Origin: Rhodococcus sp. W8901
GTDB taxonomy: Bacteria; Actinomycetota; Actinomycetes; Mycobacteriales; Mycobacteriaceae
Assembly (NCBI RefSeq): GCF_013348805.1
Contig: NZ_CP054690.1
Span: forward strand, 4,464,001-4,528,000
DNA: 64,000 nucleotides
Reading direction: 5' to 3'
Positions 1 through 64,000 of the stretch are shown piece after piece. A program made the translations under genes and the position numbers. The notes under the pieces were generated by a model. The model ran no database searches. It was not told the origin of the DNA and saw only the letters and a program-made list of their open reading frames with translations. Within the stretch, counting starts at the first letter, position 1. Every line of letters starts with the position of its first letter.

Positions 1-322
1 ACGTCCGGCCACGGGGTGGAGGCGAGGTCCATCGGTCGATCGTAGGCGGCTCGTTTGCACGCGAACCCGATCCACCCACCGTTCTGTCTTGCGCCAAGAA
101 GTTGGCAGGGTTCAGGCGGCGTGTGGACACGAGAGCTTCGGCTGCGCCTGCGACGGTGGTGGCGCGAACACCTCGGCGCAGAAGCGCAACTACCACTCCG
201 CCGCCGCCTCGCCGCCATCCTGCACTGGCTCACCACCGACCATTCGCAACACCCTCCGGGAGCGATCGTCGAGTGCTCGGGACAGATTGCAGGTCAGCAC
301 TTTTCCGCGGGCACTGCGGTTC
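1..322. other. Left-edge region without a recognisable gene
   Basis: No frame here shows a recognisable protein family, and the long plus-strand frames continue as shadows into the minus-strand gene that ends at 323. It could be the decayed 3' flank of that gene, or the end of a gene outside the window. I see no tRNA, repeat or clear terminator. Confidence 0.4.
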
Positions 323-814
323 CTACTCAAACCACGGGACCACGGCGTGCGTCACCGTGTCGTCGACACCGGCCGGAGAGACAACGAGCTCGAAGACCGG
401 GTCGTCGCCGGACGCGAACTCGCGGAGCAGGATCCGATATCGTCCTGCGGGGACCGAGAGTCGGGAGTCGGGATCGTCGGGCTCCGGTCGTTCATCGTCG
501 AACTGCGCGGCCATCGTGAGTTGCGTGTAGTCAGTCAGCCAGACGCCGTCGGCCGCGTCGATCACTCCTGCCGCTTCCCGCTCGGCCCGCTGCGACGACC
601 CCTCCGCGACGATCCGCAGCTCTCCGCCTGCGGCATCGGGACCCGCGTAGGCGACGAACAGTGCACCGCGGCTCATCTGTTCGGCGAACCGCGTCAGGAG
701 CTCGTCCAACCCCCAGTCTGTACCGACGAATCCGTCGTAGGGGCCTGCGGCGACAAGGCATATGAACCCGTCCTCGTCCACGGAGGTGATACGCGGGATA
801 CCGGGCACACTCAT
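323..814 (-). CDS. Hypothetical protein, 163 aa
   Basis: I do not recognise this protein. It begins MSVPGIPRITSVDEDGF, is strongly acidic (many Asp and Glu), and has no signal peptide, membrane segment or cofactor motif, so a small cytoplasmic protein is likely. Its C-terminal half (near VPAGRYRILLREF) reads like a beta-rich domain. The ATG at 814 has only a weak ribosome binding site. The flanks are gene remnants, so this may be accessory material. An immunity-type or competence-associated protein is conceivable, but nothing in the sequence proves it. Confidence 0.6.
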   Translation of the reverse strand: MSVPGIPRITSVDEDGFICLVAAGPYDGFVGTDWGLDELLTRFAEQMSRGALFVAYAGPDAAGGELRIVAEGSSQRAEREAAGVIDAADGVWLTDYTQLTMAAQFDDERPEPDDPDSRLSVPAGRYRILLREFASGDDPVFELVVSPAGVDDTVTHAVVPWFE

Positions 815-862
815 GCGTTACATGGTAACCAGCGGGGCACCAATACAGGTTTGGCAACACAC

Positions 863-1040
863 CTATGATTTCGTAAATGACTTGGACACCTGCAGCATTG
901 ACGATATACGCGCCCGCCCAACGCGTTGGTGGAGATCGGCTGGCGACCATTGACGCTGCTCGAGCCGCCGAGTCAGTTCGACAACCAGCCATGTGATCCC
1001 GAGGACGATGGCAACCGGCCACCAGGCGGCTACGGCTCAT
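863..1040 (-). pseudogene. Possible small single-pass membrane protein, frameshifted at its start
   Basis: A good Shine-Dalgarno sequence (AAGGAGG) precedes an ATG at 1040. The hydrophobic stretch AAWWPVAIVLGITWLVVEL, followed by a basic tail (TRRLEQRQ), lies one base out of frame, opening just after an in-frame TGA. A single-base change near 1034-1039 would join them into a protein of about 58 aa ending at 863. This could be a frameshifted small membrane protein, a sequencing error, or chance. No family was recognised. Confidence 0.3.
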
Positions 1041-1080
1041 CGGATACCTCCTTCGAGCGGATCGAGCCCCTCGCACACAG

Positions 1081-1374
1081 CCCGTCCAGGCTGACACCAC
1101 GCCCACAGATCGCCACGCCTACCGCGAACTCCTCGACGACGCCGACGTCGCCTGGATGCCGTGGGTGGGGCCGCTCACCATCGATACCGCCCGCCGCATC
1201 GCCTGCGACTGCACTCTTACACCCGTCCTCATGGACGATGGCGCCCCACTCGACCTCGGCCGCACCACCCGCACACCACGAAGGTCGCCACCCAGGTTCA
1301 CACCACCGAGTTCGATCGACCCCCACAAGAAGCCGATCCCGGCGCACAACAGAGCGGGCCCTCAGGCTGCCTGA
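1081..1374 (+). pseudogene. Remnant of a DUF222/HNH endonuclease (13E12-repeat family)
   Basis: The frame reads VGPLTIDTARRIACD, then TPVLMDDGAPLDLGRTTRT. This is the conserved segment just before the HNH domain in the DUF222/HNH (13E12-type) proteins that are abundant in Rhodococcus and mycobacteria. The HNH motif that should follow is absent: the frame degenerates into Pro/Arg-rich sequence and stops at 1374. The N-terminal DUF222 domain is also missing upstream. This is therefore an internal fragment of a once mobile or repetitive gene. The family match rests on memory of the motif. Confidence 0.6.
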
Positions 1375-1383
1375 ACACGGGAT

Positions 1384-3330
1384 CTACAGCGACACCGCCA
1401 CCTGATACCCCTCGAGCACCGCGGCGTGCGAGCGCCGCGGTGTGACGGCGTCCCCGATGCGATGCACCTCGAACGGGACGGAATTGCTGCGCGACAATGC
1501 TTTCCACAGACCTTCGTCGGGTTCCTGGTGGATCGCACACACCACCCAGTCGAATCCGTCCGTGCGCGAGTCTCCGGTCAGGTGGTACTCCATCGCCACC
1601 CGCAGCCGGCCCGATTCCCCGACGACACCGACGACCCCGACGTCGGTCCACTGTTCGATGCCGGCGCGGTGCGCGCGCCGCTGCCACCCCTCCATGTCCA
1701 GGGTGACACCGAGGTCCTGCGCGACGCTCATGCCGGGCGACGCGATCGTCACCGCGCACCCGCGCGCTGCCAAGGTCTCCGCCACCGACGGCCCCTGCTG
1801 GAAACCGAGTTCGTCCACCACGAGAACACGGCCGTGCGGATCGGCCCGCCCCTCGAGGACATCGCGGGCATGGACGACGCGTGTGCACTCTCCCGCCCAC
1901 CACGGCCGGACCGGACGCGCGCCCGTCGCCACGACGACGACATCCGGCGCCAGTTCGCCGAGCATGTCCACGCCGACGTCGACCCCCGTCTCGATCCGCA
2001 CGCCGCGGCGCTCGCACTCCCCCGCCAGGTTCCACACCAGATCGCCGAGTTCACCGCGGCCGGCCGCCGAGGCCGCCACCCGGATCTGCCCACCCAGCAC
2101 GCCCGACCGCTCGTACAGCGTCACGCGGTGCCCACGCTCCGCCGCGGTCGCTGCGGCAGACAACCCGGCTGGGCCACCGCCCACCACCACGACCCGGCGT
2201 CCGGGCATGCGCGGTTGCGGCAGCGGCACCGATTCCCTACCGGCACGCGGATTCTCGACGCATCCGAGCCACCGCCCCAGCCCCATGCGTCCGACGCATT
2301 CCTGATTGCACGACAGGCAGGTACGGATCTCGTCGGCGGCACCCTGCCGCGCCTTCGCCACGAAGTCCGGGTCGGCGATCTGGCCGCGCACCACACCGAT
2401 CAGATCGCAGCGCCCCTCGACCAGGGCCCGCTCGGCCTCCGCCGGTTCCTTCAGCCGCCCCACCCCGACCACCGGCAGCGAGACACCGCGCCGGATCGCG
2501 TCGGAGATGTGCAGCGCATAGCCGCGTGGTGTCGCCATGGACGGCTCCACCAGATGCAGAGTCTCGGTCGCCACGCCCATCGTGGTGTTGATGTAGTCGA
2601 CGGCGCCCGTCGCCTCCACCAGTCGCGCCACGGTCACCGCCTCGTCCAGCACGATGCCACCGGAAACCTGCTCGTCGCCCGAGAGCCGCACGCCGAGAAT
2701 GAGATCCGGACCGATCGCCGCACGCACCGCCGCGATCACCTCGAGCAGGAACCGCGCACGGTTCTCCACCACACCGCCGTAGTCATCGGTCCGCAGATTC
2801 GTCTGCCGAGCGAGGAATCCGCGGATCAGCGACGACTGCGACCCCTGCAGTTCGACACCGTCGAATCCACCATCGCGGCAGTGCCCGGCAACGGTGGCGT
2901 AGCCGGCGACCAGCTCGGCGATCTCGTCTGCTGCGAGGGCCTTGGGCACCTCCCGGAACAACGGGTCCGGCACCGGGCTCGGCGCCCACAGCGGGCGGCG
3001 GGAATACATGCCCGACCCCTGACCGCCGTTGTGATTGAGCTGCGCGAGGATCACCGTGCCGTGTCCGTGCACGGCATCGGTGATCCTGCGGTATCCCTCG
3101 ACCACCTCGGGGCGGTACCCGTGAATCACCTTCTCGTACGGCCAGTCCGAGGGGTGGACGCACTGCTCCTCGGTGACGATCATCCCCGCTCCGCCGGCAG
3201 CCCGGGCCGCGTAGTACGCGGCGTGCTGCTCGGTGGGCAGGCCGGCGCACGCGTAGTTCGTCAGGTGCGCGGTGAACACGACCCGATTGGCCAGCGTGCG
3301 CGAGCCCAGGCGGAGCGGGGAGAACAACAT
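1384..3330 (-). CDS. Mycofactocin-system FadH/OYE-family oxidoreductase
   Basis: This 648-residue flavo-iron-sulfur enzyme has the layout of bacterial 2,4-dienoyl-CoA reductase. An N-terminal old-yellow-enzyme TIM barrel binding FMN spans about 1-330. A 4Fe-4S site follows at Cys338, Cys341, Cys345 and Cys357. A Rossmann-type FAD/NAD(P) half starts at GGGPAGL (384-390). The segment normally written S-E-G-Y-L in FadH reads Q-S-S-L here (about 165-168), so the FadH active-site Tyr appears to be Ser. It lies 14 bases after the mycofactocin SDR and is the last gene of the minus-strand MFT gene run. It probably reduces or oxidises an unknown substrate in the mycofactocin redox network. It resembles the TIGR03996/TIGR03997 subfamilies, and which of the two is uncertain. 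Confidence 0.85.
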   Translation of the reverse strand: MLFSPLRLGSRTLANRVVFTAHLTNYACAGLPTEQHAAYYAARAAGGAGMIVTEEQCVHPSDWPYEKVIHGYRPEVVEGYRRITDAVHGHGTVILAQLNHNGGQGSGMYSRRPLWAPSPVPDPLFREVPKALAADEIAELVAGYATVAGHCRDGGFDGVELQGSQSSLIRGFLARQTNLRTDDYGGVVENRARFLLEVIAAVRAAIGPDLILGVRLSGDEQVSGGIVLDEAVTVARLVEATGAVDYINTTMGVATETLHLVEPSMATPRGYALHISDAIRRGVSLPVVGVGRLKEPAEAERALVEGRCDLIGVVRGQIADPDFVAKARQGAADEIRTCLSCNQECVGRMGLGRWLGCVENPRAGRESVPLPQPRMPGRRVVVVGGGPAGLSAAATAAERGHRVTLYERSGVLGGQIRVAASAAGRGELGDLVWNLAGECERRGVRIETGVDVGVDMLGELAPDVVVVATGARPVRPWWAGECTRVVHARDVLEGRADPHGRVLVVDELGFQQGPSVAETLAARGCAVTIASPGMSVAQDLGVTLDMEGWQRRAHRAGIEQWTDVGVVGVVGESGRLRVAMEYHLTGDSRTDGFDWVVCAIHQEPDEGLWKALSRSNSVPFEVHRIGDAVTPRRSHAAVLEGYQVAVSL

Positions 3331-3344
3331 CGGATACTGCCCGG

Positions 3345-4157
3345 TCAGACCTTGGTGTTGCCCTGGTCCAGAGCCACCTGGCTGGCCGTGACGGTCTTGG
3401 AGCCGTCACCCGCGAGCCACAGCACCGCATCCGAGATGTCGTCCGGGTCGGCGATCGGCTTCTCGGTGAGAATCGGCGCGAAGTTCGGCCCGTAGTGCGG
3501 GTACTGCTGCAGGATCACGAGGCTGCCCTGATCGGTACCCATGTGCGTGTTGACGCCGTACGGGTGGATCGAGTTGACGCGAATCCTGTACTCGCCCAGC
3601 TCCTTCGCAGCAGCCTGAGTCAGGCCGACGAGACCGAACTTCGACGCCGCATAGTGCGCCTGACCGGGAAGTGCCTTCATGCCGGCGACGGAGCTGACGA
3701 CGATGATGGAGCCACCGTTGCCCGCCTCGATCATCGCCGGCACCGCCGCCTTGAGGGTCTTGAAGGAGCCGGTGAGGTTGATGTCGATCAGCGTCTCCCA
3801 CTGCTCGTCCGACATCTCCCAGAAGCGGTTCCAGTTGCAGATGCCGGCGTTGGCGACGACGATGTCGAGCCGGCCGAACTGCTCCACACCCGCGTCGACG
3901 ACGGCCTTCAGCGCCGCGCTGTCACGGACGTCGGCCTCGCGGGCGAAGATCTTGGCGCCCTCGGCCTCGACGAGGCGAACGGTCTCCGCGAGGTCCTCGG
4001 ACGTCGCCGCGTCGTACGTGTTGTCGTCCGTGACGGACTTGCACACGTCCACCGCAATGATGGATGCGCCCTCACGCGCCAGTCGCACGGCGTGCGTGCG
4101 ACCCTGGCCGCGCGCCGCACCCGTGATGAAAGCAACCTTGCCGTCGAACTGCCCCAC
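3345..4157 (-). CDS. Mycofactocin-coupled SDR-family oxidoreductase
   Basis: A 270-residue short-chain dehydrogenase. Visible motifs are the NAD-binding TGAARGQG (12-19), N103-A-G, catalytic Ser155/156 and Y169-AAS-K173. The stretch after beta-2 (about 40-56, CKSVTDDNTYDAAT) is the insertion typical of the TIGR03971 subfamily. Members of that subfamily hold NAD(H) tightly and are thought to recycle it through mycofactocin rather than free NAD. The gene sits between two FadH/OYE-like genes with spacings of 9 and 14 bases, so the three are probably co-transcribed downstream of mftD. M. tuberculosis Rv0687 is a related gene in the same neighbourhood. The substrate, probably an alcohol or carbonyl compound, is unknown. 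Confidence 0.9.
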   Translation of the reverse strand: MGQFDGKVAFITGAARGQGRTHAVRLAREGASIIAVDVCKSVTDDNTYDAATSEDLAETVRLVEAEGAKIFAREADVRDSAALKAVVDAGVEQFGRLDIVVANAGICNWNRFWEMSDEQWETLIDINLTGSFKTLKAAVPAMIEAGNGGSIIVVSSVAGMKALPGQAHYAASKFGLVGLTQAAAKELGEYRIRVNSIHPYGVNTHMGTDQGSLVILQQYPHYGPNFAPILTEKPIADPDDISDAVLWLAGDGSKTVTASQVALDQGNTKV

Positions 4158-4166
4158 AGTGTTCTC

Positions 4167-6107
4167 CTAACGGTCGACTAACGTGAACCGGCGCCGAGAC
4201 GCCCCTGACAACTCCGCGAGGTGACCCTCGCGGACAGCTTCGAGCACGGACCGGGGCGCGACGCAGTCGCCGATCCGCTCATCCTGCGGACCACCCGCGC
4301 CCACCGACTCGTTCGGCAGTCGATGCGAGCAGTCCACGAATACTGCGCACGGTACGCGGGTCCGCACGCCCGTGAACCGGTTCTCCAGCAGCACTTCTCC
4401 CGCGGCGGCCGACACCGGGATCGCCGCGAGATGCCGCGCGACACCCGCCCGCTGCACGCGCGCGTTCGCGCCGACCAGATCCCCGGTGGGCCCCAGCCGG
4501 GATCCGATCAGCTGATCGGGCGTCGCGATCGCCACCTCGCGGTCCTGCTCGGCCAGCCACAGCGCCACCGACACCGCGACGGGGCCACCGACGGGGTCGA
4601 ACAGCACGACGGGCCCGGGTTCGAGCACCGCGCCCGCCAGCACATCCGCCGCGGTCACCGCCTGCACCCCGGCACCGACGGGGCACGGCGCGGGTCGCGG
4701 GCTGCTGCCGGTCGCGTGCACGACCAGCGTCCCGGCGGTACGGGCCTCGGCCAGTTCCGCGGCGCCCAGCTCGATGTCCGTCCGGATGTCCACCCCGAGC
4801 CGGCGGCATTCCGCCTCGAGCCAGTCGACCAACATCGCCAGTCGCACGCGCCCGGCCCCGACGGCCGCCGTGCGCAGCATGCCGCCGGTTCGAGCAGCTT
4901 TCTCCGTCAACGTCACCCGGACGCCGCGCTGTGCGAGCGCGCGTGCCGCCTCGAGGCCCGCCGGACCACCACCCACCACGAGCGCCGACTCCACGGCGAC
5001 GACGGGCTCGGGATCGACCGTCTCGTGTCCGGCCGACGGGTTACCGATACACGTGACGATCGGATTGCGCGGATCGCGGACGAGGCACGTCTGATTGCAC
5101 AGCACGCACGGGCGCGGCACGAGGCCGTCCCGAACCCGCGCCACAAGGTCCGGGTCCGCGATCTGCGCACGGGTCATCTCGACCAGATCGGCGACGCCGT
5201 CGTCGAGGGCGCCCTGCGCCTGATCGGCACCGACGACGCTGCCCTGCAGCACCACCGGGACGCGTCCGCCTGCGGCCTCGCGCATCGCCCGGCACAGCTC
5301 GACGTTGAATCCGGGCTCGCTCTGCATGTCCGGCCGGTAGGCGGCGGTGGTGAACGGACCGCCGCGCACGACCACCAGCAGGTCCACTGAATCGGACAGC
5401 GCACCAACCTGTTCGGCAGCCTCGTCGGGGGCGACACCGGCCCAGGGAGCGAGTTCGTCGCAGCAGAGTCGCAACGACAGGATCCGGCCGTCGCCGAGTT
5501 CGGCGCGCACCGCGGAGATCACTTCGCGGGTGAGGCGCAGCCGGTCGGCGCCGTACGGGTCGGCGCGACGGTTGGTGAGTCCCGAATGGAACTGTCGCAG
5601 CAGGGAGAAGGGGCCGGCGTCGAGTTCGACCCCGTCCGCCCCTGCGGCTGCTGCGACTCGCGCTGCCGCCCCGAAACCCTCGACGAGCGAGTCGATCTGG
5701 GCCTGTCCCATCTCCATCGGTAGCTCACGCGAGATCGGGTCCGGGAACCGGGACGGCGCCCACAACGCGGCCTGCGACCACGCGCTGGACCCCTGCAGGC
5801 CGGTGTGCCCGAGACCCGCCAGCACCAGCGTTCCGTGCGGCCGGCACGCGGCGACCACGTCGGCCCAGCCTGATCCGCATCGGGCCGCCAGCGGGGCGCG
5901 CTCGTACGGCCAGTCAGACTCGTGCACGGATGCGGTCTCGGTGACGATCACTCCGGCGCCGCCGCGGGCCCGCCGCTCGTAGTACGCGACGTGGCGCGGC
6001 GACAGCGCACGGCCGTCACCCAGATTGGTCTCGTGCGGGCCGAACAGCACCCTGGACGGGATATCGTGCCCGGCCAGGGTGAACTGCTCGGTGAGGTTGC
6101 CGCGCAT
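4167..6107 (-). CDS. Mycofactocin-system FadH/OYE-family oxidoreductase, second and more divergent copy
   Basis: This 646-residue protein has the same architecture as the gene at 1384-3330. An OYE-like barrel spans about 1-325, the 4Fe-4S cysteines are Cys334, Cys337, Cys341 and Cys353, and the FAD-binding GGGPAGLEAA starts near 379. The barrel is the more divergent of the two. The FadH-type Tyr position again appears to be Ser (GPFSLL, about 165-170), and the C-terminal NAD(P) half is rich in Ala and Val. The gene starts 24 bases after the mftD stop, consistent with one operon. It is probably the other of the TIGR03996/TIGR03997 pair. A paired role with the SDR between them is likely from position. 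The reaction is not known. Confidence 0.8.
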   Translation of the reverse strand: MRGNLTEQFTLAGHDIPSRVLFGPHETNLGDGRALSPRHVAYYERRARGGAGVIVTETASVHESDWPYERAPLAARCGSGWADVVAACRPHGTLVLAGLGHTGLQGSSAWSQAALWAPSRFPDPISRELPMEMGQAQIDSLVEGFGAAARVAAAAGADGVELDAGPFSLLRQFHSGLTNRRADPYGADRLRLTREVISAVRAELGDGRILSLRLCCDELAPWAGVAPDEAAEQVGALSDSVDLLVVVRGGPFTTAAYRPDMQSEPGFNVELCRAMREAAGGRVPVVLQGSVVGADQAQGALDDGVADLVEMTRAQIADPDLVARVRDGLVPRPCVLCNQTCLVRDPRNPIVTCIGNPSAGHETVDPEPVVAVESALVVGGGPAGLEAARALAQRGVRVTLTEKAARTGGMLRTAAVGAGRVRLAMLVDWLEAECRRLGVDIRTDIELGAAELAEARTAGTLVVHATGSSPRPAPCPVGAGVQAVTAADVLAGAVLEPGPVVLFDPVGGPVAVSVALWLAEQDREVAIATPDQLIGSRLGPTGDLVGANARVQRAGVARHLAAIPVSAAAGEVLLENRFTGVRTRVPCAVFVDCSHRLPNESVGAGGPQDERIGDCVAPRSVLEAVREGHLAELSGASRRRFTLVDR

Positions 6108-6131
6108 CGGGTCGTGTCCGACGCGAGGGTT

Positions 6132-7310
6132 CTAGCCGACGCCCAGGTCGCGACGGAATCCCTCGGGCACCACCAGGTCGGCGGGGCTCAGATCCTGAAT
6201 CGACTTGTGACCCAAGCCCAGCACGGCGGAATCGATGCCGCCGCGCAGGATGTCGAGAACGTTCTCGACACCGGCCTGACCGTTGGCCGAGAGGCCCCAC
6301 AGGTACGCGCGACCGATCATGACTGCGCGGGCACCGAGCGCGAGCGCCTTGACGACGTCACTGCCGCGGCGGATGCCGCCGTCGAGCACGACCTCCATCT
6401 GGTCACCGACCGCCTCAGCGATGGCCGGCAGCGCGCGGATCGGGGCCGGGGTGCCGTCGAGGTTGTTGCCGCCGTGGTTCGACACCGAGATCGCCGAGCA
6501 ACCGGCATCGAGGGCGCGCTTGGCGTCGTCGACGCGCATGACGCCCTTGAGCATGAACGGTCCGCCCCACTGCTCACGCAGCCACGCGACGTCGTCCCAC
6601 GTCGGCAGCGGCGTGCCCATCCACTGGCCGTACGCGCCGAAGAAGGTGGGCGGCTGCTGGCCCGGCGCCGCCAGGTTGGGCGTCGTCAGATCCGGGACCT
6701 TGCCCGTCTTGGCGAACTCCCACAGCCACTTCGGGCGGGTGATGCCCTCGGGCGCGAACTGGAACATCGCCTTGAGATCCATCTTCTCGGGGATCGACGG
6801 GCTGCCCCAGTCGCGCCCGTTGGAGAAGGACCAGTCGAGCGTGATGATCAGCCCGGTCGCACCCGCGGCGCGGGCGCGCTCCATACGCTGGAGCAGAGTG
6901 TCGCGGTCGCCCACCCAGTACATCTGGAAGAAGGTCTGCGGGTTGGCCGCGGCCACCTCCTCGATGGACTTGCTCGCGAACGAGCTGAGCCCGATCGCGG
7001 TGCCCCGGGCCGCCGCGGCGCGCGCGACCGCGACCTCGCCGTCCGGGTGCACTGCCTGCACACCGGTGGGCGAGATCATGACAGGCATCGAAATGGGCTG
7101 GCCCATAACGGTGGTCGACAGATCTCGCTCACCGCTCAGCCCGGCGACGTGCGGCGCGAACCCCAGTTCGGTGAATGCCGAGATGTTGTCATCGACGGTC
7201 AGACCCTTCTCGGATCCGGCGACGAGCGCCGCATACACCGACTTCGGCAGGCGCTTCTTCGCCCGCCGCTGCGCCTCTGCGACCGTCTCGAACCAGGCAC
7301 TCTTGGCCAT
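6132..7310 (-). CDS. mftD: Pre-mycofactocin synthase MftD
   Basis: A 392-residue FMN-dependent enzyme of the L-lactate dehydrogenase/glycolate oxidase family. The active-site stretch SNHGGNNLDG contains the catalytic His. The phosphate-binding DGGIRRGSDV and GRAYLWGL near the C-terminus bind FMN. In mycofactocin synthesis MftD oxidatively deaminates AHDP, the cyclised Val-Tyr product, to give the redox-active pre-mycofactocin. Its start has a GAGAGG ribosome binding site seven bases upstream. It lies 35 bases downstream of mftC and leads into the OYE-SDR-OYE genes. Confidence 0.95.
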   Translation of the reverse strand: MAKSAWFETVAEAQRRAKKRLPKSVYAALVAGSEKGLTVDDNISAFTELGFAPHVAGLSGERDLSTTVMGQPISMPVMISPTGVQAVHPDGEVAVARAAAARGTAIGLSSFASKSIEEVAAANPQTFFQMYWVGDRDTLLQRMERARAAGATGLIITLDWSFSNGRDWGSPSIPEKMDLKAMFQFAPEGITRPKWLWEFAKTGKVPDLTTPNLAAPGQQPPTFFGAYGQWMGTPLPTWDDVAWLREQWGGPFMLKGVMRVDDAKRALDAGCSAISVSNHGGNNLDGTPAPIRALPAIAEAVGDQMEVVLDGGIRRGSDVVKALALGARAVMIGRAYLWGLSANGQAGVENVLDILRGGIDSAVLGLGHKSIQDLSPADLVVPEGFRRDLGVG

Positions 7311-7345
7311 GTCAAACCTCTCGTACTGCGGTAGATATTGTTCGT

Positions 7346-8566
7346 CTATTCCATTCCGGCAAGCGGGTTTTCATCACAGATCTTGGCCGGCGGACGCATG
7401 AGCAGGGTGAGCGGAACCGGTGCCTTCGGCGTGCGACGCTCGGCGCGTTTTCCGGTCCGCGAATGGTCCTGGCTGGACTTGGGCACGCTGCGGTCGGCCG
7501 CGAGTGCCGACTCTCCGTAGCCCTGGACGCACTCGGGGTCCGGGCCGTCCATCGGCAGGCCCGTGAAGAACTTGGCCGCCATGCAGCCGCCGCGGCAGGA
7601 GTCGTAGTGGTCGCACTTGGCGCATGCGCCCCCGGTCTGCGGCGACCGCAGATCCTGGAACAGCTCCGAGTGCTGCCACACCTGCTGGAAACCGCCGTCG
7701 GAGACGATGTTTCCGGCGAGGAACTGGTCGTGGATCGCGAACGGGCACGCGTAGACGTCGCCGATCGGATCGATCAGGCACACGACACGGCCGGCGCCGC
7801 ACAGGTTCAGCCCCGGCAGTGCGTCACCGTACGCGGACAGGTGGAAGAACGAGTCACCCGTGAGCACGCCCTCGCCGTTCGCGACCAGCCAGTTGTACAG
7901 CTCGCGCTGCTGCTCCTGGGTGGGATGCAACTCGTCCCACACGTCGGCGCCACGGCCGGACGGACGAAGTCGCGTAATGCGCAGCGTCGCACCGTACTTG
8001 TCGGCGAGCGCCTTGAAGTCGTCGAGCTGGCTCACGTTCTGGCGCGTGACGACGACCGAGATCTTCGCGTCCTTGAACCCGGCCTCGGCCAGGTTCTCCA
8101 GCGCACGGACGGCCATCGCGAACGAACCCGGGCCGCGCACCGCGTCGTTCACCTCGGCGGTCGCACCGTCGAGGGAGATCTGGACGTCGACGTAGTCGCT
8201 CGACGCGAGGCGCTGTGCCACCTTCTTGTCGATCTTGACGCCGTTGGTGGAGAACTTCACGCCCACCTGGTGCTCGGTCGCGTAGTCGACGAGCTCCCAG
8301 AAGTCGGAACGCACGGTGGGCTCACCGCCACCGATGTTGACGTAGAACACCTGCATGCGCTGCAGTTCGTCGATGATCGACTTGCACTGCTCCGTGGACA
8401 GCTCACGCGGATCCCGGCGCCCCGAGGACGACAGGCAGTGCACACAGGACAGGTTGCAGGCGTAGGTGAGTTCCCACGTGAGGCAGATCGGCGCGTCGAG
8501 ACCGAGTTCGAACTGGTCGACTAGTCGACCCACGGCAGGGGCGGGCGGCTCGAGAACTGAGGTCAT
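7346..8566 (-). CDS. mftC: Mycofactocin radical SAM maturase MftC
   Basis: A 406-residue radical SAM/SPASM enzyme. The SAM-cluster motif is Cys37-x3-Cys41-x2-Cys44 in YACNLSCVHC. Auxiliary-cluster cysteines follow in the C-terminal SPASM region (LCGAG, YACPF, GGACAKCDHYDSCRGGC). MftC decarboxylates the C-terminal Tyr of MftA and then forms a carbon-carbon bond to the preceding Val. The ATG at 8566 has GAGGACG ahead of it. The C-terminal tail (DRSVPKSSQDHSRTGKRAER onward) is basic and longer than the core needs, as often seen in actinobacterial MftC. It sits between mftB and mftD in the usual order. Confidence 0.95.
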   Translation of the reverse strand: MTSVLEPPAPAVGRLVDQFELGLDAPICLTWELTYACNLSCVHCLSSSGRRDPRELSTEQCKSIIDELQRMQVFYVNIGGGEPTVRSDFWELVDYATEHQVGVKFSTNGVKIDKKVAQRLASSDYVDVQISLDGATAEVNDAVRGPGSFAMAVRALENLAEAGFKDAKISVVVTRQNVSQLDDFKALADKYGATLRITRLRPSGRGADVWDELHPTQEQQRELYNWLVANGEGVLTGDSFFHLSAYGDALPGLNLCGAGRVVCLIDPIGDVYACPFAIHDQFLAGNIVSDGGFQQVWQHSELFQDLRSPQTGGACAKCDHYDSCRGGCMAAKFFTGLPMDGPDPECVQGYGESALAADRSVPKSSQDHSRTGKRAERRTPKAPVPLTLLMRPPAKICDENPLAGME

Positions 8567-8627
8567 GGGGCTGCGTCCTCACATCGGGGATGTCTGGTTG
8601 GGTGCATGTGTGGAGATGAGGCAGAGA

Positions 8628-8930
8628 TCAGGACGGCACGATCATGTGCGAGTCGGCCAGGGTCTCGAGGGCGCGCAGGTACGGCCGGGCCGCATCCTCC
8701 TCGATGCCCTGAGCCGACAGAGCGGCCCGGACGTCCGGGTGCTCCGGCAGGGATTCGACGATCGCGACGATGGTCCGGTTCTTCAGGAACGAGAGCTTGC
8801 GCGTTCCGAAGTGGTAGAGCAGCGCCCCGAAAGGTTCGGGGCGCAGCGCCACCTGCGGGTGAAGCTTCCACGCCGCGTCGAGATCGATCGTGCCGGCCGA
8901 CGAGCTATTGCCGGCGGCTGGTGTGGACAC
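8628..8930 (-). CDS. mftB: Mycofactocin precursor-binding chaperone MftB
   Basis: A 100-residue protein of the PqqD-like RiPP recognition-element fold. It binds the MftA leader and delivers it to MftC. The family-typical segment runs LDAAWKLHPQVALRPEPFG to LYHFGTRKLSFL, and the C-terminal helix contains YLRALETLADSHMIVPS. I placed the start at the GTG at 8930, two bases after the mftA stop, because the longer upstream frame would overlap mftA completely. Translational coupling to mftA is likely. Confidence 0.92.
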   Translation of the reverse strand: MSTPAAGNSSSAGTIDLDAAWKLHPQVALRPEPFGALLYHFGTRKLSFLKNRTIVAIVESLPEHPDVRAALSAQGIEEDAARPYLRALETLADSHMIVPS

Positions 8931-8932
8931 GA

Positions 8933-9034
8933 TCAGTACACGCCGCACATACCGTCGATGGAAACCTCTTCGACGAGGGACTCCTCGACGAGCGAGCTCT
9001 CGTTGGCAGAAATGACACTGTCGCGATCGGACAT
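8933..9034 (-). CDS. mftA: Mycofactocin precursor peptide MftA
   Basis: A 33-residue peptide. The leader MSDRDSVISANESSL is followed by an acidic stretch (VEESLVEEV) and ends in IDGMCGVY. The invariant C-terminal Val-Tyr is the substrate of MftC and becomes the core of mycofactocin. A strong ribosome binding site (GGAGGAGG) lies six bases before the ATG at 9034. The gene is the first of the minus-strand run mftA-B-C-D and faces mftR across a 124-base region. It is easily overlooked because of its size. Confidence 0.95.
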   Translation of the reverse strand: MSDRDSVISANESSLVEESLVEEVSIDGMCGVY

Positions 9035-9080
9035 CGATTCCTCCTCCAATTCGGACCCCAGGAGCGGAGTCTGCGGTCAT

Positions 9081-9109
9081 AGTGACGTCTTCACTGTGAC
9101 TCGACTCAC
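9081..9109. promoter_or_regulatory. Two adjacent inverted repeats between mftA and mftR, candidate MftR operator
   Basis: AGTGA-N5-TCACT (9081-9095) is followed directly by GTGA-N6-TCAC (9096-9109). Both have GTGA/TCAC half-sites with nearly equal spacing. They lie centrally in the divergent region, about 47 bases from the mftA start and about 50 from the mftR start, where a TetR repressor would control both directions. MftR of mycobacteria is known to repress mft genes and respond to long-chain acyl-CoA. That it binds this particular site is my inference. Confidence 0.5.
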
Positions 9110-9158
9110 CACTGTAATGGCATCGGGTGCACAATGACTAGTGAAGGAGGCCACACAG

Positions 9159-9800
9159 GTGCGAACTCGCAGGAGCCCGTCGTCGCGGATCGGTAGGAGA
9201 CCGACCACGACACGTGACCGCATCGCGGCGGTCGGCATCGACCTGTTCGCTGCCCGCGGGTTCGACGACACCAGCGTCGACGACATCGCCGAAGCGGCGG
9301 GAATCGCGCGACGCACGTTCTTCCGGTACTTCCCGTCCAAGAACGCGGTGCCGTGGGGCGACTTCGACGCGCACATGTCGGAGATGCGCACCCTGCTCGC
9401 GGAAATGCCGGACGACATGTCCATCCTCGACAGCCTCGTCTCGGCCGTGCTGGCGTTCAACACATTTCCGCCCGAGGTCGCGGCCGGTCACCGTCGGCGC
9501 ATGGAACTGATCTTCGTCGTGCCGGCGCTGCAGGCGTACTCGGTGGTGATGTACGACGGCTGGCGCAAGGTGATCGCCGAATACGTCGCCGGGAGACTGG
9601 GGCTCGCGCCCACCGATCAGCTCCCCAAGACGGTCGGCTACCTGCTGCTCGGCGTCGCACTCGGGGCGTACGAGACGTGGCTGACCGACGAGTCGCTCGA
9701 CCTGATCGACCTCATCGCCCAGGGCAGCCGGGTGCTCTACACCGGCCTCGCCGACCTGCACGAACCACTCCTGAACGGGGCCGCCCACCATGACGCTTGA
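9159..9800 (+). CDS. mftR: Mycofactocin transcriptional regulator MftR (TetR family)
   Basis: A 213-residue TetR-family repressor. The N-terminal helix-turn-helix covers about residues 15-60 (FDDTSVDDIAEAAGIARRTF, then FRYFPSKN). The C-terminal ligand-binding domain is all-helical. I chose the GTG at 9159 because AAGGAGG (9144-9150) sits eight bases upstream. The GTG at 9141 would place that Shine-Dalgarno inside the gene. It is divergent from mftA, and its 3' end overlaps the mftM start by 11 bases. In mycobacteria MftR represses mft genes and is released by long-chain acyl-CoA, linking the cofactor to lipid or alcohol use. Confidence 0.93.
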   Translation: MRTRRSPSSRIGRRPTTTRDRIAAVGIDLFAARGFDDTSVDDIAEAAGIARRTFFRYFPSKNAVPWGDFDAHMSEMRTLLAEMPDDMSILDSLVSAVLAFNTFPPEVAAGHRRRMELIFVVPALQAYSVVMYDGWRKVIAEYVAGRLGLAPTDQLPKTVGYLLLGVALGAYETWLTDESLDLIDLIAQGSRVLYTGLADLHEPLLNGAAHHDA

Positions 9801-10593
9801 TTCGCTCGCCCCCTGCGCCCCGGGCCTGTGGTCGCACGACCATGTCACCGTCGAACGCATCCCGAGCGGGCCGATCACACTGACCCGGAGCGGGGATTCC
9901 CTGCACGTCCGGCACGCACTGGGCCCCGAGGCCCTCAGCGAACGACTGGTCGCCGAGGTCACCGCATCGATCGGGGACGCCGACTTCGGCCAGACGGAGT
10001 TCGAGCTCACGATGGTGGGCCTGGTCCGCTCCACCGTGCCGGACGCCCTCGAGTCGTGGACCGTCTACTACCGCAACTCGCTCGAGGAACTCCTCGACGG
10101 CACCGCGGACTTCGCGCCGATCCACGACAAGGCGGCCGAACTGGTCCGCGGGAGCGTCCTCGACCTGGGCTCCTGCTTCGGGTTCCTGCCGCTGCGCCTG
10201 GCCCGCGCGGGCGTCCCGGTCACCGCGACCGACATCCTGCCGGGCACCATGACGCTGCTCGACGCGGTCGCGCCCCGCCTCGGCATCCCGATCTCGACCC
10301 TCGTGTGCGACGCCGCGAACGTCCCGGCGCCCGACGACAGCGCCGACACCGTCACCGCGGTCCACCTGCTCGAGCACGTCGATCCCGCGACGGGCGCCGC
10401 CGTGCTCGCCGAGGCCCTGCGCATCGCCCGTGAGCGCGTCGTGGTCGCGGTCCCGTACGAGGACGAGGCCACCGCCTGCCACGGCCACGTCCGCACGTTC
10501 GACGCCGACGCCCTCCGCGAACTCGGCAGATCCACGGGTCGCCCCTTCGAGGTCTTCGACCACCACGGTGGGTGGCTGGTCCTCGAGGCCTGA
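9790..10593 (+). CDS. mftM: Mycofactocin oligosaccharide methyltransferase MftM
   Basis: A 267-residue class I SAM-dependent methyltransferase. The SAM-binding motif I is VLDLGSCFGFLPLRLA (about 120-135). An acidic residue ends the next strand (TATDI), and HLLEHVDP is the motif found at the active-site edge. The N-terminal roughly 110 residues form the extension typical of MftM, which methylates the oligoglucose chain of mycofactocin. It overlaps mftR by 11 bases, so the two are co-transcribed. Its presence implies a glycosylated mycofactocin, although the glycosyltransferase mftF is not in this window. Confidence 0.85.
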   Translation: MTLDSLAPCAPGLWSHDHVTVERIPSGPITLTRSGDSLHVRHALGPEALSERLVAEVTASIGDADFGQTEFELTMVGLVRSTVPDALESWTVYYRNSLEELLDGTADFAPIHDKAAELVRGSVLDLGSCFGFLPLRLARAGVPVTATDILPGTMTLLDAVAPRLGIPISTLVCDAANVPAPDDSADTVTAVHLLEHVDPATGAAVLAEALRIARERVVVAVPYEDEATACHGHVRTFDADALRELGRSTGRPFEVFDHHGGWLVLEA

Positions 10594-10701
10594 TTTCTCG
10601 AGAACCCCGATATCGCGCTCGAGAACGCTCCCGATCAGCGGGAGCCGGAAGCGGAGAATTACCATCGCCCCGGTAGCGTCGCTACGCTGCTACGCTGAAA
10701 C

Positions 10702-10715
10702 TAGAACACGTTCTA
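10702..10715. promoter_or_regulatory. Perfect KstR-type operator upstream of the KshB-like reductase
   Basis: TAGAACACGTTCTA is a perfect 14-base palindrome and matches the published KstR consensus TnnAACnnGTTnnA at every fixed position. It ends 29 bases before the ATG at 10745, a normal repressor position. KstR represses cholesterol side-chain and ring degradation genes and is released by a steroid CoA thioester. The match is visible in the sequence. Binding is inferred. Confidence 0.75.
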
Positions 10716-10744
10716 AACTGATCCACGAGAGGACCAGAGTTCGC

Positions 10745-11800
10745 ATGACCACTATCGACGTGCCGCACAGCTCTCGATCCGCGGTGCTCACCGTGTCCGG
10801 GGTGATCGAGGAGACCCCCGATTCGCGGTCGCTGGTCTTCGACGTCCCCGCGGACATGAGGAGCAAGTTCCAGTACAAGCCCGGCCAGTTCCTGACGCTG
10901 CGCATCCCGAGCGACCTGACCGGCTCGGTCGCCCGCTGCTACTCCCTCGCGAGCTCGCCGTTCACCGACGACGCGCCCAAGGTCACCGTCAAGCGGACCG
11001 CCGAGGGCTACGGCTCCAACTGGCTCTGCGACAACGTCTCCGTCGGTGACCAGATCGAGGTGCTGCCGCCGTCGGGCGTCTTCACCCCGAAGTCGCTCGA
11101 CCACGACTTCCTGCTGTTCGGCGCGGGCAGCGGCATCACCCCGGTGATGTCGATCCTCAAGTCGGCGCTGACCGAGGGCAAGGGCAAGGTCGTCCTCGTC
11201 TACGCCAACAACGACGAGAGCTCGGTGATCTTCGCGGCCGAGCTGCGCGAGCTGGCCGCCAAGTACGCCGACCGCCTCACGATCATCCACTGGATCGTGA
11301 GCCTGCAGGGCCTGCCGTCGGCCGCGCAGTTCGCGACGCTCGCGGCCCCGTTCACGTCGCACGAGGCCTTCATGTGCGGCCCCGGCCCGTTCATGGACAC
11401 CATCCACGCCGCCCTGGCCGACGCCGGAATGCCGCGCGCGCAGGTCCACGCCGAGGTGTTCAACTCCCTCGCCGGCGACCCGTTCAAGGACGTCGAGCTC
11501 GAGGAGGTCTCCGAGGAAGAGGCCGCCGACGCCGCGACCGTCGAGATCGAGCTGGACGGCGAGACCCACAGCTTCGCGTGGCCGCGCAAGCAGACCCTCG
11601 TCGACGTCATGCTGTCGAAGGGCCTGGACGTGCCGTACTCCTGCCAGGAGGGCGAGTGCGGTTCGTGCGCCTGCACCGTCCGTGAGGGCGAGGTGTCCAT
11701 GGATCACGCCGGCGTCCTCGACCAGGAGGACATCGACAACGGCTACATCCTGGGCTGCCAGGCCAAGCCGGTGAGCGATCACCTCAAGATCGAGTTCTGA
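10745..11800 (+). CDS. kshB: 3-ketosteroid 9-alpha-hydroxylase reductase-like protein (KshB type)
   Basis: A 351-residue electron-transfer protein of the phenol-hydroxylase/ferredoxin-reductase type. An FAD domain carries RCYSLASSP, an NAD(P) domain carries GAGSGITPVMSI and MCGPGPFM, and a C-terminal plant-type 2Fe-2S domain has Cys300, Cys305, Cys308 and Cys338. KshB passes electrons from NADH to the Rieske oxygenase KshA, which opens the steroid nucleus. The ATG at 10745 follows the KstR-type operator, supporting a sterol role. No kshA is nearby, so it may serve an oxygenase encoded elsewhere. A strong hairpin terminator follows at 11821. It could also serve a different oxygenase. Confidence 0.82.
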   Translation: MTTIDVPHSSRSAVLTVSGVIEETPDSRSLVFDVPADMRSKFQYKPGQFLTLRIPSDLTGSVARCYSLASSPFTDDAPKVTVKRTAEGYGSNWLCDNVSVGDQIEVLPPSGVFTPKSLDHDFLLFGAGSGITPVMSILKSALTEGKGKVVLVYANNDESSVIFAAELRELAAKYADRLTIIHWIVSLQGLPSAAQFATLAAPFTSHEAFMCGPGPFMDTIHAALADAGMPRAQVHAEVFNSLAGDPFKDVELEEVSEEEAADAATVEIELDGETHSFAWPRKQTLVDVMLSKGLDVPYSCQEGECGSCACTVREGEVSMDHAGVLDQEDIDNGYILGCQAKPVSDHLKIEF

Positions 11801-11820
11801 TACTCGGCTCGAGTCCTTCC

Positions 11821-11860
11821 GAGAGGCCCGATTCCACCGTCCGGTGGGGTCGGGCCTCTC
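11821..11860 (+). terminator. Hairpin terminator after the KshB-like gene
   Basis: An 11-bp perfect stem, GAGAGGCCCGA (11821-11831) with TCGGGCCTCTC (11850-11860), encloses a second stem CCACCG/CGGTGG. It starts 20 bases after the stop. There is no long T run, as is common in actinobacterial terminators. Confidence 0.8.
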
Positions 11861-11896
11861 GCTTTCCGGCGGTGTCCGGCGCCGTCCTGCTCGAGG

Positions 11897-11943
11897 CCGA
11901 ATGTCACATCGGTTCAGTCCAACTGGACCCATGTGACATTCGG
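11897..11943. repeat. Long nearly perfect hairpin with 13-bp arms
   Basis: CCGAATGTCACAT (11897-11909) pairs perfectly with ATGTGACATTCGG (11931-11943). The 21-base middle can pair further (GGTT with GACC, CAGT with ACTG, loop CCA), separated by one C/C mismatch. It lies between the KshB-like terminator and the SPW-repeat gene. No T tract follows. It may be a repeated intergenic palindrome, an operator or an RNA structure. Confidence 0.6.
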
Positions 11944-12065
11944 TCACCGTTTCGTGCCCTGAACTGCACAATCCTGCAACAAGAGTGCAATCCGGACATA
12001 TTGATCGGCCGGTCAGTCAGCGTGACACTGAGGTGAGGACACAATCCTTTCCGAGGAGGCTGGAC

Positions 12066-12428
12066 ATGAAGGCATCAACTCGTTGGCAGGACTACGCGGC
12101 TGTCATCATCGGCGCCTACGCCGCCCTCTCACCGTTGTGGATCGCCACCGACAGCGGCGCCCGGTGGTCGCTGATCGTGCTCGGTGTGCTCGTCGCCCTG
12201 GCCGGCCTGGCGAGCATGGCGCGGCCCGGGATGGCCGCGGTCGACTACGCGATGGGCGTGTTCGGCGTCCTGATGTTCATCTCCCCGTGGGTCATGAACT
12301 TCAGCTCGATGACCGGGGCATCGTGGACGGCCTGGGTGGTCGGAGCACTGACCGTGGTGGTCGCCGTCGCCGGGTTGCCGGCGATGAGTGCCCGGATGCA
12401 CGGACACGGCGGTGTCGCCGCGCACTGA
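12066..12428 (+). CDS. SPW-repeat membrane protein
   Basis: A 120-residue integral membrane protein with about four hydrophobic helices. It carries the Ser-Pro-Trp-type motif twice, as SPLWI near residue 22 and SPWVM near 75, each at the end of a helix, as in the SPW-repeat family. Function is unknown; members often occur next to stress or cell-envelope genes. The ATG at 12066 has GAGGAGG seven bases upstream, and the longer frame upstream lacks a better signal. A hairpin before the next gene (12515-12556) may end its transcript. Confidence 0.8.
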   Translation: MKASTRWQDYAAVIIGAYAALSPLWIATDSGARWSLIVLGVLVALAGLASMARPGMAAVDYAMGVFGVLMFISPWVMNFSSMTGASWTAWVVGALTVVVAVAGLPAMSARMHGHGGVAAH

Positions 12429-12436
12429 GATACGCG

Positions 12437-12480
12437 GACAAGCACCGACAAGCACCGTCAAGCACCGACAGGCACCGACA
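12437..12480 (+). repeat. Four tandem 10-base repeats
   Basis: GACAAGCACC occurs four times in a row, with single changes in units three (GTCAAGCACC) and four (GACAGGCACC), followed by a partial GACA. It lies 8 bases after the SPW-repeat stop, in non-coding sequence. Confidence 0.85.
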
Positions 12481-12514
12481 AACGAAACGAACGCACATCC
12501 GACAACCTCACGAA

Positions 12515-12556
12515 ACGTCGGTGGGGTGGGGGCCGAAGCCCTCACCCCACCGACGT
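12515..12556. terminator. Very stable hairpin just before a tetR start
   Basis: ACGTCGGTGGGGTG (12515-12528) is perfectly complementary to CACCCCACCGACGT (12543-12556). Five more pairs inside (one G-T) leave a CGAA loop. It ends 17 bases before the ATG at 12574. It could terminate the SPW-repeat transcript, act as an attenuator in the tetR leader, or contain the regulator's own operator. Confidence 0.6.
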
Positions 12557-12573
12557 GCTACCGGAGACCCCCG

Positions 12574-13182
12574 ATGCCGCAGCGACGGCGCAGCGCCAAG
12601 ATCGACGGTGACGCACGCGAGAAGATCCTCGACGCCGCGGAATCGCTGATCGCGGAGCGTGGATTCGACGCCACCTCGACCGCCGCAGTGGCCGCGGCCG
12701 CCGGGGTGCCCAAGGGCCTGATCTTCTACTACTTCGCAACCAAGGCCGACATCCTCACCGCGCTGCTGGCCGAACGGTTGCCCGCCGAGCCACTCGAAGA
12801 CGTCGACCCCCTCGTCGCGCCCGGCGACCCGGCGACCAGCCTGGTCAACCTCGACAACGCTCTCAACCTGCGTGACGATCACTCGTCGCTGATGCGGGTG
12901 ATCATCTTGCGGGAGGCCGAGACGCACCCGGACATCCGTGACCACCTGCGACGATTCCGCTCGTATCTGCACGACGCGACGGTCCGCGTGTTGCAGGCCA
13001 GTGCCGCCGGCCCGGTGCAGCCGGGAACCCTGCGGGCCTGCGCGAACGCGTGGGTCGCGGCGATGTTCTCGGCCGCCCGCAATGACCGGACGCGCGACCT
13101 CGACGACGTCCTGCGGCGCCCCGGCGACGAGTTGGGCAGCGTTGCCCGGGTGGTGGCAGCCGGGATGGTCCAGCTCGGCTGA
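12574..13182 (+). CDS. TetR-family transcriptional regulator
   Basis: A 202-residue repressor. The N-terminal DNA-binding domain (FDATSTAAVAAAAGVPKGLI, then FYYFATKADIL, about residues 28-60) is standard TetR. The rest is a helical ligand-binding domain with no family-specific hallmark that I recognise. The start is the ATG at 12574 with GGAG upstream; the longer frame would run through the hairpin and repeat. Its target could be the SPW-repeat gene or its own promoter, because the palindrome at 12515-12556 directly precedes it. It converges with the glutamate racemase gene. Confidence 0.85.
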   Translation: MPQRRRSAKIDGDAREKILDAAESLIAERGFDATSTAAVAAAAGVPKGLIFYYFATKADILTALLAERLPAEPLEDVDPLVAPGDPATSLVNLDNALNLRDDHSSLMRVIILREAETHPDIRDHLRRFRSYLHDATVRVLQASAAGPVQPGTLRACANAWVAAMFSAARNDRTRDLDDVLRRPGDELGSVARVVAAGMVQLG

Positions 13183-13192
13183 CGCGACCGGA

Positions 13193-13960
13193 TCAGCGCG
13201 AGGGCGCGGCGAGCAGGAGCCGTCCGGCATCGAACGCGGCGGCACTGACCGGCAGCTCGCCCATGGTCCCACTCAGTAGGACTTCGACGGTTCCCTGCCC
13301 GGTCGTGTCGCGTCCGAGCGCATCGATGCGGCGCAGTGTCTGTGCCGCGACAGCCTCGGCGCTGTCGAACAGCACGACCCCGTCGGGCAGGTGTGCGGCG
13401 ATCTCGTCCGCGACGAGCGGATAGTGGGTACACCCGAGCACGACACCGCTGACGTCGTCTGGCGTGCGGGCCGCCGCGGACGCGATGGCCGCCCGCGCGG
13501 CCTCGACGTCACCGAGATCGATCGCGTCGGCCAGACCGTGGCACGCGACGCCCACCACCGAGCTGCCGTTCGCGAACTCCTCGACCAGATTCGCCTGGTA
13601 GGCGCTCGCCGTGGTCGCGGCGGTGGCCCAGATGGCGACCGAATCGCACACCGCGGCCGCCGGCTTGATCGCCGGCACCGTGCCGATGACGGGGATGCCG
13701 TCGCCGAGGTCGGCGCGCACATGGTCGAGCGCGGTGACGCTCGCGGTGTTGCACGGCAGCACCACCACCTCGGCACCCCGGTCGACCGCCCGGCGCGCGG
13801 TGCCGACCACCCGGTCGATCACCCACTGCTCGTCCCGCGGTCCCCACGGCGCGTTCTCCGGGTCGAGCGACAGCATCAGATCCAGATCCGGCCGCAACCG
13901 ACGCAGCCACGCAGACGTCGGAAGCAGTCCGAGACCCGAGTCGATGAGCGCAACGATCAC
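13193..13960 (-). CDS. murI: Glutamate racemase-like protein
   Basis: A 255-residue member of the Asp/Glu racemase superfamily. It has the N-terminal DSGLG (7-11) and two catalytic cysteines, Cys70 in PCNTAS and Cys177 in GCTHYP, as in glutamate racemase, which supplies D-glutamate for peptidoglycan. The length is near the family norm (about 255-275). It is convergent with the TetR gene and 18 bases upstream of the minus-strand ferredoxin reductase stop. Many actinobacteria encode a second MurI elsewhere near rph, so whether this is the housekeeping copy or a paralogue cannot be told here. Confidence 0.85.
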   Translation of the reverse strand: MIVALIDSGLGLLPTSAWLRRLRPDLDLMLSLDPENAPWGPRDEQWVIDRVVGTARRAVDRGAEVVVLPCNTASVTALDHVRADLGDGIPVIGTVPAIKPAAAVCDSVAIWATAATTASAYQANLVEEFANGSSVVGVACHGLADAIDLGDVEAARAAIASAAARTPDDVSGVVLGCTHYPLVADEIAAHLPDGVVLFDSAEAVAAQTLRRIDALGRDTTGQGTVEVLLSGTMGELPVSAAAFDAGRLLLAAPSR

Positions 13961-13978
13961 CCGACAAATCTAGCCGGG

Positions 13979-15181
13979 TCAGGCAGGAGCGGACTCGAGC
14001 AGTTCCCCGATCGGTACGCCCGACGCGATCTTCGCGCGCATCTTCATCACCGCGCCGGCCGATCCGGCACCGACGACCGCGGTCAGCGCGCCGCCGCGCG
14101 AGTAGTACACGACGAACTTGCGCCCGTCGTCCTTGATCACGTGGACGTCGTCGTCGGCCGAGACGGTGCCCAGGGCCTGGATCTTGAGCCCGTACTGGTC
14201 GCTCCAGAAGTACGGAACCTGCGCCGGCGCGTCCGGGTCGCCGGTACCGGTGAGCGCACCCGCGAGGATTTTCGCCTGGTCACCGGCGTTGCTCCAGTGT
14301 TCGACGCGCTTGTGACCGCCCGTCTCGTGACGCCACGCGGCGACGTCACCGATGGCCCACACGTGCGGATCGTCGGTCCGGCCCACCTCGTCGCACAGCA
14401 CGCCGTTGCCGAGCGCGACCCCCGAGCCCTCGAGCCAACCGGTGACCGGCACCGAGCCGATACCGATCGCGACGACGTCGACGTCGAGTTCCGTGCCGTC
14501 GGACAGCACCGCGCCGCTGACCCGGCCGTCGCCGGTGAGGGACGCGAGCCCCACGCCGGCGCGGACGTCGACGCCCTCGTCGCGGTGCATGCGCCCGACC
14601 AGCGCGCCCACCTGCTCCCCCAGCACCGACGCGAGCGGCGCGGGCTGCGGCTCGACCAGCACGACGTCCAACCCGAGGCCGCGCATGCTCGCGGCCAGCT
14701 CGCACCCGATGAAGCCGGCGCCGACGACCAGGGCCCGGGCCCCCTCGCACAGGTCTGCACGCAGCGCGCGGCTCTCGTCGACCGAACGCAGGACGTGGAC
14801 GCCGTCCAGTTCCGGCAGGCCCGGAATGCGGCGCGGGGTCAGGCCGGTCGCGATCACCAGGTCGCCGTATGCGATCTCGGTCCCGTCCGACAGCGAGACC
14901 GTGCGGTTCTCCCGGTCGAGGCCCGTCGCGGCGGCGCCGAGACGCAGGTCGATCCGTTGCTCGTCGAAGAACTCCCGCGGCCGCAGCGTCGTGTCGTCGT
15001 TCTCGCCACGCACCACTTCCTTCGACAGCGGCGGCCGGTCATACGGCAGGTGCGGCTCGTCGCCGACGATCACCAGCTCACCGTCGTAGCCCGACTGACG
15101 CAGTTCCTCGGCGGCGCGGACGGCGGCCAGACCGGCCCCGACGATCACGACCGGACCCACGGTGTTCTCGTTACTGGACAT
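13979..15181 (-). CDS. FAD-dependent ferredoxin reductase (rubredoxin/putidaredoxin-reductase type)
   Basis: A 400-residue flavoprotein with two Rossmann motifs, VVIVGAGLAAVRAAEEL near the N-terminus for FAD and ALVVGAGFIGCELAA about 145 residues later for NAD(P)H. The FAD C-terminal motif VWAIGDVA is also present. Such enzymes pass electrons from NAD(P)H to small ferredoxins that feed cytochromes P450 or Rieske oxygenases. I chose the ATG at 15181 because GGAGGG lies nine bases upstream; the TTG at 15190 sits inside that spacer. M. tuberculosis Rv0688 is the likely counterpart in the same gene order. A KstR-like palindrome lies 46 bases upstream, which would place it in the sterol regulon. 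Confidence 0.88.
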   Translation of the reverse strand: MSSNENTVGPVVIVGAGLAAVRAAEELRQSGYDGELVIVGDEPHLPYDRPPLSKEVVRGENDDTTLRPREFFDEQRIDLRLGAAATGLDRENRTVSLSDGTEIAYGDLVIATGLTPRRIPGLPELDGVHVLRSVDESRALRADLCEGARALVVGAGFIGCELAASMRGLGLDVVLVEPQPAPLASVLGEQVGALVGRMHRDEGVDVRAGVGLASLTGDGRVSGAVLSDGTELDVDVVAIGIGSVPVTGWLEGSGVALGNGVLCDEVGRTDDPHVWAIGDVAAWRHETGGHKRVEHWSNAGDQAKILAGALTGTGDPDAPAQVPYFWSDQYGLKIQALGTVSADDDVHVIKDDGRKFVVYYSRGGALTAVVGAGSAGAVMKMRAKIASGVPIGELLESAPA

Positions 15182-15226
15182 GCCTGCCAACCCTCCATCA
15201 CCCGGTGCGGGACCTACCCACCAAAC

Positions 15227-15240
15227 TAGAACATGTTCTT
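15227..15240. promoter_or_regulatory. Near-perfect KstR-like box upstream of the ferredoxin reductase
   Basis: TAGAACATGTTCTT matches TnnAACnnGTTnnA except for the last base. The inner AGAACATGTTCT is a perfect 12-base palindrome. It is 46 bases upstream of the ATG at 15181, between that gene and the 3' end of the SDR gene. It shares the TAGAACA half-site with the operator at 10702-10715. Confidence 0.6.
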
Positions 15241-15282
15241 ACCAAATCCGAGCCGCGGACGGGTACCCGCCGTTCACGGGCC

Positions 15283-15981
15283 TCAGCGCTCCGCGACACC
15301 CGGCACCGGCACCTGCGCACCTGTGATCGCCGCCGATGCGTCGCTGCACAGGAACGCGACGACCTCCGCTATCCGCTCGGGCGAGACCCAGCCGCTGCGG
15401 TCGGCGCCGGGCTGATCCGCCCGGTTCGCCGGGGTGTCGATCATCGACGGCAGGACCGCGTTGGCGCGGATCCCGTCGCGGGCGTACTCGACCGCCAGAG
15501 CGCTGGTCAGCGCCCACACCGCGGCCTTCGACGTCACATAGGCCGAGGCGCCGGAGAACGGCGCGAAGGCCGCCTTGCTCGACACCGTCACGATCGAGCC
15601 ACCCCCGGCCTCGATCAGGTGCGGCACCGCGGCCTGCGTCGTGAGATAGAGCGGACGCAGATTCAGGCGCAACATCGACTGGAAGTCCTCGACCGGCGTC
15701 TCGTGCAATCGCTTGCCCATCGCGAAACCGCCGACCAGGTTCGCAACGGCCGTCAGTGGTGCGTCCGCGTCGGAGGTCGCGACACCGACCACCTCGGCGA
15801 CGCTGTCCGCATCGAGCAGGTCCGCACGAACCGGCACGACGGCCGGATGACTGCCGAGCCGCTCCGCCGCGCCCGCCGAGTGCCACGGCACGACGACGCG
15901 CCAGCCGGCGTCCGCGAGCGTGCGCGTCACCGCGACACCCAGCCCACCCGTCCCACCCGTCACCAATACCGTTGCGCTCAT
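15283..15981 (-). CDS. Short-chain dehydrogenase/reductase
   Basis: A 232-residue SDR. TGGTGGLG near the N-terminus binds the cofactor, SSKAAF follows the catalytic Ser region, and YVTSK is the catalytic Tyr-x3-Lys. It lacks an acidic residue clearly marking NAD preference, so the cofactor is uncertain. I chose the ATG at 15981 because GGTGAGG lies just upstream; the frame extends further up without a better start. It is divergent from the Gls24 operon and followed by the KstR-like box of the next gene. The substrate is unknown. Confidence 0.8.
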   Translation of the reverse strand: MSATVLVTGGTGGLGVAVTRTLADAGWRVVVPWHSAGAAERLGSHPAVVPVRADLLDADSVAEVVGVATSDADAPLTAVANLVGGFAMGKRLHETPVEDFQSMLRLNLRPLYLTTQAAVPHLIEAGGGSIVTVSSKAAFAPFSGASAYVTSKAAVWALTSALAVEYARDGIRANAVLPSMIDTPANRADQPGADRSGWVSPERIAEVVAFLCSDASAAITGAQVPVPGVAER

Positions 15982-16136
15982 TCGTCCCTCACCTCTCGAC
16001 ATGCGACGGCCGTCGCTGCTCGAATGCCCTGTCGCTCGAACCGTAGCCCGTCGCGGCACCCGAGAGAACGCAGAAGTCACTACAGTTGAACCGGAACCGG
16101 AGCCGACGCGGGAACGGCACCGTAAGAGGAGCGACG

Positions 16137-16613
16137 ATGACCACTGATCCGGGTGCAGGTTCGAACGCGGGCGGCGGGCGAATCCCGTTCGGGGCAAGCG
16201 GGACGCCCGACCTGATCAGCTCGCAAGGCAGGACGATCATCGCGGACGCGGTGGTCGCGAAGATCGCGGGCATCGCCACCCGCGAGATCAACGGCGTCTA
16301 CGACGTGGGTGGCGGCACCGCACGCGTCGTCGGGGCGCTGCGCGACCGCATCCCCGGCGCACGCGTCGACCACCGGCAGGGCGTCGCGGTCGAGGTCGGC
16401 GAGAAGCAGGCCGCGATCGACATCGGCATCGTCGCCGAGTACGGCGTGGCACTGCACGAACTCGCCGCCGGGATCCGCCGGAACGTCATCGCCGCGGTCG
16501 AGAACATGACCGGCCTCGAGGTCACCGAAGTCAACATCACCGTCTTCGACGTCGTGCTCTTCGACGAGACCGACACCGGCGCCGAGTCCGACGCCAAACC
16601 GAGGGTGCAGTGA
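16137..16613 (+). CDS. Asp23/Gls24-family envelope stress protein
   Basis: A 158-residue protein of the Asp23/Gls24 (DUF322) family. The core is GRTIIADAVVAKIAGIATRE, then GVAVEVGEKQAAIDIGIVAEYG, and the C-terminal VIAAVENMTGLEVTEVNI (about residues 30-145), preceded by a Gly/Ser-rich tail. In Staphylococcus Asp23 is a membrane-anchored cell-wall stress protein held by AmaP. An AmaP-like gene closes this operon. The ATG at 16137 has an AGAGGAG ribosome binding site. It overlaps the next gene by four bases (GTGA). Confidence 0.85.
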   Translation: MTTDPGAGSNAGGGRIPFGASGTPDLISSQGRTIIADAVVAKIAGIATREINGVYDVGGGTARVVGALRDRIPGARVDHRQGVAVEVGEKQAAIDIGIVAEYGVALHELAAGIRRNVIAAVENMTGLEVTEVNITVFDVVLFDETDTGAESDAKPRVQ

Positions 16614-16927
16614 CCGAGCCTGTCGCACAAACACTCTCACCGGCGGAGCTGGCCGCACGGGCGACACTGGCGGTGCCCGAGGTGGCGGGACTGCACGGCG
16701 GCGAGTTCGGCGAGATCGCCACATATCTGCCTGGCCGCCGGGTGACCGGCGTCAGGCTCGGCGACGACCACTGCTCGGTGCACGTCACCGTGCGGTACCC
16801 GGCCGACCTGTTCGCCACCGCCGAACGGGTGCGCGCCGCCGTCCACGCGGTCGTGGGCATTCCGGTGGACGTGACGATCGAGGACCTGACCGACACCCCC
16901 GACGACGAGACAGGACCCGAACTATGA
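16610..16927 (+). CDS. Small Gls24-operon protein, 105 aa
   Basis: A 105-residue cytoplasmic protein starting at GTG 16610, overlapping the previous stop by four bases and the next start by four. It contains HCSVHVTVRYPADLFATAERV and VVGIPVDVTIEDL. These resemble the beta-strand and terminal helix of a truncated Asp23/Gls24 domain, so it is probably a degenerate family member working with the neighbours. I cannot assign a separate function. Confidence 0.75.
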   Translation: MTEPVAQTLSPAELAARATLAVPEVAGLHGGEFGEIATYLPGRRVTGVRLGDDHCSVHVTVRYPADLFATAERVRAAVHAVVGIPVDVTIEDLTDTPDDETGPEL

Positions 16928-17103
16928 GCAGTACAAGCATGGGACTGATCGCGGGACTCCTCCTGGCCCTGGCCGGAATCCTCGGCGGCTTCAGCGGTTT
17001 CGTCTTCGCGGTGCTCCTCGGCGCGGTCGGGATGGCGATCGGCGCCCACCGCGACGGCCACCTCGACCTCGGCGCCCTGCTCCGATCCCGCGGCCGTGGC
17101 TGA
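16924..17103 (+). CDS. Small two-helix membrane protein (DUF2273-like)
   Basis: A 59-residue protein, MSSTSMGLIAGLLLALAGI and onward, consisting almost entirely of two hydrophobic helices with a short GGFSGF turn and a basic tail (RSRGRG). Small DUF2273-type membrane proteins accompany Gls24/Asp23 genes in many Gram-positives, so I assign it by size, topology and place. It overlaps both neighbours (four bases upstream, eight downstream), which supports its being a real translated gene. Confidence 0.75.
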   Translation: MSSTSMGLIAGLLLALAGILGGFSGFVFAVLLGAVGMAIGAHRDGHLDLGALLRSRGRG

Positions 17104-18085
17104 ACCGGACACCGAACCGAGCGACGCCCCGCCGGCTCAGACAGCGATCGACGAACCGGGGTCACGCGGCAGCTTGGTCATCAAGGACCGGGCGATCGCG
17201 AAGATCGCGACCACCGCCGCGCTCCAGGTGCCCGGTGTCGTGTCGCAGGGCGGCGGGCTCACCCGCTTCACCGGGCGCGAACTGCCCCGCGCCGACGTCT
17301 CCACCGGGACCCGGTCGGTGTCGGTCAACCTGTATCTCGGCGTGCACTGGCCGTGCGACGTCGCGGAGCTGACCCGGCGCGTCCACCACGAGGTGGGCGA
17401 ACAGGTCGAGAACCTCACCGGAATGCCGCTGCACCAACTCGGTGTCCTCGTCGCCGGCACCGGCCCCGACACCCCGGGCGATTCGGACATCGCCTGCCCG
17501 ACGCCCTCCCCCGCCGACACCGTCACCGCGCCGCGGCCACCGGCCGCCGCACCCGCCGCCGTCCCCGCGGCGATCCTGATCGCGCTGGGCCTGCTCGGGT
17601 TGGCCGCCGTCGCCGCCCGCGAACTGCTCATATCCCGCGGCACCATCTCGGGTGCACCCTGGCTGCGGAACACGTTCGAATGGCTCGGACGCCTGCACTG
17701 GGAGCAGTGGCTGGTCCCGGTCGCGCTCGCCGGCCTCGTCGTCGGCATCCTGTTCGTGCTGCTCGCGCTCGCCCCGCGCACCCGCACCCACGTTCCGCTG
17801 CGCGCCGACGACGGCGTCGCCACGGTGTGGATGCGGCCCGTCGACGTCGCCCGCATGTGCAGTGCGCGCGCCGGCACCGTGCCCGGCGTGGTGTCCGCGC
17901 ACACCACCGTGGACCGCCGCCGCGCCACCGTTCACGCGATCACCGACGCCGCCGTCACCGGATCCGATGCCGACAACCTGCGAGAAGCGGTCGTCGGCGC
18001 CGTCGGAGACGGACTCTCACTCCTCGGACGCCCGCTGAAGCTGCGCGTCAAGACGCGCACGGACCGCAAGCAGGCACGGTCGTGA
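17096..18085 (+). CDS. Gls24-domain plus membrane protein (DUF6286-like C-terminus)
   Basis: A 329-residue protein. Residues about 25-120 form a Gls24/Asp23-like domain (LVIKDRAIAKIATTAALQVP, then VENLTGMPLHQLGVLV). A Pro/Ala-rich linker follows, then two transmembrane helices at about 155-180 and 205-230. The C-terminal soluble domain (VWMRPVDVARMCSARAGTVP) is probably the DUF6286 type. It is likely a membrane anchor of the Gls24 assembly. It starts at GTG 17096, inside the end of the small membrane gene, and ends in a GTGA overlap with the AmaP-like gene. Confidence 0.78.
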   Translation: MAEPDTEPSDAPPAQTAIDEPGSRGSLVIKDRAIAKIATTAALQVPGVVSQGGGLTRFTGRELPRADVSTGTRSVSVNLYLGVHWPCDVAELTRRVHHEVGEQVENLTGMPLHQLGVLVAGTGPDTPGDSDIACPTPSPADTVTAPRPPAAAPAAVPAAILIALGLLGLAAVAARELLISRGTISGAPWLRNTFEWLGRLHWEQWLVPVALAGLVVGILFVLLALAPRTRTHVPLRADDGVATVWMRPVDVARMCSARAGTVPGVVSAHTTVDRRRATVHAITDAAVTGSDADNLREAVVGAVGDGLSLLGRPLKLRVKTRTDRKQARS

Positions 18086-18708
18086 AGCGCAGCGCGGCCG
18101 CACTGAACCGCCTCCTGGTCCTCGTCGTCGGCCTCGCACTCGCCGCGGCCGGAGCGACGGCACTCGCATGGGACCGCGGCGTGACCGCGATCCGAGACGC
18201 GGTGGCCAATTTCGACCGTGACCGGCTGATCGAGGTCCCCGACCAGAGCTGGTGGCATGCGGCGCTCGCCGTGACCATCGGCGTCTCCCTCGTCCTGGCG
18301 GTCGTCGTCCTCGCCGTCGACCTCACCCGTCGGCGCGCCTCGCCCAGCCAGTTCCTCGAGTCGCGGACGGACACACCCGTTTCCATCGACCTCGGCCCGA
18401 TCGCGAACGGTGTCGCCACCGAACTCGCGCAGCTGCCCGGGGTGCGGCGGGCGCGGGGTCGTGCGCTGTCGGATCGTGGGCTCGCGACGATCCAGGTGAC
18501 CGTCGAAGCCGATCCGCACTCCGACGTCGCCGCGCTCACCCGCGCGTCCGAGCGGATCGCCGCCACCACGACATCCGCACTCGGCGGCACCGCTGTCGCC
18601 GACGTCGCGATTCGCATCCTGCTGCACCTCGACCGCGCCGACCACCCCCCGGTGGCTGCACCCGCCACACCCGGCCCGCAGTCCACCGCCGGCAGTGGAG
18701 CAGACTGA
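18082..18708 (+). CDS. amaP: AmaP-like alkaline-shock-response membrane anchor
   Basis: A 208-residue protein with two N-terminal transmembrane helices (LLVLVVGLALAAAGATALAW, and ALAVTIGVSLVLAVVVLAVDL) and a C-terminal domain of about 110 residues resembling Gls24/Asp23. This is the layout of AmaP, which anchors Asp23 to the membrane in Staphylococcus. It starts at GTG 18082 in a four-base overlap with the previous stop. It closes the five-gene envelope operon. The symbol is by analogy. Confidence 0.7.
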   Translation: MKRSAAALNRLLVLVVGLALAAAGATALAWDRGVTAIRDAVANFDRDRLIEVPDQSWWHAALAVTIGVSLVLAVVVLAVDLTRRRASPSQFLESRTDTPVSIDLGPIANGVATELAQLPGVRRARGRALSDRGLATIQVTVEADPHSDVAALTRASERIAATTTSALGGTAVADVAIRILLHLDRADHPPVAAPATPGPQSTAGSGAD

Positions 18709-18712
18709 CACC

Positions 18713-19357
18713 ATGCGTGACACGGGCCCCGACCTCTCGAACACCGACTCCGACTTCGAGGGCACGGATTTCGACGGCGAGGACTTCTCCGACGCGACCT
18801 TCGCCGGCGAGACCTGGCAGCACCGCAACTACACCGGCTGCACGTTCCGGGACACCGACATGTCGAACCTCGTCACCGAATCGGTGACGTTCACAGACTG
18901 CGACTTCACCGGCGCCGATCTCACCGGCTCACAGCACAGCGGATCGGCGTTCCGGAACTGCCACTTCGAGTACACCCGCATGTGGGACAGCATCTTTCGG
19001 CATTCGAGCTTCATGGGTTCGGTCATCCGGGAGTCCCGAATCCGCCCGCTCACGCTCGAGGAGGTGGACTTCACCCTCGCCTCGCTCGGTGAGATCGACC
19101 TGCGCGGCGTCGACCTGTCGGGCTGCCGGTTGCGAGAGGCCAACCTGGTCAAGGCAGACCTGCGCAAGGCGATCCTGCGCGGCGCCGACCTGACCGGCGC
19201 ACGCACCGGGGACCTGCGCCTCGACGACGCCGACCTGGAAGGTGCCCGCGTCGACGCCGCCCTATGGACCTCCGCGAGGCTCACCGGCGCGCGCATCGAG
19301 ATGCACCAGGCAGTAGGCTACGCGGCCGCGAACGGCCTGCGGGTGGCCGGCCACTAG
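18713..19357 (+). CDS. Pentapeptide-repeat protein
   Basis: A 214-residue protein built of pentapeptide repeats A(D/N)LXX, for example DFTGADLTGS, ADLRKAILRGADLTGA and RLDDADLEGARVDAALW. These fold into a right-handed quadrilateral beta-helix. Some family members (MfpA, Qnr) mimic DNA and protect gyrase from fluoroquinolones, but most have no known role. The length is near Qnr (about 215) and longer than MfpA (about 183). The ATG at 18713 is preferred, with GGAG about 12 bases upstream. A GTG at 18695 is also possible. Confidence 0.82.
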   Translation: MRDTGPDLSNTDSDFEGTDFDGEDFSDATFAGETWQHRNYTGCTFRDTDMSNLVTESVTFTDCDFTGADLTGSQHSGSAFRNCHFEYTRMWDSIFRHSSFMGSVIRESRIRPLTLEEVDFTLASLGEIDLRGVDLSGCRLREANLVKADLRKAILRGADLTGARTGDLRLDDADLEGARVDAALWTSARLTGARIEMHQAVGYAAANGLRVAGH

Positions 19358-19373
19358 CCGCTCACTCGCCCGA

Positions 19374-19772
19374 TCATTCGGTGGGCCGGACGAACTCCGG
19401 CTGATCGAGCACCCGCAACCAACTGCCGTCCGCCTGCCGGCGGACCACCTGCGCCCGCGCGCCCGCCCCGTCCCGGGGCGGCGTCGACGTCAACGCGAGA
19501 TCGCCGCTCACGAGCGTCGGCAACGGCGGTTCCGGCTCGAAACGAGGCGCGGGCGCCAGCACCTCCGCCCACAGCTCGCGGATCGCGTCCCGGCCCACCG
19601 TCACCGATCCGGGCGGGTACGCCATCACCGCGTCCTCCGCGTACAGCGCGGCGACCCCGTCGGCATCGCCCGCGTTGGACCGTTCGACGAACAGTCTGGT
19701 GAGGTCCTCGGGTGTCCGTGCCTTCTCTGCCTTCTCCGCCTTCACTGCCTTCTCTGTGTGCGCCTTCGTCAT
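19374..19772 (-). CDS. NTF2-like/SnoaL-like protein
   Basis: A 132-residue protein of the nuclear-transport-factor-2-like cone fold. The pattern LTRLFVERSNAGDADGVAALYAEDAVMAYP, then GRDAIRELWAEVL, is the classic DUF4440/SnoaL start. The N-terminus carries a Lys/Ala repeat (KAVKAEKAEKA). Such proteins act as small hydrolases, isomerases or ligand binders; no catalytic residues can be assigned. I chose the ATG at 19772 with GAGAGGAAC upstream. It is divergent from the LysR gene across 99 bases, so it is a candidate target. Confidence 0.75.
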   Translation of the reverse strand: MTKAHTEKAVKAEKAEKARTPEDLTRLFVERSNAGDADGVAALYAEDAVMAYPPGSVTVGRDAIRELWAEVLAPAPRFEPEPPLPTLVSGDLALTSTPPRDGAGARAQVVRRQADGSWLRVLDQPEFVRPTE

Positions 19773-19846
19773 GCCTGTTCCTCTCGTGCACCGGATTCGG
19801 TACATCGAGCATCCGACGGCGGGATCGAGAAGTCCAACAGATAGTT

Positions 19847-19857
19847 GTTCTCAGAAC
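19847..19857. promoter_or_regulatory. LysR-type binding site candidate
   Basis: GTTCT-C-AGAAC is a perfect inverted repeat in the divergent region between the NTF2-like gene and the LysR gene, 15 bases before the LysR ATG. LysR regulators typically bind such sites and autoregulate. Assignment is by position. Confidence 0.4.
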
Positions 19858-19871
19858 TAGAATTATCAGTC

Positions 19872-20753
19872 ATGGAACTGCGTCAGCTCGAATACTTCGT
19901 CGCGGTCGCCGAGGAAGCCAACTTCACGCGCGCCGCTGCCCGCGTCCACGTCAGCCAGTCGGGAATCAGCGCGCAGATCCGGCAACTCGAGAACGACCTC
20001 GGCGCACCCCTGTTCGACCGCTCGACGCGCACTGCCACCCTCACCGTCGCCGGCGAGGCGGCGCTCACACACGCCCGCGCCGCGCTGGCCGCAGCCAGCG
20101 CCGTCCGTGAGGCGGTCGACGACGTCAATCACCTGGTCCGGGGTCGACTCGAGGTCGGAATGGTCACGGCGTGCACCGTGACGCCACTGTTCGACGCACT
20201 GTCCGCGTTTCATCGCGCGCATCCGGGCGTCGAGGTGAGCCTGACCGAGAACAACTCCGATCGGCTCGTCGACGGCGTGCGCGGCGGCACGATCGAGCTG
20301 GCCCTCGTCGGGGTTGCCGGCAGCGCGCCCGCCGATCTGGCCTCGTTCACGCTGGTGAGTGAGCGCCTGGTCGCCGCAGTGCCCACCGGTCATCCGCTGA
20401 CCCGGCTGCCGTCGGTGACGCTGGCCGACGCGTGCGCACATCCCCTGATCACGCTGCCGATGGGCACCGGTATCCGCACCGTCCTCGAGCAGGGGTGCGC
20501 GGAACTGCGGCGCCGGCCCGACATCGCGCTGCAGGCCAGCGCCCCCGACACCGTGGCCGACCTCGCGGCCCGCGGACTGGGCGTCGCGATCCTCAGCGAA
20601 TCGATGGCCGCGTCGTATCCGGACCTGGAATCGCGGGTGGTCTCCGACGTCGCTGTCGATGCCGTCCTGGCCCTGGTGTGGAAGCCGGATCCGTCCCCGG
20701 CACTGCGCGAACTCCTGGTTCACGCCCGGCGCGCGTTCGGCGCCACCGTCTGA
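19872..20753 (+). CDS. LysR-family transcriptional regulator
   Basis: A 293-residue LysR regulator. The N-terminal winged helix-turn-helix is MELRQLEYFVAVAEEANFTR with VSQSGISAQIRQLENDLGAP (residues about 1-60). The C-terminal periplasmic-binding-like domain begins near 90 (GRLEVGMVTACTV). It starts at ATG 19872, divergent from the NTF2-like gene, the usual arrangement for a LysR regulator and its target. The inducer is unknown. Confidence 0.9.
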   Translation: MELRQLEYFVAVAEEANFTRAAARVHVSQSGISAQIRQLENDLGAPLFDRSTRTATLTVAGEAALTHARAALAAASAVREAVDDVNHLVRGRLEVGMVTACTVTPLFDALSAFHRAHPGVEVSLTENNSDRLVDGVRGGTIELALVGVAGSAPADLASFTLVSERLVAAVPTGHPLTRLPSVTLADACAHPLITLPMGTGIRTVLEQGCAELRRRPDIALQASAPDTVADLAARGLGVAILSESMAASYPDLESRVVSDVAVDAVLALVWKPDPSPALRELLVHARRAFGATV

Positions 20754-20892
20754 CACCGGCCGACCGCGGCCTGTTCGCCTCAGGGTGGGAGTGGCTTGCC
20801 GTCACCGGTCGGGGTCGAGGTGCAGCAGCGCGTGCCGACTCGCTCGTCGTGCGGATCTCGATCGGCTCGAGGCCTCTGTGAGGAGCAGATCC

Positions 20893-21392
20893 ATGACGGA
20901 CACCCCCGCTTCTGCGGACCCCGAGGACGTGGTCAACTTCCGGTTCGAGGAGGTTGTCGACAATCGTCGACACGATCCGGCGCCTGTTGTGTTCCATCCG
21001 CAGATGAAAATCCGCCGGATGGGTGTTCAGGCAGCGGTCCGCCACCTGCTGGCCGCCGGCCCCGGAGGGGTCCGAAGCCGGATTCCCGCGCCACCTTCGT
21101 GGCCACGCACACGGGCGAGTTCCTCGGCATCCCCGCGACCGGCCGCAGGATCGAATTCGACGAGGTTCTGATCATGCGGGTCTCCGCCGGCAGGATCACC
21201 GAAGTCTGGGCCCTCGCGGACGAACTCTCCCTCCTGGAGCAACTCGGCGCGGTCGTGCAGGGCGCACGACGACGACTCCTCGCGACGTTGTCCCCGGTAG
21301 GGAACCCGCCGTGGCCGACGACGTCAGGGGGTGCCTGTCCAGGCCCGGAAACGCGCAATGGCGCCCACTCCCGAAGGAGTGGGCGCCATTGA
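20893..21392 (+). pseudogene. Decayed SnoaL-like/ester-cyclase gene
   Basis: A good ribosome binding site (GAGGAG) precedes the ATG at 20893, and the N-terminal part reads like a SnoaL-like cyclase (VVNFRFEEVVDNRRHDPAPV). After residue about 58 the frame is lost. In another frame the conserved second half appears: TFVATHTGEFLGIPATGRR, then EVLIMRVSAGRITEVWALAD. About 30 central residues are missing as well, so this is a deletion with a frameshift rather than one sequencing error. The tail runs into the tuf terminator. It is probably non-functional. Confidence 0.65.
21357..21390 (-). terminator. Strong terminator at the end of the str operon (after tuf)
   Basis: AATGGCGCCCACTCC (21357-21371) pairs perfectly with GGAGTGGGCGCCATT (21376-21390) around a CGAA loop, 40 bases after the tuf stop. 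The symmetric A/T ends let it work from both sides, and it also faces the decayed SnoaL-like gene. Confidence 0.9.
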
Positions 21393-21429
21393 CTGGATCA
21401 GACGGGATCAACCGTCAGTGATCAGAGAA

Positions 21430-22620
21430 TCACTTGATGATCTTGGTGACGCGACCGGCGCCGACGGTGCGGCCACCCTCACGGATCGCGAAACGCAGGC
21501 CCTCGTCCATAGCGACCGGCTGGATCAGCACGACGGACATCTCGGTGTTGTCACCGGGCATGACCATCTCGGTGCCCTCGGGCAGGGTCACAACGCCCGT
21601 CACGTCAGTCGTACGGAAGTAGAACTGCGGACGGTAGTTGTTGAAGAACGGCGTGTGGCGGCCGCCCTCGTCCTTGGACAGGATGTACGCCTGGCCCTCG
21701 AACTCGGTGTGCGGGGTGGTGGTGCCGGGCTTGACCACAACCTGGCCACGCTCGACGTCCTCGCGCTTGATGCCACGAACCAGCAGACCGACGTTGTCGC
21801 CGGCCTGGCCCTGGTCGAGCAGCTTGCGGAACATCTCGATGCCCGTGACCGTGGTCTTGGTGACATCGGGACGGATGCCGACGATCTCGACTTCCTCGTT
21901 CACGTTGACAACGCCACGCTCGATACGACCGGTGACGACGGTGCCACGACCGGTGATCGTGAAGACGTCCTCGACCGGCATCAGGAACGGCTTGTCCGTC
22001 TCACGAACCGGGTCCGGGATGGAGTCGTCGACGGCCTGCATGAGGTCGACGATCGACTGAACCCACTTCTCGTCACCCTCGAGCGCCTTGAGCGCCGAGA
22101 TCGGGATGACCGGAGCGTTCTCGTCGAACTCCTGGCCTGCCAGCAGCTCGCGGACCTCCATCTCGACGAGCTCGAGGATTTCCTCGTCGTCGACCATGTC
22201 GGCCTTGTTCAGGGCGACGAGGATGTAGGGCACGCCGACCTGGCGGGCGAGCAGCACGTGCTCACGCGTCTGCGGCATCGGGCCGTCGGTGGCGGCCACG
22301 ACCAGGATCGCGCCGTCCATCTGGGCGGCACCGGTGATCATGTTCTTGATGTAGTCCGCGTGACCCGGAGCGTCGACGTGCGCGTAGTGGCGCTTCTCCG
22401 TCTGGTACTCGACGTGGGAGATGTTGATCGTGATACCACGAGCCTTCTCCTCCGGCGCCTTGTCGATCTGATCGAAAGCGAAGCTCTCGTTCAGATCCGG
22501 GAACTTGTCGGCGAGCACCTTGGTGATGGCCGCGGTGGTCGTGGTCTTGCCGTGGTCGACGTGACCGATGGTGCCGATGTTCACGTGCGGCTTGGTCCGC
22601 TCGAACTTCGCCTTCGCCAC
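21430..22620 (-). CDS. tuf: Elongation factor Tu
   Basis: A 396-residue translational GTPase that brings aminoacyl-tRNA to the ribosome. The G domain carries GHVDHGKTT, the switch region [20 protein letters not shown] and NKAD. Domains 2 and 3 follow and end in [11 protein letters not shown]. Length is standard. The gene is last of the str operon rpsL-rpsG-fusA-tuf, 89 bases after fusA, with AGGAGG at its start, and is closed by a strong terminator. Confidence 0.99.
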
Positions 22621-22709
22621 TGGATGTCCTCCTGGACTGATTGTGCTTGCGGTATGCAGCAGTGCGGTTGGTTATTACGTTGGTCGTGCTTCGGCCGACG
22701 AAACCGAGG

Positions 22710-24812
22710 TTACTCGCCGGTCGCCTTGGCGATGATTTCCTTCGAGACGTTCGAGGGAACCTCTGCGTAGGAATCGAACACCATGGAGAAGTTCGCTCGG
22801 CCCTGGGTCTTCGACCGCAGATCACCGATGTAACCGAACATCTCCGAGAGCGGAACCAGCGCCTTCACGACACGGGCACCACTGCGTTCCTCCATGGCCT
22901 GGATCTGGCCACGGCGGGAGTTGAGGTCGCCGATCACTTCACCCATGTAATCCTCGGGCGTGGTGACCTCGACAGCCATGATGGGCTCGAGAATGACCGG
23001 GCCGGCCTTGCGGGCGGCTTCCTTCAGCGCCTGCGAACCGGCGACCTTGAAGGCCATTTCCGAGGAGTCGACGTCGTGGTAAGCGCCGTCGAGCAGGGTC
23101 AGCTTGAGGTTCACGAGCGGGTAGCCGGCGAGAACACCGTACTGCATCGCATCCTGTGCACCGGCGTCGACCGACGGGATGTACTCGCGCGGAACGCGGC
23201 CACCGGAGACCTTGTTCTCGAACTCGTAGCTCGCGCCGTCCTCGCCGATGAACGGCTCGAGGGCGATGATGACCTTTGCGAACTGGCCCGAGCCACCGGT
23301 CTGCTTCTTGTGGGTGAACTCGTGCTTCTCGACCGGCCGGGTGATGGTCTCGCGGTACGCGACCTGCGGCTTGCCGACGTTGGCCTCGACCTTGAACTCA
23401 CGACGCATACGGTCGACGAGGATGTCGAGGTGGAGCTCGCCCATGCCGCCGATGACGGTCTGGCCGGTCTCCTCGTCGAGCTCGACCGAGAAGGTCGGGT
23501 CCTCTTCGGCCAGCTTCTGGATCGCGGTGCCCAGCTTCTCCTGGTCGGACTTGGTCTTGGGCTCGATGGAGACCTGGATGACCGGATCCGGGAAGGTCAT
23601 GGACTCGAGGACGATCGGGTTCGCCTGGTCGCACAGGGTGTCACCAGTCGTGGTGTCCTTCAGGCCGATCATCGCGTAGATGTGGCCGGCCACGGCCTCG
23701 TCGACCGGGTTCTCCTTGTTGGCATGCATCTGGAAGAGCTTGCCGATGCGCTCCTTCTTGCCCTTGGTCGCGTTGAGGACCTGGGCACCCGGCTCGATAC
23801 GACCCGAGTAGACGCGCACGAAGGTGAGCTTGCCGAAGAACGGGTGCGCAGCGATCTTGAAGGCCAGAGCCGAGAACGGCTCGTCCTTGCTCGGCTTGCG
23901 CTTGAGGATGGTCTCCTCGTCGTTCAGCTTGTGACCCTCGACCTCGCCGATGTCCAGCGGGTTCGGCAGGTAGTCGATGACCGCGTCGAGCATGGGCTGA
24001 ACGCCCTTGTTCTTGAACGCGGAACCACACAGAACCGGGTACAGCTCGGAGGCGACCGTCATCTTGCGGATGGCGCCCTTGATCTCCTCGACCGTGAGCT
24101 CCTCGCCGCCGAAGTACTTCTCCATGAGAGCTTCGTCGGACTCGGCAACGGTCTCGAGCAGCTTCTCGCGGTACTCGGCAGCCTTGTCGGCCAGATCCGC
24201 GGGGATCTCCTCGATGGTGGGCTCGGTACCGGTCGGCACGACGCCGCGCCAGGTGATGGCCTTCATCTCGACGAGGTCGACGACGCCGTCGAAGTCGTCC
24301 TCAGCGCCGATCGGCAGCTGCAGGACCAGCGGCTTCGCGCCGAGGCGATCGATGATGGTCTGCACGGTGAAGTAGAAGTCCGCGCCCATCTTGTCCATCT
24401 TGTTGACGAAGCAGATGCGCGGAACGTCGTACTTGGCAGCCTGGCGCCAGACCTGCTCGGACTGGGGCTCGACGCCCTCCTTGCCGTCGAACACGGCAAC
24501 GGCGCCATCAAGAACACGGAGGGAGCGCTCGACCTCGACCGTGAAGTCGACGTGGCCGGGGGTGTCGATGATGTTGATCTGGTTGTTGTTCCAGAAACAG
24601 GTGACAGCAGCGGAGGTGATGGTGATACCACGCTCCTTCTCCTGCTCCATCCAGTCGGTGGTCGACGCACCGTCGTGGGTCTCACCGATCTTGTAGTTCA
24701 CACCGGTGTAGAAGAGGATGCGCTCGGTGGTGGTGGTCTTACCGGCATCGATGTGCGCCATGATGCCGATGTTGCGGACCTTGTTCAGGTCGGTCAGCAC
24801 TTCCTGTGCCAC
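22710..24812 (-). CDS. fusA: Elongation factor G
   Basis: A 700-residue ribosomal translocase GTPase. The N-terminal G domain has [34 protein letters not shown] and NKMDKMG. The later domains end in the conserved [20 protein letters not shown] region. The fusidic-acid-sensitivity regions look normal. It follows rpsG after a 151-base gap holding an 11-bp hairpin (24912-24959), and precedes tuf. Confidence 0.99.
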
Positions 24813-24911
24813 AGGATTCTTCCCCGCTCGTTGCTCGTGTCGGTCCTTGTCGGGACCACGTTCTTGTGTTGTCAGCCGGCCCGGGTGACGGAACCGACAC
24901 AGTAGTGACCA

Positions 24912-24959
24912 ACGCCAGGCCGAGGGATTCGGTGCCGTGAGGCTCCCCCGGCCTGGCGT
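24912..24959 (-). terminator. Intercistronic hairpin between rpsG and fusA
   Basis: ACGCCAGGCCG (24912-24922) pairs perfectly with CGGCCTGGCGT (24949-24959) across a 26-base loop that contains further GC-rich pairing. It begins four bases after the rpsG stop. There is no T tract, so it is more likely a partial attenuator or an RNA-processing or stability element than a full stop, since fusA must be read through. Confidence 0.6.
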
Positions 24960-24963
24960 GGTG

Positions 24964-25434
24964 TCACCAGCGGTAGTGCGCGAACGCCTTGTTGGCTTCA
25001 GCCATCTTGTGGGTGTCCTCGCGACGCTTCACGGCTGCACCGAGGCCATTGCTGGCATCCATGAGCTCGTTGGCGAGACGCTCGACCATGGTCTTCTCAC
25101 GACGTGCACGCGAGAAGGTCACCAGCCAGCGCAGGGCCAGCGTGGTGGAGCGGCCGGGGCGAACCTCGACCGGCACCTGGTAGGTGGCGCCACCGACGCG
25201 ACGGCTGCGGACCTCGAGGGCGGGCTTGACGTTGTCGAGCGCGCGCTTGAGGGTGACGACCGGATCGGTGCCGGTCTTCTCGCGAGCCTGCTCGAGTGCT
25301 TCGTAGACGATGCGCTCGGCGGTGGACTTCTTGCCGTCCAACAGGATCTTGTTGACGAGCTGCGTGACCAGCGGCGAACCGTAGACCGGGTCGGCGATCA
25401 GCGGGCGCTTGGGAGCGGGGCCCTTACGTGGCAT
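24964..25434 (-). CDS. rpsG: 30S ribosomal protein S7
   Basis: A 156-residue protein, [20 protein letters not shown] to HYRW, the standard S7 length. It nucleates 30S head assembly by binding 16S rRNA. Its ATG shares the A of the rpsL stop (TAATG), so it is translationally coupled to rpsL. Confidence 0.99.
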
Positions 25435-25808
25435 TAGCTCTTCTCCTTCTTGGCGCCGTAGCGGCTGCGTGCCTGCTTGCGGTTCTTGACGCCCTGGGTG
25501 TCGAGCGAGCCGCGGATGATCTTGTAGCGCACACCCGGGAGGTCCTTCACACGACCGCCGCGAACGAGCACCATCGAGTGCTCCTGCAGGTTGTGGCCCT
25601 CACCCGGGATGTAAGCGGTGACCTCGACGGAGCTGGTCAGGCGCACACGGGCGACCTTTCGCAGCGCGGAGTTCGGCTTCTTCGGGGTGGTGGTGTACAC
25701 GCGAGTGCACACACCACGACGCTGCGGGCTGCCCTTGAGGGCCGCGGTCTTGACCTTGGCGGTCTTGTCGCGGCGGCCCTTGCGGACCAGCTGGTTGATG
25801 GTTGGCAT
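25434..25808 (-). CDS. rpsL: 30S ribosomal protein S12
   Basis: A 124-residue S12, first gene of the str operon, acting in decoding accuracy. Lys43 (in TTTPKKPNS) and Lys88 (in GGRVKDLPG) are the wild-type residues whose changes give streptomycin resistance, so no such mutation is present. The ATG at 25808 has a GAAGAAAG region upstream. The upstream 400 bases should hold the operon promoter. Confidence 0.99.
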
Positions 25809-26210
25809 TTACCGGCTTTCTTCTTCGGTTTCGGACTGCTCGTACAGGAACCCGTTCAAGCAACCTTGGCTGTTCTGAAATTAGGGATCCATCGGTTGGG
25901 GCAAGAGAGCTGCTGCCCCTCACCCGTCCCTCATGTGCACACGAGGTCGGGCGTGTCGCGCACCCCTACACAGGCAACCGGATGCTCGTACCTGCAGAAA
26001 CAGCAGAAACTCGCGCACGGCAATGCCTCGCATAGGCACACAGATCGGCCCGAGCACGAGGGAGAGTTGCCTGCGTAGCGACCCCCACGGTCGGACACGA
26101 CCCCCAACGATACCCGGCGGCTCCGTTCGAGGTCAAAGCGGGCCGAACATGGTATGCCCGGCGTGGTATGTGAGTCCGGAAATCTCCGGGCGAGTCGGAC
26201 CGGTCCGACC
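25809..26210. other. Upstream region of the str operon, no gene
   Basis: About 400 bases between rpsL and the DUF3558 gene hold no convincing coding frame. This should contain the promoter and leader of rpsL-rpsG-fusA-tuf. Reading the minus strand I found no unambiguous -10/-35 pair. The A/T-richer stretch around 25870-25900 lies in the leader. Confidence 0.5.
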
Positions 26211-26759
26211 TCACGCGCTCAGGTTCAACGTCAGCTTTGCCAGCGCGACCGCGGCGTCACACGGATCGGGGTGTCCGGCCGACTGGAACTGCACCCACCA
26301 GCCCACGACGCCCCCGGCCGGGCCACCGGCCGAGATCCCACAACTGCCCGGATCCTGCGGGGGTCGCGACAGCACCGCACGCCGCCCCTCGACGGTGATG
26401 TCCTGCACCGCATACCCCAGCTGCTCGGACGTCCGGCGCTCGATGTCGAGCCCGCCGGTCTCGAACCAGTTGAACGTCACCCGGACCGGACCGCTCGGGC
26501 CGCCGACGGTCCAGCGGCAGATCGCGCCGAAGAAGCCCCGCTCGATCGAGTCACCGCCGACCGCCTCGGCGATCTTCTCGGGCGGCACGACGTCGCACTC
26601 GGTGAGCAGCGCCGCGAACCGCGACGACGCACCGGGCTCGGTCGCACCGACCGGGGTCGGCGTGCCGGCGACGGTCGAGGCACAGCCCGCGAGCAGGAGC
26701 ACACCGGCCAGGACAGCGGTGGGGACGGCGGCGAGTGTCGAGGTCCGGGTCAACGTCAC
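26211..26759 (-). CDS. DUF3558-type lipoprotein
   Basis: A 182-residue secreted lipoprotein. A hydrophobic signal ends in the lipobox LLLAGC near residue 25. After it come a Thr/Pro-rich spacer and a DUF3558 domain with a regular Cys pattern (ECDVVP, AICRW, GSCGIS, DPCDAA), probably forming disulfides on the cell surface. These are characteristic of Nocardiaceae and mycobacteria; their function is unknown. I chose the GTG at 26759, which overlaps the preceding gene's TGA by four bases. It is the second gene of a lipoprotein pair. Confidence 0.8.
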   Translation of the reverse strand: MTLTRTSTLAAVPTAVLAGVLLLAGCASTVAGTPTPVGATEPGASSRFAALLTECDVVPPEKIAEAVGGDSIERGFFGAICRWTVGGPSGPVRVTFNWFETGGLDIERRTSEQLGYAVQDITVEGRRAVLSRPPQDPGSCGISAGGPAGGVVGWWVQFQSAGHPDPCDAAVALAKLTLNLSA

Positions 26760-27283
26760 TTCCCCCTCGACGCGGTGAGCTCCGCGAGATGTCGTGCCGC
26801 GGTGCACGGATCGGCCGACGGCACCGAGTCGACGTATGCGACCGACCAGTGCACGAAGTCGTCGTCGAACTCGACCCCCAGCTCGCACAGCCGACTCGAC
26901 ACGGACGCCTCGAAACCGGGACGCCCCTCGATCTCGATGTCGGTGGCCGGACGCCCGATCAGCTCACTGCCGGCCCGCTCGCGACCGATCGGGCTTCCTC
27001 GATACCAGGAGAACGACACGTGCGGTCCAGGCTGCCCGGCCGCCGGCGAGACCTGCCACTCGCAGCCCACCGAGTTGCGGACCACCGACCCGAAACTCGG
27101 GACGCCGAAGGCCGCGGCCACCTCCTCGTCGGTGACCGATCCGCACTCCCCGAAGAAGGGACCGGACGTGCGTGCGGTCGACGCCGACGAACCGCTGGAT
27201 TCGTCAGAACCGCCCGCCGCCGCGCCGCATCCGGTGACCAGCACCGCGACACCCGCCAGCACCCCCACCAGCTTGTTCGACAT
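26756..27283 (-). CDS. DUF3558-type lipoprotein
   Basis: A 175-residue lipoprotein and paralogue of the next gene. The signal peptide ends in LVTGC at about residue 19, followed by a Ser/Gly-rich linker. The DUF3558-like core has paired Cys residues (FGECGSV, VGCEW, SRLCELG, ADPCTAA). The GTGA overlap with the following gene and close similarity in layout suggest a tandem duplication. They may form a complex at the outer face of the envelope. Role unknown. Confidence 0.8.
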   Translation of the reverse strand: MSNKLVGVLAGVAVLVTGCGAAAGGSDESSGSSASTARTSGPFFGECGSVTDEEVAAAFGVPSFGSVVRNSVGCEWQVSPAAGQPGPHVSFSWYRGSPIGRERAGSELIGRPATDIEIEGRPGFEASVSSRLCELGVEFDDDFVHWSVAYVDSVPSADPCTAARHLAELTASRGK

Positions 27284-27301
27284 GGAGCGGAACTGTACCG
27301 G

Positions 27302-27940
27302 CTACGACACCGGCGAGGCGGGTGCCGTCGCGTCCACGCGCTGCGCGTCGAGTGGCCGCAGCGCGGCGTCGAGCTGGACCGCCCAGCACCGCACGATCTC
27401 GGCGCGACGGCGCGAGTCGTCGGTGAGGACGTCCGCGAGCCCGAGACCGCGGGCGAGGTCGAGGGTGGCCTGGACGAGCCGCCGGACCGTGGGGTTCGAA
27501 TCGTCGACGCCGAGGCTCTCGACGGCCGTGCGGTGGGCGATGCGACCGAACCGCTCCTCGAGCGGCAGCACCCGTGCCCGTAGTTCGGGGTCGGCGGCCG
27601 CCGCCGTCCACACCTGCAGCGCCGCCTTGAACAGCGAACCCGAGTAGTAGTCGACGAGCCGGGCCACGACCGCCTCCGTCCGGCCCGCCCCTTCGGGCAG
27701 CTCGGTGACCTCACGCCGCGCCTGTTCCATCCGGCTGTCGAACATGAACTCGAGCGCCGCGGTGATGAGATCCTCGCGGGTCGGGAAGTGGTGCTGCGCG
27801 GCACCGCGGGAGACGCCGGCGCGCTGCGCAACGACCGCGACCGTTGTCGCGGACCACCCGAAATCGGTCAGACAGTCGACCGTGGCTTCAAGGAGCCTGT
27901 GCCGGGTCAGCCTGCTCCGGTCCTGCTGGGGTGCGCGCAT
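27302..27940 (-). CDS. TetR-family transcriptional regulator
   Basis: A 212-residue TetR repressor. The DNA-binding region is FGWSATTVAVVAQRAGVSRG with AAQHHFPTREDLI (about residues 24-58), and the rest is helical. I chose the ATG at 27940 because GGAGAGG lies about ten bases upstream; the ATG at 27982 has no such signal. It is divergent from the 42-residue peptide gene and may control it or the lipoprotein pair. M. tuberculosis Rv0681, a TetR upstream of rpsL, is the likely positional counterpart. Confidence 0.85.
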   Translation of the reverse strand: MRAPQQDRSRLTRHRLLEATVDCLTDFGWSATTVAVVAQRAGVSRGAAQHHFPTREDLITAALEFMFDSRMEQARREVTELPEGAGRTEAVVARLVDYYSGSLFKAALQVWTAAAADPELRARVLPLEERFGRIAHRTAVESLGVDDSNPTVRRLVQATLDLARGLGLADVLTDDSRRRAEIVRCWAVQLDAALRPLDAQRVDATAPASPVS

Positions 27941-28029
27941 GTCGTCGCTGTCCTCTCCTACCCGCCCTACCGATATGTGCATCCGAAGTTAACACCGTGA
28001 AAGTTAGGGTTACCTACGTCACATTCTCA

Positions 28030-28058
28030 TTGCGAACCAGACTCGGGCACGTTATCAA
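28030..28058 (+). promoter_or_regulatory. Promoter candidate for the small acidic peptide gene
   Basis: TTGCGA (28030-28035), a 17-base spacer, then TATCAA (28053-28058), in a markedly A/T-richer stretch than its surroundings. A GGAAGG/CCTTCC hairpin (28069-28084) sits in the expected leader, before the AGGAG ribosome binding site. Position fits the gene at 28116. Confidence 0.45.
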
Positions 28059-28115
28059 TCTTCCCTGAGGAAGGATTGCCTTCCCTACTAACACCACATC
28101 CACAGGAGCATCACC

Positions 28116-28244
28116 ATGGGTTCTGCCGAGATCCTCGACTTCTTCGACTTCGTGACCGACTTCGCCGGCGCTGCCAGCGACCTCTTCGGCGCCCTCAGCT
28201 TCTTCGCGGGCTCGCTCGAGACCGTCTCGGGCATCTTCGGCTGA
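28116..28244 (+). CDS. Small acidic Phe-rich peptide, 42 aa (PorA/PorH-like properties)
   Basis: The peptide begins MGSAEILDFFDFVTDFAGAA and ends SGIFG. It has six acidic and no basic residues and eight Phe. Asp at positions 8, 11, 15 and 22 would line one face of an amphipathic helix. No signal peptide is visible. A good ribosome binding site (AGGAG, seven bases), a promoter-like pair, a leader hairpin and a 12-bp terminator frame it, so it is very likely expressed. Corynebacterium PorA (45 aa) and PorH are leaderless acidic peptides that form mycolic-acid outer-membrane channels, and this peptide shares their size and composition. I found no residue-level proof of homology. A signalling or surface-active peptide is an alternative. 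Confidence 0.7.
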   Translation: MGSAEILDFFDFVTDFAGAASDLFGALSFFAGSLETVSGIFG

Positions 28245-28257
28245 TCCGACGCCCCGA

Positions 28258-28300
28258 CGAGCGCGGGGTCCCGTCCATCACGGAAGGAACCCCGCGCTCG
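28258..28300. terminator. Terminator shared by the small peptide gene and the minus-strand operon
   Basis: CGAGCGCGGGGT (28258-28269) pairs perfectly with ACCCCGCGCTCG (28289-28300), followed by TTT. It is 13 bases after the peptide stop and 3 bases beyond the enoyl-CoA hydratase stop on the other strand, so it can serve both. Confidence 0.85.
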
Positions 28301-28302
28301 TT

Positions 28303-29106
28303 TCAGCCGTCGACGGCCCACCTCGGCGGCCGCTTCTGCATGAACGCGGTGATCCCCTCGACCGCATCCGCCGACCCGAACAGGGCCGCCGACTGTGCGG
28401 CGAGCACCTCCCCGTAGCGGTCGAAGTCCTCGAGCATCCGCATCGTCGTGAGCTTCTTGGATTCGGCCAGCCCCTGCGGCGAGCATTTCCGCAGTGTGGC
28501 GACCAGTTCCCGAACGGTGTCGTCCGAGTCCTGCACGGCCTCGCTGATCAGTCCGATCGCCTCCGCCTCGTGCGGGCCGAACTTCTCGCCTGTGAGGAAG
28601 TAGCGTCCCGCCGCGCGCGCCGTGAGCCGCGGAATCACGGTGAGCGAGATGATCGACGCCGCCAGCCCGAGACGCGCCTCTGTCAGGGCGAACGTGCTGT
28701 CCGGCCCGGCGACGACGATGTCGCACGCCCCCACCAGTCCCATCCCGCCGGCACGGACGTGTCCGTCCACTCGGGCGATCACGGGCTTGGGCAGTTCGAC
28801 GATCGCCCTCAACAGCTTGACCATCTGCCGGGTCCGCTCGGCGGCGAGTTCCGCCGGGCTCGCATCGACCGCCCCGGAGGCCCCGGACGCCCCGGACGCT
28901 TCCGACAGATCCGCACCCGCACAGAACGTGCCCCCGGTGTGGGTGAGCACGACCGTGCGGGCGGCATCGTCGGCCGCGGCGTCGGCCAATCCCTGCAGCA
29001 GTTCGGCGACCAGCCTGCTCGAGATCGCGTTGCGGTTGTGCGGTGAGTCGAGGGTGAGCGTGGCGCAGCCGTCCGCGACGTCGTATCGAACGAAACGATC
29101 CGTCAT
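28303..29106 (-). CDS. Enoyl-CoA hydratase/isomerase family protein
   Basis: A 267-residue crotonase-fold protein. The oxyanion-hole regions HNRNAISSRLVAELL and GGTFCAGADLSEASG are visible, as is the second half-site GHVRAGGMGLVGACDI. In the Atu pathway the hydratase AtuE acts after the carboxylase, and this gene could fill that role as the last gene of the operon. I chose the ATG at 29106, with GAGG upstream. It lies 10 bases after the acyl-CoA dehydrogenase stop. The loop ASGASGASGAVDAS is an unusual Gly/Ala/Ser-rich insertion. Confidence 0.85.
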   Translation of the reverse strand: MTDRFVRYDVADGCATLTLDSPHNRNAISSRLVAELLQGLADAAADDAARTVVLTHTGGTFCAGADLSEASGASGASGAVDASPAELAAERTRQMVKLLRAIVELPKPVIARVDGHVRAGGMGLVGACDIVVAGPDSTFALTEARLGLAASIISLTVIPRLTARAAGRYFLTGEKFGPHEAEAIGLISEAVQDSDDTVRELVATLRKCSPQGLAESKKLTTMRMLEDFDRYGEVLAAQSAALFGSADAVEGITAFMQKRPPRWAVDG

Positions 29107-29116
29107 ACGCACCGCC

Positions 29117-30280
29117 TCAGTACGACTTCGGCAGGCCCAGCGAGTGCTGGGAGACGAAGTTGAGGATCATCTCGCGACTCACCGGCGCCACCCGCGCGAT
29201 CCGCGCCGCGCCGAGCATCGCCGACAGCCCGTATTCCTTGGTGAGACCCGCGCCGCCGTGCGTCTGGATCGCCTGATCGAGGGCCCTGATGCTGGCCTCG
29301 GCCGCCGCGTACTTGGCCATGTTCGCGGCCTCCGCCGCACCGAAGTCGTCGCCGCTGTCGTAGAGGACGGCGGCCTTCTGCATCATCAGCTTGGCCAGTT
29401 CGAGTTCGATCTTGCACTGCGCCAGCGGATGCGCCAGCCCCTGGTGGGCGCCGATCGGCGTCTTCCAGACGGTCCGTTCCTTCGCGAACTTCACACCGGC
29501 TTCGAGGGCCCACCGACCCATACCGATCGCCATGGCCGCACCGAGGATGCGCTCGGGGTTGAGGCCCGCGAACAGCTGCATCAGCGCGGCGTCCTCCGAT
29601 CCGACGAGCGCGTCGGCGGGCAGCCGGACGTCGTCGAGGAACAGCGTGAACTGGTGATCCGGCTCGATGATGTCCATGTCCATGCGCTGCGCGACGAAGT
29701 TCTCGGCGTCGGTGGGCACGATGAACAGCGCGGGCTTGAGCTTGCCCGACTTGTGGTCCTCGGTGCGGGCCACGATCAGCACGGCGTCGGCCTGGTCGAC
29801 GCCGGAGATGTAGACCTTGTTGCCGCGCAGGACCCAGTCCTCGCCGTCGCGCCGGGCGGTGGTGGTGATCTGGTGCGAGTTGGAACCGGCATCGGGTTCG
29901 GTGATGCCGAACGCCATGATCTTGGAGCCGTCCGCGAGCGCGGTCAGCCATTCCTGCTTCTGCGCATCGGTGCCGTACTTGCCGATGATGGTGCCGCAGA
30001 TCGCGGGCGAGACCACGACCAGCAGCAGTCCGGCGCCCTGCGCCGCGAGTTCCTCCTGCACCAGGGCGAGTTCGTAGATGCCCGCTCCCCCGCCGCCGTA
30101 CTCCTCGGGGAGGTTGACGCCGAGGAACCCGAGCTTGCCGGCCTCGTTCCACAGCTCCGTGAGCGGCTCGCCCTTGCGTGCCTTGGGAAGTACGTAGTCG
30201 ACGTAGTTGAAGCGCTGCGCGAGCTTGGAGACCGCCGCCCGCAGCTCCTTCTGCTCGTCCGTCTCGATGAAGCTGCTCAT
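29117..30280 (-). CDS. Acyl-CoA dehydrogenase
   Basis: A 387-residue FAD enzyme, with FGITEPDAGSNSHQITTTA (FAD-binding) and the C-terminal DQAIQTHGGAGLTKEYGL segment. It would introduce a double bond into an acyl-CoA. The ATG at 30280 overlaps the stop of the carboxylase alpha subunit by four bases (ATGA) and has GAAGGAG ahead, so the pair is translationally coupled. It is the second dehydrogenase of the operon, so the pathway probably needs two oxidations or two chain lengths. Confidence 0.9.
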   Translation of the reverse strand: MSSFIETDEQKELRAAVSKLAQRFNYVDYVLPKARKGEPLTELWNEAGKLGFLGVNLPEEYGGGGAGIYELALVQEELAAQGAGLLLVVVSPAICGTIIGKYGTDAQKQEWLTALADGSKIMAFGITEPDAGSNSHQITTTARRDGEDWVLRGNKVYISGVDQADAVLIVARTEDHKSGKLKPALFIVPTDAENFVAQRMDMDIIEPDHQFTLFLDDVRLPADALVGSEDAALMQLFAGLNPERILGAAMAIGMGRWALEAGVKFAKERTVWKTPIGAHQGLAHPLAQCKIELELAKLMMQKAAVLYDSGDDFGAAEAANMAKYAAAEASIRALDQAIQTHGGAGLTKEYGLSAMLGAARIARVAPVSREMILNFVSQHSLGLPKSY

Positions 30281-32283
30281 GCGGTTTCTCCTTCTGCGAC
30301 TTCTGCTTCCACGATTGCCAGGACCGATCCGACGTCGACCTGCTGGCCGACGACGACGGGTAGTTCGGTGAGCACACCGGCGGCGGGCGCCTTGACGGTG
30401 TGCTCCATCTTCATGGCCTCGAGCCACAGGATCGGCTGTCCGGCCGCCACGTGATCACCCGCTGCCGCCCCCAGCCTGATCACCGCGCCCGGCATGGGTG
30501 CCAGCAGCGACCCCTCCGCGAGGACGGTCGACGGGTCGACGAATCTCTGTATCGCCGTGAGCGATACCGGTCCGAGCGCCGAGTCGACATATACCCGGTC
30601 GCCGTAGCGGGCGACGTCGAAACCGCGCCGCAGACCGGAGACGTCGAGCACGACGTGGTCCGGCCCGGAGGAAATCAGGGCGACGTCCTCGAAGTCCTCC
30701 GCGATCAGTCCCGACCGGGTCTGCAGGTAGCGGACGTCGTACTCGCCGTGTGCTCCCGTGTACTGCTTGCTCTGCGGCTGCGACGGCAGGTTCCGCCAGC
30801 CGCTGGGCAGACCGGCGTTCACCGGCGCCGCGACACGATTGCGAGCGGCGTCGGCGAGCGCGGCCGCGAGTGCGGACAGCTTCTCGGCCTGCTCGTCGGC
30901 GAGGGGACGCGCCAGCCGGTCGAGCCCGTGGGTGTCGAAGAACGCGGTGTCGGTGTCGCCCGCGAGGAACGCGGGGTGCCGCAGGACGTTCACCAGCAGG
31001 TCGCGGTTGGTCTGCAGTCCGTGCAGCCGGGTGCGGGCCAGTGCGGACGCCAGCACCTGCGCGGCCTGGGTGCGGGTGGGCGCGAACGAGATGACCTTCG
31101 CGAGCATCGGGTCGTAGAAGACGCTCACCACGGAGCCGTCCTCGACACCCGAGTCCAGGCGCACCCCGGCCCGGTCGAGGACCTCGAACTCCGCAGTGCT
31201 GCCGCGCAGTTCGATGCGCTCGACGGTGCCGCTCTGCGGTCGCCAGTTGTGGGCGGGATCCTCGGCATACAGCCGGACCTCGATCGAATGTCCGCGCAGG
31301 GCAGGCGGTTCGGCGGGCAGTGCGGCGCCCGCGGCCACCTCCAGCTGCAGCTCGACGAGGTCGAGCCCCGTGGTGCACTCGGTGACCGGGTGTTCCACCT
31401 GCAGGCGGGTGTTCATCTCCAGGAAGAAGAACTCGCCCTGTTCGTCGGCGAGGAACTCGACGGTGCCGGCACCCTCGTACCCGATCGCGTTCGCGGCGAG
31501 CCGGGCCGCCTCGAACAGCCTGGCGCGCATGGCGGGAAGGCGTTCGACGAGCGGCGACGGGGCCTCCTCCACCACCTTCTGGTGGCGGCGCTGGATGGAG
31601 CACTCTCGCTCCCCCACCGCCCACACCGTGCCGTGCCGGTCGGCCATCACCTGCACCTCGATGTGCCGTCCGGTCTCGAGGTAGCGCTCGCAGAACACCG
31701 TCGGATCGCCGAACGCCGACTGCGCCTCCCGCGCGGCCGCCTCGATCTCGCGGGGCAGCGCCGCCAGCTCGCGCACCACCCGCATGCCGCGGCCGCCGCC
31801 ACCGGCGGACGCCTTGACGAGCACCGGCAGATCGGCCTCGGTGACCGCCGCCGGGTCCAGCTCGGCGAGGACGGGGACGCCGGCGTCGGCCATGATCCGC
31901 TTGGACTCGACCTTGGAGCCCATCAGCTCGATGGACTTGACCGGCGGGCCGATCCACGTGAGGCCGGCGGCCTCCACGGCCTGCGCGAAATCGGCGTTCT
32001 CCGACAGGAACCCGTAGCCGGGATGGATCGCGTCGGCGCCGGCGGCGCGGGCCGCAGCGATGAGCGCGTCGGCGCGCAGGTAGGTCTCGGCGGGCGTCGA
32101 ACCCGGGAGCCGGACCGCGGCGTCGGCCTCGGCGACGTGCGGGCTGGCGGCGTCCGGATCGGAGAACACCGCCACCGTGCCGACACCGGTGCGGCGGCAC
32201 GTCGCGAAGACGCGTCGGGCGATCTCGCCGCGGTTGGCGACCAGGACGGACGTGACGGGGGACGTACTCACAGTGCTACTCAC
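30277..32283 (-). CDS. Biotin-dependent acyl-CoA carboxylase, alpha subunit (biotin carboxylase plus biotin carrier)
   Basis: A 668-residue protein. The N-terminal biotin-carboxylase ATP-grasp half carries SVLVANRGEIARR, KASAGGGGRGM and EMNTRLQVEHPVTE. A linker follows, then the C-terminal biotinyl domain with biotin on Lys625 in EAMKMEH. It transfers carboxyl groups to the beta subunit encoded just upstream. I chose the GTG at 32283, with GAGG seven bases upstream; the longer frame would run into the beta-subunit gene. By context it may resemble AtuF (geranyl-CoA carboxylase) or a methylcrotonyl-type carboxylase. Confidence 0.9.
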   Translation of the reverse strand: MSSTVSTSPVTSVLVANRGEIARRVFATCRRTGVGTVAVFSDPDAASPHVAEADAAVRLPGSTPAETYLRADALIAAARAAGADAIHPGYGFLSENADFAQAVEAAGLTWIGPPVKSIELMGSKVESKRIMADAGVPVLAELDPAAVTEADLPVLVKASAGGGGRGMRVVRELAALPREIEAAAREAQSAFGDPTVFCERYLETGRHIEVQVMADRHGTVWAVGERECSIQRRHQKVVEEAPSPLVERLPAMRARLFEAARLAANAIGYEGAGTVEFLADEQGEFFFLEMNTRLQVEHPVTECTTGLDLVELQLEVAAGAALPAEPPALRGHSIEVRLYAEDPAHNWRPQSGTVERIELRGSTAEFEVLDRAGVRLDSGVEDGSVVSVFYDPMLAKVISFAPTRTQAAQVLASALARTRLHGLQTNRDLLVNVLRHPAFLAGDTDTAFFDTHGLDRLARPLADEQAEKLSALAAALADAARNRVAAPVNAGLPSGWRNLPSQPQSKQYTGAHGEYDVRYLQTRSGLIAEDFEDVALISSGPDHVVLDVSGLRRGFDVARYGDRVYVDSALGPVSLTAIQRFVDPSTVLAEGSLLAPMPGAVIRLGAAAGDHVAAGQPILWLEAMKMEHTVKAPAAGVLTELPVVVGQQVDVGSVLAIVEAEVAEGETA

Positions 32284-32291
32284 TCGGTTCC

Positions 32292-33890
32292 TCACATCCG
32301 GAAGACACCGAAGTTCGCGGTGCCCTCGATCGGGGCGGTGGCAATGGCCGACAGGCACATTCCCACCACCGTGCGGGTGTCGCGGGGGTCGATGACGCCG
32401 TCGTCGTAGAGCCGTCCGGACAGGAACATCGGCAGCGACTCGGCTTCGATCTGGTTCTCGATCATCGCGCGCATCCCGGCGTCGGCCTCCGCGTCGAACG
32501 CCTGCCCGCGGGCCTCGGCGGCGGCCCTGCCGACGATGGAGATGACGCCCGCCAGCTGGGCGCCGCCCATCACCGCCGACTTGGAACTGGGCCATGCGAA
32601 CAGGAACCGCGGGTCGAACGCGCGGCCGCACATGCCGTAGTGACCGGCGCCGTACGACGCCCCCAGCAGGATCGAGATGTGCGGAACCGTGGAGTTCGAG
32701 ACGGCGTTGATCATCATCGAGCCGTGCTTGATCATGCCACCCTCCTCGTACTCCTTGCCGACCATGTAGCCGGTGGTGTTGTGCAGGAACAGAAGTGGAG
32801 TGTTCGACCGGTTCGCGAGCTGAATGAACTGGGTGGCCTTCTGGGACTCCTCGCTGAAGAGCACGCCACGCGCGTTGGCGAGGATGCCGATCGGGTAGCC
32901 GTGGAGTTCGGCCCAGCCGGTGACGAGGGACGAGCCGTACATCGGCTTGAACTCGTCGAAGTCGGAACCGTCGACGATGCGGGCGATCACCTCGCGCGGA
33001 TCGAACGGAATCTTCAGATCGGCCGGGACGATACCCAGCAGCTCCTCGGGATCCTCGAGCGGCTCGATCACCTCGGCGCGCGGCGCCGGACCCTGCTTGC
33101 GCCAGTTCAGCCGATTGACGATGCTGCGACCGATGCGAATCGCGTCGTGCTCGTCCACCGCGAAGTAGTCCGCGAGACCCGATGTGCGGGCGTGCATCTC
33201 GGCACCCCCGAGCGCCTCGTCGTCGGACTCCTCGCCGGTGGCCATCTTCACCAGCGGCGGCCCGGCCAGGAACACCTTGGAGCGTTCCTTGATCATCACG
33301 ACGTGGTCGGACATGCCGGGGATGTAGGCGCCGCCGGCGGTGGAGTTACCGAACACCAGCGCGATCGTGGGAATGCCGGCCGCCGACAGCTTGGTGAGGT
33401 CACGGAACATCCGTCCGCCCGGGATGAAGACCTCCTTCTGCGTCGGCAGGTCGGCGCCGCCGGACTCGACGAGCGAGATCACCGGGAGCCGGTTCTGCAC
33501 CGCGATGTCGTTGGCGCGGAAGCCCTTCTTGAGGGTCCACGGGTTGGACGTGCCACCGCGGACCGTCGGATCGTTCGCGACGATGAGGCACTCGACGCCG
33601 CTGACGACACCGATGCCGACGATCGTCGACGCACCCACCGGGAACTCGGTGCCCCACGCCGCGAGCGGCGACAGCTCGAGGAACGGCGAATCCGGGTCCA
33701 GCAGCAGTTCGATCCGCTCGCGGGCGAGCAGTTTGCCCCGCTTGTGGTGCCGCTCCACGTACTTCTCGCCACCCCCGGCGAGCGCCTTCGCGTGCTCGGC
33801 CTCGATCTCGGCGAGCTTGGTCGTCATCGACTCGGCCGCAGCCGTGTACTCCGGCGCGTCGGTGTCCAGTGTCGACTTCAGGATCGTCAT
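32292..33890 (-). CDS. Acyl-CoA carboxylase carboxyltransferase (beta) subunit
   Basis: A 532-residue crotonase-related carboxyltransferase. Typical motifs are HHKRGKLLARERIELLLDP, GGTSNPWTLKKG, GNSTAGGAYIPGMSDHVVMI and GASYGAGHYGMCGRAFDPRF. The length matches methylcrotonyl-CoA or geranyl-CoA carboxylase beta (535-540 aa) rather than a propionyl-CoA enzyme. It transfers the carboxyl group from biotin to the acyl-CoA. It overlaps the upstream dehydrogenase gene by four bases (ATGA) and is followed after eight bases by the alpha subunit. Confidence 0.92.
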   Translation of the reverse strand: MTILKSTLDTDAPEYTAAAESMTTKLAEIEAEHAKALAGGGEKYVERHHKRGKLLARERIELLLDPDSPFLELSPLAAWGTEFPVGASTIVGIGVVSGVECLIVANDPTVRGGTSNPWTLKKGFRANDIAVQNRLPVISLVESGGADLPTQKEVFIPGGRMFRDLTKLSAAGIPTIALVFGNSTAGGAYIPGMSDHVVMIKERSKVFLAGPPLVKMATGEESDDEALGGAEMHARTSGLADYFAVDEHDAIRIGRSIVNRLNWRKQGPAPRAEVIEPLEDPEELLGIVPADLKIPFDPREVIARIVDGSDFDEFKPMYGSSLVTGWAELHGYPIGILANARGVLFSEESQKATQFIQLANRSNTPLLFLHNTTGYMVGKEYEEGGMIKHGSMMINAVSNSTVPHISILLGASYGAGHYGMCGRAFDPRFLFAWPSSKSAVMGGAQLAGVISIVGRAAAEARGQAFDAEADAGMRAMIENQIEAESLPMFLSGRLYDDGVIDPRDTRTVVGMCLSAIATAPIEGTANFGVFRM

Positions 33891-35035
33891 GCCTGGTACC
33901 CCAATCGCTTCGCCGCCAGGGAGGTCAGGATCTCCGTGGTCCCGCCCCCGATGCCCAGAATCCGCATGTCCCGGTACTGCCTCTCCACTTCGCTCTCCTG
34001 CATGTAGCCCATGCCGCCGAACAGCTGCACGGCCTGGTTGGCCACCCATTCGCCGGCCTCGACGGCGGTGTTCTTCGCGAAACACACCTCGGCGACGAAA
34101 TCCTCGTCCGACGTGAGCGACCGCTCGACGAGCGTGCGCGTGTAGACGCGGGCGACGTCGATGCGGCGGGTCATCTCGGTGACCGTGTTCTGCACGGCCT
34201 GCCGCGAGATCAGCGGACGGCCGAACGTCTCGCGGTCGCGGCACCACTGCAGCGTGAGGTCGAGGCAGCGCTGCGCACTCGCGTACGCCTGCGCGGCCAG
34301 CGCGATCCGCTCGGTGAGGAACGCCTGCGCGATCTGCACGAACCCCGAGTTCTCCTCGCCCACCAGGTTTTCCACCGGAACGCGGGCATCCACGAACGAC
34401 AGTTCGGCGGTGTCCGACGCGCGCCAGCCCATCTTGTCGAGCTTGCGGGCCACCTCGAATCCCGGTGTGCCCTTCTCGATCACGAGCAGCGACACCCCAC
34501 CGGCACCCGGACCACCCGTGCGCACCGCGGTGACGACGAAGTCGGCACGCACCGCGGAGGTGATGAACGTCTTGGACCCGTTGACGATGTAGTGGTCGCC
34601 GTCGCGGACGGCCGTGGTGCGCAGGTGTCCGACGTCGGAGCCGCCGCCGGGCTCGGTGATCGCCAGCGAGCCGATCTTCTCGCCCGCGAGCGTCGGCCGC
34701 ACCCAGAGATCGATCTGCGCGGGATCACCCGCCGCGACAAGGTGCGGCAAGGCGATCCCGCACGTGAACAGCGAGGCGAACAGCCCGCCCGATGCCCCGG
34801 CCTGGTGCATCTCCTCGCAGATCACGACCGCGTCCACCAGGTCGCCGCCGTCGCCGCCGACCTCCTCGGGGAAGCCGGCGCCGAGCAGGCCGAGGGCCGC
34901 GGCCTTCCGATGCAACTCGCGCGGGATCTCGCCGTCGCGCTCCCAGTGGTTCAGGTGCGGCAGGATCTCCTGCTCGACGAAGCCTCGGACCGTCTTGCGT
35001 AGCTGGTGCCGTTCGGGTGTGTCCCACACACTCAT
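33887..35035 (-). CDS. Acyl-CoA dehydrogenase (AtuD-like position)
   Basis: A 382-residue FAD dehydrogenase with ITEPGGGSDVGHLRTTAV (FAD contact) and the C-terminal FGGMGYMQESEVERQYRDMR with GGGTTEIL, the pattern of isovaleryl- and citronellyl-CoA-type enzymes. Its ATG overlaps the stop of the AtuA-like gene by four bases. It could supply the unsaturated acyl-CoA that the following carboxylase acts on. The exact substrate cannot be read from the sequence. Confidence 0.88.
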   Translation of the reverse strand: MSVWDTPERHQLRKTVRGFVEQEILPHLNHWERDGEIPRELHRKAAALGLLGAGFPEEVGGDGGDLVDAVVICEEMHQAGASGGLFASLFTCGIALPHLVAAGDPAQIDLWVRPTLAGEKIGSLAITEPGGGSDVGHLRTTAVRDGDHYIVNGSKTFITSAVRADFVVTAVRTGGPGAGGVSLLVIEKGTPGFEVARKLDKMGWRASDTAELSFVDARVPVENLVGEENSGFVQIAQAFLTERIALAAQAYASAQRCLDLTLQWCRDRETFGRPLISRQAVQNTVTEMTRRIDVARVYTRTLVERSLTSDEDFVAEVCFAKNTAVEAGEWVANQAVQLFGGMGYMQESEVERQYRDMRILGIGGGTTEILTSLAAKRLGYQA

Positions 35036-36771
35036 GCGTGCCCTTCCTGAAGTTCATCGGCGTAAGAGGGAACCAGGGCGATGGGGATCTCGATGTGCCG
35101 GGACCGCAGCCACTCGCCGAGCCCCTTGGCCTGCGGGTCGAAGCGGGCCTGCGACGCGACGCCGCGGCCGAGGATGCCCTCGATCACGAAGTTGACCGCC
35201 CGCAGGTGCGGCAGCACGTGCCGGGTCACGTTCAGGGCCTTCGTCTCCGGCAGCATCCGTTTGACCTCGTCGACGGTGAGGGCGTGCACCAGCCAGCGCC
35301 ACTGGTCGTCGGTGCGGACCCACACGCCGACATTGGCGTTGCCGCCCTTGTCGCCGCTGCGGGCGGCTGCGATCGCGCCGAGGGGTGCACTCACCGTCTG
35401 GGTCTGCGGAAGCGGCTCCGGCAGAGCCGGTTCCGGGAGTTCCTCGAGCCCTCGGGTGACGCCGCTCGGGGGGATGTCGATGCGCGTACCGTCCGGCAGC
35501 ACCGCGACGTGCGGCACCTCGCCCGCGTCGACGTAGCCCGGGGTGAACACCGCGTAGGGCTGCCCGTTCGACGGCGGCGCCGTGAGCGTGAAGCCGGGGT
35601 AGCTCGCGAGCGCCAGTTCGACCGCGACCGACGAGAAGGCCCGGCCGACGACGTTCGGGTCGGTGTCGCGAACCGTGCAGCGCAGCAGTGCGCTCGCGGC
35701 CTCCTCGGTGTCGGCGTCGGGGTGGTCCGTCCGCGCGAGCGTCCACTCGAGTTCCTGCGGCCGCACCGTCAGCCACGCATCCAGTTGCTGCCGAACAAGA
35801 TTCGCCTTGGCATCGATGTCGAGTCCGGTGAGCACGAAGGTGGCCTCGTTCCGGAAACCGGCGAGCGCGTTGAGCGACACCTTGTACTGCGGGGGCGGCG
35901 CCTCGCCGGTGACACCGGAGATACGGACACGGTCCGGGCCGTCGTCGGAGAGCACGGCGGAATCCATGCGCGCCGTGACGTCCGGGTTCGCATAACGGCC
36001 GCCGGTGATCTCGTACAGCAACTGCGCCGTCACGGTCCCCCGGCTCACGGCTCCGCCGGTACCGGCGTGTTTGGTGATGACCGACGAACCGTCGTCGTGG
36101 ATCTCCGTGATCGGGAAGCCGGGACGTCCCAGGTCGGCGATCTCGGTGAACCACGAGTAGTTGCCACCGGTTGCCTGCGTGCCGCACTCGATCACGTGAC
36201 CGGCCACCACCGCACCCGCGAGGCGGTCGAAATCGTCCCGGGCCCAGCCGAAGTGCGCGGCGGCCGGCCCCACGATCACCGACGCGTCGGTGACGCGCCC
36301 GGTCACCACGACGTCCGCTCCCCCGTTCAGGCACTCGACGATCCCCCATGCCCCCAGGTACGCGTTGGCGGTCAGCGGCGTGGTCTCGCGGTCGAGCCCG
36401 AGTTCGGCGGCCCGCGCGATGAGGTCGTCGCCCTCGACGTGCGCGATGCGGGCGTTCAGCCCCAGCCGGTCGTTCACCTCGCGCAGCGCGTCGACGAGTC
36501 CGGCCGGGTTGAGTCCGCCGGCGTTGGCGACGATCTTCACGCCGCGGTCCAGTGCGAGCCCGAGGCAGTCCTCGGCCTGGCGGAGGAAGGTCTTCGCGTA
36601 GCCGCGCGTCGGGTCCTTCATCCGATCGCGGCCCAGGATGAGCATCGTCAACTCGGCGAGATAGTCACCGGTGAGATAGTCCAGGTCGCCGCCCTCGAGC
36701 ATCTCCCGCATCGCCGAGATGCGGTCGCCGTAGAAGCCGGAGCAGTTCCCGATCCGGACCGGGGCCGTCAC
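35032..36771 (-). CDS. AtuA-family protein (DUF1446)
   Basis: A 579-residue protein starting [17 protein letters not shown], with SYWFTEI-like [16 protein letters not shown] and [16 protein letters not shown], hallmarks of the AtuA family. In Pseudomonas, AtuA belongs to the acyclic terpene (citronellol/geraniol) utilisation cluster and has no assigned reaction. Some family members carry an extra C-terminal domain, and this length fits the long form. It overlaps both neighbours by four bases. It is the strongest reason to read the operon as Atu-like. Confidence 0.88.
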
Positions 36772-37577
36772 TGGGCCGTCTCCGCCGCCGCGGAGTCACT
36801 GGACTCACGTCCTGTGCCCGACGGCCCCGCGAACGCCTGCGCGATGCCGAGCCACTGTTCTGCGTCGTCACCGGTGGTCCGCAGCGCCGTGTCGCCGCGG
36901 TGCACGCGCTGCGTGACCAGCAGGCAGAAGTCCTCGGCGGAGCCGCTCACTCGCTGCGCGGCATCCGCGGGGCCCCACGCCCAGACGGCGCCGTCCGGTG
37001 CGGCCAGTTCCACGCGGAACTCCTCGGCCGGCGGGGTGAGCTGGTTGACGCCGTACGCGAAGTCGCGGGTGCGCACCCCCAGCCGTGCGATGTGCTGCAA
37101 CCGGTCCGTCGCGACGGACACCGCGCCGAGTGCCTCGGCGACGTCGCGGCCGTGCGCCCATGTCTCCATCAGCCGAGCGGTCGCCATCGACGCCGCGCTC
37201 ATCGGCGGCCCGTACCACGGCAGTTTGGTGCCGACCGGAACCTCCTGCAGCACCGCCGCGAGCTTGTCCCGGGTTTCGCGCCAGTCGGCCAGCAGCTCCT
37301 GCGGTGGGCGCCGCGCCTCGATCTCGGCGCCCTCGTCCACGAAGCCGTACGGGTTCTTCCACGCCTCCGCCAGTTGGGCGGTGAAGGCGTCCTCGTCGGT
37401 GGCCGCCGACAGCGCGGCGCGGTCGGTCCACGCGAGGTGGCCTATCTGGTGCGCGACGGTCCAGCCCTCGGCCGGAGTGGGCGTCGCCCACTCCGACTCG
37501 GGCAGATCCGCAACGAGCGCGTCGAGGGCGGCACCCTCCGCCCGCAGGTCGTCGACGATCTTGTTCAGGTCAGCCAC
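36768..37577 (-). CDS. TIGR03084-family protein (mycothiol-dependent/DinB-like fold)
   Basis: A 269-residue protein with the N-terminal DinB-like helical bundle of mycothiol-dependent maleylpyruvate isomerases ([33 protein letters not shown]), including the His residues likely to bind a metal. It is first gene of the seven-gene operon and overlaps atuA-like by four bases. It starts at GTG 37577 with GAGGAGGG just before. The function is unknown; the family recurs with AtuA genes in actinobacteria. Confidence 0.82.
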
Positions 37578-37627
37578 ATACCCTCCTCGAATCCTGAGAC
37601 CAGCATCACACCGAAGAGATTAAAAAT

Positions 37628-37643
37628 CAAGCACGCATGCTTG
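37628..37643. promoter_or_regulatory. Operator candidate upstream of the Atu-like operon
   Basis: CAAGCA-CGCA-TGCTTG is an inverted repeat with perfect 6-base arms in an A/T-rich stretch (37620-37650), 50 bases upstream of the first gene. It looks like a TetR-type operator. No regulator gene is adjacent, so the repressor may be encoded elsewhere, or be the TetR at 27302. Confidence 0.5.
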
Positions 37644-37687
37644 TTTATCGGGGATGCCGATCCGAATCAGAAGAGAACCCTCACCAC

Positions 37688-38044
37688 TCAGGCACTCAAA
37701 TGTGCCGCGCTGTCCCACGACCGTCGACGTCCGCCGTTGAGCGACCACCCGAGATCCGGGGTACGGGTGACCGGATGAAGCCGCTCGATCGCGAAGTTCG
37801 TGATCGGAAGACGCTCCACCAGTTGCTGCTCGGCGAGCATGCTCCCGGTCATCCCCTGCTCGAAAAGCGAATACGCCGTGTGATTGACCGAATGGACGGC
37901 GACCTGCAGCGCCGTCAGTGCCGTGGAGTGGGGCCCGAATTCGGCGAGCGTGTGACCGCCCCCGACCGTGGTTCCCACGACCGCGTAGTAGTGCCAGTTC
38001 GAAGTGTTGTCCGGGTTGTGCGCGACGCCAGGCTCTACAGCCAT
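37688..38044 (-). CDS. Hypothetical protein, 118 aa
   Basis: The protein begins MAVEPGVAHNPDNTSNWHYY, contains VGGGHTLAEFGPHSTALTAL and ends in a basic Arg-rich tail (NGGRRRSWDSAAHLSA). It has no signal peptide or membrane segment. I do not recognise it. I chose the ATG at 38044 with AAGGGG upstream; the longer frame runs into the MFS terminator. It precedes the Atu-like operon in the same direction but is separated from it by about 110 bases and the palindrome. It may be an actinobacterial orphan. Confidence 0.6.
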   Translation of the reverse strand: MAVEPGVAHNPDNTSNWHYYAVVGTTVGGGHTLAEFGPHSTALTALQVAVHSVNHTAYSLFEQGMTGSMLAEQQLVERLPITNFAIERLHPVTRTPDLGWSLNGGRRRSWDSAAHLSA

Positions 38045-38142
38045 GATGCGCCCCTTCCCTACTCGAGGCTCCTGTCGTGACGATAGGACTGCACCCCGAC
38101 AAGTCCGGGGCGACGCGCCGAGATGCCCCCGAGAAACGCGAA

Positions 38143-38176
38143 GAGCCCCCGAGCGATTCGCATCGCTCGGGGGCTC
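38143..38176 (-). terminator. Terminator after the MarR-MFS operon
   Basis: GAGCCCCCGAGCGAT (38143-38157) pairs perfectly with ATCGCTCGGGGGCTC (38162-38176) around a TCGC loop, 30 bases after the MFS stop. Confidence 0.85.
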
Positions 38177-38205
38177 AACCCATGGCACGCCGGGTGCCGG
38201 AAGGC

Positions 38206-39717
38206 TCAGTGCATCATTACCGGCTGGACGTCCTCCGTCGTCGCCACGACCCGCTTGCGCGGCAGGAAGAACGCCGGGATCAGGGTGACGAGGACGAGCA
38301 CGAACGCCACCATGAAGGTGCCACCGAACGACTCCGCGGACGCGTCGAGCATCTGCGCGATGCCTGCCGGATCGGTCGGCGGCGCAGCCTCCTTGTCCAG
38401 CCCGTGGGACGTCATCTGGCTGGTGAGAACCACCGACATCGTCGCGGTACCGATCGAGCCGGCAACCTGCTGCACGATGTTCATCAGCGTCGAGCCGCGG
38501 GCGATCATCTCGTGCTTGAGCGTCACCATCGCGGCGGTCATCAGCGGCATCATGGTGCAGCCCATGCCCATGCCCATCACGAACAGCGAACCGAGCAGGA
38601 GCGGGTACGGCGACGTCGCGGTCAACTGGGTGAACGTGAACATGCCCAGCGCGATCAGCGGAATACCCGTCAGAACGATCTTGCCCGGTCCGAGCTTGTC
38701 GACCAGTCGGCCGGCGATCGGCATCGTGACCATCGCACCGATGCCCTGCGGCGCGAGCAGCAGACCCGCCGCCATCGCAGACTCACCGCGCACCTGGATG
38801 AAGTAACTCGGGAACAGCAGCCCGGCACCCATGAACGCGATGATGAACACGGTCGTGGTGAGGACGGCCACCGTGAGCTGACGGTTCTTGAACAGGTGCA
38901 GATCGATCAGCGGATCCGTCTTGCGCAGCGCATGGAAGACGAAGCCGATGATGAGCGCGAGACCGATACCGACGGGGATCAGCACGTCGGGCGACAGGCC
39001 CTTGCCGTGTTCGGGAATCGACGAGACCCCGTACAGGAACAGCGCCAGACCCGGCGAGAGCAGGACCATGCCGACAAGGTCGAAGGGCTGCGACGGGCTC
39101 GGCTCGTCCTTGGGCAGCAGCTTGAAAGCGGCCACCAGCGCGATGATGCCGACGGGCAGGTTGATCAGGAAGATCCAGTGCCAGCTGGCGGCGTCGATCA
39201 GCCAGCCACCGAGGATCGGTCCGCCGATGGGACCGAGCAGCATCGGGATACCCAGCACCGCCATGACCCGGCCGACGCGCTCCGGGCCGGCAGCACGCGT
39301 CATGATCGTCATACCGAGCGGCATCAGCATGCCGCCGCCGAGGCCCTGCAGGACTCGGAACCCGATCAGCGACGTGATGTCCCACGCGAACGCACAGGCC
39401 ACCGATCCGATGACGAACAGCACCAGGGCGCCGATGTACAGCCGCTTGGTGCCGAACCGATCGGCCGCCCAGCCGGTGACCGGGATGACGGTGGCGAGCG
39501 CAAGCGTGTACGCGGTCATGGTCCAGGCGACGACCGCGTAGCTGGTGTCGAACTCCTGGGCGAACGTCGGCAGCGCAACGCTGACCACGGTGACGTCGAG
39601 GATGGACATGATGGCGCCGAGCACCACCACGGAGGCGATCTTGAGGACCGCGCCGTCGATCTTGTCCGACTCGGGCGCCCCGGTTGGGGGCGCCGCCGGC
39701 GAGTTGGGCGTCGTCAT
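38206..39717 (-). CDS. MFS multidrug efflux transporter (DHA2/EmrB-QacA type)
   Basis: A 503-residue integral membrane protein with about 14 predicted helices. The MFS motif A is GWAADRFGTKRLYIG (about residues 82-96), and LDVTVVSVALP is the motif of 14-helix drug/proton antiporters. The N-terminal 25 residues are hydrophilic (TTPNSPAAPPTGAPESDKID). It overlaps the marR stop by four bases (ATGA), so the MarR regulator probably represses it and releases it with a drug or aromatic ligand. Exact substrates cannot be read. Confidence 0.92.
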   Translation of the reverse strand: MTTPNSPAAPPTGAPESDKIDGAVLKIASVVVLGAIMSILDVTVVSVALPTFAQEFDTSYAVVAWTMTAYTLALATVIPVTGWAADRFGTKRLYIGALVLFVIGSVACAFAWDITSLIGFRVLQGLGGGMLMPLGMTIMTRAAGPERVGRVMAVLGIPMLLGPIGGPILGGWLIDAASWHWIFLINLPVGIIALVAAFKLLPKDEPSPSQPFDLVGMVLLSPGLALFLYGVSSIPEHGKGLSPDVLIPVGIGLALIIGFVFHALRKTDPLIDLHLFKNRQLTVAVLTTTVFIIAFMGAGLLFPSYFIQVRGESAMAAGLLLAPQGIGAMVTMPIAGRLVDKLGPGKIVLTGIPLIALGMFTFTQLTATSPYPLLLGSLFVMGMGMGCTMMPLMTAAMVTLKHEMIARGSTLMNIVQQVAGSIGTATMSVVLTSQMTSHGLDKEAAPPTDPAGIAQMLDASAESFGGTFMVAFVLVLVTLIPAFFLPRKRVVATTEDVQPVMMH

Positions 39718-40184
39718 GTGCAGAATTCCTGACTTCGGGCCCGCAGGGCGTCGCCTGCGAGTATGGGTTTAAGGGCCTCGAGCAACCGGCTGCGGTCCGG
39801 CTGATCCAGCCGTCCCGCGAACGCGCGCAGCTCGTCACGCTTGTCCTCGAGATGACGGGAGGCCAGGGTTCGCCCGGCCTCCGTCAGCGAGACCCGTTTG
39901 ATCCGGCGATCCTCGGGGTCCTCGCGGCGCAGCACCAACTCCTGGCACACGAGCTGATCGATGTTGCGACCGGCAGCGGCCACCGACATCCGAAGACATT
40001 CGGCGACCTCGTTGATCGCGATCGGCTCCCCGTGCTGCGCCAGCACGAAGAGCGCGCGGACCTGTGAGAACGACAGGTCCATCGCGACAAGGGTGTCCAT
40101 CGACTCGGACTCCCCCATGCCGAGAAGGCGCATGATGAACTCCTCGAGCACGTCGTAGACCTCATCTGGAGTCACATCTGCCAC
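39714..40184 (-). CDS. MarR-family transcriptional regulator
   Basis: A 156-residue winged-helix regulator. FSQVRALFVLAQHGEPIAIN with EVAECLRMSVAAAGRNIDQL is the helix-turn-helix, and RREDPEDRRIKRVSLTEAGR is the MarR wing motif. The start is uncertain; I prefer the GTG at 40184, which leaves the palindrome at 40214-40227 outside the gene. The four-base overlap with the MFS gene makes them a classic repressor-pump pair. Confidence 0.88.
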   Translation of the reverse strand: MADVTPDEVYDVLEEFIMRLLGMGESESMDTLVAMDLSFSQVRALFVLAQHGEPIAINEVAECLRMSVAAAGRNIDQLVCQELVLRREDPEDRRIKRVSLTEAGRTLASRHLEDKRDELRAFAGRLDQPDRSRLLEALKPILAGDALRARSQEFCT

Positions 40185-40213
40185 GAGCGTCGATAGTAGC
40201 GACCCCGCAACTA

Positions 40214-40227
40214 TTGCAACAATGCAA
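40214..40227. promoter_or_regulatory. MarR operator candidate
   Basis: TTGCA-ACAA-TGCAA is an inverted repeat with perfect 5-base arms, 29 bases upstream of the proposed marR start, in the typical place for autorepression. It matches the TTGC-type half-sites seen in many MarR operators. Confidence 0.5.
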
Positions 40228-40274
40228 GGATGCCCGGCCGCCGCCCGAAGTTGCGACCCATCCACGACACCACG

Positions 40275-40318
40275 AGCCCCCTACCTGCGGCAACAGATTT
40301 TCCGGGCAGGAGGGGGCT
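40275..40318 (-). terminator. Terminator after the quinone-oxidoreductase-like gene
   Basis: AGCCCCCTACCTG (40275-40287) pairs with CAGGAGGGGGCT (40307-40318) with one bulged A, 19 bases after the stop at 40337. Confidence 0.75.
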
Positions 40319-40336
40319 AGGTGATCAGGAACACAG

Positions 40337-41302
40337 TCATTCCTGGATCAGGACGGCCTTTCCGAGCACCCGACCGGCCTCGAGATCGGCGAGCGCCTCG
40401 GCCGCCGATGCCAGCGGATAGCGCGCTTTCACGATGGGCCGCAGACCCGCGCGTACGTGCTTCACCAGCGCCGCATGCGTCTCGGCGAGCGCCGACGGCT
40501 CGGTCCGCAGGAACTCACCCCACGCGGCGCCCACGATGCTGATGTTCCGGAACAGCACTCGGTTGACCTTCACCGACGGAATTCCCCCACCGGCGAAGCC
40601 GATCACCACCAGCCGGCCCTCCGGCGCCAGCGCACGGACGGCATCGTCGAACGCGTCGCCACCGACCGGATCCACCAGGACGTCGGCGCCCCGCCCGCCG
40701 GTGAGGTCCCGCACCCGTGCCGCCCAGCCGTCGGTCAGCCGCACCACCTCGTCGGCACCGATCTCACGCAGGAACTCGTCCGCACCGTCGCGTCGCACCA
40801 CCGCGATCACGCGCGCACCGTGCGCCTTCGCCAACTGGATCGCCGACGTCCCGACACCGCCGGCGGCGCCCAGGATCACGACGGCCTCACCCGGCTGCAG
40901 ACGCGCACGTCGCCCGAGGGCGAATTCCATCGTCTGATAGTTGATGATCAGCGACGCCGCCTCCTCGAAGGTCAGCTCCTCCGGGACCGGCAGCACCAGA
41001 TTCGGGTGGACGGCGACCTGCTCGGCGTAACCTCCCAGGCTCGGGATCGCCAGCACGCGCTGACCGGGCTCGAACCCGCTGTCCTCGGGCGCACTGATCA
41101 CGACGCCCGCGACCTCGGTGCCCGGCACGAACGGCGGCTCCGCACGGAGCTGGTACTTGCCGTAGCTGATCAGCAGATCGGGGAAGCACACACCGCTGGC
41201 CTTGACGTCGATGAGGACCAGTCCGGTCGAATCCGGTTCGGGCACATCTCGAACCGCCATCGCCGACGGACCTGCCAGATCCGTGACCACCACTGCGCGC
41301 AC
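40337..41302 (-). CDS. Zinc-type alcohol dehydrogenase/quinone oxidoreductase-like protein
   Basis: A 321-residue medium-chain reductase of the NADPH:quinone oxidoreductase (QOR) class. The catalytic half starts ASGVCFPDLLISYGKY, and VVILGAAGGVGTSAIQLAKA is the NADPH-binding motif. The structural zinc cysteines of true alcohol dehydrogenases are missing, as expected for QOR. It starts at GTG 41302 with GGAGGTGGG upstream. It is alone between two terminator-like regions. Substrate unknown. Confidence 0.85.
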   Translation of the reverse strand: MRAVVVTDLAGPSAMAVRDVPEPDSTGLVLIDVKASGVCFPDLLISYGKYQLRAEPPFVPGTEVAGVVISAPEDSGFEPGQRVLAIPSLGGYAEQVAVHPNLVLPVPEELTFEEAASLIINYQTMEFALGRRARLQPGEAVVILGAAGGVGTSAIQLAKAHGARVIAVVRRDGADEFLREIGADEVVRLTDGWAARVRDLTGGRGADVLVDPVGGDAFDDAVRALAPEGRLVVIGFAGGGIPSVKVNRVLFRNISIVGAAWGEFLRTEPSALAETHAALVKHVRAGLRPIVKARYPLASAAEALADLEAGRVLGKAVLIQE

Positions 41303-41385
41303 TTCCCACCTCCGAGATCTCCGAGCATCGTCAACCGGGCGTGTACGCCCTCCCGACGAAGCTACCCGCGTCGGGGCGACGACGG

Positions 41386-43080
41386 TCAGTTACCGAACAG
41401 ACCCCGCCGCTTGCGCCCGACCGCCACCATCTCCGCGGTGTCGGTCATCTTCACCCGGGGCCTCCCCGAGGCCAGGCCCCGGCGGCGTTCCGCCTCGTCG
41501 ATGGCCTCCCACCCACGGCGCGAGATCCGCTCCGGCCGGCGGCGCGCCAGCAACTTGGACAGATCCTTCCGGCCCAATGCCGGTGCGGGCAGGCGCTTCG
41601 CCTCGAAGTCCTCGACGATCCGCGCGACCGTCTCCTTGGCGCACGTCTTGTTGGTGCCGATCACGCCGCTCGGACCACGCTTGATCCACCCGGTCACGTA
41701 CACGCCGTCGAGCGTCTCGCCGGCTCCGACGACCACGCGGCCGCGATCGTTGGGGATCACCCCGCGGCGCTCGTCGAACGGCACTCCCGCGAGCGGTCGT
41801 CCGCGGTAGCCGATCGAACGCAGCACCAGCGCCGCCTCGATCCGTTCCGTCCGATCCGTCGGGCGGGCCGCGAGCGCACCGAATGCGTCCTCGACGAGCT
41901 CGTTGGCCACGACCGTCACGCCGTCCGCACGCTCGGCGCCGTGAATCTCGTTGGGAGAGAGCAGGTATCGGAAAACGATCCGCTTGTTGCCCGGATTCGC
42001 GGTCCGCTGCGCGAACTCCTGCGCCAGACGCACCTTCATCGCGACCGCGGGTTCCACCGCGCCCGCATCGATCAGCGCCTGCGACTTATCGTCCAGTTCG
42101 ACCTCGGTCGGATCGATTACGACGTCGACACCCGGCAGGTCACCGAGCGCCAGGAACTCCGGGGTGGTGTACGCGGCCTGCGCCGGTCCACGGCGACCGA
42201 GGAGCACGACCTCGCGAATGTTGCTCTTACGCAGCGCCGCCAGCGCGTGGTCGGCGATGTCCGTCCTGGCGAGATCGTCGGGATCCATCGTGAGGATGCG
42301 TGCGACGTCGAGTGCGACGTTGCCGTTCCCGACGATCACCGCCCGCTCCCCCGACAGATCGAACGCCCGGTCCGCGTAGTCCGGGTGCCCGTTGTACCAG
42401 GCCACGAATTCGGTGGCGGCGTGGCTGCCGGACAGGTCCTCGCCGGGAATCCCGAGTGCGCGATCGCTCGAGGCGCCGACCGCGTAGATCACCGCGTGGT
42501 GATGGGCCAGCAGATCGGCGTGGGTGACATGGTTGCCGACCTCCACGTTGAGGTGGAACTGGAATGCGTCGCGACCGAGCGACCAGTCGAACATCTCGGT
42601 GACGACCTTGGTCCCCGGATGGTCCGGTGCAACACCGGCGCGGACCAGGCCCCACGGCGTCGGCAGCTTCTCGAACATCTCCACCTCGACGTCGGAGCGC
42701 TTCAACAGCTCCTCGGCGGCGTAGCACGCGGCCGGACCGGCTCCGACGATCGCGACCCGCAGCGTGCCCAGGTCGCGTACCGGCGGGGTGGCCGGCGTGA
42801 GCGGGATCCATCCCGACGGCAGCGGGTGCCGCGTGTAGTAGTCGGCGTTGATCTCCCGGTAGCGGGACAGCGACTCGGTCAGCTGGTCCTCGGGGAAGAT
42901 CGCGTTGACCGGGCACGCATCGACGCAGGCACCGCAGTCGATGCAGGCCCGCGGCTCGATGTAGAGCATCTCGGTGGTCGCGAACTCCGCTTCCTCGGGC
43001 GTCGGGTGGATGCAGTTCACGGGGCACGCCGAGACGCAACTCGCGTCGTTGCAGCACGCCTGGGTGATGACGTAGGCCAT
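41386..43080 (-). CDS. fprB: FprB-like ferredoxin-NADP reductase with fused ferredoxin domain
   Basis: A 564-residue protein. The N-terminal ferredoxin domain (residues about 1-65) has the motifs CCNDASCVSACPVNCIHP and CIDCGACVDACPVNAIFP for two Fe-S clusters. An adrenodoxin-reductase-like FAD/NADPH half follows, with GAGPAACYAAEELL, GNGNVALDVARIL and GWIKRGPSGVIGTN. M. tuberculosis FprB (Rv0886) has the same fusion and length (about 575 aa). It transfers electrons between NADPH and ferredoxin. I chose the ATG at 43080. It is divergent from the thioesterase. Confidence 0.93.
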   Translation of the reverse strand: MAYVITQACCNDASCVSACPVNCIHPTPEEAEFATTEMLYIEPRACIDCGACVDACPVNAIFPEDQLTESLSRYREINADYYTRHPLPSGWIPLTPATPPVRDLGTLRVAIVGAGPAACYAAEELLKRSDVEVEMFEKLPTPWGLVRAGVAPDHPGTKVVTEMFDWSLGRDAFQFHLNVEVGNHVTHADLLAHHHAVIYAVGASSDRALGIPGEDLSGSHAATEFVAWYNGHPDYADRAFDLSGERAVIVGNGNVALDVARILTMDPDDLARTDIADHALAALRKSNIREVVLLGRRGPAQAAYTTPEFLALGDLPGVDVVIDPTEVELDDKSQALIDAGAVEPAVAMKVRLAQEFAQRTANPGNKRIVFRYLLSPNEIHGAERADGVTVVANELVEDAFGALAARPTDRTERIEAALVLRSIGYRGRPLAGVPFDERRGVIPNDRGRVVVGAGETLDGVYVTGWIKRGPSGVIGTNKTCAKETVARIVEDFEAKRLPAPALGRKDLSKLLARRRPERISRRGWEAIDEAERRRGLASGRPRVKMTDTAEMVAVGRKRRGLFGN

Positions 43081-43166
43081 GTTCGATTCCCGTTCTTCGT
43101 GCCACACCAGACGTGATGCACGCCCGCTGCCATCGCCGATGTGACGGTCTTCATGTGACGTAGAGT

Positions 43167-43184
43167 TACAGCTACAGGACTGTA
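43167..43184. promoter_or_regulatory. Inverted repeat between fprB and the thioesterase gene
   Basis: TACAG-N8-CTGTA has perfect 5-base arms in the divergent region, with a further TACAG at 43173-43177. It is a possible operator or promoter element for the thioesterase gene. No regulator is known. Confidence 0.3.
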
Positions 43185-43289
43185 CTAGGACCGATGATGC
43201 CGAACAAGCATCACCACGCGAATCGTGTGACGCCCCGCCGACGACCTGCCAGAATCGCTGGCGACACCCGCCGAACCGAGGGAACCAAC

Positions 43290-44093
43290 GTGCCTTCCGA
43301 GCAGATCGTCCCCACCGCGCAGCCCGTCACCACAGCGCAGCCCGTCACAGCAGCGCACAGCCTCGCGCCCGCCCCTCCGCACGGACAGGGGTTCGCGACA
43401 TCGCGGCCCATCCGGACCGGGGACGTCGACACCGCCTACCGACTCAGACTGGACGGGATCGCCCGCTACCTGCAGGACATCGGCACCGACAACCTCGCCG
43501 CCCACGGATTCGACCGGACCGACCCCCTGTGGATCGTGCGCCGAACCGTGATCGACGTGCGCCGGCCGGCGGTCTGGCCCGACCGGATCCACCTGCGGCG
43601 TTGGTGCGCCGCACACTCCACCAGATGGTCGGCGATGCGCGTGCAGATGACCAACGACAAGGACGCACTGATCGAGACCGAGGGATTCTGGATCAACATC
43701 GGGACCGACACCGGCATGCCGGCCCGCATCAGCGAGCAGCTACTCGCCGACCTCAGCCGCACCACCGACGAACACCGGCTCAAGTGGAAGCCGTGGCTGT
43801 CCGCCACCCCGCCCGACACCGACGAGGACGACCGCACGTTCCACCTGCGGGCAACCGACATCGACCCGTTCAACCACGTCAACAACACCACCTACTGGCA
43901 CGTGGTCGAGGAGTACCTCACCGACCGCCCCGATCTGCTCGAGCCCCCGTACCGTGCCGTCGTCGAGCACCTGAGCCCGATCCTCGCCCGCGACCACGTC
44001 CGTATCCGCACCCGCGACGACGGCACCACCCTGTCACTGTGGTTCCTCGTCGCGGACGAGGTGCGGGCCGTGGCCCGCGTGGAGAAGCTGTAG
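43290..44093 (+). CDS. Acyl-ACP thioesterase family protein
   Basis: A 267-residue double hot-dog protein. The first hot-dog repeat has RPIRTGDVDTAYRLRLDGIA and ends near RWCAAHSTRWSAMRV. The second repeat carries TDIDPFNHVNNTTYWHVVEE, the conserved NHVNN-type motif of acyl-ACP thioesterases. It probably hydrolyses acyl-ACP or acyl-CoA. I chose the GTG at 43290 with GAGGGA upstream; an ATG at 43194 would add a basic, low-complexity extension. QPVTTAQPVTAAH near the N-terminus is a short internal repeat. It converges end to end with the next gene. Confidence 0.82.
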   Translation: MPSEQIVPTAQPVTTAQPVTAAHSLAPAPPHGQGFATSRPIRTGDVDTAYRLRLDGIARYLQDIGTDNLAAHGFDRTDPLWIVRRTVIDVRRPAVWPDRIHLRRWCAAHSTRWSAMRVQMTNDKDALIETEGFWINIGTDTGMPARISEQLLADLSRTTDEHRLKWKPWLSATPPDTDEDDRTFHLRATDIDPFNHVNNTTYWHVVEEYLTDRPDLLEPPYRAVVEHLSPILARDHVRIRTRDDGTTLSLWFLVADEVRAVARVEKL

Positions 44094-44294
44094 CTAGAAC
44101 ACCTTCTTCGCGACCACCGCGAGGCCGGCCAGAACCAGCGTCACGAGCAGCGCGGTGCCGAATCCGGTGAGCCACCACAGCACGCCGAACACGACGATCG
44201 CGGGCGCCGCGACGATCAGCGCGATGGTAGGGCTCTCCCTGACGACCTCGAGAGCCGACTCGGCCTTCACTCGGTCGATCTTCTTGCCAGCCAT
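44094..44294 (-). CDS. Small membrane protein, 66 aa
   Basis: The protein begins MAGKKIDRVKAESALEVV, contains two hydrophobic stretches (IALIVAAPAIVVFGVLWWL and ALLVTLVLAGLAVVA) and ends in KKVF. It has a good ribosome binding site (GGAGGACGAC) before ATG 44294. It ends exactly at the thioesterase stop. I do not recognise a family. It lies downstream of the rpoC terminator. Confidence 0.65.
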   Translation of the reverse strand: MAGKKIDRVKAESALEVVRESPTIALIVAAPAIVVFGVLWWLTGFGTALLVTLVLAGLAVVAKKVF

Positions 44295-44357
44295 GTCGTC
44301 CTCCGAAGGGTCTGATCGGTCCGATTGTGCGGCGCGATCTCTCCTCCCCAGAATGCA

Positions 44358-44395
44358 CGAAGGTCCCGCCCCCTGCATCGGGGACGGGACCTTCG
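44358..44395 (-). terminator. Terminator after rpoC
   Basis: CGAAGGTCCCGCCCCC (44358-44373) pairs with GGGGACGGGACCTTCG (44380-44395), 16 pairs with one mismatch, 20 bases after the rpoC stop. Confidence 0.85.
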
Positions 44396-44414
44396 AGTCA
44401 GACGTTCCTACCCG

Positions 44415-48374
<3,960 letters not shown>

Positions 48375-48457
48375 GTAACTTCCTTTCCCCAGAGGGATTG
48401 TGGATCAGCGGGTGGGATCCGCTTCTCCTGACTGCCAATTCAAATGTGCTCTAGCGC

Positions 48458-48487
48458 CCCCGGGCCGTGCTCACACACGGCCCGGGG
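48458..48487 (-). terminator. Intercistronic hairpin between rpoB and rpoC
   Basis: CCCCGGGCCGTG (48458-48469) pairs perfectly with CACGGCCCGGGG (48476-48487) around a six-base loop. It begins eight bases after the rpoB stop. No T run follows, and rpoC must still be transcribed. It is probably a partial attenuator or a 3' end or processing signal. Confidence 0.65.
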
Positions 48488-48495
48488 ACCGAAAA

Positions 48496-51400
48496 CTAGT
48501 TCGCGAGATCGTCCACGGTCGCGGCCTCGTTCCGGGACAGGTTGATGCCCAGGTTCGCGGCGGCACGCTCGAGGTCCTCGTCGTCGCCGTCGGCCATCGC
48601 GATGGCTGCGCCGTCCGAGGACAGCACCTCCACGTTGAGGCACAGCGACTGGAGCTCCTTGAGGAGCACCTTGAAGGACTCGGGGATGCCCGGCTCGGGG
48701 ATGTTCTCGCCCTTGACGATGGCCTCGTACACCTTCACGCGGCCGACAACGTCGTCCGACTTGATGGTGAGCAGCTCCTGCAGGGTGTAGGCGGCGCCGT
48801 ACGCCTGCATCGCCCAGCACTCCATTTCACCGAAGCGCTGGCCACCGAACTGGGCCTTACCGCCGAGCGGCTGCTGGGTGATCATCGAGTACGGACCGGT
48901 CGAACGCGCGTGGATCTTGTCGTCGACCAGGTGGTGCAGCTTGATGATGTACATGTAGCCGACCGACACCGGGTACGGGAACGGCTCGCCGGAGCGACCG
49001 TCGAACAGCGTCGCCTTGCCGTCCGACCCGACCATCTGCTCACCGTCACGGTTGGGCAGCGTGGCACCGAGCAGACCGGTGAGCTCGTCCTCCTTGGCAC
49101 CGTCGAACACCGGGGTGGCGATGTTCGAGTCGGCCGGTGCGGACAGCATCTCCTCCGGCAGGTTCTCGGCCCAGTCCGGGCGAGAGCCGTCGGCGGCGAT
49201 CTGCACGTTCCAGCCGGTCTTGCCGATCCAGCCGAGGTGCGTCTCGAGCACCTGACCGATGTTCATACGACGCGGAACACCGTGGGTGTTCAGGATGATG
49301 TCGACCGGGGTGCCGTCGGGCAGGAACGGCATGTCCTCCTGCGGGAGGATCTTGCCGATGACGCCCTTGTTGCCGTGGCGGCCGGCGAGCTTGTCGCCGT
49401 CCTGGATCTTGCGCTTCTGAGCCACGTACACGCGGACCAGCTCGTTGACGCCCGGAGGCAGATCGTCGTCGTCCTCGCGCGAGAACACGCGGATGCCGAT
49501 GACCTTGCCGGACTCACCGTGGGGAACCTTGAGGGACGTGTCGCGAACCTCGCGGGCCTTCTCACCGAAGATCGCGCGCAGCAGGCGCTCCTCCGGGGTC
49601 AGCTCGGTCTCGCCCTTCGGGGTGACCTTGCCGACCAGGATGTCGCCGTCACGGACCTCGGCACCGATGCGGACGATGCCGCGCTCGTCGAGATCGGCGA
49701 GGACCTCGTCGGAGACGTTCGGGATGTCCCGGGTGATCTCCTCGGCACCGAGCTTGGTGTCGCGGGCATCGATCTCGTGCTCCTCGATGTGGATCGAGGT
49801 GAGCACGTCCTCCTCCACGAGGCGCTGCGACAGGATGATCGCGTCCTCGTAGTTGTGGCCCTCCCACGGCATGATCGCCACGAGCAGGTTCTTGCCGAGC
49901 GCCATCTCACCGTTCTCGGTGCAGGGGCCGTCGGCCAGGACCTGACCGGTCTCGACCCGTTGGCCCTCGTCCACGATCGGACGCTGGTTGGCGCACGTGC
50001 CCTGGTTGGAGCGCGCGAACTTGCGCAGACGGTAGGTCTTGCGGCTGCCGTCGTCGGCCATCACGGTGACGTAGTCGGAGGAGACCTCCTCGACCACACC
50101 GGCCTTCTCGGTGACGATGACGTCGCCGGCGTCGACCGCGGCACGCAGCTCCATGCCGGTACCGACCAGCGGGGACTCGCTGCGGACCAGCGGCACGGCC
50201 TGACGCTGCATGTTCGCGCCCATGAGGGCACGGTTGGCGTCGTCGTGCTCGAGGAACGGAATCATCGCGGTCGCGACGGAAACCATCTGACGCGGCGAGA
50301 CGTCCATGTAGTCGACGTCCGACGAGGACACGTACTCGACCTCGCCACCCTTACGGCGGACGAGGACGCGGTCCTCGGTGAAGTGTCCGGCCGAGTTGAC
50401 GGGCGAGTTGGCCTGCGCCACGACGTGGCGGTCCTCCTCGTCCGCGGTCAGGTAGTCGACCTGGTCGGTGACCTGGCCGTCGACGACCTTGCGGTACGGG
50501 GTCTCGATGAAGCCGAACGGGTTGACCCGCGCGTACACCGACAGCGAACCGATCAGACCGATGTTCGGACCCTCAGGGGTCTCGATCGGGCACATGCGGC
50601 CGTAGTGCGACGGGTGGACGTCTCGCACCTCGAGGCCGGCGCGCTCACGGGACAGACCACCGGGGCCCAGCGCCGACAGACGACGCTTGTGGGTCAGGCC
50701 CGACAGCGGGTTGTTCTGGTCCATGAACTGCGACAGCTGGGAGGTTCCGAAGAACTCCTTGATCGCGGCGACGACCGGGCGGATGTTGATCAGGGTCTGC
50801 GGCGTGATCGCCTCGACGTCCTGAGTCGTCATGCGCTCGCGGACGACGCGCTCCATGCGGGACAGGCCCACGCGGATCTGGTTCTGGATGAGCTCGCCCA
50901 CGGTACGCAGACGACGGTTGCCGAAGTGGTCGATGTCGTCGACCTCGACGGGAACCTCGACGCCGCCGGGGGCGGTCATCGTGGTGTCACCGGCGTGCAG
51001 GCGCACCAGGTACTCGATCGTGGCGACGATGTCTTCCTCGGTGAGGGTCGACGCCTCGACGGGGAGGCCGGTGTTCAGGCCCAGCTTCTTGTTGATCTTG
51101 TAACGGCCCACGCGAGCGAGGTCGTAGCGCTTGTCCTTGAAGAACAGGTTCTCCAGGAGGGTCTGCGCGCTCTCCTTCGTCGGCGGCTCGCCCGGACGCA
51201 GCTTGCGGTAGATGTCGAGCAGCGCCTCGTCGGTGCCGGCGGTGTTGTCCTTCTCGAGCGTCGCCATGAGGATCTCGGAGAAACCGAAACGCTCGGTGAT
51301 CTGCTCGGTGGTCCAACCCAGTGCCTTCAGCAGCACGGTGACCGGCTGACGGCGCTTGCGGTCGATACGGACACCGACGGTGTCGCGCTTGTCGACGTCG

Positions 51401-52002
51401 AACTCGAGCCAGGCACCACGGCCCGGGATGACCTTGACGCTGTGCAGGGTCTTCTCGGTGCTCTTGTCGATGGTGTCGTCGAAGTAGACGCCCGGCGAGC
51501 GGACCAGCTGCGACACGACGACACGCTCGGTGCCGTTGATGATGAACGTGCCCTTGTCGGTCATCATCGGGAAATCACCCATGAAGACCGTCTGGCTCTT
51601 GATCTCACCGGTGTTGTTGTTGATGAACTCCGCGGTGACGAACAGCGGCGCCGCGTAGGTCATGTCCTTGTCTTTGCACTCGTCGACCGAGGCCTTGACC
51701 TCGTCGAAGCGCGGGTCCGAGAAGGACAGGGACATGGACCCCGAGAAGTCCTCGATGGGCGATAGCTCGGCCAGAATTTCTTCGAGGCCACCCGTGACTG
51801 CACCGTCGCCGCGAGCGGCTGCGCGCTCACGCCAGCCCTGCGAGCCGATCAACCATTCGAACGAATCGGTCTGTAGATCGAGGAGCCCTGGGACTTCGAG
51901 GGGCTCGCGAATTTTCGCGAACGAGACCCTCTTCGGGGCTCCGGGGATTCCGGCAACTGCCTTGGTCTGGCTAGAGACTGCCAAGATGCGTCCTTCCAGC
52001 AC
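48496..52002 (-). CDS. rpoB: RNA polymerase beta subunit
   Basis: A 1168-residue subunit. The rifampicin-resistance region is wild type: [19 protein letters not shown] then [14 protein letters not shown], with the Asp, His and Ser that are commonly mutated all intact. The flap and bridge contacts further on are normal. The start is either the GTG at 52002 ([11 protein letters not shown]) or the TTG at 51984, which has GGAAGGA ahead of it. I report the longer form, as annotated in related genomes. A promoter candidate lies at 52171-52199. Confidence 0.98.
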
Positions 52003-52170
52003 CTCACGCGGGCCGCTCTTGCTGGTGCGACCGCCGCTGTATCTGCTTCTTCATGTGGGGCGAATTCGCTGGTTACAACCCGAACGAAACCTCGCCACAG
52101 GAGCAGGAAGTGGAACACTTCGCCACAGTGAGGATGAGAGGTGGACAGGAGGCAGCCAGCGCAACGTCCA

Positions 52171-52199
52171 AAAGTACACCCAAACTCAGTAGATGTCGA
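52171..52199 (-). promoter_or_regulatory. Promoter candidate for rpoB-rpoC
   Basis: On the minus strand TCGACA (52199-52194) is followed by a 17-base spacer and TACTTT (52176-52171), a good housekeeping TANNNT -10. It lies about 170 bases upstream of the rpoB start, leaving a long leader. Confidence 0.55.
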
Positions 52200-52323
52200 G
52201 CCGGGCAGCAGAAAGGACACCCGTCGCGGGCGCCGCACGCGTGATACCGCGTGAATGTTCACGCATAGAGTGACGCGTGATCATCGCCGCGTCAAGCCCA
52301 GATCTCGGCGTTTCGATCTCCGA

Positions 52324-52342
52324 CCGCGGGGAGCGCCCGCGG
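52324..52342 (-). terminator. Hairpin after the last Mce-associated gene
   Basis: CCGCGGG-GAGCG-CCCGCGG has 7-base perfect arms and lies two bases beyond the stop of the Mce-associated gene. It is a probable operon end without a T run. Confidence 0.55.
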
Positions 52343-52344
52343 AG

Positions 52345-53157
52345 TCACGAGTTCTCGACACCGGACAGCAGCCACTGACCGTCTACCTTCTCCATCCTCA
52401 GAATCACCGGCCCGGATGTGCTGCCCGCCGCCACGCCGTTGTTCTCGACGCTCACGATCAAGTTGGCCAACACCTCGGCCCGATTCTCGTCGAGAAGCAT
52501 GACTCCCACGTTCGTGACCTGCGCTGCTGTGTCCGACCGAGCCTGCTTGACGATGTCGATCGTCGTGCCGATTGTCCGATCGAACTCTGCCTTCATCCCG
52601 TCCGTCATCACTGCGCGCGCCGTGTCGGGGAACTGGTCGATCGAATCAGCACTATAGACGGTCACGGCCGTCAGCGCCTTCTCCGCCGCGGCCGCGACCT
52701 CCGACGTCGCGCCGACGTCGAGGAACGCGCGATTGGACGTTCCGCCGTCGCGGGTCTTCATCGCGGCGACGCCCGCGAACGCCGCCAGCACCGCCGCCGC
52801 GACACCCATGATCACGACCGAGCGCCAGCGCAGCCGGTCCGTCCACCGACGCCCACCGGCCTCGGATGCACCGCCCGTCTCGGGCTCGCCGCCCGTCTCG
52901 GGCTCGGGACCGTCCTCCTCGGGTTCGCTACCGGCAGGCCCGGAAGACGCGGACGACGCGGACGCGGGTGCGGGTGCCTCGACAGCAGATTCCTCGACAG
53001 CAGGCTCAGCAGGCTCCTTCACGAGCAGCACGCTCGCATCCGGTTCCTTCACCGCATCCTCGATCGGGGACGCCGACCGGGGCGCCGAACTGCCCGCGAC
53101 CTTGGGACGACGCGCGGCCGACGGGGACACCTTCGGATTACGACGAATGGGAGGCAC
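52345..53157 (-). CDS. Mce-associated membrane protein
   Basis: A 270-residue protein. The N-terminal 110 residues are Pro/Glu/Ala-rich cytoplasmic sequence, with a short repeat (PEPETGGEPETGG). One transmembrane helix (SVVIMGVAAAVLAAFAGVAA) follows, then an extracytoplasmic domain typical of Mce-associated proteins (AFLDVGATSEVAAAAEKALT, FDRTIGTTIDIV). Such proteins stabilise Mce complexes. I chose the GTG at 53157 with GGAAGGAG upstream; alternatives further up lack a signal. Confidence 0.82.
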   Translation of the reverse strand: MPPIRRNPKVSPSAARRPKVAGSSAPRSASPIEDAVKEPDASVLLVKEPAEPAVEESAVEAPAPASASSASSGPAGSEPEEDGPEPETGGEPETGGASEAGGRRWTDRLRWRSVVIMGVAAAVLAAFAGVAAMKTRDGGTSNRAFLDVGATSEVAAAAEKALTAVTVYSADSIDQFPDTARAVMTDGMKAEFDRTIGTTIDIVKQARSDTAAQVTNVGVMLLDENRAEVLANLIVSVENNGVAAGSTSGPVILRMEKVDGQWLLSGVENS

Positions 53158-53214
53158 TGATGGAACTCCTTCCAGCGACCGAACGAGAAACGTCGGCACG
53201 GCTGCTGAGACGGT

Positions 53215-53847
53215 CTACTGTCCGCCGCTCTGCGGATCGGTCGCCTGATCTTCCTGCGTGGGCGCCGGCGCGGGCGCGGGCGCGGCCGGGCGCGGCGTCC
53301 CCGGATCGATCACCACGGGCTCACCGAGGTTGCCGGCGTCGGACGCCTTCCAGGTGTCGCCGTCGCGCACGAGACTCATCCGCATCGTGATCTGCCGCTT
53401 CACCGGCGTCTCGAGATTCGGCATCGCGGTCGAGGTCTCGACGACGAGCATCGTGTCCGCCGTGCCGTCGTCCACACTGAGCGACGTCAGGGCGGCCCGC
53501 AGGACCCGCCCCTCACTCTTGGCCCCCGACGCGGCGGCGGCCGTGCTCATGTCCTCCCGCGTCTTCGCGAGATCGTCCATGAGCGACCCGGTGATCGACG
53601 ACTCGAGGTCGGCGAACGACTTCTCCATGTCGGCGGCGTCGTACGAGTTGAGGTTGACCGCCGCCTGCCGGGCATCGGACAGGGCCGTGTCGCGCGCATC
53701 GGCGGTCGACCTGCCGGACGCGGCCTTCGCCCACCCGATTCCGAAGAAGATCGCTGCTGCCAGCGCGCCGACGAGGAGCACGCACACCACCACAGTGGCA
53801 GCGACGAGCGTGTTGTTCTTCGTGGGCGCGGTCGTGGTCTCCGTCAC
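53215..53847 (-). CDS. Mce-associated membrane protein
   Basis: A 210-residue protein. A short cytoplasmic tail leads to one transmembrane helix (TLVAATVVVCVLLVGALAAA) and an extracytoplasmic domain of the same NTF2-like type as the next gene. It ends in a Pro/Ala tail (PRPAAPAPAPAPTQ). It starts at GTG 53847, 40 bases after mceF, and is co-transcribed. Confidence 0.85.
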   Translation of the reverse strand: MTETTTAPTKNNTLVAATVVVCVLLVGALAAAIFFGIGWAKAASGRSTADARDTALSDARQAAVNLNSYDAADMEKSFADLESSITGSLMDDLAKTREDMSTAAAASGAKSEGRVLRAALTSLSVDDGTADTMLVVETSTAMPNLETPVKRQITMRMSLVRDGDTWKASDAGNLGEPVVIDPGTPRPAAPAPAPAPTQEDQATDPQSGGQ

Positions 53848-53887
53848 ACGGCAACCTTACTCTTGGGTAACGAATGCTTGCCCGAGG

Positions 53888-55138
53888 CTACCGCGCCGGC
53901 ACGACGCCCATGAGGGTCGCGATCTGCGTGGCGATCGGGTTCAGATTCAGCTTGTCGGGGTCGACCTTAGGCGTGCTGTCCCACGGCTGCGGGGTCTGCG
54001 GGTCGGCGTAGATGATGCGTTCGGCGCTGCGGACACCCGTCGGATTGCCCTGTTCGACGGCGCATCGCGCGTTCGCGTTGAACGGGAAGTTGTCGACGGT
54101 GTCGTCGAAGTTCGGGTTCTGCGCGCGCATCTGCGCGAGGATCTCCTGCGTGCCCTCGTAGCCCTGGGTGCACGGCACCGGATTGTTGGTCTCGAGGACC
54201 AGACCGAAGTGGATCGTGCCGTCGCCCGGTGCCACCGCCGACGCACCCGCCGACAGCGCCGGCAGGAACTGGAAGAAGGGCTGCAGCGCGATGAACGTCG
54301 GCGAGACCGTCGTGAGGGTCGTCGAGAGGTTCGTGAGGTTCGCGGTCAGGGCGTCGCCACTGTTCGCGACGAGCTTCCCGACCGTGTCCGTCGCGTCCGT
54401 GCCGGTGCCGATGAGCCGTCGCACGTCGGGATCGCTCGACTTCAGCTGGGCGGCGATCTGTTCGAGGCCGTCACTGAAGGCTCGGATCGAACTCGCCTGC
54501 TCCGCCTGTGTGTCGAGCACCGTCCGGCCGTCGCTGATGAATGTCAACGTCTGCGGCAGCGCCTCGGTCGCGGTCTCGGTGAACCGGCCGAGCGAGTCGA
54601 CCAGCACCTGCAGGTCGCCGCCCTTCCCGCTGAACGCGTTCCCCAGTTCGACGACGGCCGTGTGCAGCGAGTCGGTGGGCACCGAACGGGCCAACCGGTC
54701 CACACTGCCGATCAGGTCCTCGACCGGGATGGGCGTCGCCGTGTTGGGCTCGAGGATCTTCGAGCCGTCGGTGAGGAACGGGCCCTCGTCGGTGTCGGGC
54801 TGCAGATCCACGTACTGCTCGCCGATCGCCGACCGATTCGCGACGACAGCCTTCGCCGATGCCGGGATCTTCGGGGCCGCGTTGTCGATCATCAGCGCGA
54901 CGGACACGCCCTTCTCGGTCAGCGTGAGGTCCCCGACCCGGCCGACCGGCACACCGCGGTAGGTCACCTCGGCGTTGGTGAAGATGCCACCGGAGTGCGC
55001 GAGTTCCGCGTCCACCTGGTACTCACCGAAGCCCAGCAGCGTGTCGAGCCGCACGTACTTGGCGCCGACGTAACCGATACCGAGCACGGCGACGACGATA
55101 AACGCCACCAACTGCCACCTGGCCAGACGCGAGACCAT
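53888..55138 (-). CDS. mceF: Mce family protein MceF
   Basis: A 416-residue mammalian-cell-entry protein. The N-terminal transmembrane anchor (WQLVAFIVVAVLGIGYVG) is followed by the MCE domain (GIFTNAEVTYRGVPVGRVGDL) and a long helical needle domain that forms the lipid tunnel with MceA-E. Last of the six mce genes; its ATG shares one base with the mceE stop (TAATG). Confidence 0.93.
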   Translation of the reverse strand: MVSRLARWQLVAFIVVAVLGIGYVGAKYVRLDTLLGFGEYQVDAELAHSGGIFTNAEVTYRGVPVGRVGDLTLTEKGVSVALMIDNAAPKIPASAKAVVANRSAIGEQYVDLQPDTDEGPFLTDGSKILEPNTATPIPVEDLIGSVDRLARSVPTDSLHTAVVELGNAFSGKGGDLQVLVDSLGRFTETATEALPQTLTFISDGRTVLDTQAEQASSIRAFSDGLEQIAAQLKSSDPDVRRLIGTGTDATDTVGKLVANSGDALTANLTNLSTTLTTVSPTFIALQPFFQFLPALSAGASAVAPGDGTIHFGLVLETNNPVPCTQGYEGTQEILAQMRAQNPNFDDTVDNFPFNANARCAVEQGNPTGVRSAERIIYADPQTPQPWDSTPKVDPDKLNLNPIATQIATLMGVVPAR

Positions 55139-56391
55139 TACTCACCCACCCCCAGCTGCTTCAGGAACGCATCGAACGGATTGACCGGAGCATTCGCCGG
55201 CGCCGACACCGCGGTGCCCGGCGCGGGGACCGGATTCGGCACGATCGGCGGCAACGGCACGATCGACACCGTCGGCCATCCCGGGCGCGGCCCGTTGCCG
55301 TTGTAGTACGGGTTGCTCGGATCGACGGGAACCGGCGGGCCGTACTGGGGCGGGTAGTAGACGGGGTCCGGCTTCCCGACACCGAGGTTCGACAAGGTGT
55401 CACCGATCTGCAGATCGATCGACAGGAACACGTTGGCCTGGCCGCCGTGGATCGACGGGATGATCGTGTCCGGGAAGGGGAACGTCGGGACGAGCGGCGC
55501 CGACGTGATGATGTCGGGGGCCGCCTCACCCAGCTGCTGCAACGTGGGACGCAGCGCGCGCAGGTCCGTGATCAGGTCGTCCTTGGAACGGTTGATGACG
55601 TCCGCGCCGACCTGACCGAGCCGGTCGACCTGGCCGAGCATGTCCACCAGTTGCGGACGCTGCTCGGCGAGGATCTCGACACCCTGCGGCAGCTCGTCGA
55701 GGATCTTCTCGAGCTTCGTCGTCTGATCCCCGACCCGCGCGCTGAGGGTGTCGAGGCCGTCGAGCGCGGTCGTGATCGAGTCGCGCTGCTCCTCGAGACC
55801 GGCGATCAACGTGTTCGCCTGCTCCAGGAGTCCCCGAACCTTCGTCTCGCGGCCGTCGAGCGCCTTCTCCATCTCCGAGATGATGGGCTGCAACTGCGCG
55901 ACGCCGCCACCGTTGAGCAGCAGCGACATGGCACCGAGCACCTGCTCGATGTCGGTGGCGTGGCGGGTGCGGTCCACCGGGATCGTGGCGCCGCTCGCCA
56001 GCCGCTCCGGCGACGGATTCTGCGTCGGGGCCGAGATCGCAATGAATTTCTCGCCCAACAGATTCGACTGCTGAACCTCGGCGACCGCATTGGCCGGCAG
56101 ATTCACCGAGCTGTTCACGAGGGTGTCCACCTGCGCGGTCCAGCCGTCCGACGCCACCTCGATGTTCTCGACGCGTCCGACCGGGACGCCGTCGACCTTC
56201 ACGGTCGACTGCGGCACCAGATCGAGGACGTCGTCGAACTCGATCTTCAGTCGCATCGGGTCGCTGCCGATGTCGGCGCCACCGGGCAACGGGATCGAGT
56301 AGATACCGCCCGAACCGCATGCACTCACCGTCAGCGCGACGACACACGCTCCCGCAGCCACCGCCGCGGCCCTCATCCGCCCGATTCTCAC
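55138..56391 (-). CDS. mceE: Mce family lipoprotein MceE
   Basis: A 417-residue Mce protein with a signal peptide ending in lipobox LTVSAC (Cys about 25), which marks the MceE/LprK position. The MCE domain is visible ([20 protein letters not shown]), and the tail is Pro-rich. It overlaps mceD by four bases (GTGA). Confidence 0.93.
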
Positions 56392-57635
56392 GGCGTGCCC
56401 CCCTGCAGTTGCGTTCCGCCACCCAGCCGCGGCGACGGCGTGCCCGGAACCGTCCCGGGCGCCGCGCCACGCTGCAGATTGTCGCCGCTGAGGATGCCGA
56501 GCGGCAGGTTCAGCGTCGGCGTCTTGACGCCGGCGGTCATCTGATCGGTGATGGCCTTGCAGTTGTCGATCAGCGGCTTCATCTGCCGGCCGAGCGCCTC
56601 GAACTCCGGGTCCCCGGGCTTGAGCTTGGCGACGTCGATGAGCTTGCAGCCCAGGCCGAACGGGTCCTGCAGGTCCGGCAGGTCCACGCGCATCTGCAGC
56701 GTGCCCGACTCCGCGTCGTGCGTGTTGACCAGGTTGCTGATGGCGAGCGGAATCGTCACCAGCGCCTCCGCGAGGGAATCGCGCTGGTCGGCGACGGTCT
56801 GGGTGACCGTGGTCAGGCCCTCGATGTTGCCCTGCAGCAGTTCCCGGTTGTTCTCGACGAACCGCGCAACGTCGCCGAGCGCGAGCGAGACCTGATTGAG
56901 CGCCAGGCCCAGGTTCTCCTTCTCCCCCGCCAGGAAGCCGCTGAAGTCCGCGAGTTGGGTGTTGAACTGGCGCACCTGCGCGTCGTTGGCGGCGAGGGCA
57001 CTGACGAACACCTGCAGGTTCTTGACGGTGTCGAAGATGTCGGCACGCGAGTCGGACAGCGTGCGTGCCGCCGCCGACAGCTGCGTGAACGTGTTGCCGA
57101 GCGCGTCACCGTTGCCGTCGAGGTTCGCGGCAGCGGTGTCCACGAGGTTCGACAGCGCGCCGTCCTTGTTGGCGCCGTTCGGTCCCAGCGCCTCCGACAG
57201 TTCGGTCACGCTCGCGTACAGCTCGTCGACCTCGACCGGCGTGGTCGTCCGGTCACGCTCGATCGTCGCGTCGCGGGCCAACTTCTCGCCGCCCGTGTAG
57301 GCGGGGGTCAGCTGGATGTACCGGTCGGAGACCACCGACGGCGTCACCTGGGCGGCCTTCACATCGGCCGGGATGTCGACCCCGCGGTCGACAGTCATGA
57401 CCACCTGCACCTGCTCGCCCTGCGGCACCACCGAGTCGACCGAGCCGACCTTCACTCCGAGGACCCGGACGTCGGAGCCCTCGTAGATGCCGACGGACTT
57501 GTCGAAGTACGCGGTGATCCTGGTGGTGCCGGCGTTCTGGAACAGCCACCACAGGGCACCGACCGCGACGACGGCGACCGCCGCGATCAGCGCCACCGGG
57601 ATCCACTTGCGGGTCCGAGCCCGCGCCTCACTCAT
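56388..57635 (-). CDS. mceD: Mce family protein MceD
   Basis: A 415-residue Mce protein. A basic N-terminus leads to the anchor [20 protein letters not shown], then the MCE domain ([17 protein letters not shown]), a long helical domain and a Pro/Gly-rich tail. I chose the ATG at 57635, one base after the mceC stop, with GGGGGG upstream. Confidence 0.92.
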
Positions 57636-57636
57636 C

Positions 57637-58644
57637 TCAGTTGCCCCCCAGGGTGCGCAGCGGCTCACGGTATCCGGGGATGTCCGGCAGGCCCGGCGGG
57701 GTCAGGTTGGTCACGACCGAGTCGAACCATCGTCCGTTGCCGAGCACGTTCGCGTAGATCCGGTAGAACGGCGCCGCCAGTTCGAGCGCCTTGCTCACGT
57801 TCTGCTGGTTCTGGTTGAGGATGTCGATCGCACCCTGCAACTGCGTGAGCGCCGGGGTGATCTGAGCCTCGTTGTCGGCAACCAGACCGGTGAGTTCCCG
57901 CGACAGCGTCTGGGTGCTGGTGAGCAGCCGACCGATCGCCTGCTGGCGGGTGTTGAGCTCGGCGAGCAGCGTGCCACCGTTCGCGAGCACCTTCTCGAAC
58001 TCCTGATTGCGGTCCGCGAGGATCTGCGACGTCTGCTTCGTCGCCTCGAACAGCTGCTTGAGCTCCTGGTCGCGCTTCGCGACGGTCTCCGACAGCCGCG
58101 TCACGCCGTCGAGCGAGCCGCGGATCTCGTCGGGCGTGCCCGCGAACGACTGCGACAGCACCTCGAAACTCGACGCCAGCTGCGTCGTGTCGATCTCGGC
58201 GAGCGTCGTCGCGGCGTCGCCGAACGCATCGATCACGTCGTACGGCGACGTGGTGCGCTCGAGCGGGATCCGCACACGCGGATCGGCGACCTCGGTGCCC
58301 CGCGGGTCGAGCGCGAGATACTTCTGGCCGAGGATCGTCTTGATCTGGATCGACGCGGTGGTCTGGTCGCCGATCCAGGCGTCCTTCGTCTGGAACGACA
58401 CGAGCACGCGGTCACCGTCGAGTTCGACGCTCGACACCTTGCCGACCTTCACACCCGCGACCCGCACCTCGTTGCCGGGCTTGAGCCCGGCCGCCTCGGA
58501 GAACTCCGCGGTGTACCGGTTCGCGGCCCCGATGATCGGCAGGCTGTCGAGGAAGAACGCCGACATGGTCGCGAGCAGGATGACGACGATGCCCAGGGCA
58601 CCGGTGACCGCCGGATTGCGCTTCCTGGTCTCGTAGCTCGTCAC
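57637..58644 (-). CDS. mceC: Mce family protein MceC
   Basis: A 335-residue Mce protein with anchor [20 protein letters not shown] and the MCE domain ([19 protein letters not shown]). The helical domain is rich in Gln and Leu. I placed the start at the GTG at 58644, which overlaps the mceB stop by four bases; the longer frame is a shadow of mceB. Confidence 0.92.
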
Positions 58645-59717
58645 TGGCCACCGTCCGCGTAGCACCGGGGAGCCGCGTTGGTGTAGATCGGCTGGTTGAT
58701 CGTCGGCAGGTTCGACGGGATGTTCAGCTGGGGAGCTGTACCGGGACCGGCGACGACGTCGATGCCACACAGATAGAACTGGAACCACGAACCGTAGCTG
58801 CCGGCTCGACCGAGCTTCTCCATCTTGATCGGCAGGTTCGTGAGCACCTTGTTCACGTCGTCGGATCTCTCGTTGATGTGCCCGGCGAGCGTGTTGAGGC
58901 CCGCGATCGAGCCCTGGATCGACGGTCGGGTGGGCACCAGCAGGTCGGCGGTTGCGCTGGTCAGGTCCGCCAGCGACTGCACCGACTGTCCGATCACGCC
59001 GCGGTCCGCGGACAGCCCGCTCACCAGACGCTCGGTGTTGACGATCAACTGATCGACCTGTTCGTCCCGCTTGTTGACGGTGTCGAGCACTACATTGAGG
59101 TTGGTGATCAGGTCGCCGATCACCTTGTCCTTGTCCGCGATCGTGTTCGTCAACGACGCGGTGTTCGCCACTAGCTCCTCGATGGTGCCGCCCTCCCCCT
59201 GGAACACCTGGATGATCTGGTACGACAGCTTGTTGACGTCATCGGCGCTGAGCGTCTGGAACAGCGGCCGGAACCCGTTGAACAGCGTCGTCAGGTTCAC
59301 TGCGGGCTTGGTGCGACCGAGTGGGATCGTGTCCCCGGCCGTCATCTTGTAGCCCTGCTGTCCGGTCCCCTGTTCGAGCGCGATGTAGCGCTGTCCGACC
59401 AGGTTCCGGAACCGGATGGTCGCGGTCGTGCTCGCGGGCAACCAGTCACGGTCCGTCACCGCGAACTCGACCTGCGCCTCACGGTCGTCGACGATCTCGA
59501 TCTTGGTCACCTGGCCGACCCGGACGCCGGCGATGCGGACCTCGTCGCCCTTGTTGAGCGACGTGACATCGGTGAACCGCGCGCTGAACTTGGTTCCCCC
59601 GCTGGAACTGGTGTTCGCGATGGTCAGCGCGAGCACGCCGGTCGCGAGAATCGTCACGAGCGCGAAGATCACGAGCTTGGTGAGCGGGGCAGCCACCCCT
59701 CGCAGCTGTCGCTTCAC
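58641..59717 (-). CDS. mceB: Mce family protein MceB
   Basis: A 358-residue Mce protein with anchor KLVIFALVTILATGVLALTI, an MCE domain (GDEVRIAGVRVGQVTKIEI) and helical C-terminus ending in a Cys-containing tail ([10 protein letters not shown]). It starts at GTG 59717 in a four-base overlap with mceA. Confidence 0.93.
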   Translation of the reverse strand: MKRQLRGVAAPLTKLVIFALVTILATGVLALTIANTSSSGGTKFSARFTDVTSLNKGDEVRIAGVRVGQVTKIEIVDDREAQVEFAVTDRDWLPASTTATIRFRNLVGQRYIALEQGTGQQGYKMTAGDTIPLGRTKPAVNLTTLFNGFRPLFQTLSADDVNKLSYQIIQVFQGEGGTIEELVANTASLTNTIADKDKVIGDLITNLNVVLDTVNKRDEQVDQLIVNTERLVSGLSADRGVIGQSVQSLADLTSATADLLVPTRPSIQGSIAGLNTLAGHINERSDDVNKVLTNLPIKMEKLGRAGSYGSWFQFYLCGIDVVAGPGTAPQLNIPSNLPTINQPIYTNAAPRCYADGGQ

Positions 59718-61051
59718 TTGATGCTCACCTCTTTTCCACGGAGCGCGGGGGCACCGATCATGGTCGTCCAGGACGGCACGTCCTCCGGCGCGATGCCGGC
59801 GGCCTCGCCGTACACGACGGCCAACGTCTGGCGTTCGAGCGGTGACCCGGCGAACGTGGCCGGAGCGGTCGTCGCGGGCAGCACCGAGAACTGCGGAACC
59901 GCCACATCGGGAAGGTTCTGGTCACCCGCGTTGCGGGTCGGCACCTGATACGAGCCGTCGTGGATCGAACCACCGGGGTACTGCCCGATGTCGGTGCCCA
60001 GCGGCGGCGCCTCGTAGCAGCGCGGACCGCGGGTATCGATCAGGCGCGGCTCGTCCTGGTTGGGCAGGTACCGGCCACGGGGATTGACGAGCTCGATCGT
60101 GGCGCGGGCACCCGGGTTGGGCGAGTGCTCGCCGGTGATCGCACCGGAGCGCGCCATCACGTCGGCAAAGTTCGCGAACGTGCAGCCGAAGGTCCCCGAG
60201 AACCTCGCCAGGATCTCCAGCGCCTCCCGCGAGTCGCCGGCGATGGAGATCAGCGAATCCCGGTTGGTCGTCAACAGGTCCGCGGTGCTCGATCCCGTCG
60301 CCGTCACCGACGCCATCAACGCATCGATGGAGCTGCGTTCCTGCACCACCGTGGCGTTCGTGGTGCGCAGGTTGTCGAGCGCGTCGATCAGCTGCGGCGC
60401 CGCATCCGAGTAGGTCTGGGTGAACGTCGCGAAGCTCTGCAGTCCGGCGGTCAGGTCCGGCATCCGGGTGTTGACGCCGGCGAAGATCGTGTCGAGCTGG
60501 TCGAGCGTCACCCCGAGCTGTTCGCCGCGGCCGTCCAGCGCCTGCGACAGCGCACCGAGGGTCGAGGCCAGGCTCTCCGGCGGGATGGCCTGCAGCAGCG
60601 GCAGCAGACCGTCGAGCATCTTGCCGAGCTCGACGGCGTTGCCGCTCTTGTCCTGGTAGATGGTCTCGCCGGCCGCGATCGAGTCGGGACTCGGGTTCTC
60701 CGGGATGACGAGGTCGACGTACCGCTCGCCGAACAGCGTCTTGGGCAGCAGACGAGCGGTGGTGTTGGACGGGATCAGCTCGGCCTTGTCCGGGTCGATC
60801 GCCATCACCGAGGTGACCTTGCCGTTCTCGGTCGACGCGCCACGCACCTCACCGACGATCAGACCGCGCACCTTGACATCGGCGTTGCGCGGGAGCGCGT
60901 TGCCGACGGTGTCGGTGACCAGGTCGACCTTGACGACGGGTGTGAAGGTCTTGTTGTAGCTGGCGATGGTCCCGCCGACGAACAGAGCCAGGACCAGGAA
61001 GAAGGCAACTCCCAATACCCTGCGGCGCAGCTTCGACGTGCTCTCGATCAT
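59714..61051 (-). CDS. mceA: Mce family protein MceA
   Basis: A 445-residue Mce protein, first of six. The anchor is VLGVAFFLVLALFVGGTIAS, the MCE domain NADVKVRGLIVGEVRGAS, and the C-terminal domain has paired Cys residues (FGCTF, GPRCYE). I chose the ATG at 61051, overlapping the yrbEB stop by four bases (ATGA) with GAGGG upstream. Confidence 0.93.
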   Translation of the reverse strand: MIESTSKLRRRVLGVAFFLVLALFVGGTIASYNKTFTPVVKVDLVTDTVGNALPRNADVKVRGLIVGEVRGASTENGKVTSVMAIDPDKAELIPSNTTARLLPKTLFGERYVDLVIPENPSPDSIAAGETIYQDKSGNAVELGKMLDGLLPLLQAIPPESLASTLGALSQALDGRGEQLGVTLDQLDTIFAGVNTRMPDLTAGLQSFATFTQTYSDAAPQLIDALDNLRTTNATVVQERSSIDALMASVTATGSSTADLLTTNRDSLISIAGDSREALEILARFSGTFGCTFANFADVMARSGAITGEHSPNPGARATIELVNPRGRYLPNQDEPRLIDTRGPRCYEAPPLGTDIGQYPGGSIHDGSYQVPTRNAGDQNLPDVAVPQFSVLPATTAPATFAGSPLERQTLAVVYGEAAGIAPEDVPSWTTMIGAPALRGKEVSIK

Positions 61052-61908
61052 CCGGCCACCCTCACCGTGGTCGTCGTGCCCCAGATGGCGAGGCTCAGGA
61101 AGAAGTCCAGGACGGCGATGGTGACGATGGCGGTACGCACCGCGTGGCCGACCGCGACACCGACGCCGGCCGGGCCGCCGCGGGCATGGAAGCCGTAGTA
61201 GCAGTGGATGAGGATCAGGACGAACGCGAACACGAGCACCTTGCCGAAGGACCACAGAACGTCCTCGGGAGGCAGGAACAGATTGAAGTAGTGGTCGTAC
61301 GAGCCGGACGACTGCCCGTTGAACACGGTCGAGACCACCCGCGAAGCAAGGTAGGCGGCGAGCAGGCCGACGATGTACAGCGGAATCACCGCGATGAAGC
61401 CGGCGATCATCCGGGTGGTGACGAGGAAAGGCACACTGGGCACGGCCATCACCTCGAGCGCATCGATCTCCTCCGAGATGCGCATCGCGCCGAGCTGCGC
61501 GGTGAAACCACAGCCGACCGTGGCCGACAGTGCCAGCGCCGCGACGATCGGCGCGATCTCACGGGTGTTGACATACGCCGACAGGAAGCCGGTCAGCACC
61601 GAGCTGCCGATCTGGTCGAGCGCGGCGAACCCCTGCAGGCCGACGACGACGCCGGTGAAGCCCGACATCATCACGATCACGCCGATGGTGCCGCCGATCA
61701 CCGCGAGCGCGCCGCTGCCGAACGTGACCTCGGCCAGCAGCCGCAGCATCTCCTTGCGGTAGCGACGCAACGTCCGCGGCGTCCACGCAATGGCCCGTGA
61801 ATAGAACGACATCTGCTCGCCGGCGTTGTCGAGCACGTCGAGCGGTTTGCGCGCCCAGCGGCGCGCACGAATCAGCGCGTAGTCGCCGCGTCCCCTCGCG
61901 ATCGTCAT
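61048..61908 (-). CDS. yrbEB: YrbE-family permease, second subunit
   Basis: A 286-residue membrane permease of the MlaE/YrbE fold. EEIDALEVMAVPSVPFLV is the signature helix that contacts the ATPase. About five to six transmembrane helices are evident. I chose the ATG at 61908, four bases after the yrbEA stop, because the longer frame starts inside yrbEA. Confidence 0.92.
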   Translation of the reverse strand: MTIARGRGDYALIRARRWARKPLDVLDNAGEQMSFYSRAIAWTPRTLRRYRKEMLRLLAEVTFGSGALAVIGGTIGVIVMMSGFTGVVVGLQGFAALDQIGSSVLTGFLSAYVNTREIAPIVAALALSATVGCGFTAQLGAMRISEEIDALEVMAVPSVPFLVTTRMIAGFIAVIPLYIVGLLAAYLASRVVSTVFNGQSSGSYDHYFNLFLPPEDVLWSFGKVLVFAFVLILIHCYYGFHARGGPAGVGVAVGHAVRTAIVTIAVLDFFLSLAIWGTTTTVRVAG

Positions 61909-61912
61909 CCGG

Positions 61913-62707
61913 TCATGCCCCCTTCGCCGGAACAATCTGCAGGTACACCATCGTCAGAATCAGGTTCGCGAAGAACAGGACCAGGAAGGTGATGACGACC
62001 GCCTGGTTCACCGCCTCGCCGACGCCCTTGGGGCCGCCCTTCGGCGTCAGTCCCTTGTAGGCGGCGATCACGCCGGCGATGACGCCGAAGATGGCCGCCT
62101 TGACCTCCGCGATATAGAGGTCGGGAAGCTGGGCCAGCGCCGAGAACGACGCCAGGTACGCGCCCGGAGTGCCACCTTGGAGGATGACGTTGAAGAAGTA
62201 GCCGCCGGCGATACCGACGACGGACACGAGCCCGTTGAGGAGCACCGCGACCAGGACCATCGCGAGAACGCGCGGCACGACGAGTCGCTGGACGGGATTG
62301 ATGCCGAGCACTTCCATCGCGTCGATCTCCTCACGGATGGTCCGTGAACCGAGATCGGCGGTGACGGCGGAACCGGCGGCACCCGCGATCAGCAGTGCGG
62401 TCACGATCGGACTGCCCTGCTGGATGACCGCGAGCACGCTGGCGGCACCCGTGAACGCTTCGGCTCCGAGCTGTTTGATGAGCGAGCCCGTCTGGAGAGA
62501 CACGACGGCACCGAACGGGATGGCGACCAACGCGGTCGGCAGGATCGTCACACTGGCGATGAACCAGGCCTGTTCGATGAATTCCTTGAACTGGAACGGC
62601 CGCTTGAACGTGTTGCGAACCACGTCGACGAACAGCTGGACGATGTTGCCGGCCTGCGTCAGTGCCCCGGTGACCGGCTTCATCATCGAAGTTCGGGTGC
62701 CCCCCAT
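61913..62707 (-). CDS. yrbEA: YrbE-family permease, first subunit
   Basis: A 264-residue YrbE permease with about six helices and the ATPase-contacting motif EEIDAMEVLGINPVQRLVVP. It pairs with YrbEB to form the inner-membrane channel under the Mce tube. The ATG at 62707 has AGGGGAG upstream. It follows the ATPase gene by 11 bases. Confidence 0.93.
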   Translation of the reverse strand: MGGTRTSMMKPVTGALTQAGNIVQLFVDVVRNTFKRPFQFKEFIEQAWFIASVTILPTALVAIPFGAVVSLQTGSLIKQLGAEAFTGAASVLAVIQQGSPIVTALLIAGAAGSAVTADLGSRTIREEIDAMEVLGINPVQRLVVPRVLAMVLVAVLLNGLVSVVGIAGGYFFNVILQGGTPGAYLASFSALAQLPDLYIAEVKAAIFGVIAGVIAAYKGLTPKGGPKGVGEAVNQAVVITFLVLFFANLILTMVYLQIVPAKGA

Positions 62708-62718
62708 CCGCCGCTCCC

Positions 62719-63768
62719 CTATCCGCGCTCGTACGTGGTCTGTCCCAGACCTCCGTCGTCGTACGCGGGAATCACCTGGGTAGCGGCGTCATCTTCCATG
62801 CTGGCAATGATGCTCTGCTGCGCCTCGACCGGCAGGGTATGGAGGATCTCGCGGACGCGGGCCTGACGGCGTGCAACGGCCTGGCGGAAGGGCAGACCCG
62901 GCGTGGCCTGCATCTGCGGCACGACACCGTAGACGTCGTCGGTGCCGCCGTGGTGGTGGCCGGCGTCGACGAGCGCCTGCTCGTGCGCCATCTGCGCGTC
63001 GTCCTTCTCCTCCGACATGCCGATCGGACCGATCTTGCTGCCGTTGAGGAACTGGTGGACCACGGGCTCGTCACTGGTGAGCAGCACCTCGCGGGGACCG
63101 AACATCACGAGCTGCTTGCGGAAGAGCATGCCCAGGTTGTCCGGGACCGTGCGGGCCAGGTTGATGTTGTGCGTCACGATCAGAATCGTGGCGTCGATCT
63201 GTGCGTTGATGTCGATCAGCAGCTGGCTGAGGTAGGTGGTGCGGACGGGGTCCAGGCCCGAGTCCGGCTCGTCGACGAGGATGATCTGCGGATCGAGCAC
63301 GAGCGCGCGGGCGAGGCCGGCACGCTTGCGCATACCGCCGGAGATCTCGCCCGGCAGCTTTCCCTCGGCACCGACGAGTCCGTTGAGCTCGAGCTTCTCC
63401 ATGACGATCTTGCGGATCTCGGACTCGGACTTCTTGGTGTGCTCGCGCAGCGGGAACGCGACGTTGTCGTACAGGTTCATCGACCCGAACAGCGCGCCGT
63501 CCTGGAAGAGGACACCGAACAGCTTGCGGATCTCGTAGAGCTCACGCGACGAGCACTGGAGGATGTCGGTCCCGTCGATGACGATCGAGCCCTCTTCGGG
63601 CCGCAGCAGACCGATCAGCGACTTCAGGAACACGGACTTACCGGTGCCGGAAGGCCCGAGCAGTGCGCTCACCTCTCCGGCCGGCAGCGTGAGACTCACG
63701 TCCTGCCAAATCTTCTGTGAGCCGAACGACTTCGTGAGTCCCTCGACCGCTACCTCGACTCCCACCAT
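62719..63768 (-). CDS. mceG: Mce-system ATP-binding protein MceG/Mkl
   Basis: A 349-residue ABC ATPase. Walker A GPSGTGKS, the Q-loop region FQDGALFGS, signature ISGGMRKR and Walker B ILVDEPDSGLD are all present, followed by a long C-terminal tail (after about residue 255) specific to Mkl. It powers lipid uptake by YrbE/Mce complexes. The start is uncertain: ATG 63768, or GTG 63765 with AGGAGG five bases ahead, or TTG 63783. It precedes yrbEA, so this locus encodes its own ATPase. Upstream an A/T-rich stretch (63840-63880) holds a TATAAC -10-like hexamer on the minus strand. Confidence 0.93.
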   Translation of the reverse strand: MVGVEVAVEGLTKSFGSQKIWQDVSLTLPAGEVSALLGPSGTGKSVFLKSLIGLLRPEEGSIVIDGTDILQCSSRELYEIRKLFGVLFQDGALFGSMNLYDNVAFPLREHTKKSESEIRKIVMEKLELNGLVGAEGKLPGEISGGMRKRAGLARALVLDPQIILVDEPDSGLDPVRTTYLSQLLIDINAQIDATILIVTHNINLARTVPDNLGMLFRKQLVMFGPREVLLTSDEPVVHQFLNGSKIGPIGMSEEKDDAQMAHEQALVDAGHHHGGTDDVYGVVPQMQATPGLPFRQAVARRQARVREILHTLPVEAQQSIIASMEDDAATQVIPAYDDGGLGQTTYERG

Positions 63769-63926
63769 TACCTCCTGCGTCAAGCATGTCCCCCCACCGT
63801 GGGCCCACTGTGGGTTGCGTCACTCTATCGCATCGAAGTGTTATACGTTACGGCGAATCCTACTAACGAGTAAGTAAGGTCCACAACCCGGCGATTGCGA
63901 ATTCTCCGGCATCGGGCGAAGCAACG

Positions 63927-63961
63927 AAAGAGGGCCGCCCCGAAACGGGGCGACCCTCTTT
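63927..63961 (-). terminator. Terminator of the gene at the right edge
   Basis: AAAGAGGGCCGCCCCG (63927-63942) pairs with CGGGGCGACCCTCTTT (63946-63961) with one mismatch, 12 bases after a minus-strand stop at 63974. Confidence 0.75.
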
Positions 63962-63973
63962 CTGGATGCTTCG

Positions 63974-64000
63974 TCAGGAAGCAGCGCTGACAGCCGTCTT
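63974..64000 (-). CDS. 3' end of a gene running in from the right edge (partial)
   Basis: On the minus strand the last codons read KTAVSAAS followed by TGA at 63974-63976, and a terminator begins 12 bases later. By synteny a ribosomal protein gene such as rplL or rplJ could lie here, but the tail does not match the L7/L12 C-terminus I know. Identity is open. Confidence 0.35.
   Translation of the reverse strand, partial: KTAVSAAS

Follow-up and report, generated by a model that had tools for sequence, protein, structure and literature searches.

In Corynebacterium, porH and porA are described as lying between groEL2 and the polyphosphate kinase gene, and the corynebacterial porins as proteins without presequences (PMC5944148, PMC3792995). 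The C. glutamicum channel has been modelled as a pore made of five copies each of PorA and PorH, with the mycoloylated serines forming a belt, in a mycomembrane whose width is given as 50-80 A (PMC12632848). MytC is reported to acylate PorA at Ser15, a residue that the model places in a short inter-helix linker (PMC11927696), and the mapped O-mycoloylation sites are described as Ser/Gly-rich (PMC11066868). PorACj of C. jeikeium is presented as a 40-aa protein that forms a homo-oligomeric channel from one gene (PMC3792995). The outer-membrane channels of Rhodococcus are described as MspA-like (PMC9233653, PMC5944148), and PMC9233653 also cites earlier studies of R. equi and R. erythropolis channels that are small or anion-selective. 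As far as the accessible text of the open-access literature goes, no PorA/PorH-type protein is described outside Corynebacterium, and an earlier biochemical sighting is conceivable. PMC5310785 describes orthologues of MytC in Nocardia, Gordonia and Rhodococcus; it presents the generality of protein mycoloylation as still open and, in its accessible part, names no substrate outside Corynebacterium.

Here, we analysed a stretch of 64,000 nt from Rhodococcus sp. W8901 (NZ_CP054690.1; hereafter the window), whose genus group is Prescottella (formerly Rhodococcus). The locus under study and its immediate neighbours are the following:

28116..28244, + strand: open reading frame of a 42-aa leaderless acidic helical protein, a candidate mycomembrane protein (ORF list, orthologues, AlphaFold2)
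28209..28214, + strand: codons of Gly32-Ser33 within the FFxGS motif, holding the candidate acylation serine (invariant in 17/17 rows of A1, the profile of the window family)
27302..27982, - strand: divergent TetR-family regulator gene, a candidate regulator (PF00440, E 7e-11; adjoins the gene in 14/14 Prescottella genomes)
28303..29112, - strand: convergent enoyl-CoA hydratase gene, a conserved neighbour only (NF005879 over cut-off; kept in 14/14 Prescottella genomes)

The translation of 28116-28244 is MGSAEILDFFDFVTDFAGAASDLFGALSFFAGSLETVSGIFG (42 aa, 4329 Da, pI 4.05). Both the ORF and its composition bear out the preliminary description, which had read here a 42-codon gene with six acidic residues, no basic ones and eight Phe; the Asp residues that it had placed on one helical face (positions 8, 11, 15 and 22) indeed fall in a 60 degree sector of the helical wheel. 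The helical moment is modestly higher than that of the permuted sequence (p = 0.016). The protein is predicted to be helical, since AlphaFold2 models the single chain as one helix spanning residues 3-41 (mean pLDDT 86, pTM 0.47), which at 1.5 A per residue comes to about 58 A by arithmetic and falls within the mycomembrane width quoted above. No signal peptide was seen by eye: the N-terminus, MGSAE, has no basic residue and the helix starts at residue 3.

We found that the 42-aa peptide matches 14/14 Prescottella genomes at E up to 1, and that each of them carries a copy flanked, as here, by the TetR and enoyl-CoA hydratase genes (loci L001-L008, L010, L012-L014, L016 and L020). The change among these orthologues follows the coding frame. 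Over 38 codons of eight orthologues, the variable columns at codon positions 1, 2 and 3 number 16, 9 and 20, and the coding frame has the lowest median pN/pS (0.45, against 0.76 and 2.5). Conservation of the amino-acid sequence in related species, which the preliminary description had proposed as a check, was thus found when the check was run, and 28116-28244 is shown to be a real, conserved gene. Purifying selection on it is visible but not tight, because pairwise dN/dS ranges from 0.25 to 1.44 in 28 pairs over only 38 codons, with three pairs above 1. The absence of basic residues is no family constant: 10 of the 14 orthologues have none and one has four.

The gene is framed by a set of putative expression signals, which are listed below in the order in which they lie:

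28006..28023, + strand: operator-like element AGGGTTACCTACGTCACA, upstream of the promoter (genome search, orthologues)
28030..28058, + strand: promoter hexamers TTGCGA-17-TATCAA (TTGCNN, 17-18 nt, TANNAA in 14/14 orthologues, a pattern composed after viewing the orthologue alignment)
28069..28084, + strand: leader dyad GGAAGG-ATTG-CCTTCC (a dyad of at least 5 bp in the leader of 12/14 orthologues, differing between some of these 12)
28104..28108, + strand: ribosome-binding site AGGAG (sequence; a ribosome-binding site in 14/14 orthologues)
28257..28301, + strand: terminator-like stem of 13 bp with a 19-nt loop, then TT (a stem of at least 9 bp in 14/14 orthologues)

TTGCGA (28030-28035) and TATCAA (28053-28058) together agree with the consensus at 8/12 positions. 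The latter ends 57 nt ahead of the ATG, the hexamers of the orthologues lie 53-65 nt ahead of the start codon, and AGGAG is spaced 7 nt from the ATG. The segment 28244-28310 folds at -38 kcal/mol. By its own criteria, a strict consensus scan gave zero promoter or terminator sites: it needs 9/12 matches and a final T, and so misses a site of 8/12, and its loop limit is 8, so that a loop of 19 nt is passed over. What is shown for these promoter, ribosome-binding, leader-dyad and terminator-like signals is their conservation. The gene seems to form a transcription unit by itself, under its own promoter. Each of the elements in the preliminary description has held: the hexamers with a 17-base gap and the ribosome-binding site, the leader hairpin, and the terminator, described there as 12 bp and found here as a 13-bp stem. 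Further upstream, AGGGTWACCTNNRTCACA has a single match in the whole genome when at most one mismatch is allowed, at 28006-28023, and AGGGTWACCT is present exactly in 10/14 orthologues upstream of the 42-aa gene. A similar dyad, AAGGNNNNCCTT, recurs in the leader at 28069-28084. Taken together, the two suggest either a pair of operator sites or an RNA hairpin. The divergent TetR gene, for which a start at the ATG at 27940 is a guess, shares the upstream region 27941-28115 with the 42-aa gene.

The named neighbours of the gene are those of the TetR regulator, a DUF3558 protein, the enoyl-CoA hydratase and an acyl-CoA dehydrogenase. Two adjoining reading frames occupy 26211-27283, between rpsL and the TetR gene, and the second of them matches DUF3558 (PF12079). 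L051-L053 retain both frames and L055 the first; the locus of L054 is a different one and lacks them.

Beyond Prescottella, a search with the 17-row profile A1 across the taxonomic family found matches at E up to 0.01 in 68/401 genomes and 9/31 genera, and the other 333 of the 401 genomes gave none. An order-wide draw yielded 5/397 matching genomes, our own included, all five from the same taxonomic family. Short ORFs were confirmed at 23/25 Prescottella loci, 16/16 further loci, 19/20 fetched regions and 12/15 further non-Corynebacterium regions, some genomes recurring between these sets and one of the 12 (L156) stemming from the PorACj search; they were unconfirmed at L023 and L024 among the Prescottella loci and at L059, L153, L158 and L159 among the fetched regions. 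Related short ORFs occur in seven genera (g1, g4, g6, g21, g23, g25 and g27). The matches in g9 (one) and g29 (two) are weak, with E 0.006-0.009 and in long frames, and were provisionally taken as chance. Two profiles each found one family copy in this genome, and no second member or tandem partner. Plasmids do not appear to carry the gene: a plasmid-borne origin was rejected because neither the window peptide nor one short-class peptide had a tblastn match at E up to 0.01 among 72,556 plasmid records. The search of solved structures returned two 'Tet4 Variant' chains only (E 0.006-0.007 over 15 residues), which we also took as chance.

Family members fall into a window type of 37-45 aa (class W), a short class of 28-45 aa with the pattern MDLSFLSEFF...FFSGS (class S), a g23 type ending in FFTSLS, a g27 type, and tandem pairs in g4 that comprise an H-like (DH) and an A-like (DA) protein. 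The g23 variants, at L038, L042, L043 and L047, end in FFTSLS instead of FFxGS. All 17 rows of A1 agree at M1, S3, F29, G32 and S33, and an xGS motif is found in 20/20 W, 15/16 S, 7/10 DH and 0/12 DA peptides, the last having GG or GT in its place. Acidity is usual in the family but not universal, as one W member has a net charge of 0.

To compare these classes with the corynebacterial porins we used profile-profile alignment (hhalign) with 60 column shuffles and 15-30 reversed-rotated profiles as controls; single-pair hhalign E-values are uncalibrated, so weight was placed on the controls. The W, S, DH and DA profiles held 20, 16, 10 and 12 peptides, with rows chosen by eye and near-duplicates and the g23 FFTSLS, g27, g25, L163 and L165 types left out, and CA, CH and CJ were the PorA, PorH and PorACj sets. 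Thirteen loci from the PorACj search were read: six were kept as CJ, L083 and L098 went to the PorH set, and L080 (PorH, also L132), L084 (a g4 protein, in DA), L085, L086 and L099 were left out, as were the PorH loci L135 and L139, which have stops in frame. Within the family, the pairs W-S (97.7% probability, the measure used for all pairs here), W-DH (91.9%), W-DA (91.0%), S-DH (91.2%), S-DA (83.5%) and DH-DA (55.1%) all exceeded every control; the DH proteins had been found by the window profile, whereas position first led to the DA proteins, which makes the W-DA match the less biased test. Towards the porins, every control was likewise exceeded by W-PorACj (55.8%), W-PorH (42.1%), W-PorA (39.7%), S-PorH (77.0%), S-PorACj (67.0%), DA-PorACj (66.2%) and DH-PorACj (28.1%). 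Other pairs failed: S-PorA (2.0%), DH-PorA (1.2%) and DA-PorA (0.9%), with DH-PorH (5.1%) and DA-PorH (13.0%) no better than the reversed controls. By the same method, the accepted relatives PorH and PorACj reached 88.0%, a figure that may be inflated by CJ and part of CH coming from one model, PorA and PorACj 26.0%, and PorA and PorH 5.4%, which is no better than the reversed controls.

The peptides were also compared with curated models. The window peptide has no Pfam or NCBIfam match at E up to 10 and does not reach the cut-offs of NF033925, NF033938 and NF038022. When 27 distinct family peptides, several of them alike and hence not independent, were scanned against 18,950 NCBIfam models, 14 had a porin model (PorACj or porH_2) as their first-ranked match, none had another family in that place, and 13 matched nothing. 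The best of these porin matches has an E of 9e-5 and the others 0.007 to 0.8, and the porin cut-off was passed by 0/27. Ten reversed peptides gave 0 porin matches and one unrelated match at E 0.011. The best hit is that of a g4 second-of-pair protein to the PorACj model NF038022 (22.4 bits, cut-off 28). In g13, the reverse strand of L085 (oriented 1456-1725) holds a 90-aa frame, MDITQMIALLETIVGFSDFFSGSADIMSGS..., which repeats SGS motifs and has a sub-cut-off match (E 8e-4) to the PorACj model; it is possibly a longer relative. Altogether, remote homology between class W and the porins is moderately supported by these alignments, the W scores against PorACj, PorH and PorA being higher than those of some accepted pairs.

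Gene order in g4 bears on the same question. A tandem array is present in 8/9 fetched g4 regions, in all eight on the same strand and directly after a Cpn60 gene; g4 genomes with matches outside the nine regions are G172, G233, G240 and G247. The Cpn60 was identified by PF00118 for one of them and by 97-99% identity to that one for the others, and it shares 82-83% identity with the Cpn60 that adjoins PorA, PorH or PorACj at 5/5 fetched Corynebacterium loci. Judged from sequence, the g4 proteins therefore hold the position of porH and porA in Corynebacterium. At L057, L066, L073, L151, L152 and L154-L156 the arrays encode very small acidic proteins, as two to three tandem pairs that follow groEL2. 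The arrays are followed by an esterase of PF00756, the Pfam family to which mycoloyltransferases belong, and this esterase could be a dedicated acylating enzyme. The window gene lies away from groEL2, between the TetR and enoyl-CoA hydratase genes, and no porin-like ORF was found within 1.5 kb after groEL2 in 11/11 non-Corynebacterium, non-g4 genomes, this one included.

The likeness to known systems is partial. With PorACj (NF038022) the 42-aa protein has in common its length, the lack of a presequence, a single gene with an AGGAG ribosome-binding site and a terminator hairpin, and helicity, and it differs in having no NF038022 match at E up to 10, in not lying beside groEL2, and in being Phe-rich and acidic with an FFxGS motif that is absent from the six PorACj sequences used. 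PorH (NF033938), PorA (NF033925) and the C. glutamicum PorAH channel are likewise made of small, leaderless helical proteins, and class S has an MDLSF-like N-terminus in common with PorH; the PorA, PorH and PorACj sequences used here are 34-84 aa long, which brackets the 42 aa of the window peptide. However, PorA and PorH are encoded as a tandem pair, whereas this genome has one family member only, and the mycoloyl serines are given as S15 of PorA and S56 of PorH (PMC12632848), against the candidate S33 here. The PorA/PorH-like reading in the preliminary description, made with no claim of homology, has gained some homology support from the profiles, from 14 matches in 27 peptides against none in 10 reversed ones and from the g4 relatives after GroEL, and the leaderless, helical character is supported; the window peptide itself, with no porin model match and as a lone copy away from groEL2, goes against it. 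We consider that the protein probably is a remote relative of PorA and PorH and works like them, and we do not file it as either, because it falls short of the curated cut-offs and lacks their locus and pair features.

The channels already known from Rhodococcus are of a different kind. MspA porins carry a Sec-type signal peptide. Their domain (PF09203) is much longer, with 179 model positions, and the window peptide has no Pfam match. This genome has three PF09203 matches, one of them partial, and with MspA genes present the need for a further porin is not obvious. At E up to 1e-5, MspA matches were absent from the two g4 and two Corynebacterium genomes tested. Among the genomes with any match, G074 has fifteen; of the other 12, 11 have one to three and G237 has six.

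The reading we favour, and hold to be rather probable, is that of a leaderless helical mycomembrane protein of a PorA/PorH/PorACj superfamily, lipidated at Ser33 and assembled into an oligomeric pore, where we infer export, lipidation and pore formation. The protein would be exported by the same route as PorA and PorH, and Ser33 would then be O-mycoloylated by a MytC-type mycoloyltransferase. By analogy with the mapped sites, the invariant Gly32-Ser33 would be the best acylation candidate and fits their Ser/Gly-rich context; AlphaFold2 places it inside the helix, not in a linker. Ser3 would come second, because the short class keeps the GS without the N-terminal extension. Given the single family copy in the genome, assembly in the mycomembrane would be as a homo-oligomer, like PorACj, or together with some partner still to be recognised. 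Lined by the Asp face, the pore would be water-filled, with an acidic lumen, and probably cation-selective, and it would work beside the MspA-type porins as an additional route.

A protein of the same superfamily could also be anchored in the mycomembrane by its lipid and serve there as a structural or surface protein and not as a pore, as may be the case of ProtX, a mycoloylated C. glutamicum protein reported to have unknown function (PMC5310785). The MspA-type genes of the host fit such a role, as does the confinement of good conservation to the helical core and the GS motif. Nevertheless, the characterised proteins to which it is closest by profile, PorACj and PorH, are channel components, and a stripe of Asp on one face suits a pore lining, so that we regard a non-pore role as unlikely, if far from negligible. 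It is very unlikely that the product is a secreted membrane-active or signalling peptide, similar to a surfactant, a modulin or a bacteriocin, that acts outside the cell. Being leaderless, Phe-rich and weakly amphipathic, with a divergent regulator gene adjoining, it has some of the looks of one. Most membrane-lytic peptides, however, carry basic residues and the window peptide has none; its named neighbours are not immunity or export genes, it keeps one chromosomal locus in 14/14 genomes, and the families that it resembles by profile are those of envelope proteins. Were the product a small regulator, cytosolic or in the inner membrane, of the acyl-CoA enzymes encoded nearby, this would explain why the gene adjoins enoyl-CoA hydratase in Prescottella and at three g21 loci, but relatives lie at loci without these neighbours (L009, L011, L015 and the short class, for instance) and the hydratase gene is convergent and does not form one operon with it, which makes such a regulator very unlikely too. 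Finally, a chance ORF or a non-coding RNA, for which the tiny size and the lack of recognition by Pfam or NCBIfam would speak, has a negligible probability and is rejected by conservation, as the protein is kept across genera with a start codon behind a ribosome-binding site and a similar end, and both the codon-position counts and the pN/pS ratios given above follow the coding frame.

If the leaderless pore is the right reading, the family may represent a PorA/PorH-type system of mycoloylated helical pores on the Rhodococcus side of the mycolata, beside the MspA porins. We advance this wider proposal tentatively, with slightly more doubt than belief. The ancestral copies would have lain after groEL2, where they are kept in Corynebacterium and g4, the family would later have moved and diversified, and the MytC-like enzymes that have been reported in Rhodococcus and Gordonia would act on these peptides as substrates. 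In this sense, the 42-aa protein is a candidate substrate for those reported in Rhodococcus, and outside Corynebacterium its family provides concrete candidates both for the mycoloylation of proteins and for a second route of permeation. Moreover, since a helical peptide based on PorACj is already described in use as a synthetic nanopore (PMC9474448, PMC12491518), natural relatives of 28-57 aa are of practical interest. For these bacteria themselves, the candidate second permeability route would be relevant to the entry of nutrients and drugs.
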